Shown: positions 1 to 64,000 of the stretch, piece by piece
Numbering within the stretch: the stretch's first letter is position 1
Layout of the letters: the number at the start of each line of letters is the position of its first letter
The notes under the pieces: model-generated
The model's input: the letters and a program-made list of their open reading frames with translations, nothing else
Databases searched by the model: none
What the model was told of the DNA's origin: nothing
Assembly: GCF_900100855.1 (NCBI RefSeq)
Contig: NZ_FNCB01000002.1
Location: 186,001-250,000, forward strand
Source of the DNA: Idiomarina zobellii
GTDB taxonomy: Bacteria; Pseudomonadota; Gammaproteobacteria; Enterobacterales; Alteromonadaceae
DNA length: 64,000 nucleotides
Direction of reading: 5' to 3'
Made by a program: the position numbers and the translations under genes

Positions 1-1442
1 TCTGCATCAATATCGAACGTCACTTCGATTTGCGGTACACCACGCGCTGCCGGGCGGATACCTTCTAAGTTAAACTGACCCAGCGACTTGTTATCCGCTG
101 AACGCTTACGCTCACCCTGCAATACATGGATAGTTACTGCAGATTGGTTGTCTTCCGCTGTTGAGAACGTTTGCGATTCTTTAGTCGGAATCGTGGTGTT
201 CTTCTCAATCAGCTTGGTCATCACGCCGCCCATGGTTTCGATACCCAGTGACAGCGGACATACGTCCAATAACAGTACGTCTTTTACATCACCTGACAAG
301 ACACCACCTTGAACCGCAGCACCCATTGCTACCGCTTCATCCGGGTTCACGTCACGACGTGGCTCTTTGCCAAAGAAGTCAGTAACCGCAGCGCTCACTT
401 TCGGCATACGAGTCTGACCACCGACCATGATAATGTCGTTAATGTCGCTTACTGACAGGTCTGCATCTGCCAATGCCTGCTTAACCGGCTCTAGTGACTT
501 AGTAATTAAGTCTTCAACCAATGACTCAAGCTTCGCGCGAGTTACTTTAATTGCCATGTGCTTAGGACCGGTGTTGTCTGCCGTAATGTAAGGCAGGTTC
601 ACTTCGGTCTGCTGAGCCGATGACAGTTCAATTTTGGCTTTCTCTGCCGCTTCTTTTAAGCGCTGCATGGCTAATGGATCTTTACGCAGGTCAATGCCTT
701 GGTCTTTCTCAAACTGCTCAACTAAGTAGTTAATTAAGCGGTTATCAAAGTCCTCACCACCTAAGTGGGTGTCACCGTTAGTCGCTAATACTTCAAACGT
801 GTGCTCACCTTCAACTTCATCAATTTCGATGATGGAGATATCGAAGGTACCACCACCTAAGTCATAGACCGCAATGACATTGTCGCCTGACTTCTTGTCC
901 ATACCGTAGGCTAATGCAGCAGCGGTCGGCTCGTTGATGATACGTTTAACTTCTAAGCCTGCGATTTTACCTGCGTCTTTCGTTGCCTGACGCTGAGCGT
1001 CATTAAAGTATGCAGGTACAGTAATAACTGCGTCTGTTACTTTCTCGCCCAGGAACTCTTCTGCGGTTTTCTTCATTTTCTTCAGAACTTCTGCAGAAAT
1101 TTGTGGTGGTGCCTTTTTATCGCCATCCACTTCTACCCAAGCGTCGCCATTGTCCGCTTTAACGATTTTATAAGGCATAATGCCAATATCGCGCTGGACT
1201 TCGTCGTCCTGAAAACGACGGCCAATTAAACGCTTAATTGCGAATAAAGTTTTGTTCGGGTTAGTTACTGCTTGGCGTTTTGCTGGTGAACCCACCAAAA
1301 TCTCGCCGTCGTCAGTAAATGCAACCACTGAAGGGGTTGTGCGGTCACCTTCACCGTTTTCGATAACGCGTGCTTTGCCACCGTCTAGTACAGCAACACA
1401 AGAGTTTGTTGTACCTAAGTCAATACCAATTGTTTTGCCCAT
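1..1442 (-). CDS. dnaK: Chaperone protein DnaK (Hsp70), partial
   Basis: ATP-driven Hsp70 chaperone that binds unfolded client peptides with DnaJ and GrpE in the cytoplasm. The reading frame opens with ATG at 1442 and runs off the left edge, so 480 codons are visible and roughly the last quarter (lid and C-terminal tail) is missing. The N-terminus carries the ATPase phosphate-1 motif IDLGTTNS near residue 7. The phosphate-2 motif [10 protein letters not shown] and the VGGQTRMP segment follow, then the start of the substrate-binding domain ([14 protein letters not shown]). It lies downstream of grpE in the same direction, about 100 bases away, and has its own heat-shock-like promoter in that gap. 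Identification is secure. Confidence 0.97.
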
Positions 1443-1489
1443 GATTCGTCTCCAACTCCAGATTCATGAAATTTGTTTCGTTACCCCTT

Positions 1490-1518
1490 ATTTGGGGTCT
1501 GTTTATTTTGATTTCAAC
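1490..1518 (-). promoter_or_regulatory. Sigma-32 (heat-shock) type promoter of dnaK
   Basis: Read on the minus strand, GTTGAAA (1512-1518) and CCCCAAAT (1490-1497) are separated by 14 bases. This is close to the sigma-32 consensus CTTGAAA-N(13-15)-CCCCATNT. The -10 element overlaps a short inverted repeat (ACCCC...GGGGT). The position, about 45 bases upstream of the dnaK ATG, fits. The call comes from sequence only; the start point is unmapped. Confidence 0.65.
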
Positions 1519-1546
1519 ACCCTATGTAAGGATATTTGATTAATCT

Positions 1547-2206
1547 TTATGCTTTCGTATCGACGCCCGAGTCTGAATTACGCGCAACCATAACCATAGC
1601 GGGACGCAGCAAGCGGCCATTTAGTTCGTAGCCTTTCTGCATGACAGCCATAATAGTGTTATTTGAGTGCTCGCTAGACTCTTGCATCGACATGGCCTGG
1701 TGCAAATCAGGGTTAAAGGCTTCGCCTTCTTCTCCTACCGCTTTCACACCAAACTTTTCCAGGGTTGAGGTCAGACTCTTGTAAGTCAGCTCAATACCTT
1801 CAATAAAATTGCGGCTCGACTCGTCTTGCTGGTCGGCTAGCTGTAGTGCTCTTTCCAGGTTATCCACGGACGTTAGCAATTCATTGGCGAACTTCTCTAG
1901 CGCGAACTTATGCGCTTTTTCCACGTCCTGACTTGCACGACGTCGTACGTTTTCCATTTCAGCCTGCGTACGCAACACCGACTCGCGCTGGTCTTTCACC
2001 TGTGCTTCAGCTTTACTCAGTGCCAGCTCAAGCTCGGCAATTTTGTCAGTTTGGTCAGCCGACGTTCCTGCCGTTTCTGCTTCAGCAGCTGTTGTGTCCT
2101 GTTGCATTGCTTCTTCTGCCGCTTGCGCAGCCTGCTGCTCTGCTTGCTGTTGCTCGACCGTCTGGTCAACATTCTGTTCAGTCTGTTGGTCTTTTTTATT
2201 CGCCAT
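1547..2206 (-). CDS. grpE: Nucleotide exchange factor GrpE
   Basis: Cytoplasmic cochaperone dimer that releases ADP from DnaK. The protein has 219 residues, slightly longer than the E. coli protein, because of a Gln/Glu/Ala-rich N-terminal tail (about residues 8-50). A long helical, coiled-coil-prone region follows (about 55-125), then the C-terminal beta domain containing GVKAVGEEGEAFNPDLHQAM. The gene is divergent from nadK, an arrangement shared with E. coli, and lies directly upstream of dnaK on the same strand. A strong sigma-32-like promoter sits about 45-70 bases upstream of the start. Confidence 0.96.
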   Translation of the reverse strand: MANKKDQQTEQNVDQTVEQQQAEQQAAQAAEEAMQQDTTAAEAETAGTSADQTDKIAELELALSKAEAQVKDQRESVLRTQAEMENVRRRASQDVEKAHKFALEKFANELLTSVDNLERALQLADQQDESSRNFIEGIELTYKSLTSTLEKFGVKAVGEEGEAFNPDLHQAMSMQESSEHSNNTIMAVMQKGYELNGRLLRPAMVMVARNSDSGVDTKA

Positions 2207-2248
2207 ATTTGACTCTCTTCAGTCCGGTTTAAATTGAGGTTGCCAAGT

Positions 2249-2276
2249 TAATGGGGGCAAGTTTTTTACTTTCAAG
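2249..2276 (-). promoter_or_regulatory. Sigma-32 promoter of grpE
   Basis: On the minus strand CTTGAAA (2270-2276) is followed after 13 bases by CCCCATTA (2249-2256). Every fixed position of the -35 consensus matches, and the -10 differs only at the last base. This is the best heat-shock promoter match in the window and lies just upstream of grpE. Confidence 0.8.
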
Positions 2277-2348
2277 GGGCTTTCTATGACTTGATAAATT
2301 TTCCACCTGATCGTAGCGTAAACAGCCTAAACCACAGGAACTGTCATT

Positions 2349-3239
2349 ATGAGCGCATTTCAGAGAATTGGCTTACTCGGCAAGGTCAATGACCGCGGCA
2401 CACAACTCACTTTAGAAACGGTAACGACGACACTAAACGAACGTGGCTATGACATAGCACTTGAGTCCCGCACTGCTGAACAGTTACCTCAAAAACTGCT
2501 TGAGTCCGGTAAAATCAAAACCATAAACTTAGCAGAGCTTGGAGAGTGGGCTGACATTGCCGTTGTTGTTGGTGGTGATGGCAATATGTTAGGTGCGGCA
2601 AGGGCGCTCTGCGAACATGACATTGGGGTCATTGGTGTGAACCGGGGTAATTTAGGCTTTTTGACTGACCTGGACCCTGACGAAGTAATGACTCACTTGC
2701 TTAACGTTTTAGAAGGCGAATACCACGTTGAAAAGCGTTTTCTACTTTCTGCTGAAGTGATTAGCAACGGATCTCCAGCAGGTGCAGGACGCGCCATTAA
2801 CGAAATTGTTCTGCATTCTGACAAAGTCGCTCACATGATAGAGTTCGAGCTCTACATTGATGATCACTTTGTTTTTAGTCAGCGCTCTGACGGGTTAATT
2901 TGCGCTACGCCTACGGGCTCCACCGCCTATTCTCTGTCTGGAGGCGGCCCCATATTACACCCTAACCTCAATGCGATGACTCTGGTTCCTATGTTTCCTC
3001 ACACATTAAGTAGCCGCCCTATTGTTGTTGATGGCGAAAGCCATATTCGACTACGCGCAGCTTACGACAACGACCTATTACAAATTAGTTGTGACGGTCA
3101 CGTGCGTATGGCTGTGCACCCGGGAGACGACATTGTGCTTAAAAAGCATGACCATACGCTTAAAATGATTCACCCGGTTGATCACAATTATTACCACGTA
3201 TTGCGTAACAAACTTGGCTGGGGCAGCCGACTTTTTTAG
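2349..3239 (+). CDS. nadK: NAD kinase
   Basis: Phosphorylates NAD to NADP in the cytoplasm using ATP. The 296-residue length is typical of the family. The catalytic GGDGN motif is at residues 75-79, and the conserved stretches RGNLGFLTD and [15 protein letters not shown] are present. ATG at 2349 is preceded by a CAGGA ribosome-binding site. The gene is divergent from grpE and followed by recN, the same neighbours as in E. coli. Confidence 0.96.
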
Positions 3240-3258
3240 AAGAAATTTCATACTGAGC

Positions 3259-3286
3259 TTGCAATAACAAAATAGTACTGTATAAA
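3259..3286 (+). promoter_or_regulatory. Probable sigma-70 promoter of recN
   Basis: TTGCAA (3259-3264) and TATAAA (3281-3286) are separated by 16 bases, about 60 bases upstream of the recN start and just ahead of the LexA box. Degenerate extra LexA half-sites (CTGTATAAAT) overlap the -10 region. Confidence 0.55.
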
Positions 3287-3295
3287 TACTGTATA

Positions 3296-3315
3296 AACTG
3301 TACAAAACAACAGTG
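3296..3315 (+). promoter_or_regulatory. LexA (SOS) box of recN
   Basis: CTGT at 3298-3301 and ACAG at 3310-3313 are separated by exactly eight bases (ACAAAACA). This matches the gammaproteobacterial LexA consensus CTGT-N8-ACAG. It lies about 33 bases upstream of the recN ATG, at or just after the predicted transcription start. recN is a classic SOS gene with LexA boxes in E. coli. Confidence 0.85.
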
Positions 3316-3347
3316 CTTTTATACGTACATGTCAATAAGGTGCATTT

Positions 3348-5012
3348 ATGTTAGCTCAGTTACACATCCGCAATTTTGCTGTCGTTAAGTCTCTGGATAT
3401 CGACTTCGCAAAAGGCATGACCGCTATCACTGGTGAGACCGGTGCTGGTAAGTCTATTGCTTTAGATGCTTTAAGCTTGTGTTTAGGTGCCAGGGCTGAT
3501 GCTAACTGGGTCCGACCAGGCGAGGACAAAGCGGAAATAAGCGCTGTTTTTACGGTAGAGCCAAACAGCCCCGCCGCTCAATGGCTTAACCACAATGACT
3601 TTGATTCAGAAGAAGACTGTATTCTACGACGTGTCATTCAACGTGATGGCCGTTCAAAAGCCTGGATAAACGGCACCCCAGTTGCGCTCACCCAACAAAA
3701 GTTACTGGCACCACTATTAGTTAATATCCACGGCCAGCATGAACACCAGTTATTACTAAAAGAAGAACACCAGTTAGAACTGCTAGACAACTACGCAAGG
3801 CATACAGCGTTACTGTCAGAGGTTGCAACGCAATACCGCCAGTGGTTCGAGCTTGAAAAAGAATATAAACACTATGTGCAGCAACAAGACGAACTCGAAG
3901 CTCAGCGACAATTGCTCGAATACCAAGTCGAAGAATTGAATGACTTTGCTATTGCCGAAGGTGAATTTGAAGAACTCGAACAACGTCATAAAAAGTTAAG
4001 TCACAGTAAATACCTCATGGAAGCCAGTGCTTTTTCACTCAGTGCGCTTTATGAGGGTGAGCATAACAATGCAACAGGGCTGGTTTCTTCGGCGAATCAG
4101 CGACTAGAGGAAGCTGCGGATATCGATGAGCAGTTAAAGCCTGTTTGCCAACTCTTAGAGCAAGCCAAAGTCCATATTGAGGAAGCCGCGCTCGAACTGA
4201 GGCATTATCAGGATGAACTCGAGCTTGACCCCGCTGAGCTCGACATTGTTGAAGAGCGGTTAAGCAAAGCTATTAGCTTAGCGAAAAAGCATCAGGTGGC
4301 GGCTGCCGACTTATGGCAACATCATCAAAAGCTGAACGCCGAACTCGATAATATTGTGAATGCTGATAAAAACCTTGAGCAGCTAGATTCTGATCGCCAA
4401 CAGGCGGAAGCCGATTACCGGGAGTTAGCACAGAAACTCTCTAGCAGCCGTGAAAAGGCAGCAGATGAACTCAGTAAGAAAATCACTCAATCAATGCATG
4501 AACTCAATATGCCTCATGGCCGATTTATTATTAATGTCGAGCATGACACGGATAAAAAAGCGTCTCGTCTGGGTACCGATGATATTCAGTTCGAAGTAAC
4601 AACTAACCCAGGCCAGCCACTGCAGTCTCTCAGTAAAGTAGCATCGGGCGGTGAACTTTCACGTATTAGCCTTGCCATACAGGTCATGACAGCAACCCAA
4701 AAGTCAGTGCCAACAATGATGTTCGACGAAGTGGATGTTGGTGTGAGTGGCCCAACTGCCGCTATTGTTGGAAAAATGCTGCGCGAACTTGGGCAAACAG
4801 CTCAAGTTATTTGCGTTACGCATTTGCCACAGGTTGCTGCAAAAGCTGATAACCAGTTCCAGGTCAGTAAATATAGTGACAATGACGAAACAGAAACTAT
4901 GGTGAAAGCGCTAAGTCACAATGAACGTGTCACAGAGCTTGCTCGCTTACTGGGTGGGGATAGTGTAACGGACATGGCTAAAGCTAACGCGAAAGAGCTT
5001 TTAGCGAGTTAG
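3348..5012 (+). CDS. recN: DNA repair protein RecN
   Basis: SMC-like ATPase used in double-strand-break repair. The protein has 554 residues, the usual length. The Walker A motif GETGAGKS is at residues 29-36. A long coiled-coil central part (about 155-370, rich in Glu, Gln and Leu) separates it from the ABC signature SGGELSRISLA and the Walker B region MMFDEVDVGVSG. ATG at 3348 follows an AAGGTG-like ribosome-binding site. A LexA box and promoter sit directly upstream, so SOS induction is expected. bamE follows after about 85 bases. Confidence 0.97.
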   Translation: MLAQLHIRNFAVVKSLDIDFAKGMTAITGETGAGKSIALDALSLCLGARADANWVRPGEDKAEISAVFTVEPNSPAAQWLNHNDFDSEEDCILRRVIQRDGRSKAWINGTPVALTQQKLLAPLLVNIHGQHEHQLLLKEEHQLELLDNYARHTALLSEVATQYRQWFELEKEYKHYVQQQDELEAQRQLLEYQVEELNDFAIAEGEFEELEQRHKKLSHSKYLMEASAFSLSALYEGEHNNATGLVSSANQRLEEAADIDEQLKPVCQLLEQAKVHIEEAALELRHYQDELELDPAELDIVEERLSKAISLAKKHQVAAADLWQHHQKLNAELDNIVNADKNLEQLDSDRQQAEADYRELAQKLSSSREKAADELSKKITQSMHELNMPHGRFIINVEHDTDKKASRLGTDDIQFEVTTNPGQPLQSLSKVASGGELSRISLAIQVMTATQKSVPTMMFDEVDVGVSGPTAAIVGKMLRELGQTAQVICVTHLPQVAAKADNQFQVSKYSDNDETETMVKALSHNERVTELARLLGGDSVTDMAKANAKELLAS

Positions 5013-5045
5013 TCGCTGACTATGCTGGTGTTCAGCGGCTGCTTT
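5012..5045 (+). terminator. Possible terminator after recN
   Basis: An 8-bp stem (5012-5019 pairing with 5032-5039) begins at the recN stop codon and is followed by a T-rich but interrupted stretch (TGCTTTGTTTATC). It is a weak candidate. Confidence 0.35.
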
Positions 5046-5098
5046 GTTTATCATCGTCAAAAGTTAAATACAGTTATAAAAAGAGAAATAGGTATTTC

Positions 5099-5449
5099 AT
5101 GACCAAATTTGCAGTTTGTATCGCCGCATTGCTGAGCTTAGGTGGTTGCTCTGTGCTCGATAGCATGGTTTACAGAATAGATATTCCTCAAGGCAATTAC
5201 CTTGAGCAAGACGATGTTGATAAGCTTCGTATCGGAATGACTGAAGAGCAGGTTATTTACGTATTAGGCAAGCCTGTCGCTGAAAACAGCTTCGACTCAG
5301 ATCGCTGGGTGTACTTGTACAATATGAACCCGAACGAAGGTAAAGTTTACCGTAAAGAACTGATCTTAACTTTCAATAACGAACGTTTAAGTGATTTAAG
5401 CGGCGACTTTGCTAAGTCAGATCAGTTTGATCAGCCTCTCGATCAATAA
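5099..5449 (+). CDS. bamE: Outer membrane assembly lipoprotein BamE
   Basis: Small lipoprotein of the BAM complex that inserts beta-barrel proteins into the outer membrane. The 116 residues start with a lipoprotein signal and lipobox LSLGGC, with the modified Cys at residue 17. The SmpA/OmlA core follows, including LRIGMTEEQVIYVLGKP and WVYLYNMNP. It sits after recN as in E. coli (former name smpA) and is followed by a protease gene after 26 bases. Confidence 0.93.
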   Translation: MTKFAVCIAALLSLGGCSVLDSMVYRIDIPQGNYLEQDDVDKLRIGMTEEQVIYVLGKPVAENSFDSDRWVYLYNMNPNEGKVYRKELILTFNNERLSDLSGDFAKSDQFDQPLDQ

Positions 5450-5475
5450 AAACCTAATATGAACTAAGGAGCATT

Positions 5476-8187
5476 ATGGCGAACTCCTCAAAGACTGATG
5501 AGCTCGTCCGTGTTGTCCGAAGTCCCAGTGACAAGCGTGACTATCAGCACTTGGTTTTAGATAACCAACTTAAAGTGCTGTTAGTCCATTGTCCTGATAG
5601 CGTGAAAGCGGCAGGCTCCATAGCCATCAGTGCAGGTCACTTTGACGATCCGCCGCATACCCAAGGTCTCGCTCACTTTCTAGAGCACATGTTTTTCATG
5701 GGCAGCCAGTCTTACCCTGAGCCCAGCGCCTTCAATGATTTTCTTAGCGCTCATGGCGGTCAGCACAACGCCTGGACAGGCACTGAATTTACTAATTTCC
5801 ACTTTGACTGTAATGCAAACGCACTTGAAGCCGCATTTGAGCGTTTTGCCTCAATTTTAAAAGAGCCTCTTTTTTCCGATAAGTGGATTCAAAAAGAAAA
5901 ACAGTCCATTGAGTCTGAGTTTCGTTTAAAACAAAAAGATGAGTTACGTCGCCTGTATCAGGTTCATAAAGTGACGGCTAATCAGGATCATCCCTTTTCT
6001 CTGTTTTCTGTTGGAAACTTAAATACCTTAAAAGATGATGAGCACGGTACTTTACAACAGAAGCTTAAGCGCTTTTATGAGTCTCATTTCAGCGCAAATC
6101 GAATGCAGCTGGTACTTGCCGGTCCACAATCGTTGACAGAACTAGAGGCTATCGCGACTCGTCATTTTTCTGACTTTCAAAATCATGCACAACCAAAAAC
6201 GGCCATAACTGAACCTCTGTATACTGAGGAACAAAAAGGCCTTTTCATTCAGGTAAAACCATTAAAAGATGCCTACCGCCTTATTCTCACCTTTCCGTTA
6301 CCAGGCATTGACCAGGATTACCGAAACAAAACCACCAGTTTTATTGCGCATATTGTCGGGTACGAAGGTCCCGGCAGTTTATTTAACTGCTTACGCGACA
6401 AAGGCTGGATAAACTCTTTATCTGCTGGCGGAGGGATTAGCGGTAGCAACTTTAAAGACTTTAATGTCAACATTCAGCTAACCCTATCGGGTCGAAAAAA
6501 TATCGACACCATACTGCAATGGGTTTTTGCTTACTTGCGAAAGGTGAAAACCGAGGGAATAGAAGACTGGCGTTATCAAGAAAGAAAAATTACGTCTGAG
6601 TTAAGCTTTCTTTATCAGGAGCCAACGCCCGTCGGTGAATTAGCCAGCCAATTAAGCATCAACGCTTTTCATTATAGTTTGGAAGACACCATTTACGGTG
6701 ACTACCGAATGGATGAGCTTAATAATGCTTACGCTGAAAAATTACTGACGCTAATGACGCCAAAACACAGTCGTATTACGTTAATCGCTCCTGATGTCAA
6801 AACCGATCGGGAAGCGCCTATTTACAATACTCAATACAGCGTAGAAAAACTCACTGAGTCGCAATTAACGAAGCTTAGTCAAACACCCGCAGAGTTCATC
6901 GCCAAACTGCCCGAGCGCAACCGTTTTATAAATGACCGGTTACACCCGCAACCACTAGAAAACGAGACGTTACTGCCGGAATGCATTTCAAGTTCCGATT
7001 TGATGGAGCTGTGGCACTTGCAAGATACCGAGTTCCGCGTACCTAAGGGGCATATTTATTTAGCATTGAAATTACCTGCAGTAACCAGTTCAGCTTATTA
7101 CTTCGCAATTGCCCGACTTTGGTCTGAACTCATTATAGACGCCTTAAATGATGATCTTTATGACGCTGAAGTTGCCGGGCTGCATTTTAATATTTACCCC
7201 ACTCAGCAAGGTATTGTTATTCACACAACGGGATTGTCAGAGGGGCAACTTCCGTTAATGTCACATTTAATGAAACGCGCCTTAGTACTTAAATTTGCGC
7301 ACCGTCGTTTCCGAGATATAAAGCAAACCCTAGTTGCCAACTGGCAATCTGCGCATCAAAATCAACCATTAAACAAGCTTTTCGCAGAGCTCAATCAGCA
7401 ATTACAACCTGGACTTTTTAGGCTGCCCGAGCTTGCCAACCAGCTCTCTGCTTTATCTTTTCGTGAGTTTACTCAAGCATTAGAGAGAATGTTCGAGCCA
7501 GTGTATATAAAAGCCTTTATGCACGGAGACTGGCAAACGCGTCAAGCGCACGAACTTGCTGAACTTATTCAGGCAAACTTGCCCACTGAGCGCCCGGCAC
7601 AAAAAGACAGAGATTCGGTTAAAAAAGTCAGCGAATTTTCTAACCAAGAACTTGAGGTTCCCTGCTCTCATCCTGATAACGCTATTTTACTTTATCAGCA
7701 AGGCAACAATGACAGTGAGCGAGAGCAAATTTGCTATATGTTACTTCAGCAGTTAGTACATCAAGCGTTCTTTCATGATATCCGCACCGAGAAACAGTTA
7801 GGTTATGCGGCGGGTAGTCAATACTTTCCTGTTCAGCGTCTACCCGGCATTTTATTTTTTGTTCAATCCAATAGTGCACCAACCGACACCTTATTTGACG
7901 AAGTTTCAGATAGCCTTGAAAAGCTGTTCAGTCGACTAGATACAACCACGCTGAAAGTTTGGCACCACACCAAAGCGGTTCTTCAACAACAAATACGCAC
8001 ACGCGACAGAAGCCTTCGGGTTAAGAGTCAACGCTTATGGGGTGCTATTCAATTGGGCGACACATCATTTAACCGCCAGCTCAGATTACTGGACGCACTT
8101 GATAATTATCAATTAACCGACTGGCTGACTGACATACGACAAAAATTGTCACAAAATTCAGGTTGGTTGAGGCTTCAAACAAGCTAG
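5476..8187 (+). CDS. Insulinase-family (M16) zinc protease, pitrilysin-like
   Basis: Large M16A metalloprotease of the pitrilysin/insulin-degrading-enzyme type, 903 residues. The inverted zinc motif HxxEH is His67, Glu70 and His71, and Glu148 lies 77 residues after His71, the spacing known for pitrilysin. The C-terminal half is the inactive partner domain, with the family signature RTEKQLGYAAG near residue 775. A strong AAGGAG ribosome-binding site precedes ATG at 5476. Unlike E. coli PtrA, the N-terminus (MANSSKTDELVRVV) shows no signal peptide, so a cytoplasmic role in oligopeptide degradation is likely. The substrate is unknown. Confidence 0.9.
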   Translation: MANSSKTDELVRVVRSPSDKRDYQHLVLDNQLKVLLVHCPDSVKAAGSIAISAGHFDDPPHTQGLAHFLEHMFFMGSQSYPEPSAFNDFLSAHGGQHNAWTGTEFTNFHFDCNANALEAAFERFASILKEPLFSDKWIQKEKQSIESEFRLKQKDELRRLYQVHKVTANQDHPFSLFSVGNLNTLKDDEHGTLQQKLKRFYESHFSANRMQLVLAGPQSLTELEAIATRHFSDFQNHAQPKTAITEPLYTEEQKGLFIQVKPLKDAYRLILTFPLPGIDQDYRNKTTSFIAHIVGYEGPGSLFNCLRDKGWINSLSAGGGISGSNFKDFNVNIQLTLSGRKNIDTILQWVFAYLRKVKTEGIEDWRYQERKITSELSFLYQEPTPVGELASQLSINAFHYSLEDTIYGDYRMDELNNAYAEKLLTLMTPKHSRITLIAPDVKTDREAPIYNTQYSVEKLTESQLTKLSQTPAEFIAKLPERNRFINDRLHPQPLENETLLPECISSSDLMELWHLQDTEFRVPKGHIYLALKLPAVTSSAYYFAIARLWSELIIDALNDDLYDAEVAGLHFNIYPTQQGIVIHTTGLSEGQLPLMSHLMKRALVLKFAHRRFRDIKQTLVANWQSAHQNQPLNKLFAELNQQLQPGLFRLPELANQLSALSFREFTQALERMFEPVYIKAFMHGDWQTRQAHELAELIQANLPTERPAQKDRDSVKKVSEFSNQELEVPCSHPDNAILLYQQGNNDSEREQICYMLLQQLVHQAFFHDIRTEKQLGYAAGSQYFPVQRLPGILFFVQSNSAPTDTLFDEVSDSLEKLFSRLDTTTLKVWHHTKAVLQQQIRTRDRSLRVKSQRLWGAIQLGDTSFNRQLRLLDALDNYQLTDWLTDIRQKLSQNSGWLRLQTS

Positions 8188-8207
8188 CAAGCCAAGTAAA
8201 ATAGGCT

Positions 8208-8236
8208 TTGACAGCGGGTTATCAAACCGATAACTT
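8208..8236 (+). promoter_or_regulatory. Promoter with embedded inverted repeat, upstream of the GGDEF/EAL gene
   Basis: A consensus -35 TTGACA (8208-8213) is followed after 17 bases by TAACTT (8231-8236). The spacer and -10 contain the perfect inverted repeat GTTATC-AAACC-GATAAC (8218-8234), placed where a repressor would block RNA polymerase. No regulator is known; the operator role is inferred. Confidence 0.5.
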
Positions 8237-8285
8237 AACAATATATTAACAAAAAGAGCCGTTTTAGCGGCCTACTGGGTACTCT

Positions 8286-11200
8286 GTGACATTTTCTTTG
8301 TATACGAGGGCGTGCGCCAGCGCCGCAGTATTCTTTTTGCTTTCATTCACGAGTCAGCTAATGGCTCAACCTACGTCTACGCTGGACTTTCAACCAGAGG
8401 ACGTTAAGTTCCTGTCATCTGCCAATGGTCTACCCAGCAATTATATTCGCGACATCGAAATAGGTCCTCAAGGCTTTCTATGGCTCTCAACCGCTAAGGG
8501 TTTAGCCCGGTATGACGGTGTTGACCTAAACAATATCAATAGCCTGAACATCGATGCAGTTAACCATGCCGGTTCAGGCACCCTATTAACTATTGGCAAT
8601 TCTTTATGGACGACTACAGATCATCGTTTATGGCGTCTTCAAAAAAACGCTGAATGGACTTCAACCCTTTTTCCAAAGCATGACACAACCGCTTTCAAAG
8701 TGAACACCTTCACTGAAGGGCAGGATGGCCTGTTATTTATCGGAACCTCTGAGAGCCTGCTCACATTCAATCCGCAAACTCAGCACTTTAAAGAAAAAGC
8801 GCTTAACTATAACGGGCAACCAGTAACGAATATTCACTTTATTGAGTTTCACGGTGGCTGGTTTTGGTTGAGCAGCGGCTCCGGAGGTATCTATGTATGG
8901 GATGGTTACTCCGATAACGTTTTCTCAGTAACAAAGCGCAACCCCATATCGGACACTGTAAATGCCTCTGAAGTTAAAGCAATAACATGGTTTGAAAGCG
9001 CATTTTGGCTAGCGACCAATAGCGGGTTGAGGTTACTTAATAATGAGCTTCGCAGCGTTCAAACCCCACAACCAATTAATGAGCTAAAAGCGGTCGTTAC
9101 CGATATTGAAAGGCACGACAACCAATTATTCATAGCCACCGAACAAGGGCTCTACAGTTACAGTAACAAACAGTTAGCGCAATTAACGCAAAGCCCAGCC
9201 ACGGGGAAAATTGAGTTTTCTAATAACGGTGACCTGTTTCTGGCAACCTCGTCGAATGGGCTAGTCGAAATACCAAATTCTTATGCGCCAGCGATATTAA
9301 AACACTACACTGTCCCTAACCATTTGCCTGATAGTATCAAATCTCATTTACCAGAATCGTTAAAGAGAACGGGTAGCTATACTCAGACAAGCGAACATCA
9401 GTACTGGATACAGTCTGACTTGGGAATGGTTAATTACGACTTTATAAAAAAAGAAATTATAACTATCGCAGAGTCGCCGGTAAGCATTGAAAACGTTGCT
9501 GATATCGAAGCCTACTCTGACGATATCTTCTTGTTGACGAAAACACACCAGCTGTATAAATACAATACGGTGGAAAGCGAATGGCAACGCCTTGACTACG
9601 GCCTAAACTTAAATGATTCATTTTGGCTCACTCGTTTAGGCGAGACATTGTGGCTACATTCAGAAAACAATGCTTATGCCATTAATCCGTTTTCTGAAAT
9701 ATCTGAAAGAAAAAAAATAAACCCGGCGCTGCCGCTAAAAAACGCCTCCCTTGCCATAGATATTAAACCTTCGGGCAGCGCGGCAGAAGCTTGGTTTTCG
9801 TTACCATTTTCCAGAGTCGGTAACACACTCACCTATCGCTACAAGCTCGATAAAAATCAAACCACATGGTCTTACATTCAACATAGCGAACTGCCATTAC
9901 AACTGAACCAGCCATTTCCAGGCACCTATCAGCTTACTGCTCAGGCCTCTTTAAACGGGGAGAACTGGTACGCACAGAATGAAACAAGCTATAGCATCAC
10001 TCATTCTTTTTGGACAACTCCCTACGCAATTTTGGGGTATAGCATTGTCGCTTTACTCGCTCTTGGTATTACCATTGTCCTCTATCGTTTTAAGCTCAAG
10101 CAACTAACGAACCTCACTACGTCACTGAATGGTCAGGCAAAAGCGCTTCAGTTCAGTCGCAGCCAGTATTGGCAGTGGAACCTCTCTACAGGTGAACTAT
10201 TGAGGCAGTATATTTGGCCAGACTGCCCTGCGTTTCCGGTCGATGGTCGTCGCCTTAAGTCACCGGAAAACACTTCATCAAATATTCACCCAGGTGACGT
10301 TAACCGCTTACAAGAGGCAATAGATAACCATGTAAATGGGCAAACGGAATATTACGAGTGTTCCTATCGAATAAACAATAACGGCGCCTGGCTTTGGGTA
10401 TTGGATCAAGGCAGGATCGAGAAGCAAAACGGCGTCGATGTCATGCATGGCACGCTCAGCGACGTTAGCAGCTTAGTTAGCTCGCAAGACCGAATTGATA
10501 TGTTGGCAGCTTCTATTACCAACATTTCCGATGGCATTTGTATTTTCGACCGCTTTTTCAAGAAGGTAGAAGTAAACAAGGCTTTTGAGCGCATTTTAGG
10601 CTACCCCCGTGAGCAAGCTTTGGGAAAAAGCTTCCACCTTGATCTTTATTCTGAAGAGTTTACTAACCAAATTAAACGCACGGTCATAAAAGAAGGTACC
10701 TGGCGTGGAGAGTTAACCGACATTAAAGCTGACGGTAGTGAGTTCTTAATAGAGCTTACCCTGGATGCCGTTCATGATGACGAAGGCGCTTTGTCTTTCA
10801 TCGTCGCCAGCTTTTCTGATATTACGGAGCGCCAGCGCACCGAGAGCGAGCTAAGACGCCTTTCCAATACGGATACCTTAACCGGTCTGCCAAACCGCTC
10901 TTACTTTCAGGTGAGTCACTCAAACTTAGTGCGTAAGAAAGTCTCTCACACCCTGTTACTATTTGACTTAGACGACTTTAAAAAGGTCAACGACTCGCTG
11001 GGACATGAAGTTGGTGATGACTTGCTCTGCCTGGTTGCTGAGCGGCTTATGGATATTAGTCGGCGGCAGGACACACTGTACCGACTGGGTGGTGATGAGT
11101 TCGGCTTGCTGATTGAAGACAGCACCGACTTGCACCTTATCGGTGACTTAGCGCACAAGATAAACAGAACCATCGCTGAACCCTATTCCGTTAATAATCA

Positions 11201-12152
11201 AGATATTGTTATTGGTAGCTCTATTGGTATTGTTCTATTTCCACACGACGGCATTACCTCGCAAGAGCTCCTACAAAAGGCCGATATGGCCATGTACCAC
11301 GCCAAACAGCGCGGTGGAAACTGCTATCAATTTTTCAGTCAGTCGATGAACGAAAATGCCGTGCAACGGCTGAAACTGGAAAACCAACTGCGTGCAGCTT
11401 TGAAAAATAATGGCGTTGAAGTTTACTATCAACCAAAGATTGAGGTTCATACGGGGCACATTGCCGGTATAGAGTCGCTGGCAAGAATAAAAAGTGATGA
11501 TGGCTCTCAGATAAGTCCAGCTGACTTTATTCCTCTGGCTGAAGAAACAGGCCTGATTATTGAGCTTGGCGAACAAGTACTGCGCCAGTCATGTCAAGAT
11601 ATGAAGGTCTTTATGCAGTACCCGGGCGCGCCCAAAACCATTGCTATTAACCTGTCAGCTCGCCAATTTATGCAGTCTGGACTGGCTTTGCAGATAGAAT
11701 GTATATTGCGCCAGGAGTCATTGCCCCCACGCCACGTTGAGTTTGAAATAACCGAAGGCATGGTCATGAGTGACCCCGAGAGAGCCATTATTATGATGGA
11801 GAACCTATCCGATATGGGCGTTAAACTGGCTCTTGATGACTTCGGAACGGGTTATTCGTCACTGGCTTACCTTAAGCGCTTCCCTATGGACAGTTTAAAA
11901 ATAGACAAAGCCTTTATCGATGACATCACGACAAGCTCAAAAGACCGCAGTATGGTTGCGTCGATTATTGGTATGGCTCATAACCTGGGCTTGAAAGTCA
12001 TTGCAGAGGGGGTTGAATCTGAAGCTCAGCTTGAGCAATTAAAAAGCCTTGAATGCGAATACATCCAAGGCTTTTATTATGCGAAACCAATGCCTGCTGA
12101 TAGTTTTATTGAATTTATCAAGCAACATACAGCAGACGTGGTTGACGTTTAA
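8286..12152 (+). CDS. Membrane c-di-GMP sensor: propeller, Y_Y_Y, PAS, GGDEF and EAL domains
   Basis: 1288-residue transmembrane signalling protein that makes and/or degrades cyclic di-GMP. In order: signal peptide (1-27), periplasmic ligand-sensing propeller with LWLSTAKGLARYDG-type repeats (about 35-480), Y_Y_Y domain (about 490-570), one membrane helix (about 577-600), two PAS regions (about 630-850), GGDEF (about 860-1015) and EAL (about 1030-1275). GGDEF is intact, and an inhibitory RxxD site (RRQD) lies five residues ahead of it. The EAL signature reads ESLAR; other catalytic segments (NLSARQF, EITEG, DDFGTGYSSL, KVIAEGVE) are intact. The start is GTG at 8286; the next ATG would cut away the signal peptide. 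It converges with fadJ. Confidence 0.9.
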   Translation: MTFSLYTRACASAAVFFLLSFTSQLMAQPTSTLDFQPEDVKFLSSANGLPSNYIRDIEIGPQGFLWLSTAKGLARYDGVDLNNINSLNIDAVNHAGSGTLLTIGNSLWTTTDHRLWRLQKNAEWTSTLFPKHDTTAFKVNTFTEGQDGLLFIGTSESLLTFNPQTQHFKEKALNYNGQPVTNIHFIEFHGGWFWLSSGSGGIYVWDGYSDNVFSVTKRNPISDTVNASEVKAITWFESAFWLATNSGLRLLNNELRSVQTPQPINELKAVVTDIERHDNQLFIATEQGLYSYSNKQLAQLTQSPATGKIEFSNNGDLFLATSSNGLVEIPNSYAPAILKHYTVPNHLPDSIKSHLPESLKRTGSYTQTSEHQYWIQSDLGMVNYDFIKKEIITIAESPVSIENVADIEAYSDDIFLLTKTHQLYKYNTVESEWQRLDYGLNLNDSFWLTRLGETLWLHSENNAYAINPFSEISERKKINPALPLKNASLAIDIKPSGSAAEAWFSLPFSRVGNTLTYRYKLDKNQTTWSYIQHSELPLQLNQPFPGTYQLTAQASLNGENWYAQNETSYSITHSFWTTPYAILGYSIVALLALGITIVLYRFKLKQLTNLTTSLNGQAKALQFSRSQYWQWNLSTGELLRQYIWPDCPAFPVDGRRLKSPENTSSNIHPGDVNRLQEAIDNHVNGQTEYYECSYRINNNGAWLWVLDQGRIEKQNGVDVMHGTLSDVSSLVSSQDRIDMLAASITNISDGICIFDRFFKKVEVNKAFERILGYPREQALGKSFHLDLYSEEFTNQIKRTVIKEGTWRGELTDIKADGSEFLIELTLDAVHDDEGALSFIVASFSDITERQRTESELRRLSNTDTLTGLPNRSYFQVSHSNLVRKKVSHTLLLFDLDDFKKVNDSLGHEVGDDLLCLVAERLMDISRRQDTLYRLGGDEFGLLIEDSTDLHLIGDLAHKINRTIAEPYSVNNQDIVIGSSIGIVLFPHDGITSQELLQKADMAMYHAKQRGGNCYQFFSQSMNENAVQRLKLENQLRAALKNNGVEVYYQPKIEVHTGHIAGIESLARIKSDDGSQISPADFIPLAEETGLIIELGEQVLRQSCQDMKVFMQYPGAPKTIAINLSARQFMQSGLALQIECILRQESLPPRHVEFEITEGMVMSDPERAIIMMENLSDMGVKLALDDFGTGYSSLAYLKRFPMDSLKIDKAFIDDITTSSKDRSMVASIIGMAHNLGLKVIAEGVESEAQLEQLKSLECEYIQGFYYAKPMPADSFIEFIKQHTADVVDV

Positions 12153-12160
12153 ACGTTCAC

Positions 12161-14287
12161 TTAAGAGTAGAAACGCTCGCCGTTTTTTGCCATTTCTTTT
12201 AGCAATGGTGCTGGTGTGTAGCGCTCGCCTCTTTCTGACGCTAAAGCTTCCAGTTTAGCGACAATGCTGCCGATACCCTGGCTGTCCATATAGCGGAACG
12301 GTCCACCTAAGAATGGCGGAAAACCAATACCGAAAATAGCACCTATGTCACCGTCACGCGGGCTACGAATAATGCCTTCCTGCAAGCAGTAAACAGCTTC
12401 ATTCAACATCGGTAACAAGCAAATATCGACGATATCTTCTGCTGATTTACTCTCGTTAGGATCAACACCCAATAGCGAATAAACGGATGTATCAACCGGC
12501 TTACCTTTAACGCCTTTACCGTACTTGTAGAAACCCTTCTGGTTCTTCTTACCTTTACGGTCGTCATCAATCAGCTTTTCGAAGGCTTGCGGCGCTTCGA
12601 ATCTGTCGCCCAATTCGTTAACCAAAATTGGTGCAACTTTTGCCGCGACATCAATACCCACTTCATCTAAAAGAGTCATGGGCCCGACTGGGAAGCCGAA
12701 CTTAACTAAGGTTTTATCCAGTTTTTCAATAGGCTCACCAGCAAGCATCAGGCGCGCCGCCTCATTCATATAAGGCGCCAAAATACGGTTTACGTAAAAA
12801 CCAGCGCCGTCTTTTACCACAATAGGTGTCTTACCTTGTTTTTTCGCCAATGCCACCGTGGTCGCAATGGTTTTATCAGAGGTCCCCTCGTGGGTAATGA
12901 TTTCTGCCAGCGGCATTTTGTCGACCGGAGAGAAGTAATGCAGACCAATAACCTGTTCCGGTCGCTTTGCCTTAGCCGCAATTTGCGTGATAGGCAATGA
13001 ACTAGTGTTGGTAGCAAAAATAGTCGACTCACTTGCGTGCTCTTCAATGTCAGCCACCATTTTTTGCTTAAGATCCAAGTCTTCAAAGACCGCTTCTATA
13101 ACGACATCGGTGCGCTCAAAACCGCTATAGTCCAGCGTACCGCTTAGCATCAGCATGGTTTTCTCATACTCAGCACGGCGCATATGTTTACGCTTCACTT
13201 TCTTAATTAAGCGCTCATAGCTGTAATGCAGTGCATGGCGTACACCATCTTCAGCAATATCTTTAATACGCGCAGGTATATTCGCCTTTGCTGCCGTAAC
13301 ATAAGCAATACCGCCGCCCATCAATCCACCACCAAGAACGCCAACGCGCTTTATTGGGTCTGGTTCAACGCCATCAGCACCGGTCTCTTTCTTCATTTCA
13401 GTGGTTGCAAAGAAAATCTGGCGAAGCTGATACGACTCAGGTGTCATGGCTAACTCGCCAAAACTGCGCGCTTCTTTATCTAACCCGGCTTCGTGCCCTC
13501 GTTCAACACCTTCGCGCACCGTCTGAATAATTTTATCAATAGCCGGATAATTTCCATGCGCTTTTTTCTGCGCCTGTTCACCCGCTTTTTTGAAGATAAT
13601 ATCGCGGCCAAACTTCGTGCCTTCCAGAACCTTACTAAAACCTTTTAGAGGCGCTTTACTGGCTTTCGGCTTACGTTTCAGTGCGTGTTCAACTGCTACA
13701 TCCAGTAAAATACTTTGCGGCACAACTTCTGTCACTAAGCCCGCTTTCTTCGCTTGCTTCGCGCGCAGTTGCTTGCCGGTTAGCATCATGGTTAAGCCCT
13801 GCTGAATACCCACCAAACGTGGCAAACGCTGTGTGCCGCCACTGCCCGGAAGAAGGCCTAATTGCACTTCCGGCAGACCAAGTACCGTTTTCGAATTGTC
13901 AGTACAGACACGTACATGACACGCCATAGCCAGCTCAAGTCCACCACCAAGGCAGGCGCCATTAATGGCGGCTACAACCGGTACATCCAACTGCTCAATA
14001 CGGTCAAACATGGCTTGTCCTTTACGAGCCAGGCTTTCTGTATCTGCAGCGGTTTCGCAGTCGTTAATCATATTAATATCGGCACCGGCGATGAACGAGC
14101 CGGGTTTACCACTGATGAAAACAACGCCCTTAATTGAGTTGTCGCTTTCCAACTTGTTCAGCAACGAGCCAACCTCGTCTGCAAATGAGTCTTTTAAGGT
14201 GTTCATCGACTCACCCGGAACATCAATTGTGACAACAGCTACACCGTCGTCGCGTATATCCATCGTGAATGCTTTATCCTGACTCAT
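12161..14287 (-). CDS. fadJ: Fatty acid oxidation complex subunit alpha FadJ
   Basis: Bifunctional enoyl-CoA hydratase and 3-hydroxyacyl-CoA dehydrogenase of beta-oxidation, 708 residues. The N-terminal crotonase domain carries the catalytic pair Glu118 (GGGLELA) and Glu140 (LGLPE). The NAD-binding motif GVLGGGLMGGG lies near residue 318, followed by the dehydrogenase motif HYFSPVDKMPL. The ATG shares one base with the fadI stop codon (TAATG), so the two genes are translationally coupled. Length and pairing with FadI favour FadJ over FadB. Confidence 0.94.
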   Translation of the reverse strand: MSQDKAFTMDIRDDGVAVVTIDVPGESMNTLKDSFADEVGSLLNKLESDNSIKGVVFISGKPGSFIAGADINMINDCETAADTESLARKGQAMFDRIEQLDVPVVAAINGACLGGGLELAMACHVRVCTDNSKTVLGLPEVQLGLLPGSGGTQRLPRLVGIQQGLTMMLTGKQLRAKQAKKAGLVTEVVPQSILLDVAVEHALKRKPKASKAPLKGFSKVLEGTKFGRDIIFKKAGEQAQKKAHGNYPAIDKIIQTVREGVERGHEAGLDKEARSFGELAMTPESYQLRQIFFATTEMKKETGADGVEPDPIKRVGVLGGGLMGGGIAYVTAAKANIPARIKDIAEDGVRHALHYSYERLIKKVKRKHMRRAEYEKTMLMLSGTLDYSGFERTDVVIEAVFEDLDLKQKMVADIEEHASESTIFATNTSSLPITQIAAKAKRPEQVIGLHYFSPVDKMPLAEIITHEGTSDKTIATTVALAKKQGKTPIVVKDGAGFYVNRILAPYMNEAARLMLAGEPIEKLDKTLVKFGFPVGPMTLLDEVGIDVAAKVAPILVNELGDRFEAPQAFEKLIDDDRKGKKNQKGFYKYGKGVKGKPVDTSVYSLLGVDPNESKSAEDIVDICLLPMLNEAVYCLQEGIIRSPRDGDIGAIFGIGFPPFLGGPFRYMDSQGIGSIVAKLEALASERGERYTPAPLLKEMAKNGERFYS

Positions 14288-15597
14288 TATTCTGTCTCCA
14301 CAATCATTGCAGCACCTAAACCACCAGCGGCACAGGCTGTTGTCAGACCGACACCACCACCGCGACGATGCAATTCGTTCAGCGTTTGCGTGATCATACG
14401 CGTTCCTGTCGCTGCAAACGGATGTCCGTAGGCAATTGAGCCGCCCAGTACGTTAAACTTGTCCATATCAATATCGCCAATGGCTTTATTGCGCCCCAGC
14501 TTGTCTTTCGCAAATTTGTCGCTGGCGAACATTTTCATATTGGCTAGCGTTTGCGCCGCAAAAGCTTCGTGCATGTCAATTAAATCGAGATCATTTAACG
14601 TCATGCCTGCTCTGTCCAGAGCAACCGGCGTAGAGTAAGACGGTCCCATCAGCATATCTTCTTCGACCTGCAATGCCGCAAATGCGTAGCTGCGTAAATA
14701 GCCCAACACAGGTAGACCTAATTCTTTTGCCCGGCTTTCTGTCATCATCAATACCGCTGAAGCACCATCGGTTAACGGCGTACTATTGGCCGCTGTAACC
14801 GAACCGTGTTTGCGGTCAAACACCGGTTTCAACTTAGAGAGTTTGTCGACCTGGCTGTCACCTCGAATATTGTTGTCGCGGCTTAAGTGTTTGTTATAAG
14901 GCTCCGGATAGGCTGTCATAACTTCGCTGTCCAGCCATCCTGCTTCCCACGCTGCGTGTGCTTTTTGATGCGAGCGTACGGTCAGCTCGTCCTGGTCAGC
15001 ACGACTAATACTGTGGGTTTTAGCCATTTGCTCTGCAGTCTGCCCCATGCTCAAACCGGTTGAGTACTCAGCCACAGCTGGCGGCACTGGCAGTAAATCT
15101 TTAAACTTAAGACGTTTTAAAATCGATAAGCGCTGACCCAGTGTCTTGGCTTTATTCAGATCAACCAACGCGCGAGCTAAGCGTTTACTCACACCGATAG
15201 GCAATACCGACGAAGAATCTGCACCGCCGGCAATACCACCGCGAATATGTCCGGCAACCATTGCTTCTGCAATATTAACCGCAGACTGAAAGCTCGTTGC
15301 ACACGCACGTGACACACTGTAGGCGTCGGTGTTCACCGGTAAACTGGTTCCTAACACTATTTCGCGAGCAATATTTGGCGCCTCCGGCATTTGAACCACT
15401 TGCCCGAATACCAGCTGCTCAACCCATTCGCCTTCAATGCCGGTTTTATTCACCAGCTCCTGAACGACCATTTTGCCAAGATCAACGGCGGGCACGCCGT
15501 GAAACTCTGTTGCCTGCTTAGCAAACGGCGTTCGTAAGCCCGCAACAAAGGCGATACGCTCGCCGTTAACTGTGCGCACTTGATGTGCTTCTGACAT
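14287..15597 (-). CDS. fadI: 3-ketoacyl-CoA thiolase FadI
   Basis: Thiolase that performs the last step of beta-oxidation, cleaving 3-ketoacyl-CoA to acetyl-CoA. The chosen start at 15597 (MSEAHQV) has a GAGGAAAAG ribosome-binding site and gives 436 residues, the E. coli FadI length. An upstream in-frame ATG at 15618 lacks a binding site. Catalytic residues are visible: Cys99 in SRACATSF, the His in YGHPFAATG and the second Cys in [11 protein letters not shown] FadR-type operator lies about 30 bases upstream. First gene of the fadIJ operon. Confidence 0.95.
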
Positions 15598-15625
15598 AAC
15601 TTTTCCTCGCTTCATCAACCATTAC

Positions 15626-15636
15626 TGGTCTGACCA
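15626..15636 (-). promoter_or_regulatory. FadR-type operator upstream of fadI
   Basis: TGGTCTGACCA is a perfect palindrome matching the core of the gammaproteobacterial FadR site (TGGTCNGACCA). It lies 29-39 bases upstream of the fadI start, where binding would block transcription until fatty acyl-CoA releases FadR. The sequence match is direct; binding is inferred. Confidence 0.75.
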
Positions 15637-15808
15637 CAAAATATGTTACAAATTCTAGCGCTTAATAGAGCAGATTAAAACCTTCGTTTTCGGTACAGTA
15701 TGGCAATACAATTGAAAATTCGGAACAAAGACAGCATTGTTACTGTCATTGCATAACGGTACTGACAGCATAGTCACTTTTCACCGGATTCGACAGCCTG
15801 GAGTCAAG

Positions 15809-16765
15809 ATGTCATCGACAGCATTTCAACAATTACAAGACTACCTGAATCAGCAGGTTCTGGGACAACCCGACTTTACCCGTAATTTATTAATCGCGGT
15901 ATTAGCCGATGGACACTTATTGGTGGAAGGACCGCCAGGCCTTGCCAAAACTCGCGCAGTGCAGAGCTTAGCGAATGGCATTGAGGGCGATTTTCACCGT
16001 ATTCAGTTTACTCCCGACTTACTACCCGCTGACTTGACCGGTACGGATATTTACCGTCCCGAGACCGGGACTTTTGAGTTCCAACAAGGTCCTTTGTTCC
16101 ATAACTTGATTTTAGCGGATGAGATAAACCGGGCTCCGGCCAAGGTTCAGTCTGCACTACTGGAGGCTATGGCTGAACGCCAAATTACCGTGGGGCAACG
16201 CAGTTATCCGCTGTCTGACTTATTTATGGTGCTGGCAACACAAAACCCGTTAGAGCAGGAAGGCACCTATCCGCTTCCTGAGGCACAATTAGACCGCTTC
16301 TTAATGCATTTAAAGCTGGACTACCCTGACGCAGAAACCGAACAAAAAATTCTAAGACTGACCCGCGGGGAAGCGCTCAACGAGCAAATGCCGGCGCCCA
16401 AACCGCTGACACAGGCAGACTTATTCAATGCTCGTAAAGAAGTTCTGGAAGCTTACCTGGACGACGCCGTAGAGAATTATTTAGTTCAGTTAATTATCGC
16501 CACTCGCCAACCTCAGCATTATGACGCCGCCCTGGCTTCATGGATTGGCTATGGCGCCAGTCCGCGTGCCACTATTTCATTAGAGCGCTGCGCACGAGCT
16601 CAAGCTTGGTTGGCCGGTCGTGACTTTGTCACTCCGGACGACATTATGTCCATTTGCCATAACGTATTGCGCCATCGAATTATACTGAGTTATCAGGCTG
16701 AAGCTGACGGCGTCACGCACGATCAAGTTATCGATACAATACTGAAACTGGTGCCAACGCCATAA
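15809..16765 (+). CDS. MoxR-family AAA+ ATPase
   Basis: AAA+ chaperone-like ATPase of the MoxR group, usually paired with DUF58 and VWA proteins. The start at 15809 (MSSTAFQQ) has a GGAG ribosome-binding site; an upstream in-frame TTG at 15737 is less likely. The protein has 318 residues, with Walker A GPPGLAKT at 41-48, Walker B LADEIN at 102-107 and sensor-like LATQNPLEQEGTYPLPEAQLD region. It is the first gene of a six-gene overlapping operon and overlaps the next gene by one base (TAATG). Confidence 0.93.
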   Translation: MSSTAFQQLQDYLNQQVLGQPDFTRNLLIAVLADGHLLVEGPPGLAKTRAVQSLANGIEGDFHRIQFTPDLLPADLTGTDIYRPETGTFEFQQGPLFHNLILADEINRAPAKVQSALLEAMAERQITVGQRSYPLSDLFMVLATQNPLEQEGTYPLPEAQLDRFLMHLKLDYPDAETEQKILRLTRGEALNEQMPAPKPLTQADLFNARKEVLEAYLDDAVENYLVQLIIATRQPQHYDAALASWIGYGASPRATISLERCARAQAWLAGRDFVTPDDIMSICHNVLRHRIILSYQAEADGVTHDQVIDTILKLVPTP

Positions 16766-17724
16766 TGTCTCAACTGGACGTTTCACAATGGCTAAAACAA
16801 CTGCATACCGACGGCATTTCGCTGGGTATGCAGGAGCTAATGTATTATCGCAGTAAAATTGCCGCTTTTGCTAAACATAAAAAAACGCTGCCGCGAACAA
16901 CGGTGTCCGGACCTTTACTCAGTAAAGTCCGGGGACGTGGTATGGAGTTTGATGAAGTAAGGCATTATCAAGCCGGCGACGATATTCGTGCCATTGACTG
17001 GCGCGTGACAGCCAGAACCGGTAAAGCTCATACCAAGCTGTACCGGGAAGAAAAAGAGAAGCCCGTGTTCATTTGGGTCGATTTGTCATTATCTCAGCTA
17101 TTTGGCAGTGAGTTTGTATTTAAGTCGGTCCAGGCTGCGCACCTTGCCGCAGCTATTGCCTGGCAAGCGCAGCACAAAGGTGACCGTGTCGGCGGACTCA
17201 TTAGCAACGGCTGGCTTCATAACGAATTTAAACCTGCGGCGCGCCAACAAGGCGTATTACGGCTATTGCACGGTCTTGTTGACGTGAGTAAAGACAGTTT
17301 AACACGCTGGCAGAAACAGGCCTCGACACCCGCAGAGCCCATGTCTGAATCGCTGAAGCGATTACGCCAACTGGTCAAGCCCGGCAGTATTATTCATGTT
17401 ATCAGTGACTTTCATAACGTCGACAAAAGCATTATTGATGGGCTACAAGTGTTATCGAAACATAATCTGGTGCGTTGTTATGGTGTTTATGATCCAATGG
17501 AAAAAGCGCTTCCTCGGGGGCATTCCATCCAGCCTTTAGCGGTGTCTAATGGCAAGCAACAAGTGGATATCGACTTAACCAATAAACGTCAGACAGACAC
17601 GTACGCAAACGCGGCCCAGAGCCACTGGCAAGCGCTTGAAAAAAGTTTTGCAAACCGGCAGTTGCTGTTTACACCAGTTAGCAGCGCACAACCTATTGAA
17701 GTACAGTGGAGCGATATTTCATGA
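16765..17724 (+). CDS. DUF58 domain protein (MoxR-associated)
   Basis: 319-residue protein of the DUF58 family. The signature GRGMEFDEVRHYQAGDD followed by IRAIDW is at about residues 57-79. The region around FIWVDLSLSQ resembles a degenerate VWA fold. No membrane helix is obvious. The start codon overlaps the MoxR stop codon and the end overlaps the next start (ATGA), which indicates tight coupling. The family is a regular MoxR partner; its biochemical role is not established. Confidence 0.88.
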   Translation: MSQLDVSQWLKQLHTDGISLGMQELMYYRSKIAAFAKHKKTLPRTTVSGPLLSKVRGRGMEFDEVRHYQAGDDIRAIDWRVTARTGKAHTKLYREEKEKPVFIWVDLSLSQLFGSEFVFKSVQAAHLAAAIAWQAQHKGDRVGGLISNGWLHNEFKPAARQQGVLRLLHGLVDVSKDSLTRWQKQASTPAEPMSESLKRLRQLVKPGSIIHVISDFHNVDKSIIDGLQVLSKHNLVRCYGVYDPMEKALPRGHSIQPLAVSNGKQQVDIDLTNKRQTDTYANAAQSHWQALEKSFANRQLLFTPVSSAQPIEVQWSDIS

Positions 17725-18206
17725 TACAGCAGGCATCGCTCAGTCAGCTCAATGACATTGTTCCGCCGGCTGATGCCAGTTGGTGGCCACCGACCTGGTG
17801 GAGCCTTGGTAGCGTCTTATTATTCATCGCAATTATAGCGTTCATTAGTTATTGGCTGATTCAACGGCGCTTAAAGGCGCGGGCTCGTCGGGAGGCCTAC
17901 AAGCAATTAAAGGTATTAGCGCCAGCCACCACAGAGCAAGTCACCCTACTGCTTAAACAAGTGGCGCTCGCGTATTACCCACAGCAGAGGGTTTCTAACT
18001 TACACGGCCAACAATGGCTCACGTTTTTACTTTCAGGTATGAGCGAAAAGTCGCAGCAACACTTTAATGCAGAATTACAGCAATACGACATTAATAGTGA
18101 GCTATACGGACAAGCAAGTAATGCATTTTGTGAGCTATACAAAGCAGTTGGCTGCCAATGGTTGCAGTTAGACCTGAGTAAAATGCCGGGAGAGCACAAT
18201 GTTTGA
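17721..18206 (+). CDS. DUF4381 membrane protein of the Bat-type operon
   Basis: Small membrane protein, 161 residues from ATG at 17721, which overlaps the preceding stop codon as ATGA. An upstream in-frame start at 17706 lies inside the previous gene and is less likely. A Trp-rich segment (SWWPPTWWSLG) leads into a single membrane helix (about residues 25-50: VLLFIAIIAFISYWLI), followed by a soluble helical tail. This pattern matches DUF4381, usually found between DUF58 and VWA genes. Function unknown. Confidence 0.8.
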   Translation: MIQQASLSQLNDIVPPADASWWPPTWWSLGSVLLFIAIIAFISYWLIQRRLKARARREAYKQLKVLAPATTEQVTLLLKQVALAYYPQQRVSNLHGQQWLTFLLSGMSEKSQQHFNAELQQYDINSELYGQASNAFCELYKAVGCQWLQLDLSKMPGEHNV

Positions 18207-19182
18207 GTTTGCCTGGCCCTGGATGTTTCTTTTATTACCACTGCCGGCGTTGGTCTGGTGGTTAATACCCGCTCGCAAAAACACCCGCTCGGCTATTCGG
18301 CTGCCCAATTTATATGGACTGTCCAGTGAACAACAGACCATAAAGAATCACTGGTTTTTCTTAACGGTGCTAGCCATTGCATGGGTGTCGCTCGTTTCAG
18401 CGACAGCTCGCCCACAATGGTTAGGTGAGCCGGTTGCCACCCGCTCTGAAGGTCGGGAAATGATGCTGGCAGTGGACTTGTCGGGCAGTATGGAAATTGC
18501 CGATATGGAAATTAACGGCCAGTCGGTCGACCGGCTGTCGATGGTCAAACATGTGCTTAGCGACTTTATTACACGTCGCGAAGGCGATCGCCTGGGGCTT
18601 ATCTTATTTGGCGACACTGCTTATTTACAGGCGCCAATGACGTATGACCGACAGACTATTGCACAAATGTTGAATGAGTCGGTACTTGGGCTGGTTGGTG
18701 AAAGAACAGCCATTGGTGATGCGATAGCCCTAGCAGTTAAGCGCTTTCAGCAAGACGAAGAAACCAACCGCGTACTCATTTTATTAACCGATGGTCAAAG
18801 TACAGCGGGCAACCTGACGCCAGAGCAAGCGCTAGAGCTGGCCAAAAGCTATGACGTCACTATTTACCCAATTGCCGTTGGCGCGGAAGAAGTGGTCGTT
18901 GATAGCTTTTTCGGGCAGCGCCGGGTTAACCCAAGCCGTGATTTAGACATACCTTTAATGCAGAAGTTAGCGCGTGAAACCGGCGGCGAATATTTCCGCG
19001 CCAGAAGTACCGAAGAGCTCGAAAATATTTATACATTGCTGGATGAACTGGAGCCTGTGGACGATGACCCTCAGAAGCTTCGCCCCAGAGTCAGTTTATT
19101 CCACTGGCCGCTTTCATTGTGCTTTATTGCCTTAATTGCACTTGCCCTAAGTCGGTACAAGCCATGGAGGTTGTCACAATGA
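18199..19182 (+). CDS. VWA domain membrane protein, BatA-type
   Basis: 327-residue inner-membrane protein. The first two helices (about residues 5-24 and 52-70) are followed by a von Willebrand A domain whose metal site DLSGS is at 93-97. A C-terminal helix ends the protein (SLFHWPLSLCFIALIALAL). The layout is that of BatA. The gene overlaps the previous one by eight bases and the next by ATGA. Bat proteins have been linked to aerotolerance in Bacteroides and to envelope stress elsewhere; the role here is inferred. Confidence 0.88.
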   Translation: MFEFAWPWMFLLLPLPALVWWLIPARKNTRSAIRLPNLYGLSSEQQTIKNHWFFLTVLAIAWVSLVSATARPQWLGEPVATRSEGREMMLAVDLSGSMEIADMEINGQSVDRLSMVKHVLSDFITRREGDRLGLILFGDTAYLQAPMTYDRQTIAQMLNESVLGLVGERTAIGDAIALAVKRFQQDEETNRVLILLTDGQSTAGNLTPEQALELAKSYDVTIYPIAVGAEEVVVDSFFGQRRVNPSRDLDIPLMQKLARETGGEYFRARSTEELENIYTLLDELEPVDDDPQKLRPRVSLFHWPLSLCFIALIALALSRYKPWRLSQ

Positions 19183-21023
19183 GCGACTTTCATTTTATTC
19201 GCCCCTGGTGGCTTATTGCCTTGCTCCCTGTTGCCCTTATGTACTGGCGACTGCTTAGACAAAATAAACATGAAGCCGGATGGAATCAGTTTCTTCCTGG
19301 TCATTTAGCAAAGGTGCTGGTCAATTCAGGAGGCAAAGCATCCAGCTGGCCGATTCACCGACTCGCATTAATGCTAATTATTGCCAGTGCGGCTCTTGCC
19401 GGACCCACTTGGGAAAAGCTGCCGCAACCGGTTTATCAGTTAGAGTCCGGTCAGGTGGTTATTATGGACATGTCACCTTCACTGTTAGCCGAAGACGTTA
19501 CGCCTAACCGGCTGACCCAGTTGCGTTTTAAAGCCATTGATCTAGTGCGCTCCGGTCTTGACGGAGATACGGGCTTAATTGCCTATGCCGACGACGCGTT
19601 TACCATTAGCCCGTTAACCGCGGACAACCGAAACTTAATTAACTTAATACCCTCATTGTCGCCGGCAATAATGCCATTGGAAGGGAGTGAGCCCTTGCGC
19701 GCTCTGAAGCTTGCTAACGAACTTCTGGCAAACGCCGGATACCCTCAGGGCGATATTTACTGGTTAACAGATGGTATCAGCAGCCGCGACTTGCAACCTT
19801 TAACAGACTACTTGCGCGATATTGAACACAGAGTATCAATTTTAGGGGTCGGCACAGAAGACGGTGCCCCGGTGCGAAACACTAATGGCAGCTTGGTAAA
19901 AGAAAACGGACGGGTCGTCATAGCGAAATTATTTCCCGACCGATTAAGTGACTTAGCACAAATAACTAACGGTGTTTTTGTGCAGGCGACATCAACTAAC
20001 GATGACATTGATACACTCACTGCTCTGCCGCCACTTAGCCGTGAAGGTAAAGACAACCAGCAACAACAGCGGGGAGATGCCTGGAAAGATATGGGTCCTT
20101 ATGTAGCACTGTTCATTTTGCCTTTATTACTGGCAAGCTGGCGTAAAGGCGCCCTTTTGACACCACTTGTACTGGCATTAACTATCCCAATGTCGTTATC
20201 CAGCCCCAAGGCCTATGCTCAGGAGGCTGAACCGAATAACTCTGAAGGCGTACTGAGTTCGCTATTTTTAAACAACGAGCAGCGTGCCCAACAGCTTTAC
20301 CAGAACAAGCAGTTTGAGCGAGCATCCGAGCTAAGTTCTGACCCGCTTCGAAAAGGCGCTGCACTTTACAAACAAGGCCAGTATGCTGAAGCAGCAGATT
20401 CTTTTGCCAAAGATAACTCGGCCGAAGCCCACTTCAACCGGGGTAATGCACTTGCTCAGGAACAACAATTTGAGCAAGCGTCAGAAGCTTACCAGCAAGC
20501 GTTAGAGCAACGACCGGACTGGCCACAAGCCAAAGAGAATTTGGACGTTGTGAAAAAGCTACAAGAAAAGCAGCAACAAGAGCAGTCTGGTGAATCAGGC
20601 GATGAAAACTCAGAGTCAGATAAAGACTCTGAGCAATCGAATGATAAGCAGGGGAATAACCAAAACAACAACCAAGGACAAAACCAACAAGGCGACAACT
20701 CAGATTCTCAGTCACAGCCCCAGAATAGAGACTCTCAACAACAGCAGAAGCAAGATAAACAAGAGCCGGGTCAGCAAGAGAAAGCTGAGAAAGAGCAGGC
20801 AAGAAAGCAACAAGAAGACAACGCTGAAGCTCAAGCAGAGCAACAAAATGCTCAGTTTAAAGAAGGCGAGATTGATCCTGAAAAAGCGCGTCAATTAGAG
20901 CAATGGATGAACCGTGTACCGGATGATCCAAGCATACTGCTAAGAAATAAGATGTTATTGGAAAGCCAGCGCCGCAACCAGCGTAGAGCTTCTCAGCCAC
21001 AAGGAGAGAAGAAAAAATGGTAA
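19179..21023 (+). CDS. VWA and TPR membrane protein, BatB/BatC fusion type
   Basis: 614 residues from ATG at 19179, which overlaps the batA-type stop (ATGA); an earlier in-frame start at 19119 lies inside that gene. Two N-terminal helices precede a VWA domain with the metal motif DMSPS at 97-101. A further helix lies near 320-340 and a TPR block near 370-470 (HFNRGNALAQEQQFEQASEA). The C-terminal region, about residues 475-580, is dominated by Gln, Asn, Ser, Glu and Lys and looks disordered. In many species the VWA and TPR parts are separate BatB and BatC proteins. Confidence 0.87.
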   Translation: MSDFHFIRPWWLIALLPVALMYWRLLRQNKHEAGWNQFLPGHLAKVLVNSGGKASSWPIHRLALMLIIASAALAGPTWEKLPQPVYQLESGQVVIMDMSPSLLAEDVTPNRLTQLRFKAIDLVRSGLDGDTGLIAYADDAFTISPLTADNRNLINLIPSLSPAIMPLEGSEPLRALKLANELLANAGYPQGDIYWLTDGISSRDLQPLTDYLRDIEHRVSILGVGTEDGAPVRNTNGSLVKENGRVVIAKLFPDRLSDLAQITNGVFVQATSTNDDIDTLTALPPLSREGKDNQQQQRGDAWKDMGPYVALFILPLLLASWRKGALLTPLVLALTIPMSLSSPKAYAQEAEPNNSEGVLSSLFLNNEQRAQQLYQNKQFERASELSSDPLRKGAALYKQGQYAEAADSFAKDNSAEAHFNRGNALAQEQQFEQASEAYQQALEQRPDWPQAKENLDVVKKLQEKQQQEQSGESGDENSESDKDSEQSNDKQGNNQNNNQGQNQQGDNSDSQSQPQNRDSQQQQKQDKQEPGQQEKAEKEQARKQQEDNAEAQAEQQNAQFKEGEIDPEKARQLEQWMNRVPDDPSILLRNKMLLESQRRNQRRASQPQGEKKKW

Positions 21024-22732
21024 AAGCCGTAAACTTGCTCGTTGTTTTACTCATACTATTCAGTGGAGTCGCAAGCGCTGATGTAACTGAGGTAACAGCA
21101 ACGGTCGACAGAAACCCGGTGACCGCAAACGAGTCTTTTGTGCTGACTGTCACGGTTAACGATGACGTATCAAATAATGCATTTGAGGCGTCTAAGCTGC
21201 TGCAGGACTTTGTCGTCGGTCGCACTTCTGTCAGCCGTCAAACCTCAATGATAAACGGTAGCTTAAGTAAACAAACACGCTTTACCACGGTGCTTATTCC
21301 ACAGTCTCCCGGCGAGTACACCATTCCGGAAATTACTATTAAGGGAGTGTCGTCTAAACCAATTAATTTGCAGGTACTTAAACAAGGCACAGACAGTGAC
21401 ACCGAACAGAGAATTGCCTTTATCGAAGCCCAGGTAGATTCAACCAATGTCTATTTCCAGCAGCCAATTACCTATATTGCCCGACTGTTTCTGGCTGCCG
21501 ACTTAAATAAAGGTAACCTGGTGCCGCCTCAGGTCGACAATGCCGATGTGCAACAGATAGGCCGCGACGAAGAAAGCACACAAATGGTCAACGGTCGCCG
21601 TTATAAAGTTTACCAGCGCGTTTATCAAATAACGCCTAACAAGTCAGGCTCTATAACCATACCCGGCGCTCGTTTTGACGGTGAAGTCTTTACTCAGGGA
21701 CAGCGCTCAATCTTTTCCTCTTTTTCAAACACCCAGCCGGTTAGTGCAATAGCCGAAGGCATTGACGTTAATGTGCTACCCGTACCGGACTCATGGACCG
21801 GACACTGGTTACCCAGCGAGTTGGTCAGCTTATCGGCGTCAATAAGTCCGGAGCAAGACGAGTATAAAGCAGGAGAGCCTATTACATTGTCTTATATGCT
21901 GACGGCTGTAGGGGTTAAACCTGAGCAATTGCCAGAAATAGCTCCGGACTTTCCGAGCAGTTTCAGGGTATATCCAGACAACGATGAAACCGACAGTTTC
22001 ACTCGAAATGGTGTGGTTATTTCTCAAAAAACCGTCAGTTTTGCGCTCGTACCGGAACAAGCCGGGGATTTAGTCATTCCTGAGTTTACACTGCCCTGGT
22101 TTAACACCAAGACTCAGCAACGGACAATCGCTAAAACGGATAATATGACACTGCCTGTGATCATGCCTGCCGGTATGACGCAAAGCGATATCGCTGAGGC
22201 TGCGCCGACTGACAGCAGGCCAGACACTGCAAACGAGAAAGCTGCAAACACCTCCGCGAAGCAGGACATCAATACTGTTGCCTCTAAACCATTAGTACCC
22301 GTTTGGGTCATTATTGCCTTAACTGCCGGCTTAGTTATTTCGTTGCTGCTTAACCTGTACCTGCTAATTAAACGCAAAAGCGTTAAAAGCCAGGAGAAAA
22401 CCGTTAAGCCTGAAAGCGCAGATAATTTGAACCGCAGTAGGTCATGGCAGGACTTCCAGAAAGCCTGCAAAAACAACGATGCGAAAGCAGCACAAGAGAG
22501 CCTTATCAACTGGGCTAAAACGCATTTGGATGGTTCTTTTAATAGTCTTGCTGAGGTTGCTAAGCGTTTAAATATTGAGGAAGAAATAAAGCCGCTACAG
22601 GCTTCTCTTTATAACGCTAGTAGCTCTAAATGGACTGAAGGTAAAACGCTTTATCAGAAAGTCAGAAAGCAAATAGGTCGCATGAACATAAAACAACAAA
22701 GCTCGACTTTACCGCAACTATACCCATCTTAA
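21017..22732 (+). CDS. BatD-type membrane protein
   Basis: 571-residue envelope protein, last gene of the MoxR/Bat operon, overlapping the previous gene by seven bases and preceded by an AAGGAG site. It has an N-terminal signal peptide (about 1-21, ending GVASA), a large periplasmic beta-rich region starting with DVTEVTATVDRNPVTANESF, one membrane helix (about 428-452) and a cytoplasmic helical tail. This is the usual BatD (oxygen tolerance) arrangement. A hairpin terminator follows the gene. Confidence 0.86.
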   Translation: MVKAVNLLVVLLILFSGVASADVTEVTATVDRNPVTANESFVLTVTVNDDVSNNAFEASKLLQDFVVGRTSVSRQTSMINGSLSKQTRFTTVLIPQSPGEYTIPEITIKGVSSKPINLQVLKQGTDSDTEQRIAFIEAQVDSTNVYFQQPITYIARLFLAADLNKGNLVPPQVDNADVQQIGRDEESTQMVNGRRYKVYQRVYQITPNKSGSITIPGARFDGEVFTQGQRSIFSSFSNTQPVSAIAEGIDVNVLPVPDSWTGHWLPSELVSLSASISPEQDEYKAGEPITLSYMLTAVGVKPEQLPEIAPDFPSSFRVYPDNDETDSFTRNGVVISQKTVSFALVPEQAGDLVIPEFTLPWFNTKTQQRTIAKTDNMTLPVIMPAGMTQSDIAEAAPTDSRPDTANEKAANTSAKQDINTVASKPLVPVWVIIALTAGLVISLLLNLYLLIKRKSVKSQEKTVKPESADNLNRSRSWQDFQKACKNNDAKAAQESLINWAKTHLDGSFNSLAEVAKRLNIEEEIKPLQASLYNASSSKWTEGKTLYQKVRKQIGRMNIKQQSSTLPQLYPS

Positions 22733-22740
22733 GCAATAAA

Positions 22741-22775
22741 AAAGCCCGGCGCTATTACGCCGGGCCTTTATTTCT
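22741..22775. terminator. Bidirectional terminator between batD-type gene and ppiD
   Basis: A perfect 8-bp GC-rich stem (22744-22751 with 22758-22765, loop CTATTA) is flanked by CTTTATTT on the plus strand and TTTTTTATT on the minus strand. It can serve both converging genes. Confidence 0.9.
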
Positions 22776-22790
22776 CGATACATTCGTAAT

Positions 22791-24659
22791 TTACTGAAGA
22801 CGCATTCTGCGAATTTCTGCATCCGCTTTTAACGTATCAATAAATGACTGCAGCATTACCTGAGCCTTGCGGTTTTGTAACTGCTCTTTTAAACCGTCCA
22901 TTTGAGCTTCGTCTGGGTTACCCGCCGTTACCGACGTTAACGCAACGATAGCTGCATCCCCATTGGGCAATGTGACAGCCTCATAAACCGGTTTACCATC
23001 GTCATTAGGGGTAAGTTTGAATAACTCCTGAACTAATGTACTTGAGTAGTCGCGATTATTACGCTGAATACTATCAACAAGAGTTACTTGTTCACCCGGC
23101 TCTGCCCCTGCGCGCCACTCCTCTGCTTGCTCCTGAGCCTGCTGTAACGCTAACTGCTGAGCCTTTTCTACGCGCAATTGCTCGACAATTTGATCACGAA
23201 CCTCAGCCATATCTTTCACACGCTCTGGCTGATGCTCAGTAACGCGGACGACAAGTGAGCGATCGTCGCTGGTTTCTATAATCTCACTGTTCAACTTCTC
23301 TTCAATCAGCTGTTCAGAGAAAATATTGTTTAGCACAACATCGTCACTCAGCGGTGTCGGCGCGCGATCACGAGTAAATAAGTCGGTACGCTTCACCTCA
23401 ACACCCAACTCATCAGCTGCTGGCTCTAGCGTGTCAGGCTGCTCAAACGAAATTTCCGCTAGCTGTTGCTGTAACTCGAAATAACGATCTTCCGCTTGTT
23501 GAGCCAATAGCCGCTGCTCTACTTCGTCTTTGACGTCTTCAAAAGGTGTCACAGAGCCTGCGCGTAAGTCGGTCAGCTTAATAATGTGGTAGCCGAAGCT
23601 GGTCTCAACAACACCTGAAGTATCACCAACGTTCTCAAGCGCAAATGCAGCGTTGTCAAAATCTTCATCCATTACGCCTCTCTCTATCCAGTCAAGGTCA
23701 CCACCTTGTTCAGCAGAGAAAGTATCGTCTGAATAGGACTCAGCAACTTCAGCAAAGTCCGCTCCATTTTCCAGTTCCTGAAGTGCGTCTTCAGCTTTTT
23801 GTTGCGCATTTTCAGTATCATGCTCAACTAAAATATGAGAAACACGACGCTCTTCTTCAGTCGTATACTGTTGTTGGCGCTGTTCATAATATTCGCGCAC
23901 TTCTTCTTCAGCAATGTCGACTGACTGCTCAATGTCGGCCAGCGACAATTCAACATAAGCAACACTCAGCTGTTCCTCTGTACGGAACATATCCTGATTT
24001 TGTTGATAAAAGCTTTCCACGTCAGCGTCAGTCACTTCAACTGAGTCAGCAAAGTCTTCGTTGTTAAGTACCAGGAAACCACCTGAGCGCGTTTGGCTTT
24101 GTAAGCGCATAAAGGCTAAAGCTTCAGGCGTAAGCACGAACTCACTGCCGGCAAGCCCACGCAACAATTGGTTACGTGTCATGTCCTGTTGCATTAGGTT
24201 GGCAAAAGACTCCGGCGTATACCCCGCATTTCGTAGTGACATTAAGTAAATGTCATTATCGAACTGCCCGGCTGTACGGAACTGGGGAATATCTCGAATA
24301 GCAGCTTTTACCTGGTCTGCACCAACGCGCATTCCCTGAGACTCTGCGTACTGTCTCATTAACTCCTGGTCGATAAGCTGCTCCAGCACACCACTTCGTA
24401 CGTTGTTCATGTAGTTGGGGTCTGAAGTGATAGCGGAAAACATATCGCCGAACTGCTCTTGTAAGCGGCTCCGCTCATTTTCATAGGCTCTGTCATAAGC
24501 ACTTTGAGGAATTTCTTCCCCGTTAACTTCTGCTACAGCGTCTTCTGTGCCGCTGGTAATATAGCCACCAACGCCTGCCAGAGCAAAAGTTAGAATGATT
24601 AATACCAGAATGGCTTTGGCAGTAAAGCTCTGCGAACCTTCCCGAATCCTCTCTAACAT
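22791..24659 (-). CDS. ppiD: Periplasmic folding chaperone / peptidyl-prolyl isomerase PpiD
   Basis: Inner-membrane-anchored periplasmic chaperone, 622 residues. A short cytoplasmic N-terminus (MLERIREGSQSFTAK) is followed by one membrane helix (about 16-36) and a SurA-like N-terminal chaperone domain. The central parvulin domain starts around RRVSHILVEHD (near residue 270) and ends near residue 360. The acidic Glu/Gln-rich linkers are typical. It follows hupB on the same strand, as in E. coli, but is separated from it by terminators. A TATAAT box lies at 24698-24703. Confidence 0.95.
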   Translation of the reverse strand: MLERIREGSQSFTAKAILVLIILTFALAGVGGYITSGTEDAVAEVNGEEIPQSAYDRAYENERSRLQEQFGDMFSAITSDPNYMNNVRSGVLEQLIDQELMRQYAESQGMRVGADQVKAAIRDIPQFRTAGQFDNDIYLMSLRNAGYTPESFANLMQQDMTRNQLLRGLAGSEFVLTPEALAFMRLQSQTRSGGFLVLNNEDFADSVEVTDADVESFYQQNQDMFRTEEQLSVAYVELSLADIEQSVDIAEEEVREYYEQRQQQYTTEEERRVSHILVEHDTENAQQKAEDALQELENGADFAEVAESYSDDTFSAEQGGDLDWIERGVMDEDFDNAAFALENVGDTSGVVETSFGYHIIKLTDLRAGSVTPFEDVKDEVEQRLLAQQAEDRYFELQQQLAEISFEQPDTLEPAADELGVEVKRTDLFTRDRAPTPLSDDVVLNNIFSEQLIEEKLNSEIIETSDDRSLVVRVTEHQPERVKDMAEVRDQIVEQLRVEKAQQLALQQAQEQAEEWRAGAEPGEQVTLVDSIQRNNRDYSSTLVQELFKLTPNDDGKPVYEAVTLPNGDAAIVALTSVTAGNPDEAQMDGLKEQLQNRKAQVMLQSFIDTLKADAEIRRMRLQ

Positions 24660-24734
24660 AATAAGGCTTTCCTAATTTACCGGTAAAACGACGAGACATT
24701 ATAAGTAGATTCGTCGCAAAACTCACCCTTCAGA

Positions 24735-24767
24735 TAAAAAATAACCCGAGGTTTTTAACCCCGGGTT
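24735..24767 (-). terminator. Second terminator downstream of hupB
   Basis: A 9-bp stem with one A-C mismatch (24743-24751 with 24759-24767) is followed on the minus strand by TATTTTTTATC. It lies about 40 bases beyond the hupB end and insulates ppiD from hupB transcription. Confidence 0.75.
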
Positions 24768-24780
24768 ACTATTTAATTCA

Positions 24781-24800
24781 ATAAAAAAGCGCTAACGCGC
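24781..24800 (-). terminator. First terminator of hupB
   Basis: Immediately after the hupB stop, minus-strand GCGC-GTTA-GCGC is followed by TTTTTTATTG. The stem is short but the U-tract is strong. It is the first of two tandem terminators. Confidence 0.7.
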
Positions 24801-24805
24801 CTTTC

Positions 24806-25078
24806 TTAGTTTACTGCGTCTTTCAGTGCTTTACCTGCTTTGAAAGAAGGTACTTTAGCTGCAGCGATCTGAATGGTCTCACCAGTTTGTGGGTTACGAC
24901 CAGTGCGAGCAGAGCGCTCACGTACACTAAATGTACCGAAGCCAACTAATGCGACTTGGTCATCTTTTTTCAGAGCATCAGTTACTGCATCGATCATTGA
25001 GTCCAGAGCACGACCAGCAGCAGCCTTAGAAATATCTGCACCCGCCGCGATTTTGTCAATAAGCTGAGACTTGTTCAC
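24806..25078 (-). CDS. hupB: DNA-binding protein HU-beta
   Basis: Small nucleoid protein that bends DNA and acts as a dimer. The 90 residues match the family throughout: [20 protein letters not shown], the GFGTF turn and the DNA-contacting arm [10 protein letters not shown]. The start codon is GTG at 25078, as in E. coli hupB, with an AAGGGG ribosome-binding site. It lies downstream of lon in the same direction, as in E. coli, and has its own promoter and tandem terminators. Confidence 0.97.
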
Positions 25079-25148
25079 AGTATCATCCCCTTAGATTGTT
25101 ATTATCAAGTTTCCGTGGTTCCATTCGGTTTTAAATGGGCCGACAACG

Positions 25149-25177
25149 TTTATATCAAGGTTGATATTATTGTTCAA
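25149..25177 (-). promoter_or_regulatory. Sigma-70 promoter of hupB
   Basis: On the minus strand TTGAAC (25172-25177) and TATAAA (25149-25154) are separated by 17 bases, about 70 bases upstream of the hupB GTG. It is a strong match. The rest of the 303-base lon-hupB gap holds the lon terminator and a short inverted repeat (TCTGAG...CTCAGA near 25215) of unknown meaning. Confidence 0.7.
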
Positions 25178-25298
25178 GCACGTTTATTACCGAACGTCTT
25201 TCTTTCCCAGCTCCTCTGAGAGTCCCCTCAGAAGTAGCTATGAACCTTAGGCTACCACAGTCTTACAGATTGAAAACCCTTTTTACGCACTTTTTAAC

Positions 25299-25343
25299 GA
25301 AAAAATGCGGTCTGAGGGCTAAATTCGCACCTGCAGGCCGCAT
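25299..25343 (-). terminator. Probable terminator of lon
   Basis: A stem of 6 plus 3 bp with one mismatch (25305-25314 with 25334-25343) and a 19-base loop is followed on the minus strand by TTTTTTCG. It lies about 40 bases after the lon stop. Confidence 0.6.
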
Positions 25344-25381
25344 TCTACCGTTCGAATATGACTTTAGTATTAAGGCTTAAA

Positions 25382-27706
25382 TTAGTCCTTCACCAAAGCC
25401 ACATCAAGTACTTCGTCTATCCACTTGACCGGCTGGATAACCAAGTCCTCTTTGACGTTGTCAGCTATTTCTTTTAAATCACGCTCATTATCTTTTGGAA
25501 TCAAAACGTGTTTAATACCACCCCGATGCGCTGCTAACAGCTTTTCTTTTAAACCACCGATAGCCAATACTTCGCCACGTAGTGTAATTTCACCGGTCAT
25601 AGCCACATCAGAGCGTACAGGTTTACCCGTTAGCGATGACACCATAGCCGTTACCATGGCAATACCAGCGCTTGGTCCATCTTTAGGTGTTGCTCCTTCA
25701 GGCACGTGAACGTGAATATCGCGTTTTTCATGGAAATCCTCGGCAATACCCAGCTTGTCTGCACGACTCCGCACAACGGTCAATGCTGTTTGTATGGACT
25801 CCTGCATAACATCACCCAATGAACCGGTACTGGTGGTTTTGCCTTTACCCGCTACGTTAGTAGCCTCAATGGTAAGCAAGTCACCACCGACTTCTGTCCA
25901 CGCGAGACCTGTAACTTGACCCACTTGATTAGCCTCTTCTGCTTTTCCGTAGTCGAAGCGCTGCACACCTAAGTAGTCACTTAGGTTATCGCCGTTAATT
26001 TCAACATGGGTTATCGACTTGTCGAGCAGAATCGTTTTGACCGCTTTGCGGCACAGACGCGACAGTTCTCGCTCAAGGTTACGAACACCCGCTTCGCGTG
26101 TGTAATAACGAATAATGCCAATAATCGCACTATCCTCAACGGTAATTTCTTTTTTCTTAAGTCCGTTACGCTCAATTTGTTTCGGCAGTAAATGACGTTT
26201 TGCGATATTCAGCTTTTCGTCTTCGGTATAGCCCGATAAGCGAATAACTTCCATGCGATCCAGTAACGGCGCAGGAATGTTCATACTGTTTGACGTGGCC
26301 ACAAACATAACGTCTGAAAGATCGTAATCAACTTCCAGATAATGGTCGTTAAAGTTCACGTTTTGCTCTGGATCCAGCACTTCCAACAAGGCTGAAGCTG
26401 GGTCGCCACGCATATCCGCAGACATTTTATCAATTTCGTCCAGCAGGAATAACGGGTTGCGAACCCCTACTTTCGACATTTTCTGAATGAGTTTGCCTGG
26501 CATCGAACCAATATACGTACGGCGGTGGCCACGAATTTCGGCTTCGTCACGGACGCCACCTAAAGCCATACGAACATACTGACGACCTGTTGCTTTCGCT
26601 ATCGACTGCCCTAAAGACGTCTTGCCAACCCCCGGAGGACCGACTAAGCACAATATTGCGCCTTTCACTTTAGTCGTGCGCTGCTGAACCGCCAGGTATT
26701 CAATGATGCGCTCTTTAACCTTTTCCAGACCATAATGATCGGCATCGAGAATTTTCTCAGCATTCGCCAAATCTTTCTTAATACGCGAGCGTTTTTTCCA
26801 GGGTACTGACACCATCCAGTCAATATAGCCACGCACTACTGTCGCTTCGGCAGACATTGGTGACATCATTTTAAGCTTTTGCAACTCGGCTTCGGTCTTC
26901 TTCTTCGCCTCCGCCGGCATCTGAGCATCGTCTATTTTCTGTTGCAGCTGCTCAAATTCATCAACGCCGTCTTCGCTTTCACCCAGCTCTTTCTGAATGG
27001 CTTTCATTTGCTCATTCAAATAATACTCACGCTGGCTCTTCTCCATTTGTTTTTTCACGCGACTGCGAATGCGCTTTTCAACCTGGAGAATATCAATTTC
27101 GCCTTCCATCAGAGCCATTAGGTGCTCGATACGTTCACGCACGTCGGTAATTTCCAGCACCGCTTGCTTTTCTGCTAGCTTCAGCGGCATATGCGCAGCC
27201 ATGGTATCAGCCAGGCGATCTAAATCTTCAATACCGGACAGCGATGTCAGCACTTCCGGCGGAATTTTCTTGTTAAGTTTGACGTAGCCTTCAAACTGAT
27301 TCAATGCTGAACGAATCAGCACCTCTTCTTCTTTCTCAGACAAAGCTTCAGCGGCCAGATAATGAATATTCGCTTCAAAGTATTCTTCACTGTCTTTCAA
27401 TTCATCTAACTGAGCGCGCTGTTTACCTTCTACCAGCACCTTCACGGTACCGTCAGGCAGCTTCAGCAGCTGCAAAATGGTTGCAACGGTGCCAACCTGA
27501 TATATGTCGTCTTTTTCCGGCTCGTCTATTGAGGCGTCTTTTTGTGCGGCCAAAAAGACCTGCTTATCTGCGTCCATGGCAGCTTGCAGGCAGCGGATTG
27601 ATTTTTCCCTGCCCACAAAAAGTGGAATTACCATATGCGGGTAAACCACTACATCTCGCAACGGCAGAACTGGCATCGTTAATTGTTCGGTGCGTTCTTC
27701 GCTCAT
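25382..27706 (-). CDS. lon: ATP-dependent protease Lon
   Basis: Cytoplasmic AAA+ serine protease that degrades misfolded and regulatory proteins. The start at 27706 (MSEERTEQ) has a GGGAGAAAAG ribosome-binding site and gives 774 residues; an upstream in-frame codon at 27766 lies within the promoter region. The N-terminal substrate domain starts at [18 protein letters not shown]. Walker A GPPGVGKT lies near residue 355, and the catalytic Ser is in PKDGPSAG near 677, with the paired Lys further on. It is preceded by clpX and followed by hupB, as in E. coli. A heat-shock-like promoter is visible. Confidence 0.97.
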
Positions 27707-27739
27707 TAATCTTTTCTCCCGACCTTGGTTTACTCTGTT

Positions 27740-27767
27740 ATATGCGGTCTTTCGGCTAAAGTTCAAT
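27740..27767 (-). promoter_or_regulatory. Sigma-32 type promoter of lon
   Basis: On the minus strand ATTGAAC (27761-27767) and CCGCATAT (27740-27747) are separated by 13 bases. The -10 differs from CCCCATNT at one position. It lies about 35 bases upstream of the lon start and just after the clpX terminator, so lon has its own transcript. lon is a sigma-32 gene in E. coli. Confidence 0.6.
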
Positions 27768-27774
27768 CCTTAAC

Positions 27775-27804
27775 AGAAAAAAAGGGCCAAACGGCCCTTT
27801 TTTT
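27775..27804 (-). terminator. Terminator of clpX
   Basis: AAAGGGCC-AAAC-GGCCCTTT (27781-27788 with 27793-27800) has T-runs on both strands; on the minus strand it is followed by TTTTTTTTCTG-like sequence. It ends the clpP-clpX transcript ahead of lon. Confidence 0.9.
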
Positions 27805-27827
27805 GATTACTTTTAACGCAATTTAAG

Positions 27828-29105
27828 CTATTCGCCCGATGCTTGCTTGTCCTTCTTCTGATTCGCGTAAATCAGAATAGGGTCAGACTCACCGGCAATA
27901 ACCGACTCATCGACGACCACTTTGACAACACCCTCAATTGACGGCAAATCGTACATTGTACTTAGCAGTACGCTTTCAACAATTGAACGCAAGCCGCGAG
28001 CACCTGTTTTACGGGCCATTGCTTTCTTAGCAATCGCTCTTAGTGCGTCGTCACGGAATTCTAGCTCAACGTCTTCCATGTCGAACAACGCCGCGTATTG
28101 CTTCGTTAGTGCGTTTTTAGGCTCTTTAAGTATTTCAACCAACGCAGCTTCGTCCAGCTCATCAAGCGTAGCAACGACTGGCAGGCGACCAATAAACTCA
28201 GGAATCAAGCCATAACGAACCAGATCTTCCGGCTCTACCTGAGCAATAATTTCACCTTCTTTACTCTGCTCTTTGCTTTTAACTTCCGCACCAAAGCCAA
28301 TACCTGTCCCGGTCGACAAGCGTTGTTCGATAACTTTGTTTAGGCCTGCAAATGCGCCACCACAAATAAACAAGATTTTTGAGGTGTCGACCTGCAAAAA
28401 CTCCTGTTGTGGATGCTTACGTCCGCCTTGTGGTGGTACCGACGCCACGGTGCCCTCAATTAGCTTAAGCAATGCCTGTTGCACGCCTTCACCACTGACA
28501 TCACGAGTAATAGACGGGTTCTCAGACTTACGCGAAATTTTGTCAATTTCGTCAATGTAAACAATACCGCGCTCAGCTTTCTCGACGTCATAGTCGCATT
28601 TTTGCAGCAGCTTCTGGATGATGTTTTCAACATCTTCACCCACATAACCGGCTTCTGTCAGCGTGGTTGCATCCGCCATGGTAAATGGCACATCCAAATA
28701 ACGAGCTAACGTCTCCGCGAGGAAAGTTTTACCCGACCCCGTCGGACCTATCAGCAAAATATTACTCTTGCCTAGTTCAACCTGGTCTTTCCCTTTGCCC
28801 GAGTTGCGCAAGCGTTTGTAATGGTTATAAACGGCAACCGATAACACTTTCTTGGCGCGGTCCTGACCAATAACGTAGTCGTCCAAATGCTTTCTTATCG
28901 CTTTCGGTACCGGTAGCTCTTCCTGATCGGGTACCGGAGCAAGCTGATGAATTTCTTCTTTGAGAATATCGTTACAAAGCTCTACGCATTCATCACAAAT
29001 AAACACAGACGGTCCGGCAATCAGCTTTTTCACTTCATGCTGGCTTTTACCGCAGAATGTGCAATATAGCGGCTTATCTTCGTCACCTTTGGACTTATCC
29101 GTCAT
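27828..29105 (-). CDS. clpX: ATP-dependent Clp protease ATP-binding subunit ClpX
   Basis: AAA+ unfoldase that feeds substrates to ClpP. The 425 residues begin with a four-Cys zinc-binding domain (Cys15, Cys18, Cys37, Cys40). Walker A GPTGSGKT is at 120-127, with Walker [11 protein letters not shown] near 185. The ClpP-docking IGF loop is present (TGIGFG), and the RGLR sensor-2 motif lies near 370. AGGAGA precedes the ATG at 29105. It sits 25 bases after clpP on the same strand, as a standard clpPX operon. Confidence 0.97.
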
Positions 29106-29130
29106 TCTACTCTCCTACCACAAATACAAC

Positions 29131-29751
29131 TTAGGCTTCTTCGCCGCGTTGACTTAAAATGCCATCAACCAGGCCATAATCAACAGCTTCTTCAGCTGCT
29201 AAGAAGTGGTCACGATCAGTGTCTCTTGCCACTTTTTCGTAATCTTGCCCGGTGTTCTCAGCTAACATACGGTTCAAGCGCTCTTTCAGATCCAAAATTT
29301 GCTTCGCATGAATTTCGAAGTCTGATGCCTGCCCCTGGAAACCACCAAGAGGTTGGTGAATCATAACGCGAGAGTTAGGTAGGCAGTAACGCTTACCTTT
29401 CGCCCCGCCAGCAAGCAAAAATGCGCCCATACTGGCCGCTTGTCCCATGCAAACTGTGCTCACGTCAGGCTTGATAAAACGCATTGTGTCGTAAATCGCC
29501 ATACCCGCCGTTACAACACCACCGGGTGAGTTGATATAAAGGTAAATATCTTTATCCGGGTTGTCAGATTCTAAGAATAAAAGCTGAGCCACAATAAGAT
29601 TAGCCATGTGGTCTTCTACCTGACCACAACAAAAAATAACGCGCTCTTTTAGTAAGCGCGAATAAATATCATAAGAGCGCTCCCCTTTTGATGTCTGCTC
29701 GACAACCATAGGGACTAGCTGTGCCATAGGATCCTGAATATCGCTCGACAT
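29131..29751 (-). CDS. clpP: ATP-dependent Clp protease proteolytic subunit ClpP
   Basis: Tetradecameric serine protease chamber that works with ClpX. The protein has 206 residues. The catalytic Ser107 is in [11 protein letters not shown] and His132 in [10 protein letters not shown]; the Asp lies near 180 in the RDTDRD segment. The start at 29751 is preceded by an AGGAG site. A long hairpin with a T-tract lies directly in front of this binding site, between tig and clpP. The catalytic triad and length are normal. Confidence 0.97.
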
Positions 29752-29770
29752 GTTTTATAAAGCTCCTGAA

Positions 29771-29804
29771 ATAAAAATGGCTCGTATGAGGTCATACGAG
29801 CCAT
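29771..29804 (-). terminator. Hairpin with T-tract between tig and clpP
   Basis: A near-perfect stem of up to 13 bp (29777-29789 with 29792-29804) is followed on the minus strand by TTTTATTT, so it looks like an intrinsic terminator for tig. It ends only a few bases before the clpP ribosome-binding site, so a partial terminator (attenuator) or a 5' stabilising hairpin is also possible. Confidence 0.7.
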
Positions 29805-29832
29805 TAAACCAAGCTGTAGCGTGCCCCGTCAA
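29803..29832 (-). promoter_or_regulatory. Possible promoter of clpP
   Basis: Minus-strand TTGACG (29827-29832) and TTTAAT (29803-29808) have an 18-base spacer. The -10 touches the base of the hairpin, so transcripts from it would begin inside that hairpin. Confidence 0.45.
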
Positions 29833-29847
29833 GGACTCACGCTGACA

Positions 29848-31149
29848 TTATTGTTGTTTTGGATTCATAATGTCGTCAAAGCTTGCTTTTTTCTCTTTGA
29901 CCGACGCTTTTTCCAAAACTAAATCGATTGCTTGCTCTTCTAACGCTAAGTTACGAACTTGCTGCATCATATCGTTATTAGACTTGTAGTACTCAATAAC
30001 TTCCTGCGGATCTTCATACGCTGATGCTGCAGTAGCAATAATTTCGTCCACTTTCTCATCGTCAGCTTTAAGTTCGTTTGAACGAATAACTTCGCCTAAC
30101 AACAAGCCAACTTTAACACGCTCTTTCGCCTGCTCTTCGAACAGCTCTGCCGGAAGTTCAGGCATTTGGTCTGCATTACCGCCAAAGCGCTGTGCAGCCT
30201 GCTTACGCAGTTGATCAATTTCCTGATCAATCATTGCTTTTGGCATGTCAACGTCGTTGGTTTCAACAAGGCCTTTCAGCACTTGCTCTTTGACCTTAGA
30301 CTTAACTGCATTTTTCAGTTCGCGTTCCATGTTTTTACGAACTTCTTCTTTCAATGCTTCTACGCCACCTTCTTTCACACCGAACATAGCGACGAATTCG
30401 TCGTTCAGTTCAGGCAGTTCACGCTCTTCAACTTTCTTAGCAGTAACCACGAACTGAGCGTCTTTACCTTTTAAGTTTTCTGCGTGGTAGTCTTCCGGGA
30501 AAGTGACTTCAATGGTCTTTTCTTCGCCAGCTTTAATACCTTTAATTTGGTCTTCAAAGCCTGGAATCATACGGCCTTCGCCTAATTCCAAAGCGAAGTC
30601 GTCAGCTTTACCGCCTTCGAATTCTTCACCGTCGATTGAGCCAACGAAGTCCATAGTGACTTGGTCACCCTTCTTAGACTTACGCTTAACTTCTTTCCAG
30701 CTTGCGTGTTGCTTTTGCAACGTTTCAAGCATGTTATCAACGTCTTTGTCAGTTACTTCAACCGCAGGCTTTTCGACTTTAACTTTGTCTAAGTCTTTCA
30801 CTTCAACTTCTGGGTAGACTTCAAAAGTTGCGGTAAATTCAAGATCTTTACCTGGCTCATTGACTTTAGGTTCAATTGCAGGCGCGCCGGCAGGGTTTAA
30901 CTTTTCCTGCATTACCGCTTCAAAATATTTGCTCTGCATGACGCTTGAAGCTGCGCGTGAACGCGCTTCACGACCAAACATTTTTTGTAAAACATTTGGT
31001 GGAATTTTGCCCTTACGGAAACCGTTCACACGGCGGTGACGGTATTCTTCTTTTAATAAGCGTTTTACTTCGCTATCAATTGCATCTGCCGGGACAGTGA
31101 TTGTCACGCGGCGTTCTAAACCTTGAGTTGTCTCTACAGAAACCTGCAT
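29848..31149 (-). CDS. tig: Trigger factor
   Basis: Ribosome-bound chaperone with peptidyl-prolyl isomerase activity that meets nascent chains. The 433 residues show the ribosome-binding domain (with the signature [12 protein letters not shown] near residue 43), the FKBP-type isomerase domain (about 150-245: [19 protein letters not shown]) and the helical C-terminal substrate cradle. GAGGTAATGAAGC precedes the ATG at 31149. It is upstream of clpP on the same strand, the usual order. Confidence 0.97.
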
Positions 31150-31251
31150 TGCTTCATTACCTCGGTTTCAATCAATGAATGTCACTCGCATCTGTTTATC
31201 ATTATAAAAATGAGATACGGCAACGGCGTTGACCTTTAAAAATGACGCAGC

Positions 31252-31280
31252 ATTATAGCGAGGTGGCAGCTAAGAGTCGA
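31252..31280 (-). promoter_or_regulatory. Probable promoter of tig
   Basis: Minus-strand TCGACT (31275-31280) and a consensus TATAAT (31252-31257) are separated by 17 bases. A second TATAAT lies nearer the gene (around 31200) but lacks a good -35. Confidence 0.5.
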
Positions 31281-31291
31281 GAGGGTATTGT

Positions 31292-31328
31292 TAAAAAACG
31301 AGGAGAACGCACGCAACTGCGCGCGTTC
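31292..31328 (-). terminator. Probable terminator of the small gene upstream of tig
   Basis: A 10-bp stem (31305-31314 with 31319-31328, loop AACT) is followed on the minus strand after six bases by TTTTTTAAC. The gap before the T-run lowers confidence. Confidence 0.55.
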
Positions 31329-31336
31329 TTAATAAA

Positions 31337-31561
31337 TTACTCTTCTAATTGTAGAATTAAGTTATTAATTTCGCCCAGTTTGTCTGGTTTGTCACCACCC
31401 ATGTTTTCCTGGTCAGCCACTTCGGTTTCGTATTCATCGTAACGCCACTGCTTCAAAATTTTTAATTTCTGCTGTTTGCTAAAGTCAGTGCGGTTGATCA
31501 CATCTTCTGGTTGGCCGAAAGTGCCTGCTGGATTGCGCATACAGGTTTCAAAGTCTGCCAT
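31337..31561 (-). CDS. Small conserved hypothetical protein
   Basis: 74-residue soluble protein starting MADFETCMRNPAGTFGQPED. The start at 31561 is chosen because GGAGGG lies seven bases upstream; an in-frame ATG at 31576 would remove that spacing. The composition is acidic, with no signal peptide or membrane segment. The pattern of a PxDV-like N-terminal motif, then QKLKILKQWRYDEYE, resembles a short family known from marine and soil proteobacteria with no assigned function. It lies just downstream of the tRNA cluster on the same strand, with no clear terminator between, so it may be cotranscribed with the tRNAs. Confidence 0.75.
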   Translation of the reverse strand: MADFETCMRNPAGTFGQPEDVINRTDFSKQQKLKILKQWRYDEYETEVADQENMGGDKPDKLGEINNLILQLEE

Positions 31562-31653
31562 GGTAATGCCCTCCATTTATAGCAACGATACTAATAAGCT
31601 TAGTCTTATTGACGCATTACGCAACTATCTGGAGATATGATCAAGGGAAATGA

Positions 31654-31730
31654 TGGTCGGCGAGACTGGATTCGAACCAGCGACCCCTTGGACCCAAACC
31701 AAGTGCGCTACCAAACTGCGCTACTCGCCG
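31654..31730 (-). tRNA. tRNA-Pro (anticodon TGG), second copy
   Basis: 77 bases with encoded CCA. A 7-bp acceptor stem (CGGCGAG/CTCGCCG), T-loop GGTTCGAATCC and anticodon loop TTTGGGT give anticodon TGG. Apparently identical to the copy at 31964-32040. Last tRNA of the four-gene cluster. Confidence 0.97.
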
Positions 31731-31753
31731 AACTAATAAGGGAAAATAAGAAA

Positions 31754-31830
31754 TGGGGTGGATGATGGGACTTGAACCCACGACAACCGGAATCACAATC
31801 CGGGGCTCTACCAACTGAGCTACACCCACC
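31754..31830 (-). tRNA. tRNA-His (anticodon GTG)
   Basis: 77 bases with encoded CCA. The anticodon loop TTGTGAT gives GTG. The gene includes the extra 5' G (G-1) paired with C73, the identity element of tRNA-His. Third tRNA in the cluster. Confidence 0.97.
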
Positions 31831-31856
31831 ACTGAGTGATTTTCTTTGGCGCGTTC

Positions 31857-31933
<77 letters not shown>

Positions 31934-31963
31934 ACTTCGAACCTTACGCTGCCGTCAAGAGAA

Positions 31964-32040
31964 TGGTCGGCGAGACTGGATTCGAACCAGCGACCCCTTG
32001 GACCCAAACCAAGTGCGCTACCAAACTGCGCTACTCGCCG
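31964..32040 (-). tRNA. tRNA-Pro (anticodon TGG), first copy
   Basis: 77 bases with encoded CCA and anticodon TGG; same sequence as the copy at 31654-31730, with a few identical flanking bases. First gene of the cluster, about 58 bases downstream of the predicted transcription start. Confidence 0.97.
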
Positions 32041-32096
32041 AACTCTCTGAAAGCCCTGTCACAACCAGCGTGTAAATAGTTATTGCTAGCTGACAA

Positions 32097-32134
32097 CGGG
32101 GGCGAATATTACCTGCTGATTATGCCAGCGTCAA
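32097..32134 (-). promoter_or_regulatory. tRNA operon promoter with GC-rich discriminator
   Basis: Minus-strand TTGACG (32129-32134) and TAATAT (32106-32111) are separated by 17 bases, followed by TCGCCCCCG between the -10 and the predicted start. A near-consensus core with a GC-rich discriminator is typical of stable-RNA promoters under stringent (ppGpp) control. Confidence 0.8.
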
Positions 32135-32277
32135 ACTTTTTTTCCGGAATAGCGCTCGACTGGCTACTTTTAAAACAACCTGTTGAGTTATCCAACAATC
32201 GGTGACATTAACGATGAAATAACGTTACAATAAACAGCCTATATCGTCTTGAATTCTCTCAGGTTTGGAATCTCGTT

Positions 32278-33141
32278 ATGTCAGCTCAAATTATTGATGG
32301 AAAAGCAATCGCCAGTGCCGTGCGCCAGTCGGTCAAACAGCAAGTTCAGGAAAGACTTCAGTCCGGTCTAAGAGCACCAGGTTTAGCCGTTGTATTGGTC
32401 GGCGCTGACCCAGCTTCGGAAGTTTACGTTGGCAATAAGCGGCGTGCTTGCGAAGAGGTTGGTTTCCGTTCATTTGCTTATGACTTACCAGCGACAACCA
32501 CTCAGGAAAAGCTTGAGGCTTTAATAGACCAACTGAACGACGACAACGACATCGACGGTATTCTGGTTCAATTACCGTTACCTGCGGGCCTTGATGCAAC
32601 ACCTATTTTAGAGAGAATTCGCCCCGATAAAGACGTCGATGGTTTTCACCCTTTCAATGTAGGTCGTCTGTCACAACGCATTCCCGCATTACGTCCGTGC
32701 ACACCCAAAGGCATTATAACTTTGCTAGAGCATACGCAAGTTGACTTACATGGGCTCAATGCGGTTGTTGTCGGTGCCTCTAACATTGTCGGCCGTCCAA
32801 TGAGCCTGGAGTTATTATTAGCGGGTGCAACAACCACTGTTTGTCACCGCTTCACCAATGATTTATCGGAACATGTTAAGCGTGCGGACATTCTGGTTGT
32901 TGCCGTTGGTAAGCCCGACTTCATTCCGGGAGAGTGGGTGAAACCGGGCGCTATAGTTATTGATGTGGGTATGAACCGCTTACCCGACGGACGTTTAACT
33001 GGCGATATCGAATTTGAACCGGCGGCAGAGCGCGCCGGTTGGATCACCCCTGTGCCTGGTGGCGTCGGACCAATGACGGTGGCTTCGCTCATCGAGAATA
33101 CACTCCAGGCCTGTGTCGACTATCACGACAAACGAGATTAG
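32278..33141 (+). CDS. folD: Bifunctional methylenetetrahydrofolate dehydrogenase / methenyltetrahydrofolate cyclohydrolase FolD
   Basis: One-carbon metabolism enzyme that interconverts 5,10-methylene- and 10-formyl-tetrahydrofolate with NADP. The 287 residues include the family motif [17 protein letters not shown] with the catalytic Lys near residue 54. The signatures [21 protein letters not shown] (nucleotide binding) and [15 protein letters not shown] are also present. ATG at 32278. Divergent from the tRNA cluster and convergent with the TadE-like gene, eight bases away. Confidence 0.96.
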
Positions 33142-33149
33142 TTCAACCA

Positions 33150-33878
33150 CTAACGACGGAAGCCGCTCTGCAAAGAGTGCTGGGCGGTATCCGTTAACGC
33201 CCATAAAGGGTAGTCACTCATACCTTCCCTCAGCTTGCAGTAACGAACGGCCGTTGAATTATCTAAGAAACCTTGTGCAGAGCTCAGCATTTCAGCGACA
33301 AAAGGAATTTTTAATGGCAGGCACCAGTCTGTCCGTATTTTTAACACCCTCGCCTCGTGCCATTCAGCCGGTGTGTTTTCGTCGTACCGAGCATGATAAT
33401 GATCCACCGCTATTTCCGTAACATCCCGCTCTAAATCGTAGTCCCAGCGCTCTTCCGAATACTCGCGAAAATCCTGTGGTGTCGGAGATAAAATGTCTAG
33501 CTGAGCAAAGCGTGTGAAGTGGAAACGCTGCTTAGCAATAGCCAGAGTTGTTGCGTATGCAAGGTTGTCTTGGTCGAGCTGAGGCTCTAAACCTGCCATT
33601 CCTGACACTAATGTCGTCACCATGGTTTGATAGTCTCCATGGTTAATCGCTCCCGCTCGAACCGTATATTGATTAGCAACGGTTAAGGTCTGCTGAGACC
33701 ACCAAATAATAAGCGCCTGAACAACCAAAAAGACAAAGGTAACAAGTATCGGCCAAACAACAATGAGTTCGATACTCGCCTGCCCCAAGCTGCGCTTTTG
33801 CTCTGTGTGTTCTGGAAAAGAAAAACCCGCTGCTGAGGAAGCAGCGGGAAGTGCTATGTCTGACTTAGACGATAACAT
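33150..33878 (-). CDS. Orphan TadE-like protein
   Basis: 242-residue protein with one N-terminal membrane helix in a TadE/TadF-type segment (GQASIELIVVWP, then LVTFVFLVVQALIIWW, about residues 32-60). A Gly followed five residues later by Glu (G-QASI-E) resembles the prepilin-peptidase site of TadE/F pseudopilins. The remainder (about 180 residues, two Cys) is unrecognised. ATG at 33878 has a strong GGAGGT site. No other tad genes are nearby; folD and topA flank it. A perfect terminator-like hairpin lies inside codons 11-19, so a later, weak start (TTG near 33793) cannot be excluded. Confidence 0.72.
   Translation of the reverse strand: MLSSKSDIALPAASSAAGFSFPEHTEQKRSLGQASIELIVVWPILVTFVFLVVQALIIWWSQQTLTVANQYTVRAGAINHGDYQTMVTTLVSGMAGLEPQLDQDNLAYATTLAIAKQRFHFTRFAQLDILSPTPQDFREYSEERWDYDLERDVTEIAVDHYHARYDENTPAEWHEARVLKIRTDWCLPLKIPFVAEMLSSAQGFLDNSTAVRYCKLREGMSDYPLWALTDTAQHSLQSGFRR
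33821..33848 (-). terminator. Intrinsic terminator-like hairpin inside the TadE-like gene
   Basis: CCCGCTGC pairs perfectly with GCAGCGGG (33826-33833 with 33841-33848, 7-base loop), followed on the minus strand by TTTTTCTTTT. It lies about 30 bases inside the reading frame. It may terminate topA readthrough or attenuate the gene itself. Confidence 0.65.
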
Positions 33879-33898
33879 GGGACCTCCGTGTCCAACGT

Positions 33899-33931
33899 GC
33901 GGTGTCTTACCTTTGACACCCGCGCATTATA
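33899..33931 (-). promoter_or_regulatory. TATAAT box and overlapping palindrome upstream of the TadE-like gene
   Basis: Minus-strand TATAAT (33926-33931) has no good -35. Immediately downstream is GGTGTC-N8-GACACC (33901-33920), extendable to eight pairs with a bulge, covering the expected start point. It could be an operator or a 5' RNA hairpin. A further 11-bp hairpin without T-run lies between this and topA (33942-33969). Confidence 0.45.
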
Positions 33932-33989
33932 CGAGAGGTTAACTCAGTAAGGCTATTAGCCAACTGAGTATCCGCTTGTCAGTGTTTAA

Positions 33990-36605
33990 CTACTTAGCGT
34001 CAACGACCCACTTACCGTCGCGATAAAAGGCTTTCCAGCCCGTTTGCTTCTTGTTCACCTCAGTGACTACGTATTGCTCTTTATTCTTACGTGAGAAGCG
34101 AACAATGGCATCATTACCGTCGTCATCCTCTTGCGGTGCCTCAGCAAGATACAGAAACTTCTTAGGCAAGCGCTCTTTGAAGCGAGCTAACTCTTTTACC
34201 GTTACCGCACGAGTTTCGCGCGACTTCGGAAAGGTATTTGCCGATAAGAAAATACCCGAGGCTCCGTCTCGCAAAACAAAATATGCGTCGGAGTCTTCGC
34301 AAGGTAATTCGGGTAACGGTACCGGGTCTTCTTTTGGTGGTGCAGGCTCGCCATTTCTAAGTAACTTACGTGTGTTCTTGCACTCACTATTGGTACAACC
34401 GAAGTACTTACCGAAACGCCCATTTTTAAGCTGCATTTCAGAGCCGCACTTATCGCATTCAATAGTCGGACCGTCATACCCTTTAATGCGGAATTTTCCG
34501 CGTTCGAGTAACTGCCCGTCGCAGGTTGGGTTGTTACCACACACGTGCAACTTGCGTTGTTCATCAATTAAATAGCTGTCCATAGCGGTACCGCATTTCG
34601 GGCAGCGCTTCTTAGCACGCAGAGCTTCTGTTTCCCGCTCTTCTTCGTCACTGACTTCTATGGCTTCTTCACCAGGTGTCAGGTTAATTGTCTTAGTGCA
34701 GCGTTCTTTCGGTGGCAGGTTATAACCAGAGCAACCAAGAAACACACCCGTTGATGCGGTACGAATGCCCATTTTGCGCCCACATTCCGGGCAATCAATA
34801 TCGGTCAGCACCACACTGTTTGCGCGCATGCCTCCTTCTTCGGGGTCAAGCTCCGCCTTTTCCAGCCGCTGCTTGAAGTCTTCATAAAAGCTGTCCAGCG
34901 TTTCTTTCCAATTACGCTTACCGGCCGCAATGTCATCAAGCGCCTGTTCCATTTCGGCAGTAAAATTGTAATTCATCAGCTCAGTGAAGTTTTCTATCAA
35001 GCGGTCATTGACAATTTCGCCCATCTTCTCAGCAAAGAAACGACGGTTTTCTACACGCACGTAACCGCGGTCCTGAATGGTCGAAATAATAGACGCGTAG
35101 GTTGAAGGTCGGCCAATGCCGCGCTTTTCTAACTCTTTAACCAAGGATGCTTCACTGTACCGTGCCGGAGGCTTCGTGAAGTGTTGCTCTGGCTCTAAGT
35201 GCTCAAGTGTCAGTGAATCACCTTTTTTCAAGTCCGGTAAGTTCGTATCACCGTCCTTTTTCGATGAAGGTGGCATCACTTTTGTCCAGCCCGGGAAGCG
35301 CATAACCCGACCGCGAGCTTTCAATTCAAAATCCCCGGCCGTAGCGATTAATGTCGTGCTGTCGTACTTAGCTGGCGTCATCTGACAAGCGACAAATTGG
35401 CGCCAAATCAACTCGTAAAGGCGCTGAGCATCTCGTTCCATTGACGACAAAGACGACGCTTTAATAGCAACATCTGATGGGCGTATCGCTTCGTGGGCTT
35501 CCTGTGCGTTACTTTTTGCACCATAACGATTAGGCGACTCCGGCAAATACTTTTTGCCGAACTCACTTTCAATAAGCCCCCGACATGCATTAACTGCTTC
35601 TGAGCTTAGGTTCGTCGAGTCGGTACGCATATAGGTGATATGCCCCGCTTCATACAACCGCTGAGCCATCATCATTGTCTTTTTAACGCCAAACCCTAGC
35701 CGCGTACTAGCCGCCTGTTGCAAGGTCGACGTAATAAAAGGCGCACCAGGCTTGCTGGAAGTCGGCTTATCTTCACGAGAAGTTATCTCGTAATCCGCAC
35801 CTTTTAGTAAGTTTAATGCTTTATTGGTTTCTTCTTCATTAACCGGGCGGAAGTTTTTGCCGGCTTCTTTAATAACCTGCATACGTAGCTTATCGCTTGC
35901 AGTGCTGGCTAAATCAGCATAAACGTCCCAATATTCTTCCGGTACAAAGGCTTTAATTTCGCGCTCGCGCTCAACCACTAAACGCACAGCGACTGACTGT
36001 ACGCGCCCGGCGGACAAACCTCTTGCAACCTTTTTCCACAATAGCGGCGACACCATAAAACCAACGACACGGTCGAGGAAGCGCCGTGTCTGTTGAGCAT
36101 TCACACGATCAGTATTTAATTGTGCCGGGTGTTTAAACGCTTCCTGAATGGCGTTTTTGGTAATTTCGTTAAATACCACACGCTTAAAGCGGTCGTCCTC
36201 GCCACCAATTAATTCCCGCAAGTGCCAGGCAATTGCCTCCCCCTCGCGGTCCAAATCCGTTGCGAGAATAATTTCGTCTGACTTTTTCGCCAGTTGCTTG
36301 AGCTCTTTAACGACTTTCTCTTTTCCCTGAAGTACTTCGTAATGGGCTTCCCAGTCATTTTCCGGGTCGATACCCATGCGAGCTATCAAGCGTTTATAGT
36401 CACGCTCTTTCTGATACTTCGCTTTTGCTTCAGGCGACATTTTGCGAACTTCTGCTGCCGGCTTGCTTTTAACCGTTTCAGTCGCACGCGTTGGCAGATC
36501 ACGTACGTGACCAACGCTGGACTTAACCACAAAGTCCTTACCCAGATACTTATTAATGGTTTTGGCTTTTGCCGGAGACTCGACAATGACGAGCGATTTA
36601 GCCAT
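33990..36605 (-). CDS. topA: DNA topoisomerase I
   Basis: Type IA topoisomerase that relaxes negative supercoils. The 871 residues contain the Toprim domain at the N-terminus ([26 protein letters not shown]), the active-site Tyr325 in ITYMRTDS, and a C-terminal series of four-Cys zinc ribbons starting at [16 protein letters not shown] (three recognisable) followed by a basic tail. The length matches E. coli TopA. ATG at 36605. The upstream 289-base gap to astB holds its promoter region. Confidence 0.97.
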
Positions 36606-36894
36606 AGAATAATCGTTCTCTTGTTATAGATGACCGTGTATATACGTGCTAAAGATATAAATTACAAGGGCAATTGTTCTTCAGCGGCCTTTTTTAGGTA
36701 TATCGGTTATCGTTACGAGAAACAACCATGATTGGTGCTTTTTGATAAAAATTCGCACAAATTAAATATTCAGTCAAAACAAGCGGGGCCTTAGCAAAGG
36801 CTTTAAAATAAAGGCTTTCAAGGGCATTTTAAAACAGTATAATGTGTCACAAATTCAATGAGCAGGTGCACACAACGTGCAGGAGTAATCCCTA
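36606..36894. other. topA-astB divergent intergenic region
   Basis: AT-rich spacer of 289 bases between two divergent genes. A TATAAT (about 36839-36844) lies upstream of astB with a poor -35. Two 14-base stretches (36742-36755 and 36759-36772) each match 11 of 14 positions of an E. coli-type ARG box, but start 17 rather than 21 bases apart. No RNA gene or small ORF with a good start was seen. Confidence 0.4.
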
Positions 36895-38244
36895 GTGAGC
36901 ATGGAACACTTTGAAGTCAACTACGACGGCTTAGTCGGCCCAACCCATAATTACGCCGGACTGTCTTTTGGTAATGTCGCGTCTTTAGCAAATGCTAAAG
37001 CGTCATCCAGTCCAAAAGATGCGGCATTGCAAGGCTTGCAAAAAATGAAGGCGTTGCACGATATGGGGATGAAACAAGGTGTTCTTGCGCCACAAGAGCG
37101 TCCTGACACGCACGCATTGCGTCGCTTAGGGTTTACTGGAACTGACGCTGAAGTGCTTTATAAAGCCGCCTCTGAAGCTCCCGCTATTTTTCAGGCGGTG
37201 TGCTCGGCATCCAGTATGTGGACCGCCAACGCAGCAACAGTATCGCCAAGCGCTGATACTGCTAACGGCAAAGTTCACTTTACACCGGCTAATTTGACCA
37301 ACAAATATCACCGTTCATTAGAGCCTGAAACCAGCGGCCGCATACTACAAGCCATGTTCGAAAATTCTCGCTACTTCGAACACCATAAACACTTGCCTGA
37401 TAACGAACATTTTGGTGATGAAGGTGCAGCAAACCACACTCGTTTATGTAATGAGTACGGCCATGCCGGCGTCGAGGTATTTGTTTATGGTCGCCATGCA
37501 TTTGACAGCTCGAAGCCTGCGCCTAAACGCTATCCGGCACGTCAAACTCTGGAAGCATCACAGGCTATTGCTCGCTTGCACGGCCTGAGCGAAGATAACA
37601 CCGTATTTATACAGCAAAACCCCGATGTTATTGACCAAGGGGTTTTCCATAATGACGTCATTGCTGTCGGTAACCAGAATGTCCTTTTCTACCACGAACA
37701 AGCTTTCGCAGATACCGACACTAAACTGGCTGAAATTCAGAAAAAATTCGGCAACGAAGGCGAGCTACACTTTATTAAAGTAGCAACTGACGATGTAAGC
37801 GTAGAGGATGCCGTAAGCACTTACCTGTTTAACACTCAGCTCATCACGCCGCCTAACGGCGAAATGACAATTATTGCGCCAACAGAATGTGAAGAGAACC
37901 CACGTGTAAAAAGTTACCTGGAAGGTCTTGTCAGCCAAGGCGGTCCTATTAAGCACGTGAGGTTCTTTGACGTAAAGCAGAGTATGCGCAACGGTGGTGG
38001 CCCAGCATGTCTGCGCCTACGTGTAGCCATGAACGACGAAGAAATTGCGGCAGCAAATCAGAATTGCTTAATGTCGGACGCGCTGTTTGACCGTTTGAAC
38101 CAATGGGTTAATAAACACTATCGCGATGAATTAGCGGTCGATGACTTAAAAGATCCAGCCTTATTAGAAGAATCTCGCGCCGCTTTGGATGAGTTAACTC
38201 AAATTATGAAGTTAGGTTCAGTCTACGCGTTCCAACGTGACTAG
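36895..38244 (+). CDS. astB: N-succinylarginine dihydrolase
   Basis: Second enzyme of the arginine succinyltransferase (AST) pathway; it hydrolyses N2-succinylarginine to succinylornithine, CO2 and ammonia. The 449 residues match the family from the start ([22 protein letters not shown]) to the catalytic Cys region ([14 protein letters not shown]). The start is GTG at 36895, nine bases after an AGGAG; an ATG two codons later is further from the site. The other ast genes are not adjacent in this window, so the pathway must be completed elsewhere if it operates. Confidence 0.95.
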
Positions 38245-38263
38245 TTCACATTGAACTTCCATA

Positions 38264-38300
38264 CAAAAGGGCGCTGGGAGTATTCCTCAGCGCCCTTTTT
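38264..38300. terminator. Bidirectional terminator between astB and purF
   Basis: GGGCGCTG pairs with CAGCGCCC (38269-38276 with 38288-38295); plus-strand TTTTT follows and AAAA precedes it, so it works for both convergent genes. Confidence 0.92.
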
Positions 38301-38329
38301 AATTGCGTTAAATGCTCTAAGCAGCCAAA

Positions 38330-39847
38330 TTAGTCGTTATCGTTATGCAACTCTAAGTTCGCGTCTTCAGAGCCTTCTCGCTCCGCTCTTGCCGTATCAT
38401 TGCGAGCAGCATGTAACTTGTCCAGGTACTCTTGGTTTACATCACCCGTGACATACTCACCACTAAATACCGAGGTTTCAAAACGTTTAATTGACGTATT
38501 TTCTTCACCTACTGCGGCGACTAAGTCATCAAGGTCTTGATAAATTAAACCGTCAGCCTTAATCATGTCGCGAATTTCGATAGCTTCACGACCATGCCCA
38601 ATTAGCTCGTTTGCGCTCGGCATATCAATACCATAAACATTCGGGAAACGAATTTCAGGCGCTGCTGATGCAAAATACACCTTTTTAGCGCCCGCCTCAC
38701 GAGCCATTTCAATAATCTGCTCAGAGGTTGTGCCACGCACGATAGAGTCATCTACTAACAAGACGTTCTTGCCTTTAAACTCAGCACTAATTGCGTTGAG
38801 TTTACGACGAACCGACTTACGACGCTGCGTTTGTCCCGGCATAATGAACGTGCGGCCAATGTAGCGGTTTTTCACAAAACCCTGGCGATACGGCAAATCA
38901 AGCACACTGGCAATTTCCAGAGCAATATCACAGCTTGTTTCCGGGATAGGAATAACGACATCGATATCTAAGTCGGCATAATCGCGTTTCAGTTTTTCAC
39001 CCAGTTTACGGCCCATATTGACACGACTGGCATAAACCGAAATACCGTCGATGAACGAGTCAGGGCGGGCAAAGTAGACGTATTCGAAAATACATGGACA
39101 ATGCATTGGCTTGTCCGCACATTGACGCGAATAAAGCTTACCGTCGTTAGTTATAAAAATCGCTTCGCCTGGCTCAACATCGCGCACGTATTTAAACCCT
39201 GTACCGTCAATAGCGACACTTTCAGAGGCTACAATGTACTCTTCTCCCTCATCTGTATCGCGCTTACCCAGCGCCAGAGGTCGAATGCCCCATGGGTCAC
39301 GGAAGGCAACCAAACCATGTCCAATGATCATTGCAACGACCGCATACGCGCCACGAACTTTTCGATGAACAGCAGTAACCGTTCTGAAAATATCGTCGTC
39401 ATTCAGCGTTAAGCTATCGTTTTTATCCAGTTCATTAGCAAAGACGTTCAGTAAAATCTCTGAATCTGACGTGGTATTAATGTGGCGACGGGCTGTTTTA
39501 AACAAGTGCTCGTGGACATCGGTTGCGTTTGTTAGGTTGCCATTATGTGCCATAGCAATACCAAACGGTGAGTTCACATAAAACGGTTGAGCCTCTGCAG
39601 AGCTTGAACTTCCTGCCGTTGGGTAGCGAACATGACCGATACCTACAGTACCGGATAAACGGTGCATATGACGGGTATGGAAAACATCCCGGACCAAGCC
39701 GTTTGCCTTGCGCAAACGTAATGTATTGTGCTCATCAACGGTCATTATGCCTGCGGCATCCTGCCCCCGATGCTGAAGCATGGTTAAACCATCATAAAGT
39801 GCTTGGTTAACCGGTTGCTTACCAACAATACCAACAATACCACACAT
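38330..39847 (-). CDS. purF: Amidophosphoribosyltransferase PurF
   Basis: First committed enzyme of purine synthesis: PRPP plus glutamine gives phosphoribosylamine. The 505 residues begin MCGIVGIVG, so Cys2 becomes the N-terminal nucleophile of the glutaminase domain after Met removal. The PRPP-binding loop [17 protein letters not shown] lies near residue 365. It is last in the accD-folC-dedD-cvpA-purF run, as in E. coli. The C-terminus is acidic. No convincing PurR box was found upstream of cvpA or purF. Confidence 0.97.
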
Positions 39848-39861
39848 GTCTTTTCACCATT

Positions 39862-40356
39862 CTATACAGGTTGAGGGACTAAAAAACTCGAGCTGTTCTC
39901 CAGGTAACTGAAGAACCATTGAATAAAGAGTCCAAAATGAGGAATGAGTAACGAATTTTGCCACCACTCGCTGGACGATAGCGGCGTAAATGAGTCGATA
40001 AAAAACAATAATGCGCTAACAATGAGCAAACCTCTGAGCGCACCAAAAACCAGCCCCAGCACCCTGTCTGTTCCAGATAACCCAGTGTGTTGAACCAGTT
40101 TTGAAATAATGTAGTTAAGAATTGCGCCAATAATCAGCGTCGCAACAAACAAAGCGGCTATGGCGGCGGCGTTTCTGAGCATAGGCTGCTCAATGCCAGT
40201 GAAGTAAACAGCTAAGTCTTGGTAAAAATAACTGGCGATGAAAAATGCAGATATCCAAATTGCCAGGGACACTGCTTCTTTGACAAAGCCCCTAACCAAG
40301 CTAATTACTGAGGACAGGCCAATAACGATGATAATGGCATAGTCAATCCAGACCAT
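39862..40356 (-). CDS. cvpA: CvpA family membrane protein
   Basis: Inner-membrane protein of 164 residues with four predicted helices, named for colicin V production in E. coli. The start at 40356 ([14 protein letters not shown]) matches the E. coli N-terminus almost exactly; the in-frame codon two positions earlier is not needed. The motif [10 protein letters not shown] follows the first helix. It lies 14 bases upstream of purF on the same strand. The molecular role is unclear; envelope homeostasis is suggested for homologues. Confidence 0.92.
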
Positions 40357-40446
40357 AAGCACTCACATTTGCTGCGCAAAAGACGGCGTGGATTTTAACA
40401 GAACAGGTGCATAATTGTGAGTCTTTTACACACATATTGCACTTTT

Positions 40447-40998
40447 TTACGGCTTGTACGTCATTATTTTGCCGTCCAGTCCCGTCAATTCTTTCAGTGG
40501 AGCCAGTTGTTTTTGAAGCTCCGCTTCAGAGGTATCAGGTCCCACAAGCAGCCGAGTTATTTTCCCACTGGCTGACTTTTCTGAGTAAGCCGCGTAACCT
40601 CTATCTCTAAGCTGTTCAACAAGCTTTCTGACGCTGTCTTCTTTACTAAAAGCACCGAGTTGAATAACCCAGGCTTTACCGTCAATTTCTGCTTCGACCG
40701 GCTCTCTGGGAGGCGCTTTAAGTCCTTTATCTTCGGCGATAGGCTCGGCGGACTCTGCTGTCACCTCAGTGTCTTCTTGCTGTGACACTTCTTCTACAGG
40801 TTCCGCAATCAAGTCGTCAGACATTGCGTTAGGCTGCTGCAAAGCCTCTTCAGACTCAGGCTTCAAAGGTATGGTTTCGATGGGGTCGACCGGCTGCTCT
40901 TTTTTACCATCCAGTACTTCAGGAATAATAATTACCGCTAAAGCGACAAGTATTAAGGTACCGACAAGACGGTTTTGCAAAGGACTGGCCAAGGTCAC
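40447..40998 (-). CDS. dedD: SPOR domain protein DedD
   Basis: Septal-ring protein that binds denuded peptidoglycan during division. The 183 residues have one N-terminal membrane helix (about 11-27), an acidic Pro/Glu-rich linker and a C-terminal SPOR domain beginning WVIQLGAFSKEDSVRKLVEQL (about 109-183). The start is GTG at 40998, overlapping the folC stop as GTGA. Its position between folC and cvpA is conserved with E. coli. Confidence 0.92.
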   Translation of the reverse strand: MTLASPLQNRLVGTLILVALAVIIIPEVLDGKKEQPVDPIETIPLKPESEEALQQPNAMSDDLIAEPVEEVSQQEDTEVTAESAEPIAEDKGLKAPPREPVEAEIDGKAWVIQLGAFSKEDSVRKLVEQLRDRGYAAYSEKSASGKITRLLVGPDTSEAELQKQLAPLKELTGLDGKIMTYKP

Positions 40999-42275
40999 GC
41001 TCCCACTATTAATTGATTAACGCTGGACACAGTGTAAAACGAGCCGAACACGAAAACCAGTGGCTTCTCGTCACATTGACTGGCTTTTTCTATTGCACTC
41101 TCAAAAGCCGCGTTCACACTGTCAAAGGTTCGATAGTTATCTGTCAGTGCCATAACTTCCGCTAATTTGTCGGCTTGCTCACCGCGAGGCTCTTTTAACG
41201 TACCGACAAACCACTGTGTAATGATTTGCTGTAACGCAGCTTTGACCCCGACATGATCTTTATCCGACAGCATGCCAATAACAGCATAAATCGGCCTATT
41301 CTTGTAGCTCGATGCAATGTACCTTGAAGCATAAGCAGCGGCCTGAGGATTATGAGCAACATCTAAGAGCACGTCGACATTATTATACTGCGCGACCTGC
41401 ATTCGACCTGGCAAAGCAGCGGAAATTAAGCCCATTTTAATCGCGTCGAGGCTAACAGGAAGTGGCAGATGCTCAATAGCCGCAATAGCTGTTGATGCGT
41501 TAATGAGCGGCAACTTAGGTTTGGGGAGGTGGCGAGCATAGACCCTATGGCTGCGATATTCCCAGTCCTTTTCAAGCTCTTTTCTGAAAAAGTCTTTCCC
41601 TACTTGGATAAGTTTGGCGCCAATAGTATCAGCCGACTCCTTTATTGACTCAGGCGCATTTTCATCACCACAAATCAGCGGTTTGTTATTACGCGCTATG
41701 CCCGCTTTTTCGCGACCTATTTGTTCGCGGTTATCACCAAGGAAAGCAATATGGTCAATACCGACGCTGGTAATGACTGACACATCAGGTTCAACACAGT
41801 TAACTGCATCGAGCCGCCCTCCTAAGCCTACTTCAAGTATGGCTACGTCAACGTCCGCCTGCTTAATAAGATGTAAAGCAGCCAAAGTACCAAATTCAAA
41901 ATAGGTAAGGGAAGTTTGCTGCCGCGCCTCATTGATAACCGAAAACGCTTTCGCATGACTTTGTTCAGGCAGCATTTTTCGGTTAATACGTACCCTCTCT
42001 TCATATTTGACGATATGCGGAGAAGTATACACTGCGGTTTTATAGCCAGCGGCCGACAACATTTCTTCTAAGTAACAAACTGTCGAGCCTTTTCCATTAG
42101 TTCCGCCAACCGTGATGACGTATGGTGCAGGTGTCAATACACCTGCATTTGCAGCTACCTGAGACACACGCTCCAACCCCATATCAATCTCGGTAGGGTG
42201 AAGCTTTTCCAGATAGTCGAGCCATACCTGCAGCTTGTCAGAAGCGACAGGTATGTATGAAGGAGTGTCACTCAT
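40995..42275 (-). CDS. folC: Bifunctional folylpolyglutamate synthase / dihydrofolate synthase
   Basis: Adds glutamate to dihydropteroate and tetrahydrofolate in the cytoplasm. The 426 residues show the Mur-ligase-type ATP loop [10 protein letters not shown] (near residue 57), the [14 protein letters not shown] motif and the C-terminal DVAHNPQAA. The ATG overlaps the accD stop codon as ATGA and its own end overlaps dedD by four bases, so translation is coupled along the run. Confidence 0.96.
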
Positions 42276-43156
42276 TCTGTTTCAGGTTGGGTATCAACAG
42301 CCGTTTCGGGGGAAGGCAGGTGTTGCATTTTTGCCAGCAAGCGCGCCACTGTGTCACGCATGTCGCGTCTGTCCACGATCATGTCGATAGCACCGTGCTC
42401 AAGCAAAAACTCAGCACGTTGGAAGCCTTCCGGAAGAGTCTGACGCACAGTTTGCTCAATAACTCGAGGACCGGCAAAGCCAATAAGCGCTTTAGGTTCA
42501 GCAATATGGATATCACCGAGCATTGCTAAACTGGCCGATACCCCACCCATGGTCGGGTCAGTCAATACAGAAATAAACGGAATACCTTCTTCACTCATAC
42601 GAGCCAGCGCCGCAGACGTTTTAGCCATTTGCATCAATGACATTAAGGCTTCCTGCATACGAGCGCCGCCCGATGCTGAGAAGCAAACCAAAGGTATGCG
42701 TTTTTCCAGGCAAACTTCAGCGGCTTTTACAAACTTAGCGCCAACCACTGAGGCCATTGACCCGCCCATAAAATTAAAATCAAAAGCAACGGCGACCAGA
42801 GGAACACCTTTTACCATACCTTTTTGCGCAATAAGCGCGTCGTTTTCGCCGGTACTTTTCTGCGCCGCAGCAATACGGTCTTTATACTTTTTAGAGTCTT
42901 TAAACTTTAGGACATCTTTCGGCTCAAGGTCGGTACCTATTTCCTCTCGGTTACCTTCATCTAAAAAGATATCCAGCCTGCGTCGACCGGTCACACGCAT
43001 GTGATGATCGCATTTAGGACAAACATCCAGACTGCGCTCTAAGTCAGCACGATAAATAATGTTGTCACAAGAGGTACATTTGCTCCAAACCCCTTCAGGA
43101 ACACCGCGTCTTTTGTTTATTTTTGGCTTTGCGAGAATTCTTTCAATCCAGCTCAT
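42272..43156 (-). CDS. accD: Acetyl-CoA carboxylase carboxyltransferase subunit beta
   Basis: Beta subunit of the carboxyltransferase that makes malonyl-CoA for fatty acid synthesis. The 294 residues include the N-terminal four-Cys zinc ribbon ([10 protein letters not shown] and CPKCDHHMR, about residues 27-52) and the crotonase-like core with [18 protein letters not shown] and [12 protein letters not shown]. It is followed by folC with an ATGA overlap. truA lies 83 bases upstream. Confidence 0.97.
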
Positions 43157-43239
43157 AATATTCGGCTTACAGCTCTAATAAGTTTATTGGAATAGCTTAC
43201 ATGGTAGCACAATTCAATCAAGAAAAGAGGTCATAACAG

Positions 43240-44022
43240 TCACTCTAACCAGAGCGGCCCGGGTGTTACTGTTGGAATCTGATACGCATCGGGATAAGTC
43301 ACTGCAACCAAGTATAAACCGCCCGGCTTGGCTGTTGCGGCAGCCTGCGTGCGATCTTTCATTTCAAGTACTTCTTTTAGCCAGGATGTGGGTTGTTGCT
43401 GCTGCCCTATAACAATAAGACTACCGACAATATTACGCACCATGTGGTGAAGAAACGCGTTGGCGCTAATATCGACAATGACGAAGTCACCTTTCCGCGT
43501 TACCTCTAATCGAGTGACATTACGGTTAGCCGAATGTGACTGGCACTGAGCCGCCCGAAAGGAGGTAAAATCATGCTCTCCAATTAACGCCTGAGCGGCT
43601 TCATGCATCAGGTGCTCATTCAGTGGTTGGTGGTAATGACTGACGCCAGATGAATGTATACCAGGCCTTAAGCGCGTATTGGCAATAATATAGCGATAAC
43701 GTCTGGCTGTTGCGCTGAACCGCGCGCTGAAGTCATTTGCTACAGGCTTTGCCCAGCGTACTGCTATTCCATCGGGCAGGTTACTATTAACACCGAGCGT
43801 CCAGGCTGCACTTTTTCGTTCGCTTTCTACATCAAAATGCACAACTTGTGCTGTCGCATGAACACCCGCATCGGTTCGGCCAGCACAGGTGACTTCAACG
43901 GTTTCATTGGCGACTTTACTTAATGCCTCTTCCAGGTGTTGCTGGACACTAATGACTTCACGTTGTCGCTGCCAGCCATAGTACTGACTGCCGTCATACT
44001 CTAGCCCCAGAGCTATTCGCAT
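43240..44022 (-). CDS. truA: tRNA pseudouridine synthase A
   Basis: Makes pseudouridine at tRNA positions 38-40. The 260 residues show the catalytic Asp in [11 protein letters not shown] (near residue 52) and the conserved [14 protein letters not shown] start. AAGG lies upstream of ATG at 44022. It is 11 bases after fimV on the same strand, probably cotranscribed. Confidence 0.96.
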
Positions 44023-44033
44023 ACTACTTAACC

Positions 44034-46436
44034 TTACGAATCTAAACGGTTTTTAAGAGTTTTTGCTTCTTCAGCAAGCGCTTCGTCGTCGCCATCAATC
44101 AGCTGTTGAAGAATTTCCCGCGCTTCATCTTTCTCGTCCATCTCAATATAAGCGCGAGCTAAATCGAGCTGCCCGGCTGGATCATCATCCGCCGGCGCAT
44201 CGCCTTCCTGGCCCGCATCTTCGTCCGGCAATACGTCTTTGACTGCTGACGACTCGTAGCGGTCATCATCTTCGTCTTCTTCGTCAGCTTCCGCCATCAG
44301 CGAATCGATATCGACGTAATCTTCGTCATCGTTTGCCGTAAATGAATCTTCATCATCTTGGCTTTCTGCTTCAGTTTCAGCCTCAGTAGACGTTTCTTCC
44401 GTTTCGGGCGATTCTTCGTCCGTCTCCGGCGCACCGCCAAACAGTGATTCTAAATCTTCATCGGCCTGACTTTCTGCTTCATCTAACGCTTCATCGTCTT
44501 CCGGAACTTCTTCTTCAATATCATCAAAGTCATCAAGCGCCTGAGTAACTTCATCCGATTCTTTCAGAAGTTGCTCAAGATCATCACTCTCCTCTTCGCC
44601 TTCAAGAGTTTCATCATGTTCGGAGTCATCACCGCTCTCAACTTCAGTCTCAGCAACGTTCTCAGTGTCATCAGTGGTACTTTCTTCGAACTGGGCAAGA
44701 ATGTCATCCGGATCTACCGCTTCTTCTGTCTCGCTCGATGCTTCTTCGGTGCTTTCATCAGCTTCTAATTCGTCACCTAGCCCTAAATCTGCCAGCACAT
44801 CATCGACTTCACTGTCGTCAAAGTCATCCGGGAGTAAGTCATCCGACTCGTCCTGGTCATTTTCAGGTGCTTCTTCATCAGACGCCTCGGCACTCTCCTC
44901 GGTACTTTCCTCGGCATTCTCCTCCTGAGGCTCCTCTACTTGATCATCTTCAGAAGTTTCGCCTTCACTCTCTGAAGACTCAGATTCGGCTTCCTCAGGC
45001 ACTTCATTGTCTTCATCATTTTGTGGCTGCGCCTCAGAGTCTAACTCTTCGTCTGAGCTCTCTGTATCTGAGCTATCTGCAGCTGGCTCGTCATCAGTGA
45101 CTTCATCGTCACCAACAGACAAGTCTATGGCTTCTTCATCATCGTCCGACTCGCCAAATAGTCTATCCAGCTCTTCCTGAGACAACTCCCCTGCATCGTC
45201 ATCGTCGTCAGGTAACACGGCTTTGTCGTCTTCATCGATATCATCACCAACATCGTCAGTCGCTTCTGGCGCGTCTTGCTGACTTGACTTGTCATCTTCA
45301 TCATCGTCCAGCTGTATACTGAAGTCTTCTTCCGGTTCGGCTTTGCTTGAGCCACTAAGCTCAGCCTCGAGAGCACTTAAATCGTCACCCTCATCTTCTT
45401 CGTCGTCTTCGGCTTGCTGGCTGTCATCGATATCAAAAATACCGTCACCGGTATCATTTTGCGGAGCGCCCCCCATTAACTCTTTGTCGAGTTCTGCAGC
45501 GGCTTCTTCCTCACTTAACTCTTTTTTACTAGCGACTTCTGGCTCTTCATCTTTATTCTTCGAAGAGCGCTTCATTAAGAATAAAACAATACCGCCAATA
45601 ATCAGTAACGCAGGTAATATCGAAACTAAGAGCATATTGATGGGGTTTTGCAGCCAATTAATAAAGCCAGACTCTTCTTCTGCCTGACGCATGGCCGCCT
45701 GCTGCTCTATCAGCTCCTGCTGCTGAGCAAGAACTTGTTGAAATTGGGTTTCTAATTCATCCGTTTTGGTCGCACTTTGTGCCAGCTCATCCAATCGCTC
45801 GGCTAAAGAATCAATACGTTGCTGTAACGACTGATTCTCGTCATACATTTGCTGAACCGTTTGCATGGAATTGCGAACTTCATTGCGCAGGTCTTCAAAG
45901 TTCTGTTCCTGACGTTGTTCAACCTCTTGCACAGCCTGTTCTGCACGCGTTTTCGCTTCTTCAAGCAGCTGCGTTTGCTCTTCTCGTGTTCGTTGAGTGC
46001 TTTGTTCTACTTCAGAGAGCTGTTGTGATTTTTCCTTTAACTGACCGTCAACCACTACCTGTCGACGTGCAGCCTCAGGGTTAACCATTTGAATTTCCTG
46101 CAATGACGGTATGCGCAGGTAAAAACCGTCAAGCATACGGTTCATATTGCCATCGACAAAGGCGTCATCATTTGCCTGAACAATGGCAACCATCGTTTGA
46201 TACTGAGTAACGCTGGAATGCGGTTTGTAGCGACGAGCAATGTCCCACAGGGTGTCGTTAGAGGTGATGGGTCCATAACGCTCCTGACCAATACGAACGT
46301 CTTCAGCTTCAGAACCTTTAGGGCCTTTAATAACCGTGCCATCCTGCCACGGCAAAGCACTACTACTGATGCTCACCAGTAACAGTGCTGCCAATGAAAG
46401 ATGTTTATACACTTGCCCTGTAATCGTTTTTTTCAT
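44034..46436 (-). CDS. fimV: FimV-family protein, very acidic
   Basis: 800-residue envelope protein. In order: signal peptide (about 1-28), LysM-like FimV N-terminal domain (about 50-115: [16 protein letters not shown]), coiled coil (about 120-265), one membrane helix (about 268-290), a long Asp/Glu-rich cytoplasmic region (about 300-745), and a C-terminal FimV/TPR-like motif ([22 protein letters not shown]). FimV homologues act at the cell pole in type IV pilus assembly, twitching and second-messenger control. The position between asd and truA is the usual gammaproteobacterial locus. Confidence 0.9.
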
Positions 46437-46515
46437 CCCTTGTTCTCTGCCCGCGCTTTGCTCTTATCTTTAACGGCGTCAGTAATAAAAACTTTATGAC
46501 ATACAGCCGCTTAAA

Positions 46516-47532
46516 TTACCAGTATTCGCGAATTAAAGTTTCTGCAATTTGAATACTGTTGGTTGCGGCACCTTTGCGAATGTTGTCAGACACCACCCAT
46601 AAATTTAAACCTTGAGGGTGACTAATATCTTCACGTACACGCCCGACGAACACGTCGTCTTTACCGGCAGCATCGCTTACTTGCGTAGGGAACTCTTCAC
46701 GTTGTTCCATAAGCGTTACGCCAGGTGCTTCGCTTAATAACTGCTTGGCATGCTCTGCTGTTATTGGCTGACGAGTTTCAATATGTATGGCTTCAGCGTG
46801 ACCATAAAAAACCGGCACACGCACCGCTGTCGCATTAACGCGCACGCTCGGATCATTAAATATTTTTTGCGTTTCCCACACCATTTTCATTTCTTCTTTG
46901 GTGTAGTCGTTATCCTGGAACACATCGATTTGCGGAATGCAGTTAAACGCAATTTGACGACTGAAGTTTTCAACCGTTGGCTGCTTTGCATTCAACAGTT
47001 CGGCTGTCTGCTTTGCCAATTCTTCCATTGCTTCTTTGCCCGCACCAGACACCGACTGATAAGTGGCAACGTTAATGCGCTCAATACCCACAGCATCATG
47101 TATCGGCTTTAGCGCAACCAGCATTTGAATAGTTGAGCAGTTCGGGTTCGCTATAATATTTCGGTTACGAAAATCAGCCAGAGCCCAGGCATTGACCTCT
47201 GGCACAACCAAAGGAATGTCAGGCTCGTAACGAAACTCCGACGTGTTATCAATAACCACACACCCCGCTTCCGCAGCTTTAGGTGCAAACTCCCGTGAAA
47301 TAGAGCCGCCGGCAGAAAAGAACGCAATATCGGCATTTGACCAGTCAAAGTCATCGGCCACTAAGACTTCTGTTTCTTCACCGTTAAAGTTGACTGTCGC
47401 CCCTGCTGAACGGGCGCTTGCTAACGGGTATAGTTCGGCAACCGGAAATTTTCGCTCAGCTAGAATATCAATCATTTGTTGACCCACTAAGCCTGTTGCA
47501 CCAAGAACTGCTATGCGAAACCCGTCTGCCAT
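46516..47532 (-). CDS. asd: Aspartate-semialdehyde dehydrogenase
   Basis: NADPH-dependent enzyme making aspartate semialdehyde for lysine, threonine, methionine and diaminopimelate. The 338 residues start with the nucleotide motif VLGATGLVGQQM. The catalytic Cys is present in ANPNCSTIQM, with the His region PVFYGHAEAIHIE, so it looks functional rather than a Usg-type pseudoenzyme. AAGGAG precedes ATG at 47532. It lies ten bases after pdxB; in E. coli the corresponding slot holds usg. Confidence 0.92.
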   Translation of the reverse strand: MADGFRIAVLGATGLVGQQMIDILAERKFPVAELYPLASARSAGATVNFNGEETEVLVADDFDWSNADIAFFSAGGSISREFAPKAAEAGCVVIDNTSEFRYEPDIPLVVPEVNAWALADFRNRNIIANPNCSTIQMLVALKPIHDAVGIERINVATYQSVSGAGKEAMEELAKQTAELLNAKQPTVENFSRQIAFNCIPQIDVFQDNDYTKEEMKMVWETQKIFNDPSVRVNATAVRVPVFYGHAEAIHIETRQPITAEHAKQLLSEAPGVTLMEQREEFPTQVSDAAGKDDVFVGRVREDISHPQGLNLWVVSDNIRKGAATNSIQIAETLIREYW

Positions 47533-47541
47533 AAGTACTCC

Positions 47542-48687
47542 TTAACGGTTGACTTGTCGGGCACTAAAGCCCAACTGTAAAAATTGGATATATTGCTCGC
47601 TATTATGGCATGTAACGCCCTGATTTATGAACTCTCTGCGAGGGCTTTCTTTGCGATATTTTTTTCGTAAAGTATCAAAGCCTTCCTGTGTCTGTGCATC
47701 ACGGCGGAAAAGCGCATCGTCTTCCATAATGTCGTAGTGCTGCTTGACCCAATGTGACAGCGAACTTAATGGCCATAGTTGTTTTGCGTTCAGCGCAGGC
47801 CATGTAGGGTTCGGCAACACCGCGCTTTTGTCATAATTAGTTTCAAGCTGAAAGTGCTGCAACAGAGCATTAGCAACCATTATGGCACCACCCACTTTAC
47901 CTTCCAGGCTATGACCGGCGATATGCGGAGTGGCAATGTCAACGTAGTCAACCAAAGGCTTTAAAACCTCAGGCTCTCCTTCCCACACATCGAGCACAAT
48001 AAAAGGTCTTTCACCCTGCTGAGCTCTTTCCAGCAATGCGACGTTATCTATCACCGAACCACGGCTGGCATTAATCAGCAACTGGTTTTCATGTAGCGAC
48101 TGTAGCGCCGTATGCTCAAACAAATGGTGAGTCGGGTACTCGCCGCCCCGCGTCAACGGGACATGGCAGGAAATAATATCGGCTGTGATAACACGTTGCC
48201 AGTGGTCGTGAACTGCCTTTTCGCCTTTTTTACTCAATGGCGGATCGTAATAATGCACGTTCATGCCAAGCGCTTGTAAGCGTTGGCCCGCAGCTTGTCC
48301 AGTATGGCCAGCACCAACAATAGCAACGTCTAAGTCAGCTAGCGAATCAATGTTTTGTCCGTTTAACCACTGCAAAACAGCACATAGTACATACTCACCG
48401 ACAGAGGCAGCGTTAGCCCCCGGAGCATGTGCAAAGGCAATACCTTTTTCAGCCAGGGCTTCTAAATCGATGTGCTCGGTACCAATAGTCGCAGAGGCCA
48501 CAAAGGTTAACTTGGGGACTTTTTTCAGTAGTTCTTTATTGACTTGAGTAATAGAGCGAACCAGCAATGCATCCGCATTTGCCAGTAACTCGGAGGGAGG
48601 TTCTCTTTCTGAGAAAAAATGAAGGTTTCCTGCGCCTGACAACAATGTCGACAGCGCAGGAATGTTTCTATCGGCGACGATATTCAT
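47542..48687 (-). CDS. pdxB: Erythronate-4-phosphate dehydrogenase
   Basis: NAD-dependent enzyme in the DXP-dependent route to pyridoxal phosphate (vitamin B6). The protein has 381 residues from ATG at 48687 (MNIVADRNIPAL), the start that matches family N-termini. An in-frame GTG six codons upstream, four bases after the fabB stop, is an alternative, and neither has a strong ribosome-binding site. The Rossmann motif IVGAGHTGQAAG lies near residue 120, with the PdxB-specific C-terminal dimerisation region. Same strand as fabB and asd. Confidence 0.93.
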   Translation of the reverse strand: MNIVADRNIPALSTLLSGAGNLHFFSEREPPSELLANADALLVRSITQVNKELLKKVPKLTFVASATIGTEHIDLEALAEKGIAFAHAPGANAASVGEYVLCAVLQWLNGQNIDSLADLDVAIVGAGHTGQAAGQRLQALGMNVHYYDPPLSKKGEKAVHDHWQRVITADIISCHVPLTRGGEYPTHHLFEHTALQSLHENQLLINASRGSVIDNVALLERAQQGERPFIVLDVWEGEPEVLKPLVDYVDIATPHIAGHSLEGKVGGAIMVANALLQHFQLETNYDKSAVLPNPTWPALNAKQLWPLSSLSHWVKQHYDIMEDDALFRRDAQTQEGFDTLRKKYRKESPRREFINQGVTCHNSEQYIQFLQLGFSARQVNR

Positions 48688-48708
48688 CGTACCAACCGAT
48701 GACACAGC

Positions 48709-49923
48709 TTACTCTGCGTATTGGCGCATAACCAATGACGCGTTTGTGCCACCAAAACCAAAGCTATTAGACATAACCGTACGTAATGGTGCATCGGTTG
48801 TTTGACGGATGATATTCATACCATCAGCTTGTTCATCCAGCTTTTCAATGTTGATAGACGGTGTGACAAAACCGTGCTTCAACATAAGCAGTGAATAAAT
48901 CGCTTCATGCACACCAGCGGCGCCTAGCGCGTGACCGGTCATAGCTTTAGTTGCGCTAATCATTGGTGTCTTTTCAGGGAACACCTCACGAATGGCTTCT
49001 AGTTCTTTCACATCGCCCACTGGCGTGCTGGTTCCGTGAGTATTCAGATAGTCGATTGGGCTGTCGACGGTTTCCATTGCCATTTTCATGCAACGAACCG
49101 CACCTTCACCTGACGGTGCAACCATGTCATAGCCGTCAGAAGTAGCGCCGTAGCCAACAATTTCGCCGTAAATTTTCGCGCCACGTGCTTTAGCCGCTTC
49201 TAGTTCTTCAATGACTAAAATACCGCCACCGCCGGCTGGGACAAAGCCATCGCGATCCTGGTCATAGGTCCGCGATGCTTTCTCAGGCGTATCATTGTAT
49301 TTGGTACTTAACGCGCCCATGGCGTCGAACTCCATGCCCAAAGTCCAGTGAAGCTCTTCACCACCACCGGCAAAGACACGGTCTTGCTTACCAAATTGAA
49401 TAAGCTCTAGAGCGTGACCAATACAGTGCGCTGACGTCGCACACGCTGAACTAATTGAATAGTTCACGCCTTTTATTTTGAAAGGCGTCGCAAGACACGC
49501 TGATGTCGTGGATGCCATGCAACGAGGTACCATATAAGGCCCTACGCGCTTCACACCGCGCTCACGCAGAATATCTGCCGCAGCAACTTGATGCTCACCA
49601 GAAGCGCCACCAGAGCCAACAACCAAGCCTGTACGCGGGTTAGAAATTTCATCTTCGCTTAAGCCTGCGTCTTCAATTGCCTGAGACATAGCAATATAAG
49701 CATAAGCCGCTGAGTCACCCATAAAGCGCATTGCTTTACGATCGATATGGTCTTTAGGGTCAAGCTTTACCGGTCCCCAAACCTGACAGCGAAGTCCCAT
49801 CTCCGCAAAAGATTCAGAGCGGCTAATGCCTGACTTGCCTTCACGCAAGCTGTCCAGTACTTCTTCTTGATTGTTACCGATACTTGATACGATACCAAGG
49901 CCGGTTATCACTGCTCTTCTCAT
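48709..49923 (-). CDS. fabB: 3-oxoacyl-[acyl-carrier-protein] synthase I
   Basis: Condensing enzyme of fatty acid elongation, needed for unsaturated fatty acids. The 404 residues contain the active-site Cys in [14 protein letters not shown] and the two His in [11 protein letters not shown] and [15 protein letters not shown] precedes ATG at 49923. Divergent from mnmC, as in E. coli. TATAAT-like boxes are present in the 134-base gap; a half FadR-like TGGTC is seen but no full site. Confidence 0.95.
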
Positions 49924-50057
49924 TCTAAAATCCTGTCTGACATTTATACGTCGGTATAGTAACTAACGTGCTCTAAGAATGTGGTCTGCTTTGTGCACTG
50001 TTTTTAGTAATCTTGTTATTATAGCGAGCATCTGCCAATAAATCATGGGGCAAACAC

Positions 50058-51890
50058 TTGAATTCTAAAGCGTCGGTCAAGTTTAACGAGTATGGCGTAC
50101 CTGTTTCCACCACTTTCGATGATATTTATTTTTCAATAGAAAGTGGCATTGACGAAAGCCAATACGTATTTCTTAAGCACAACGGATTACCTGAGCGTTG
50201 GCAGAACCTTAAAAAACAAGAATGCTTTACCATTGCAGAAACAGGTTTTGGTACCGGCCTTAACTTTTTACTGGCCTGGCAACAGTTTCTTGAGCATGCG
50301 CCAGCTAACGCTCGCCTGCACTTTATCAGCTTTGAAAAGTTTCCCTTAACTGTTCAGCAACTGCAACAAGCTTACGCCTTACTACCAGAGGTGGAGAGTA
50401 TCAGCTCGCAGTTTCTGTCTCATTACCCGTCACCCGAGCCCGGGTGCCACCGCCTTACCTTTGCAGAGGGAAGAGTTACACTAGATTTGTGGATAGGCGA
50501 CGTTAACGAACTTTTTCCTCAATGGCAGACGCAGGCCGAACATAAAGTAGACGCATGGTTTTTAGATGGCTTTGCCCCATCCAAAAATCCGGATATGTGG
50601 CAAAATCAGCTATTCGAAACCATGGCGATGACAGCTCATGAAGGAACGACTTATGCCACGTTTACGGCCGCCGGAGTGGTTCGTCGCGGACTTAACGACG
50701 CAGGGTTTGCGGTTCACAAAGTTCCCGGCTACGGCCGCAAACGGGAAATGGTGTGTGGTCAGTATCAAGGGCAAGTCGTTAAGCCCGAAACACAGAGCGT
50801 CGACCCACAGACCGATAGCGTCGTTATTATTGGCGGCGGAATAAGCGCAGCTTGCTGTGCCTTTTCGTTACATAAACGCGGCGTTACCACTAAGGTTATT
50901 ACGCCAAATTTAGCCGACGGCGCATCAGGCAACCCGCAAGGGGCCGTTTACCCTTTACTGCACGCTGAGCATACTCCCCTTAGTCGCTTTTACTGGCAAG
51001 CGTTTAGCACTGCGCTGAATACTTACCGTCAATACGTGCCCGAGCACTGGCAAGCCAGCGGCGTTTTGCAACCCGCATTCAATGAACAACGAGAGCAGCG
51101 CTTTCAAAAAGTAGCTAGTGACTTATATAACGAAACAACGGTTCGTTATTTAAACGCGGAAGAGACGAACAAAGCCGCTGGAATTGCTATCGATACCCCT
51201 GCTCTGTTTTATCCTCAAGCGGGCTGGTTAAAACCTGAGCCAGTCGTTAAGTCGTTATTCCGGCAAGCCGGTAGCGATATCGTCAACCATAATGTACAGA
51301 GCATTAGCCAAACGACCGAGGGTGGTTGGCGAGTTTCACTGAGCAACGGAGAAAGTATTCAGGCTAAGCGTGTGGTGCTCGCCACGGGGCATAACTTTAA
51401 TGAGCTGCTACCAGCAGACGTTGAACCTTTGCCGATAAAGCCGGTGCGCGGGCAAATCACTCAGGTTAAAACGACCACAAGCCTCGCCCATTTAAAAACG
51501 GTGCTCTGCTATAAAGGCTATTTAGTGCCTGAATCTGAAGGCATACATTGTCTGGGGGCTACGTTTAATCGTGGTGAAAAAGATTTAGCGACACGCTTGG
51601 AAGATAACGAAGACAACCTTAAGAAACTCTGCGACAACGCAAAGCAGTCTTGGACTGAAGAATTGTCCGTTGTTGGACAGCGGGCTTCGGTAAGGGCAAC
51701 TACCCCGGACCACCAACCTATTGCAGGAATGCTGGACCGAGGACTCTATGGACTTACAGGCTTAGGCTCGAGAGGCTTCACGTCGGCGCCTTTGCTAGGC
51801 GAAATTCTGGCGGGACTAATAAGCAACGATACCCTACCGCTGACCGACGATGCTCTGGCGAGATTATCTCCCGCCCGCTTTCGCCGCTAA
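50058..51890 (+). CDS. mnmC: Bifunctional tRNA 5-methylaminomethyl-2-thiouridine biosynthesis protein MnmC
   Basis: Completes the mnm5s2U34 wobble modification. The 610 residues hold an N-terminal SAM-dependent methyltransferase domain (ETGFGTGLNFLLAW near residue 60) and a C-terminal FAD oxidase domain (VVIIGGGISAACCAF near residue 255). The start is TTG at 50058, giving an N-terminus that aligns with the family and a GGGG just upstream; the nearby ATG at 50045 is out of frame and stops at once. The 3' end overlaps yfcL on the other strand. Confidence 0.93.
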   Translation: MNSKASVKFNEYGVPVSTTFDDIYFSIESGIDESQYVFLKHNGLPERWQNLKKQECFTIAETGFGTGLNFLLAWQQFLEHAPANARLHFISFEKFPLTVQQLQQAYALLPEVESISSQFLSHYPSPEPGCHRLTFAEGRVTLDLWIGDVNELFPQWQTQAEHKVDAWFLDGFAPSKNPDMWQNQLFETMAMTAHEGTTYATFTAAGVVRRGLNDAGFAVHKVPGYGRKREMVCGQYQGQVVKPETQSVDPQTDSVVIIGGGISAACCAFSLHKRGVTTKVITPNLADGASGNPQGAVYPLLHAEHTPLSRFYWQAFSTALNTYRQYVPEHWQASGVLQPAFNEQREQRFQKVASDLYNETTVRYLNAEETNKAAGIAIDTPALFYPQAGWLKPEPVVKSLFRQAGSDIVNHNVQSISQTTEGGWRVSLSNGESIQAKRVVLATGHNFNELLPADVEPLPIKPVRGQITQVKTTTSLAHLKTVLCYKGYLVPESEGIHCLGATFNRGEKDLATRLEDNEDNLKKLCDNAKQSWTEELSVVGQRASVRATTPDHQPIAGMLDRGLYGLTGLGSRGFTSAPLLGEILAGLISNDTLPLTDDALARLSPARFRR

Positions 51891-52139
51891 CTTATCCATT
51901 AAGTTTTTAATATGCGCTTGATCAGCAGGTGCAAGTTCATGGCGTGTGTCATGAACCGCCTGCTCGAGCGACGGCATTAGCTTGTCGGTATCAGCATTTC
52001 CGGACATTTCCAACTGTGCTACCACCAAGTCGAAGTGGCCACGCAAATAACCGCTGGCAAATAACTCATCGTCATTACCTGAAACCACGGCCTCATCGAA
52101 CACCGTTTCAAGTTGCTCGACCTGTTGATCAAAGTCCAT
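51864..52139 (-). CDS. yfcL: YfcL family protein
   Basis: 91-residue acidic cytoplasmic protein of unknown function. The start at 52139 (MDFDQQVEQ) has GAGGG five bases upstream; an in-frame ATG at 52160 is weaker. Its position beside mnmC is shared with E. coli yfcL (next to yfcK/mnmC). The last 27 bases overlap the 3' end of mnmC on the opposite strand. The family call rests on recalled similarity plus synteny. Confidence 0.78.
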   Translation of the reverse strand: MDFDQQVEQLETVFDEAVVSGNDDELFASGYLRGHFDLVVAQLEMSGNADTDKLMPSLEQAVHDTRHELAPADQAHIKNLMDKLAAKAGGR

Positions 52140-52248
52140 ACTGCCCTCTTCTTGATTCATACTGCGTCACAAAGGTGGGTCATTCTATCGGTCTTTTTGG
52201 TACAATGCATCCACATCCAATCGTTAACTGAAGGTCAAGGTGTAATCT

Positions 52249-52776
52249 ATGTCACTGCAAATTGGTTTGTTTTACGGTTCTACCACCTGCTACACGGAAA
52301 TAGCTGCCGAAAAAATACAGCAAGCCATTGGTGAAGATATTGTGACCTTGTTTAATATCAAAGACACCCCGCTTAAAGACGCCGAGCAATTCGACATTCT
52401 CATTTTTGGCATTTCTACCTGGGATTTCGGTGAATTGCAGGAGGACTGGGAGAGTCATTGGGACGATATTAACGACGTTGACCTCCGCGGAAAAGTTGTT
52501 GCGCTTTATGGTATGGGCGACCAGGAAGGCTATACTGACTGGTTTCAGGACGCACTCGGAATGCTGCATGACGCTATTGCTGATCATGGTTGTAAACGCA
52601 TTGGCTTTTGGCCCAACCAAGGTTACGACTTTGCCGCTTCTAAAGCATTAACCGCAGATAACTCGCAGTTCGTCGGCTTATCACTAGATGAAGACTCACA
52701 ATATGAGTTATCTGATGAACGTATTGAACAGTGGACAACACAAATATTAGAAGAAATAGCAGAACAACTGGGATAA
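52249..52776 (+). CDS. fldB: Flavodoxin FldB
   Basis: FMN-binding electron carrier, 175 residues. The phosphate-binding loop YGSTTCYTE is at 9-17, and the isoalloxazine loops [12 protein letters not shown] (near 57) and [13 protein letters not shown] (near 88) follow. The sequence resembles E. coli FldB more than FldA ([18 protein letters not shown]). The next gene starts three bases after the stop codon, so the two may be cotranscribed. Confidence 0.92.
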
Positions 52777-52779
52777 ACC

Positions 52780-55185
52780 ATGCGACATATACTCTTAATT
52801 TGCCTGCTTGTATTAAGCAGCTTTACCTCGTTCAGCCATGCGGCTGAGCAAAAGCCTCCGGCAACCATTGAAGCTTTTACCGAGTCCTTTTCGAAACAGG
52901 ACGGTTTTTTTACGTTTTATCATGATCAGGAAAACGGCAGTTACTACCTGCAAGTGCCTAAGAATGGCCAGCAGTTTATATTCCAAACCAGTCTTCCCTG
53001 GGGGTTGGGCTCCAACGACATCGGTTTGGACAGAGGTCAGTTAGGCGAAACCCGCTTATCGTCTTTTCATATTGAAGGCGACAAAGCGTTACTGATGCAG
53101 CACAACACCAATTATCGTGCGCAAACCGAGAACATCGCGGAACGTCAAAGTGTGAATGAAGCTTTCGCAGACGCGGTACTTTACGGTTTTAACATTGTTG
53201 CCAGCAGTGACTCGCATGTGCTCATCGACTACACACCCTACTTATTCAGCGACGTACACGGCGTAACCCAACGCTTGGCGGGCACCGAACAAGGGCAGTT
53301 TAAAGTCGATACTCAACGCTCTGTCGTTTACCCAGAGCGCAGCAAAGCCTTTCCTGAAAACACCGAACTGGAAGCAAAAGTAACCTTTGTTGGTGAAGGT
53401 AAAGGTCGCTGGGTACGCGAAACCGCTGCAAATGCAGACGCTTTAACCTTGCACTTGCACCACTCTTTTATTCAACTTCCGGATGCCGGCTACTTACCAA
53501 GAGAGTTTCATACCAACAGTGGCTTCTGGTCACACAGTTTTAAAGACTATGCGGCCCCGCTTGGCGAGCCTATGACGGTGCAATACATACCGCGTCACCG
53601 CTTACAGAAGAAAGACCCGATAGCTTCTGAGAGTGAGGCGCGCCAGCCAATTATTTACTATCTGGACCCGGGTGCGCCCGAGCCAGTTCGCTCTGCTTTA
53701 TTAGAAGGCGCAAAGTGGTGGCAGGACGGTTTTGAAGCCATTGGTTATGACAATGCGTTTCAAGTGAAAATGTTGCCAGCGGACGCAGACCCTATGGATG
53801 TTCGCTACAACGTCATTCAATGGGTTCACCGTGCTACCCGCGGTTGGTCTTATGGCTCTTCTGTTATTGACCCACGCACCGGTGAAATTATTAAAGGTCA
53901 CGTCACCTTAGGCTCACTGCGTGTGCGTCAGGATATGAAAATTGCGACGGCCTTATTAACGCCTTTCGTTGACAACAAACAAGAGTTAAAAACTGCTGTT
54001 CAGAAAATGGCTTTAGCTCGTATTCGCCAGTTAAGCGCTCATGAAATTGGTCATACACTGGGTATTGCCCATAACTTTGCAGCAAGCCCTTCTGACCGTG
54101 CGTCGGTTATGGACTACCCTCACCCCTTGGTCAACTTAACCACCGACGGCACGCTGACACTCAACGACGCCTACGATGTCGGCTTAGGGGTATGGGACAA
54201 ACAAGTCATTGCTTATGGTTACAGTGACTTTGGCGGTATGCCATCAGCGACTGACCAGTTAGCCCGTATTTTGGATAAAAATGAGTCCTTAGGCTTGAGC
54301 TTTATTTCAGACAGAGATGCGCGACCCGTCGGCGGTGCACACCCAACAGCACATTTATGGGATAACGGCAGTAACCCTGTTACCGAGCTGGAGCGTTTGC
54401 TGACTGTTAGAGAACAAGTTCTGAATAACTTCAGCAAAGCCTTTTTAAATGACAATGAACCGCTGAGTCGACTACAGGAGTATTTCGTTCCGGTTTATCT
54501 GCTGCATCGTTATCAGGCAGAAGCGGCGGTCAAATGGCTTGGCGGTGTCAATTATGAGTATTACCTGGCCAGTGATAATACGGACGGGTACAAAGCAATT
54601 GGCGGCTCGCGCCAGCAATCTGCTTTATCTCAGTTACTCAGAACCATCAGTGCAGAAACGTTGGAAGTACCGACGCAGGTACAACAATGGTTAGTACCTC
54701 TGGCCTATGGTGAAAGCGACTCACGCGAACGTTTTAACGGCAACACAGAGTTAATTCCTGACCCTGTCAGCATGGCCTCCAGTGTCGCGAACCACTCACT
54801 GCAATTAATGCTAAACCCTCAGCGTTTAAACCGTTTAGCGCAGCAACATAACGCTGATGCTAATGTGCCTTCACCAGCGCAGTTGAGCTCACAAATTTTT
54901 AAGCGGGTCTTTAACGACTGGAATGAAAACAATGCCAATCCATTGCACCAGCGACTGCTTGCAACAGCGGTGAATGCACTTATCAAGACAGTTCAGCGCG
55001 CAGAATTAGCGCCCGAAAGCCGTTTACCGATGATGTCAGAAATACAGCGTATGAAAGACACGCTAGCTGCGAGCAATAACAACTTTGCGAAGCAACTTGC
55101 GGCCGATATTGACGGTTTTATAGAAGATGGTGAATGGCCGAAAAACTATGAGCCTGAAGCACTTCCTCCAGGCTCACCTATCTAA
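52780..55185 (+). CDS. Secreted zinc-dependent metalloprotease
   Basis: 801-residue exported protein with a signal peptide (about 1-21, ending SHAAEQ) and an extended zincin motif HEIGHTLGIAHN (His421, Glu422, His425, His431), the HExxHxxGxxH form of metzincin-like proteases. The domain plan resembles the DUF5117 / DUF4953 family, widespread in marine bacteria. It follows fldB by three bases. Substrate unknown; protein or peptide degradation outside the cytoplasm is inferred. Confidence 0.88.
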   Translation: MRHILLICLLVLSSFTSFSHAAEQKPPATIEAFTESFSKQDGFFTFYHDQENGSYYLQVPKNGQQFIFQTSLPWGLGSNDIGLDRGQLGETRLSSFHIEGDKALLMQHNTNYRAQTENIAERQSVNEAFADAVLYGFNIVASSDSHVLIDYTPYLFSDVHGVTQRLAGTEQGQFKVDTQRSVVYPERSKAFPENTELEAKVTFVGEGKGRWVRETAANADALTLHLHHSFIQLPDAGYLPREFHTNSGFWSHSFKDYAAPLGEPMTVQYIPRHRLQKKDPIASESEARQPIIYYLDPGAPEPVRSALLEGAKWWQDGFEAIGYDNAFQVKMLPADADPMDVRYNVIQWVHRATRGWSYGSSVIDPRTGEIIKGHVTLGSLRVRQDMKIATALLTPFVDNKQELKTAVQKMALARIRQLSAHEIGHTLGIAHNFAASPSDRASVMDYPHPLVNLTTDGTLTLNDAYDVGLGVWDKQVIAYGYSDFGGMPSATDQLARILDKNESLGLSFISDRDARPVGGAHPTAHLWDNGSNPVTELERLLTVREQVLNNFSKAFLNDNEPLSRLQEYFVPVYLLHRYQAEAAVKWLGGVNYEYYLASDNTDGYKAIGGSRQQSALSQLLRTISAETLEVPTQVQQWLVPLAYGESDSRERFNGNTELIPDPVSMASSVANHSLQLMLNPQRLNRLAQQHNADANVPSPAQLSSQIFKRVFNDWNENNANPLHQRLLATAVNALIKTVQRAELAPESRLPMMSEIQRMKDTLAASNNNFAKQLAADIDGFIEDGEWPKNYEPEALPPGSPI

Positions 55186-55193
55186 TTAATAAC

Positions 55194-55222
55194 TTGCAGG
55201 GTTGCTTATAGCGACCCTGCAA
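55194..55222. terminator. Hairpin at the convergent metalloprotease-thioesterase junction
   Basis: A 12-bp stem with one G-T pair (55194-55205 with 55211-55222, loop TTATA) spans the thioesterase stop codon. There is no clear T-run on either strand, so efficiency as a terminator is doubtful. Confidence 0.45.
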
Positions 55223-55598
55223 AATCGTCCAGTTCGTCCTTCGTTTTACCGTGAGCCGTTGGTTTACGAGTCTCAGGGTCAATATGAACAAAGACAATAT
55301 CGTCAGCTGTACAGATATTTTGCTTGGTATGCTTGTTACGCACTAAGCAAGTAATGGCTAACGAAGTCCGCCCTACTGTTTTTACCTCCAGACCAAACTC
55401 AACGACGTCGCCCTGAAATGCTGAAGTTTCGAAAGTAATAGCACCAATGTGTTTCGTTACCAGGCTTTTAGCGCCTAACTGGCAGCTGGCAAAAATGTAA
55501 GCCTCTTCGTCAATCCACTCCAGAATACGGCCACCAAACAGCGAACCTGCGAAGTTAAGATCATTAGGCATTACTAAACGGCGAGATAAAAAGCGCAT
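55206..55598 (-). CDS. Hotdog-fold acyl-CoA thioesterase (YciA/BACH type)
   Basis: 130-residue thioesterase that hydrolyses acyl-CoA. The start at 55598 (MRFLSRRLVMPNDLN) has AGGAG five bases upstream; a GTG two codons earlier overlaps that site. Motifs NFAGSLFGGRILEWIDEEAYI and HIGAITFETSAFQGD with the catalytic Asp/Glu region are visible. Downstream of the dipeptidyl peptidase gene on the same strand, about 50 bases away; a TATAAT lies in that gap (near 55640). Confidence 0.88.
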   Translation of the reverse strand: MRFLSRRLVMPNDLNFAGSLFGGRILEWIDEEAYIFASCQLGAKSLVTKHIGAITFETSAFQGDVVEFGLEVKTVGRTSLAITCLVRNKHTKQNICTADDIVFVHIDPETRKPTAHGKTKDELDDFAGSL

Positions 55599-55650
55599 AA
55601 CCACTCCTTTGTTGAGAACTCTTTCGAGAAGGATATGCGCATATTATAAC

Positions 55651-57879
55651 CTATTGTTCGCCAATGGTTTGTTGAAAAAATTGGGCGATCATCGAGTAGA
55701 GATGAATTTTTGTATGACGTCCGTTAATGGAGTGCTTTTTGCCCGGGTAGTTCATCATTTCAAATGGCTGCTCATTGTCCTGCAATTGCTTATAGAGTTT
55801 GGTGCTGTGCGTGAATAATACATTGTCATCGGCCATTCCGTGGTACATCAACAAGTCACCTTTAAGACCATCTGCGTATGGAAACACCGACGCAGCCTCA
55901 TAGTTTTCACCTTCATCAGGCATGCCCATAAAACGCTCAGTGTAATGGGTATCGTACAAGCGCCAGTCTGTTACCGGCGCTCCTGAAACGCCCGCTTTAA
56001 AGTGCTCCGGTGCTTTAAACATCGCCATCAACGTCATGTAGCCGCCATAGCTGTGACCATAAATGCCAATGCGATCCTCATCAACGTAAGGCAGAGACTT
56101 AAGGAACGTCGCTCCCGTTACCTGATCTGTTACTTCCGGCGAGCCCATGTTTTTATAAATAGGCGCTTCAAACGCTTTTCCACGGTTATCAGACCCTCTA
56201 TTGTCTAACGTAAAAACAATAAAGCCCTGTTGTGTCATGTATTGAACAAAATGGTTTCCCCAACTTTTGGTTACACGCTGCGCCCCGGGACCACCATAAA
56301 CGTACACCATAACGGGGTATTTCTTGGCTTTATCAAAGTCCGACGGCTTGGTCATTTTGTAATATAACGTCTGTCCATCTTCAGCGGTTAACTGACCAAA
56401 TTCTGGATAATTCCAGTCGCGCAGGTAGTTAGCAAGCGGATGGCCTTTATCAATTTTATTTTCCAGTAGCCAAGCCTGTCGTTCGCCCGTAGGCCCATGC
56501 AGACTGACTTGTACGGGCTGCTCTGGCGATGAAAATGTGTCGATATAGCGGTGGAACGTCGAGGAGAACTCAACATCGTGCATACCCTCACGTTGCGTGA
56601 TCTGCGTTGGGTTGTTACTTGAGCCACTATTTAACTGAGCACGATATAAATGACGTTCAAGCGGACTTTTGCGACGAGCAGTGAAATACAAAATACCGGT
56701 ACTCTCGTCAACGGCTTCCAGCTCGTCGACCATCCAGTCACCTGATGTTAGTTGGCGAATTAATGAGCCATCGAGTCTATAAAGGTACAAATGCTTGTAT
56801 CCACTGCGCTCTGACGCCCAAATAAAATGGTTATTGTCTTCCAGGAAGTAGAGGTCATTATGAAGGTTTATCCAGGTATCCGAGGTTTCTTCAACCAAGA
56901 TCTGTTGCTGTTCGGTATCCACATTAAAAAGACGTAAGTCCAGACGTTGCTGATCTCGACTTTGCCACTGGTAACTCAATCTCTCGCTGTCATTCAGCCA
57001 ATTGACCCGGGTTAAATACCCGTCACCCAATTCATCTAAACCAAGCCATTGCGTGGAAGCATCGGCAAGTTGGTACACTCCCAAATCAATATTGACGTTC
57101 TCTGCACCGGCAAACGGATAACGCTGTTTAATCACCTTAACGGTATCAGCGTATATTTCAGTTCGGGTCGCTACTGGCACAGGGCTTTCGTCAACACGCG
57201 TTAAAGCAATCGCTGACTCGTCGGGCGCCCACCAGTAACCGGTCATGCGCTTCATCTCTTCCTGCGCAACAAACTCCGCCATGCCGTATTTAACTAACCC
57301 ACCACCAGCAGTAGTTACTGCCGTCTCTTCTCCAGTAGCTAAGTCGATATAGAAAAGATTTTGATTTCTAATAAAAGAAACAAAGTTCCCTTTTGGGGAC
57401 AAACGGGCATCGGTTTCAAAAGCTTCCGTTTCAGTCAACTGAGTCACTTCAGTATTTTTTACTGAATAATAGAAAATATCGCCGTTGTAAGGAAACAATA
57501 TGGCATCACCACTTTTTGACCAACTGTACTCAATAATACCGGATCCGCTAATACGCTGACGCTCTCTACGTGCTTTCTCTTCTTCCGATAACTCCTGTGA
57601 GCTGGAATTGAGATCGTCCGCCGCAACCAGTCGTGTGTGCTCTGCTTTTTTAATGTCGTATAGCCACAAGTCATAACGGTCCGGGTTCGCTTCACTGCCC
57701 TTTAAGTACGACAAGTAATTGTCGCCAGGCGCAAAACGCAATGACCGCGGCTTTTCACCAACCAACGACGGCGCGCTAAACAAGCGCTCTATGGTTAACT
57801 TTTCTGCGTACACAGACGAACTAAAGACAACAATACAGGCACCAACAAAAGTGGTGAGAAAACGAGATGCGAGAGACAA
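55651..57879 (-). CDS. Dipeptidyl peptidase IV (S9B serine peptidase)
   Basis: Exported prolyl-specific exopeptidase, 742 residues from the proposed TTG start at 57879. That start has AAGGT seven bases upstream and yields a clean signal peptide (MSLASRFLTTFVGACIV, cleaved after VYA). In-frame codons further upstream would put the signal too deep. The N-terminal DPP-IV propeller (about 60-480) is followed by the alpha/beta hydrolase with nucleophile Ser610 in GHSYGG, Asp in DDNVLFTHS and His in GKKHSINGR. It lies between a TonB receptor and a thioesterase. Confidence 0.9.
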   Translation of the reverse strand: MSLASRFLTTFVGACIVVFSSSVYAEKLTIERLFSAPSLVGEKPRSLRFAPGDNYLSYLKGSEANPDRYDLWLYDIKKAEHTRLVAADDLNSSSQELSEEEKARRERQRISGSGIIEYSWSKSGDAILFPYNGDIFYYSVKNTEVTQLTETEAFETDARLSPKGNFVSFIRNQNLFYIDLATGEETAVTTAGGGLVKYGMAEFVAQEEMKRMTGYWWAPDESAIALTRVDESPVPVATRTEIYADTVKVIKQRYPFAGAENVNIDLGVYQLADASTQWLGLDELGDGYLTRVNWLNDSERLSYQWQSRDQQRLDLRLFNVDTEQQQILVEETSDTWINLHNDLYFLEDNNHFIWASERSGYKHLYLYRLDGSLIRQLTSGDWMVDELEAVDESTGILYFTARRKSPLERHLYRAQLNSGSSNNPTQITQREGMHDVEFSSTFHRYIDTFSSPEQPVQVSLHGPTGERQAWLLENKIDKGHPLANYLRDWNYPEFGQLTAEDGQTLYYKMTKPSDFDKAKKYPVMVYVYGGPGAQRVTKSWGNHFVQYMTQQGFIVFTLDNRGSDNRGKAFEAPIYKNMGSPEVTDQVTGATFLKSLPYVDEDRIGIYGHSYGGYMTLMAMFKAPEHFKAGVSGAPVTDWRLYDTHYTERFMGMPDEGENYEAASVFPYADGLKGDLLMYHGMADDNVLFTHSTKLYKQLQDNEQPFEMMNYPGKKHSINGRHTKIHLYSMIAQFFQQTIGEQ

Positions 57880-57971
57880 AACAGCTACCTTAAAGTGGTT
57901 TGTTAAACAACTGTTAACAATGATAGCAAACTCACTATAAAATGTCGGTGACTGTGCGATGAATTGACGGG

Positions 57972-58001
57972 AAAACACCGCCACTGAATATCAGTGACGG
58001 T
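57972..58001 (-). terminator. Terminator of the TonB-dependent receptor gene
   Basis: An 11-bp stem with one G-T pair (57977-57987 with 57991-58001, loop of three) is followed on the minus strand by GTTTTCC. It separates the receptor from the peptidase downstream. Confidence 0.7.
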
Positions 58002-58013
58002 CTATTGCTTTCA

Positions 58014-60155
58014 TTAAAATGTAATAGATACGCCAGCTTGGAACCGACGTCCCATTACCGGTGCGTCTTCTTTCAAGTATGAGCTGTGCACTAAACCAAG
58101 CTGATTCGTTAAATTTTCACCTTTCAAGTAAAGGGTTGCACCGTAATTCGCTAACCAGTTTGGATACATATTTACGCGTGCATTTAACAGCCCGTAAGCA
58201 TCCGTTTCTGATTCATTTATAGCCACATTGTCCTGAGAAAAGTAGCGGGTATAACCTAAAGAGCCATCCCAACTTTGTGCCTGATACCGCACTTCAGCTC
58301 CCAGACGTTGAGCCGGAATTCGAGCTAAATTACCACCGTCACGCTGTTTCGCACGTGTGTAGTCACTGAAACTATGGACTGACCAAGCGTCACTTAATTG
58401 CCAATCTAGCTCAAGCTCATAACCGTAAAGCTCCGCATCTAACTGATTAAACTGAACTACCTGTAAGGCTTCGGCATGAGCGTGATCTTCTTCAGAGTGT
58501 TCTTCTCCCTGATGTTCATCGTGATCGTCATCGCCATGAATCTGCTCACTAGTTATGCCAACAAAGTCATCATAAATAAAGTCATCAACACGGTTATAGA
58601 ACACATTAAAATTCGCATGGAATGTATCTGTTTCATAATGCACACCAAGGTCCAGGTTGTTTGAACGCTCGGTTTCGATACGATGTTCAGCGGCTTCTAT
58701 ATGATACTCACCCGACTCTTCTTTATGCAGTTCATAGCCAAGTCCTAACTCATAGGTTCGAGTCGCAAAGTGGTTACCATTGGAAAACACTTCAGTGCCA
58801 CTGGGTGCCCGTTCAGCGTGACTTAAATTAACGGATACGGACGTATGCTTATCAAAGTGGTACAAGTAGCCCGCCGATGCCGAAACCGCGCTGAAGGTAT
58901 TGAGCTTCCAGTCGTCACTGGCTAACGACGTACGTTCATAACGTGCACCTAAGTCAACATGATGATCACCAAATTCCTGCTCAACCACCCAGAAAAGCCC
59001 TTGCGTTCTGCGGGAAGTATCCGGTGTGAAGGCTTCTTCACCAATCGCTGACTTGTCATTAATGTCCCACTGCCAACCAATAGCACCAGACCAGCCCGCT
59101 AATTCTTGGTGACGTGCCGTTAAGCGAACTTCTTTTTGCTGATTTTCAAACTGGGTTGCGACGAAATTTTCTTCGATTTCCTGGTGTTGATAGTCGGTAA
59201 TAGCGCCTCGGAAATCCACTTGCTCAATACCGCTGAAAGGACTTCTCCATTGACCCGCAAGCTGAATGCGATCCTGCTCTAAATTTGCATAAGGACCATG
59301 AGCTTCGTGAGACTCTTCTTCATGAACTTCATCAGAGTGCTCTTCTTCGTCCCCTTCCTCATGATGACCATGTCCCGGAATACCATAGTCCTGCGACAGT
59401 CCTTGATAAGACAGTCCAACAAAGCCATTATCAAACTGATAGCTCACACCCAAGGTGCCGCCCTGTGCCTCAACGAAACTGTTTTCAATGGAGTCAACAC
59501 GTTCGCCTTCATCATTAATAAACGAGGCCGTTTCATAGTCTTCGGCGTCTCTAATAAATGCATCGGTATATAATGCCCAGGTGCCATTACCTACTTGTAG
59601 GTCGTACGATGCTTCTTTGTTGTCGTTATTTGACGACAGTGAGCCATTCACATTACCTTGCAGCCCATAAACCGGTTCGCTCGGAATACGATTATCGACA
59701 ACGTTGATAACCCCGCCAATAGCACCACTGCCGTATAGAAGTGTTGCCGGGCCACGCAGAACCTCTATTTGCTCCGCAGTACTGGTTTCGGTTGTCACTG
59801 CGTGGTCGGGGCTTCCGCGCGAGACATCACCGGTATCTAAACCGTTTTGCGTTATTTTGACGCGTGGACCACCAAGCCCACGCACGATAGGGCTACCCGC
59901 CACATTAGCAAAGTGCGTGTTATTAATTCCTGGCTCAGAAGATAAGGTCTCCCCTAAGCTGTGCGAATGTTTTTGCTTGAGCTCATCACCAGAAATAATA
60001 CTGACCGGCTGAGTCGACTCTAATGCCGTTTTTCCCAACGGGTTAGCTGTTATGGTGATAACCTCGGTGGGATCCGGGTGCTCATGCTCCTGGTCTTGCG
60101 CTAATGCCGTCGATGAAACAGCGAGAATAGCTAAAGTTAATGTATTCAGCTTCAT
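58014..60155 (-). CDS. TonB-dependent outer membrane receptor, His-rich, probably zinc (ZnuD-like)
   Basis: 713-residue outer-membrane barrel. Signal peptide 1-19, then a His-rich start (DQEHEHPDP) and TonB-box-like EVITITANPL. A plug domain follows (about 40-150: LRGPATLLYGSGAIGGVINVVDN), then a barrel ending in hydrophobic GVSITF. Two extracellular-type loops are crowded with His, Asp and Glu (HGHHEEGDEEEHSDE near 275; DDDHDEHQGEEHSEEDHAHAE near 550), typical of ZnuD-type zinc receptors. A perfect Zur-like palindrome lies 22 bases upstream of the ATG, which supports zinc uptake. Substrate is inferred, not proven. Confidence 0.88.
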   Translation of the reverse strand: MKLNTLTLAILAVSSTALAQDQEHEHPDPTEVITITANPLGKTALESTQPVSIISGDELKQKHSHSLGETLSSEPGINNTHFANVAGSPIVRGLGGPRVKITQNGLDTGDVSRGSPDHAVTTETSTAEQIEVLRGPATLLYGSGAIGGVINVVDNRIPSEPVYGLQGNVNGSLSSNNDNKEASYDLQVGNGTWALYTDAFIRDAEDYETASFINDEGERVDSIENSFVEAQGGTLGVSYQFDNGFVGLSYQGLSQDYGIPGHGHHEEGDEEEHSDEVHEEESHEAHGPYANLEQDRIQLAGQWRSPFSGIEQVDFRGAITDYQHQEIEENFVATQFENQQKEVRLTARHQELAGWSGAIGWQWDINDKSAIGEEAFTPDTSRRTQGLFWVVEQEFGDHHVDLGARYERTSLASDDWKLNTFSAVSASAGYLYHFDKHTSVSVNLSHAERAPSGTEVFSNGNHFATRTYELGLGYELHKEESGEYHIEAAEHRIETERSNNLDLGVHYETDTFHANFNVFYNRVDDFIYDDFVGITSEQIHGDDDHDEHQGEEHSEEDHAHAEALQVVQFNQLDAELYGYELELDWQLSDAWSVHSFSDYTRAKQRDGGNLARIPAQRLGAEVRYQAQSWDGSLGYTRYFSQDNVAINESETDAYGLLNARVNMYPNWLANYGATLYLKGENLTNQLGLVHSSYLKEDAPVMGRRFQAGVSITF

Positions 60156-60176
60156 GACAAATCGCCCTTCTTGATT

Positions 60177-60193
60177 ATGTTATATTATAACAT
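60177..60193 (-). promoter_or_regulatory. Zur-like operator of the TonB-dependent receptor
   Basis: ATGTTATA-T-TATAACAT is a perfect 17-bp palindrome identical to the core of the E. coli-type Zur box (ATGTTATAnTATAACAT). It covers TATAAT-like -10 sequences 22-38 bases upstream of the receptor start. Zinc-loaded Zur would repress; binding is inferred. Confidence 0.85.
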
Positions 60194-60309
60194 TACGTAA
60201 ATCAGGAACATTTTGCAACACTCTTTTGCTGAGAATCTATGGTTGAATAGTGCTCGCTCAGGTACAATCAATTCGATTCTCGAGAACAACTACAATCAGA
60301 GGACAGCTC

Positions 60310-61956
60310 ATGAAACTTTCTCGTATCCTTGCACCCGCGGCGCTTAGTCTATTTGTTGCCGCTTGCGGAGCACCGGAAACTCAGTCGCAAACCGTTGATG
60401 TCAGCGCAAAAGAAGCCAACATTCGCTCACACCTTGAGTTTTTAGCTGACGACGATCTTAAAGGCCGCCAAACCGGCAGCGAAGGCCATGAAATTGCATC
60501 GAACTATATAGTTTCTGAATTTAAACGCCTGGGTTTAGAGCCTGCCGGCGATGATGGCACCTACTATCAGCGTATTCCCTTTCGTAAAAGCACCTTAAAA
60601 GAAAATAGTGCGTCAATGACTTACGAAGTAAATGGTGAAGCCGTCGAATTCGAATTCCCGAAAGAGTTTATTACCGGGCCAAGCCATTACAGCGAGCAAG
60701 ACCAGGTATCTGCACCTTTGGTATTCGTTGGTTATGGTATGGAAGCGCCAGAGTTTGGTCTTAACGATTACGAAGGCTTAAACGTTGAAGGCAAAATTGT
60801 CGTCATGTTAACAGGGCGCCCTGAGTTTTTACCCAGTGAAGAAGGCGCTCACCTGTCTAACATTAAGTCTGACATCGCTCGCGAAAAAGGCGCTATCGGT
60901 ATTATTACCTTGCATACGCCGATGCGCGAAGAAGTCCGCAAATACGAAACCAGTGTTTATTATACGAAAACACCTCGTATGACCTGGCTAGGACCAAACG
61001 GACTTCCTAAAGGTCAGGAGCAGCAAATTAGTGGGTCTGCTTATTTAGATGACGAGCCAGCCAAACGTTTGTTTGCGAACGCACCAACGGAATTAGAAGC
61101 AATTTTCACAAAGATTCAGGAAGACCCGGACTTTTCACCAAAAGGTTTTGAATTAGACGGGAAAGTGACTCTAAAACGTGAATCTCGCCATGAAGAAATT
61201 AGCAGCCCGAACGTTGCCGCTGTTTTACCAGGCTCTGATGAAAAGCTTAAAGACGAGTATGTTGTTTACACTGCCCACTCCGATCATATTGGTGTCATTA
61301 AAGACATGAGCCGCGAAGACAACATTAATAACGGTGCTATGGATAACGCCAGTGGCGTGTCTGTCATGCTCGAAACAGCCCGTTTATTCGTCGAGTCAGA
61401 CAAAGAGTTCAAACGTTCTATTATGTTCTTGTCAGTAACTGCTGAAGAGAAAGGCTTATTAGGCGCTGATTACTTTGCCAATAATCCAACCGTTCCGTTA
61501 AACAGCATCGTCGCTAACGTGAACCTGGATATGCCGGTATTGCTTTATGACTTTGCTGACGTTGTTGCCTTTGGTGCATCGCATTCAACGCTTGGAGAAA
61601 CAGTTAGCAAAGCGGCTAAAAAATACGATACTGCGCAAAGCCCGGATCCTATGCCAGAGCAAGCTATTTTTACCCGGTCAGATCACTACACATTGGTTAA
61701 GAAAGGCATACCTGCCGTATTCTTAATGACTGGCTTTAACTCTCGTACCGAGGGTGAAGACGGCGGCGAAGTTTGGGGTACGTTCTTCGCTGAACATTAC
61801 CATAAGCCGAGTGACGGACTTAACCTCGATATTAACTATGAAGCAGGCGCGCGCTTTACTAATATCAACTTTGCTATTGGCGAAGAAATTGCGAACGCAG
61901 CGCAACGCCCACAGTGGTTGGAAGATTCTTTCTTTGGAAAGCAGTTTAACGACTAA
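60310..61956 (+). CDS. M28-family zinc aminopeptidase, lipoprotein
   Basis: 548-residue exported peptidase. The start at 60310 (MKLSRILAPAAL) has GAGGA upstream and gives a lipoprotein signal with lipobox FVAAC, Cys at residue 19. Zinc ligands of the M28 fold are visible: His323-Ser-Asp325 in TAHSDHIG, Asp in MDNASGVSV, the Glu pair in TAEEKGLLG and a late His in RSDHY / FFAEHYHKPSDG. A PA-like domain is inserted (about 125-270). Divergent from the TonB receptor, so it might share control by the Zur-like site. Confidence 0.9.
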   Translation: MKLSRILAPAALSLFVAACGAPETQSQTVDVSAKEANIRSHLEFLADDDLKGRQTGSEGHEIASNYIVSEFKRLGLEPAGDDGTYYQRIPFRKSTLKENSASMTYEVNGEAVEFEFPKEFITGPSHYSEQDQVSAPLVFVGYGMEAPEFGLNDYEGLNVEGKIVVMLTGRPEFLPSEEGAHLSNIKSDIAREKGAIGIITLHTPMREEVRKYETSVYYTKTPRMTWLGPNGLPKGQEQQISGSAYLDDEPAKRLFANAPTELEAIFTKIQEDPDFSPKGFELDGKVTLKRESRHEEISSPNVAAVLPGSDEKLKDEYVVYTAHSDHIGVIKDMSREDNINNGAMDNASGVSVMLETARLFVESDKEFKRSIMFLSVTAEEKGLLGADYFANNPTVPLNSIVANVNLDMPVLLYDFADVVAFGASHSTLGETVSKAAKKYDTAQSPDPMPEQAIFTRSDHYTLVKKGIPAVFLMTGFNSRTEGEDGGEVWGTFFAEHYHKPSDGLNLDINYEAGARFTNINFAIGEEIANAAQRPQWLEDSFFGKQFND

Positions 61957-61978
61957 GGCTTTTCGATCATTAAGTAAT

Positions 61979-62004
61979 AAGGGAGCTATTTAGCTCCCTT
62001 TTTT
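61979..62004. terminator. Bidirectional terminator between the M28 peptidase and lpxH
   Basis: GGGAGCTA-TT-TAGCTCCC (61981-61988 with 61991-61998) is followed by TTTTTTATT on the plus strand; the opposite side is less T-rich. Confidence 0.9.
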
Positions 62005-62015
62005 ATTGCTTAACG

Positions 62016-62717
62016 CTATTTAGAAGCTCGATAAACACTGGCCTGAGTATACCAGTCGCCCAGAACAACACGTTTTGCCGGCGTGCCATCGCTCAACTTA
62101 AAACAGTGGATGGCGGGTCGATGAGTGTGCCCGTGAATAAGTTGATTCACCTGGTGCTTTTCCATTACCTGCAACACCGCAGGGTGCTGAGCATCCATTT
62201 GATACAACTGCTCAGCAGTTAATTGAGGCCGCTGGCTGTTTGAGCTTTGCCTTAGTTTATTGGCAATACGCATACGCCAGGACAGTGGTAAGTTTCGTAA
62301 AACTCCGGTAACTACCGGGTTTTGAATGACTCGCCGGTAACGCAAATAGCCTTTATCTAAAGTACACAGAGTATCACCGTGCATCAGTAAAACCCGTTCA
62401 CCATAAAGGTTAATAACGGTTTCGTCTGGCAGTAAGGTTATACCGGTTTCAGTGGCAAATCGCTCGCCAACCATAAAGTCTCTATTGCCTGCCATGAAAT
62501 AGATTTTTACACCCGAGTCACTGAGACGCTTAATCTGAGACTTTATTTGAAAGGCAAATTCACTGCTGTCGTCATCGCCAAGCCAGGCATCAAACAAGTC
62601 CCCCAGAATATAGAGAGCCTCTAAACCAGTGCTTTGTTCACAAAAGTTCGCGAAGGCGTCCAGAATGTCCGGACGCCCAGGGCTTAAATGTAAGTCAGCG
62701 ATGAACGCAGTCGTCAT
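62016..62717 (-). CDS. lpxH: UDP-2,3-diacylglucosamine hydrolase LpxH
   Basis: Metallophosphoesterase of lipid A synthesis that cleaves UDP-2,3-diacylglucosamine to lipid X and UMP at the inner membrane. The 233 residues carry the phosphoesterase motifs DLHLSP (Asp8, His10), LGDLFDAWLGDD, GNRDFMVG, MHGD and HGHTHRP. The start at 62717 lies two bases after the ppiB stop, so the genes are cotranscribed, as in E. coli. Confidence 0.96.
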   Translation of the reverse strand: MTTAFIADLHLSPGRPDILDAFANFCEQSTGLEALYILGDLFDAWLGDDDSSEFAFQIKSQIKRLSDSGVKIYFMAGNRDFMVGERFATETGITLLPDETVINLYGERVLLMHGDTLCTLDKGYLRYRRVIQNPVVTGVLRNLPLSWRMRIANKLRQSSNSQRPQLTAEQLYQMDAQHPAVLQVMEKHQVNQLIHGHTHRPAIHCFKLSDGTPAKRVVLGDWYTQASVYRASK

Positions 62718-62719
62718 TA

Positions 62720-63217
62720 TTAGTCGTTAACAGAGACTTTTTCGATAACAACATCTTCAACAGGCACGTCCTGATGGAAACCTGCTGAACCGGTTTTCAC
62801 CTCTTTGATGGTATTTACAACATCCATACCGTCCGTGACTTCTGCAAACACGCAATAGCCATAACCGTTTGGTGTTTCATTCTGGAAGTTTAAAAAGTCG
62901 TTGTTATTCACGTTAATGAAGAATTGCGAAGACGCAGAGTGCGGATCCGGCGTGCGGGCCATTGCCACCGAGCCAACAACGTTAGGTTTCGCGGTTGGTG
63001 CTTCGTTTTCAATATTGTCGCGCGTTTCTTTTTGTTTCATACCCGGTTCAAAACCACCGCCCTGAACCATGAAGTTATTAATCACTCGATGGAAAATGGT
63101 GCCGTCGTAAAAACCGTCACGCGCGTATTGCAAAAAGTTATCGACTGTTTTTGGAGCCGTATCTTCATGCATTGCTAAGGTAATATCGCCAAAATTTGTG
63201 TGTAAAATGACCTGCAT
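62720..63217 (-). CDS. ppiB: Peptidyl-prolyl cis-trans isomerase B (cyclophilin)
   Basis: Cytoplasmic cyclophilin, 165 residues from ATG at 63217 ([12 protein letters not shown]), which has an AGGT site and matches E. coli PpiB; upstream in-frame codons back to 63268 extend into the promoter. The active-site Arg and Phe are in [13 protein letters not shown], and Gln-Phe-Phe in [10 protein letters not shown]. No signal peptide. First gene of ppiB-lpxH, divergent from cysS. Confidence 0.95.
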
Positions 63218-63333
63218 TTTTTCTACCTGTTTCCTGTAACAAACCAGCCGATAGTGTACCAGAGCCAAGGCATCGGTGGTATCATAGGCGCTTTATTTTC
63301 ATTCGTATCGGCAGAGAATTAAGAGATTTCATT

Positions 63334-64000
63334 ATGGCAATCACCCTTTTTAATACCCTGACACGCAAGAAAGAGTCATTCGAGCCTATTCAGCCGGGGC
63401 ACGTTGGCATGTATGTTTGCGGGGTCACAACATACGATTATTGCCATATTGGTCACGCCCGCACTTACGTTGCTTTTGATATTGTCGTGCGCTATTTGCG
63501 CAAGCTGGGTTATAACGTCAGCTATGTCCGTAACATTACTGATCTCGACGACAAAATCATCAAACGGGCAGCGGAGAACGGCGAAGACTTTCACGCATTA
63601 ACATCACGCTTTATCGATGCGATGCATGAAGACTTCGATGCGTTAAATCTGCTGCGTCCGGACATTGAACCCAAAGTTACTGAACACATGGATGAGATTC
63701 TGAAAATGATCCAGGATCTTATCGACAGTGGTAATGCCTATAAAACCGACAGTGGCGACGTTTTGTTTGATGTGTCGACGTTCAAAGAGTACGGCAAGCT
63801 CAGTCGTCAGGACTTAGAACAACTGCAGTCTGGTGCTCGAGTCGATGTCGATGAAGAAAAAGACGACCCGCTTGACTTTGTCTTGTGGAAAGCAGCGAAA
63901 GCCGGCGAACCTGCTTGGTCATCGCCCTGGGGTGAGGGCCGCCCTGGCTGGCATATTGAGTGCTCGGCCATGAACAAAAAGCACCTAGGCACCACCTTCG
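63334..64000 (+). CDS. cysS: Cysteinyl-tRNA synthetase, partial
   Basis: Charges tRNA-Cys. ATG at 63334 opens a frame that continues past the right edge; 222 codons are visible, about half of the protein. The zinc-site Cys29 (MYVCG), the class I HIGH motif at 38-41 and the start of the second zinc region (GWHIECSAM) are present. The KMSKS loop and anticodon-binding domain lie outside the window. Divergent from ppiB, as in E. coli. Confidence 0.96.

Follow-up and report, generated by a model that had tools for sequence, protein, structure and literature searches.

A terminator hairpin within the first codons of an orphan Idiomarina tadE gene, carried on a leader probably captured from a lost pilus operon

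CsrA can bridge sites lying 10-63 nt apart, and control of psl by RsmA involves a hairpin of the Shine-Dalgarno sequence (SD) with an anti-SD, as set out in the portion of PMC7652899 that concerns such leaders. Premature termination and 3′ ends internal to open reading frames (ORFs) have been described in E. coli, where conserved wobble positions mark ftsO; the corresponding portion of PMC7815308 attributes the ends within coding sequences mostly to Rho or to processing. The TadE and TadF pseudopilins of Tad pili carry a GxxxxEF motif, according to the part of PMC10934763 that deals with them. Searches of the literature by title for Idiomarina TadE, Idiomarina type IV pilus and topA-folD (the last blurred by the unspecific “fold”) returned nothing on the locus considered here; CsrA with type IVb pilus returned one cholera review, CsrA with pilus operon returned nothing on such leaders, and nothing was found that links a terminator with a signal peptide.

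The window, a stretch of 64,000 nucleotides from Idiomarina zobellii, contains a TadE-like gene of 242 codons on the minus strand (33150..33878, ATG at 33878). Upstream lies topA (33990..36605, minus) and downstream the convergent folD (32278..33141, plus), whose stop is 8 bases from the tadE stop. The protein matches Pfam TadE with 31.1 bits (cut-off 22.9), which places it in the family by domain, and the domain is found at E ≤ 0.001 in 17 of the 19 genomes of the genus. Each of the 19 has a single orthologue, adjoining folD. Since none of these has an internal stop and the mature part shows dN/dS of 0.05-0.11 (four close pairs with dS < 1.4), a pseudogene was rejected. The protein matched no PDB sequence at E up to 0.1, and Foldseek against the PDB gave nothing at E ≤ 0.001. 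Protein conservation begins at a prepilin-peptidase-like motif, G32|QASIE (33768..33785, minus), in which Q33 and E37 are invariant in 19/19; in the window protein the G-QASI-E is followed by L rather than F, and three relatives from the group termed B1 below have EF at the motif with A replacing G. The earlier note had described the gene as having no tad pilus genes nearby. This holds locally, with no T2SSE-family ATPase within the 64-kb window, and fails for the genome as a whole, as the search for distant tad genes that it proposed located a Tad-like cluster on this contig at a distance of about 117 kb. TadA is present in 18 of the 19 genomes; it is possible that this TadE simply serves the distant cluster, although G017 retains tadE without TadA.

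It is clear that tadE carries a terminator-like structure in its own reading frame. A GC-rich stem of 9 bp with a 5-nt loop (CCCGCTGCT-TCCTC-AGCAGCGGG, 33848-33826, minus) begins at base +31 and covers codons 11-18, and the T tract TTTTTCTTTT (33816..33825, minus), with 5-7 T within its first 8 bases in all ten genomes of the window arrangement (clade A), extends the element to codon 21. The GC-rich stem followed by a T tract is the form of an intrinsic terminator, and the earlier note had correctly put it about 30 bases into the frame, while giving the stem as 8 bp. A strict terminator scan of the 64 kb gave 5 hits at 4 places, and 0 hits on 6 shuffled windows; the remaining 3 fall in the gaps separating ORFs of ≥ 150 aa, and the tadE hairpin is the sole strict intrinsic terminator within an ORF. 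Neither scan detected anything else resembling a terminator on the minus strand from topA to the end of folD, which agrees with the observation that topA lacks a canonical terminator of its own. As the only candidate for the topA terminator, the hairpin probably serves both roles, ending topA transcripts and limiting tadE. The RNA from 33989 to 33800 folds with a z of -4.75, and 4 of 6 stem codons have an invariant wobble site, as against 2 of 39 codons elsewhere. Taken alone, the clade A hairpin did not stand out significantly from synonymously recoded sequences (5-20 of 200 recodings). A competing structure for the terminator was rejected, as the stem folds by itself in the predicted structures of 10/10 clade A leaders.

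The origin of this arrangement is apparent from the relatives. The topA-folD interval measures 850-856 nt in 10 genomes; it is 7.3-7.6 kb long in 8 others and about 8.7 kb in G012; a pilus-gene cluster separates topA and tadE in 9 of the 19 genomes and is absent from the ten of clade A, the window genome among them. In the tree the ten cluster-less genomes form one group beside seven cluster-bearing ones (clade A support 94/93, slightly below the mark of the tree program). The Pfam contents of the cluster were taken from one run, L021, with which other species were, in part, compared by similarity; it holds PF00263, PF00437, PF00482 and PF08805 (secretin, ATPase, platform protein and PilS-type prepilin). 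The secretin is best matched by TIGR02520, the PilN family model, at 211 bits and so below the equivalog cut-off of 288, and genes 1, 3, 4 and 8 of the run have no Pfam match. We take the cluster to be akin to the R64-like type IVb thin pilus operon.

The leader carried by clade A tadE is the one found before pilL, the first gene of the cluster, in four species (B1). A model made from the ten clade A leaders alone recovered the four B1 pilL leaders and nothing else at E ≤ 1 in 267 kb, and a further model, R1, run on 147 genomes of the family, picked out four leaders in Idiomarina plus a single weak site in G023, where no ORF matches. The pattern GGAYANGGAGRTC occurs at 24 places across the 19 genomes, as compared with 5 when reversed; known leaders make up 13 of the 24, and none of the other 11 has a GTGTC/GACAC hairpin, one of them (L085) preceding a 394-aa ORF. 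In the sister genus pilL and pilN follow topA in 17/17 genomes. The cluster was lost, and the leader of its first gene now precedes its last, a cause that was not among the options of the earlier note.

Hairpins of unrelated sequence recur in frame within the first pilL codons of these relatives. In synonymous recoding, for which the codon usage of topA and folD of the window was applied to every species, the B1 hairpins were equalled by 0, 0, 1 and 2 of 200 recodings. Those of the sister genus outdid recoding in 8 of the 14 genomes tested (of 17; the rule for finding starts gave none in 3), while G191 (11), G194 (66), G192 (6), G189 (28), G196 (25) and G198 (12) exceeded 5 of 100; G028 gave 0 of 200 in one run and 3 of 100 in another. 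In G012, where the cluster is present, the hairpin was not significant (95 of 200). MAFFT aligned these hairpins out of register, and that alignment was left out of the pair counts. Since the T tract is missing from 3 of 4 B1 hairpins and from most in the sister genus, the ancestral in-frame hairpin is unlikely to have been an intrinsic terminator.

The hairpin might do no more than terminate topA, tadE tolerating it in a leader peptide that is cut off and unconstrained, with no regulation involved. The absence of any other candidate before folD and the conserved wobble sites of the stem fit such a role, as do four species (B2) that have neither leader nor hairpin and instead carry a canonical terminator directly after topA. 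However, the conservation from the -10-like box through codon 10 (53/53 and 29/30 identical between G000 and G003) exceeds what a terminator needs, and pilL of other species repeatedly has in-frame hairpins that lack a T tract. We consider this simpler account possible, though clearly the less likely one.

The earlier note listed TATAAT, a palindrome and a strong SD upstream of the gene, and all were found on the minus strand. The TATAAT (33926..33931) keeps its T, A and last T in all 14 aligned leaders, relatives reading TAACAT, TACAGT or TAGAGT. The palindrome GGTGTC-N8-GACACC (33901..33920) has a core, GTGTC/GACAC, with 5/5 pairs in 14/14 leaders; in G014 one pair has both of its bases replaced. 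By chance the window holds 20 occurrences of TATAAT and 23 6-bp inverted repeats with a spacer of 8, and neither element is therefore meaningful by itself. The SD, GGAGGT (33887-33882), lies in the six-base ANGGAN loop of a 4-pair hairpin, GGAC-ACGGAG-GTCC (33880..33893), found in 10/10 clade A leaders with one compensatory change in G006 and one broken pair in G014. A further hairpin at the start codon, TGTTAT...ATAGCA (33852..33877), is predicted in the window fold and in those of most clade A leaders. In RNA read through from topA the SD is also predicted to pair with AACCTCTCG (33932..33940, minus); opening the SD costs 6.8 kcal/mol, compared with 4.2 when the upstream sequence is shuffled (2 of 60 shuffles as high). 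This pairing is predicted to be possible in B1 and in subgroup A1 and is unsupported in the six A2 genomes.

These elements could instead delimit a gene for a small RNA, about 105 nt long and running from the -10-like box to the T tract, overlapping the tadE start and possibly binding CsrA. Its borders would coincide with those of the conserved island, which offers a -10-like box, four hairpins and a terminator. Against this, a sigma-70 scan found no -35/-10 pair within 32500-36500 and no good -35, the SD, ATG and frame are conserved alongside, the T tract is mostly missing from B1 leaders, and Rfam gave no match at E up to 1 within 33100-34300; such a gene seems improbable.

The comparison with the sister genus indicates a different role for the palindrome. 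At its position the sister genus has an RNA hairpin with an AGGAU or AGGAC loop followed by the SD hairpin, a dual-site layout of CsrA type. Within 130 nt after the topA stop, a region including the SD and first codons, GGA-loop hairpins occur in 13/17 sister-genus and 4/4 B1 leaders (0.88 and 0.20 expected), and upstream of the SD in 8/17 and 3/4. The window clade has none upstream of the SD, the loop being AAAGGUAA in A1 and AUUGAA in A2, and none with a stem of at least 5 in any of its ten genomes; the putative first CsrA-type loop is lost there. The GGA at the SD is kept in GGAC-A(C/T)GGAG-GTCC in all ten clade A leaders (shuffles: 1.79 genomes having a GGA-loop hairpin, 0 of 200 as high). 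In B1 and the sister genus the stems covary across 11 hairpins, which were picked for an AGGAN loop from 21 leaders (17 sister-genus, 4 B1), a choice that inflates the paired percentage and, to a lesser extent, the covariation; double-sided pair changes were unremarkable (5 against 3.4; 69 of 500). GGA-GGA spacing is 18-23 nt in 11/11 of the chosen leaders. The window genome has two csrA genes over the cut-off and yielded no match to the CsrB-family RNA (RF00018), a model that matched only E. coli among 14 control genomes.

The proposal that the palindrome is an operator in promoter DNA, at which a repressor governs tadE, consequently fares poorly. Its 6-bp arms do flank the expected transcription start, and the palindrome stops 22 bases short of the ATG, at the point where TATAAT would be expected to start transcription, so that the earlier claim of a palindrome over the expected start is right for the transcript and wrong for the ATG. 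However, the loop measures 8 nt in clade A but 5 nt in B1, the sister-genus hairpins have altered arms with covarying stems about a constant AGGA loop, and chance repeats are common; an RNA hairpin appears the better reading and a DNA operator most unlikely.

The weakest proposal, that ATG 33878 is unused and initiation occurs downstream of the hairpin, would suit protein conservation that is strong only from near Q33, dN near dS over the leader codons in most pairs and a predicted structure with pLDDT < 50 over residues 1-27, but it is very unlikely, as the ATG with its SD is retained in 10/10 genomes of this arrangement, the distance from the hairpin to G|QASIE varies among these ten in steps of three, and no ATG, GTG or TTG between hairpin and G32 is common to them, the window genome having just a TTG at codon 31. 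The earlier note had posed a later start and attenuation from within as exclusive options; the later start lacks support, and the role as topA terminator that went with it probably stands. As to whether codons 1-25 are kept as protein or as hairpin, codons 1-21 are conserved mainly as RNA, with ATG and frame retained: leader dS is below mature dS in 8/8 pairs having both values. Leader dN/dS of 0.11 and 0.17 in two close A2 pairs leaves room for some protein constraint.

We therefore favour, with a probability of about 0.6, the reading that a deletion of about 6.6 kb let tadE capture the CsrA-type leader of a pilus operon, whose in-frame hairpin now ends topA transcripts and limits tadE. The ancestor would have had topA followed by a type IVb-like pilus operon, pilL ... 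tadE, with a pilL leader of an AGGAN-loop RNA hairpin, an SD in a second, ANGGAG hairpin and a GC-rich hairpin inside the early codons. One lineage would have lost the 6.6 kb, joining leader, start codon and hairpin to tadE in frame, and there the hairpin, with its full T tract, would act as an intrinsic terminator. RNA polymerase arriving from topA would stop within codons 11-21, and the low expression of tadE would depend on read-through or on an early ribosome covering the hairpin. Exclusion of ribosomes, by SD pairing in read-through RNA or by CsrA on the SD loop, would increase termination. Codons 1-32 would be free for this RNA role since prepilin peptidase would remove the peptide at G32|Q33.

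More tentatively, the ancestral leader may have been a CsrA translational switch tied to transcription by the hairpin in the first codons of the operon: with ribosomes blocked by CsrA, the nascent hairpin would stall or stop RNA polymerase, one protein thereby silencing the whole operon from its first gene. It would have been kept in two genera with its stem sequence changing and its fold constant, and would have outlived the operon on tadE as a full terminator, possibly freeing a CsrA-binding leader RNA.

The captured-leader reading explains why the first codons of an orphan TadE gene contain a terminator. It implies that a regulatory RNA may survive the loss of its operon by capture, and that coding sequence later removed from the protein can carry RNA control. 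Furthermore, the genus and its sister form a natural series, with both CsrA-type loops, one or none and with or without a T tract, suited to testing CsrA control of pili coupled to early termination.

The sister-genus and B1 leaders resemble the glgC-type CsrA/RsmA leaders, as far as these are treated in that portion of PMC7652899, in having a CAGGA(U/A/C)G hairpin, or nearly so, with the SD GGA 18-23 nt on, a spacing inside the 10-63 nt that CsrA can bridge; the two csrA genes are a further likeness. They differ in that the window clade has GGA in the SD loop only, an in-frame hairpin or terminator follows, and CsrA binding is predicted. As with psl and RsmA in the same portion, in B1 and A1 the SD may pair with sequence further upstream; here the pairing is predicted, is missing in A2 and has its 5′ arm upstream of the -10-like box. 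The predicted tadE transcript end resembles the ORF-internal ends of E. coli treated in the cited part of PMC7815308 by lying in coding sequence with wobble conservation as in ftsO, and differs from them in being a canonical intrinsic terminator at codons 11-21 in 10 genomes. The protein shares a TadE domain and G-x4-E motif with the TadE/TadF pseudopilins, as covered by the cited part of PMC10934763, but has GxxxxEL, no adjoining tad genes and, in relatives, a type IVb-like cluster as partner. That cluster is, presumably, of the R64-like kind, with a secretin closest to PilN, a T2SSE ATPase, T2SSF and a PilS-like prepilin in one run; it differs in a secretin under the PilN cut-off, in four genes without a Pfam family and in a last gene that is TadE-like.

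The TadE-like gene, tadE (33150..33878, minus strand), is located between topA (36605-33990, minus strand) and the convergent folD (32278-33141). Its ATG at 33878 is preceded by a Shine-Dalgarno site (SD), GGAGGT (33887-33882), and inside its frame lies a 9-bp stem with a 5-nt loop followed by TTTTTCTTTT (33848-33816). Scanned strictly for terminators (a perfect stem of 8 or more and 6 or more T in 8), the window gave five matches at four places, and six shuffled versions gave none. The three further places lie between ORFs that are 150 aa or longer. It is clear that the in-frame terminator is canonical in clade A, ten genomes without a pilus cluster among the 19 of the genus, and that it is the sole candidate before folD. 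All the elements described in the earlier note were found, with a stem of 9 bp; the palindrome type (23 occurrences) and TATAAT (20) are both common by chance in the window. The stop codons of folD and tadE are 8 bases apart (window 33139-33152), so any folD terminator would fall within tadE, where there is just one weak candidate (33316-33333).

folD is next to tadE in all 19 genomes. Ten of them have a topA-folD interval of 850-856 nt, eight one of 7.3-7.6 kb, and G012 one of about 8.7 kb. In I. seosinensis (L021) the extra DNA is an eight-gene run ahead of tadE: a first gene which showed no family match and which, from gene order, we take to be pilL, a PilN-like secretin, two unknown genes, a T2SSE ATPase, a T2SSF protein, a PilS-like prepilin and a small protein with a prepilin-like start. 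Matches to pilL and pilN are present downstream of topA in 17/17 sister-genus genomes. Furthermore, the ten short-interval genomes group together in a topA tree (support 94/93), with seven cluster-bearing genomes beside them (100/99) and G012, then G014, outside (97/95 and 85/77). From the interval sizes, the sister-genus genes and this tree we infer that a pilus cluster of about 6.6 kb was deleted in the ancestor of the ten.

In four cluster-bearing species (B1: G001, G004, G006 and G014) the layout before pilL is that before tadE in the ten: a -10-like box, GTGTC...GACAC (GTGCC...GGCAC in G014), the SD with its flanks, and ATG. A covariance model built on the ten clade A leaders alone was run on 25 sources totalling 267 kb, some of which overlap. 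With E up to 1 as the limit it matched all four B1 pilL leaders, two of them weakly (E 0.07 and 0.37), and no further place. The B1 species fall outside the ten, which means that the leader predates the deletion. Four other cluster-bearing species (B2) are without the leader and have a terminator of the GGGGCGAT-ATCGCCCC-TTTTTT type directly after topA. Separately, a weak match to the leader model at L133 (G023:C1:1149552-1149623) reads GCGTGCC-AAGGA-AGGCACG then GGC-AAGGAG-GCC; it has no ORF downstream and may represent an RNA of another genus that binds CsrA.

Hairpins with GGA in the loop and a stem of 5 or more were present in 13/17 sister-genus leaders (0.88 expected) and in 4/4 of B1 (0.20 expected), with 0/200 shuffles as high in either group; sister-genus examples are AGCCGAC-AGGAU-GUCGGCU (G187) and AAACGCCAAC-AGGAU-GUUGGCGUUU (G196). 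In 11/11 chosen leaders the SD GGA, often itself in a hairpin loop, lies 18-23 nt downstream of the GGA in the AGGAN loop. In the 11 chosen hairpins there is covariation of the stems, with 19 cells changed on both sides compared to 5.6 when shuffled (0/500) and 87% paired compared to 24-55% when slid. A review (PMC7652899) describes CAGGA(U/A/C)G loops in CsrB, an ANGGAN loop for RsmE, bridging of sites 10-63 nt apart, and the glgC model case. There are two csrA matches in the window's genome. GGA-loop hairpins were seen in 1/4 of B2, this being the topA terminator itself, and in 0/10 of clade A at stem 5 and 10/10 at stem 4 (1.79 expected; 0/200). The SD loop ACGGAG is the sole one remaining in the window's clade, the first loop being AAAGGUAA in subgroup A1 or AUUGAA in A2. 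At two loci, L145 and L150 (G100 and G198), the topA-pilL gaps are very short, 17 and 19 nt, and a GGA-loop hairpin lies within the first pilL codons, not in the leader.

The earlier note proposed to check whether codons 1-25 are conserved as protein or only as hairpin; conservation is mainly of RNA, with the frame kept, on the following evidence. Between G000 and G003 the sequence from -10 box to ATG is identical (53/53), as are 29/30 positions of codons 1-10, compared to 39/57 upstream and 7/20 (plus 6 gaps) past the T tract. For codons 2-32 of this pair dN is 0.23 and dS 0.34, as against 0.06 and 1.33 for the mature part; over ten pairs leader dN/dS lies between 0.11 and 1.0, and in 8/8 pairs with both computable the leader has a lower dS than the mature part. 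Invariant fourfold sites are found in 4/6 stem codons and 2/39 others (Fisher p = 0.0014). The peptide PAA..AAG favours a hairpin, and for this reason the one in clade A, taken alone, does not reach significance when compared with synonymous recoding (5-20 of 200). The B1 in-frame hairpins are significant (0, 0, 1 and 2 of 200), those of B2 (50, 164, 109 and 189 of 200) and G012 (95 of 200) are not, and 8/14 tested in the sister genus were at or under 5 of 100. The stems are unrelated to one another in sequence, that of G014 having 11 perfect pairs and coding PVTASVTG. A full T tract is characteristic of clade A, and G001 and G186 have a partial one.

The Pfam TadE match covers residues 32-68. 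In an AlphaFold2 model (from 19 orthologues; mean pLDDT 81) residues 1-27 are unstructured and a long helix, 26-78, precedes a mixed domain; a search for solved relatives found none. G32|QASIE resembles a prepilin cut site in form, Q33 and E37 are invariant in 19/19 orthologues of the genus, and the window's genome has one prepilin peptidase match. A PF07811 search found one TadE in 17 of the 19 genomes and none in two, where orthologues were recovered with a genus profile, giving one per genome in 19/19. The earlier note proposed to look for distant tad genes; a Tad-like cluster about 117 kb from tadE encodes an RcpC/CpaB-like protein, a secretin, TadA, two T2SSF proteins and one TPR protein, and has a 63-aa ORF with a pilin-like beginning, RGQASVE. 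A close TadA is present in 18/19 genus genomes; G017 (C1, single contig) has no close TadA match and an intact tadE. TadE may serve the distant Tad-like machine or another type IV filament. At the cluster locus, L098 (G000:C13:97000-106000), the cluster adjoins smpB, the 63-aa ORF (6927-7118) is pilin-like in appearance, and two preceding minus-strand ORFs (7115-7621 and 7671-8738) without a Pfam match have DxWxW repeats in common. The TadA match in the B2 genomes G009, G010 and G013 runs through one TAA in each.

RNA polymerase leaving topA would stop within tadE codons 11-21, at the hairpin (33826..33848, minus strand). At general rates of transcription and initiation a ribosome starting from 33878 would seldom be at the stem before polymerase passes, and because of this transcription would by default terminate in tadE and its expression would be low. 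In RNA from topA the SD is predicted to pair with an upstream stretch, a pairing matched in strength by 0, 0, 1 and 0 of 60 shuffles in B1 and by 2, 2, 4 and 9 of 60 in A1; the pairing was not supported in the six A2 genomes (9 to 38 of 60). CsrA, if it still binds the SD loop, would deepen termination. As the leader peptide would be removed by cleavage, it could be free to bear an RNA signal. The earlier note's interpretation, that the hairpin either ends topA before a later gene start or attenuates the gene from within, each being unusual, is supported in part. The tadE leader joins known kinds, a CsrA-type leader and an intrinsic attenuator, and its history is unusual.
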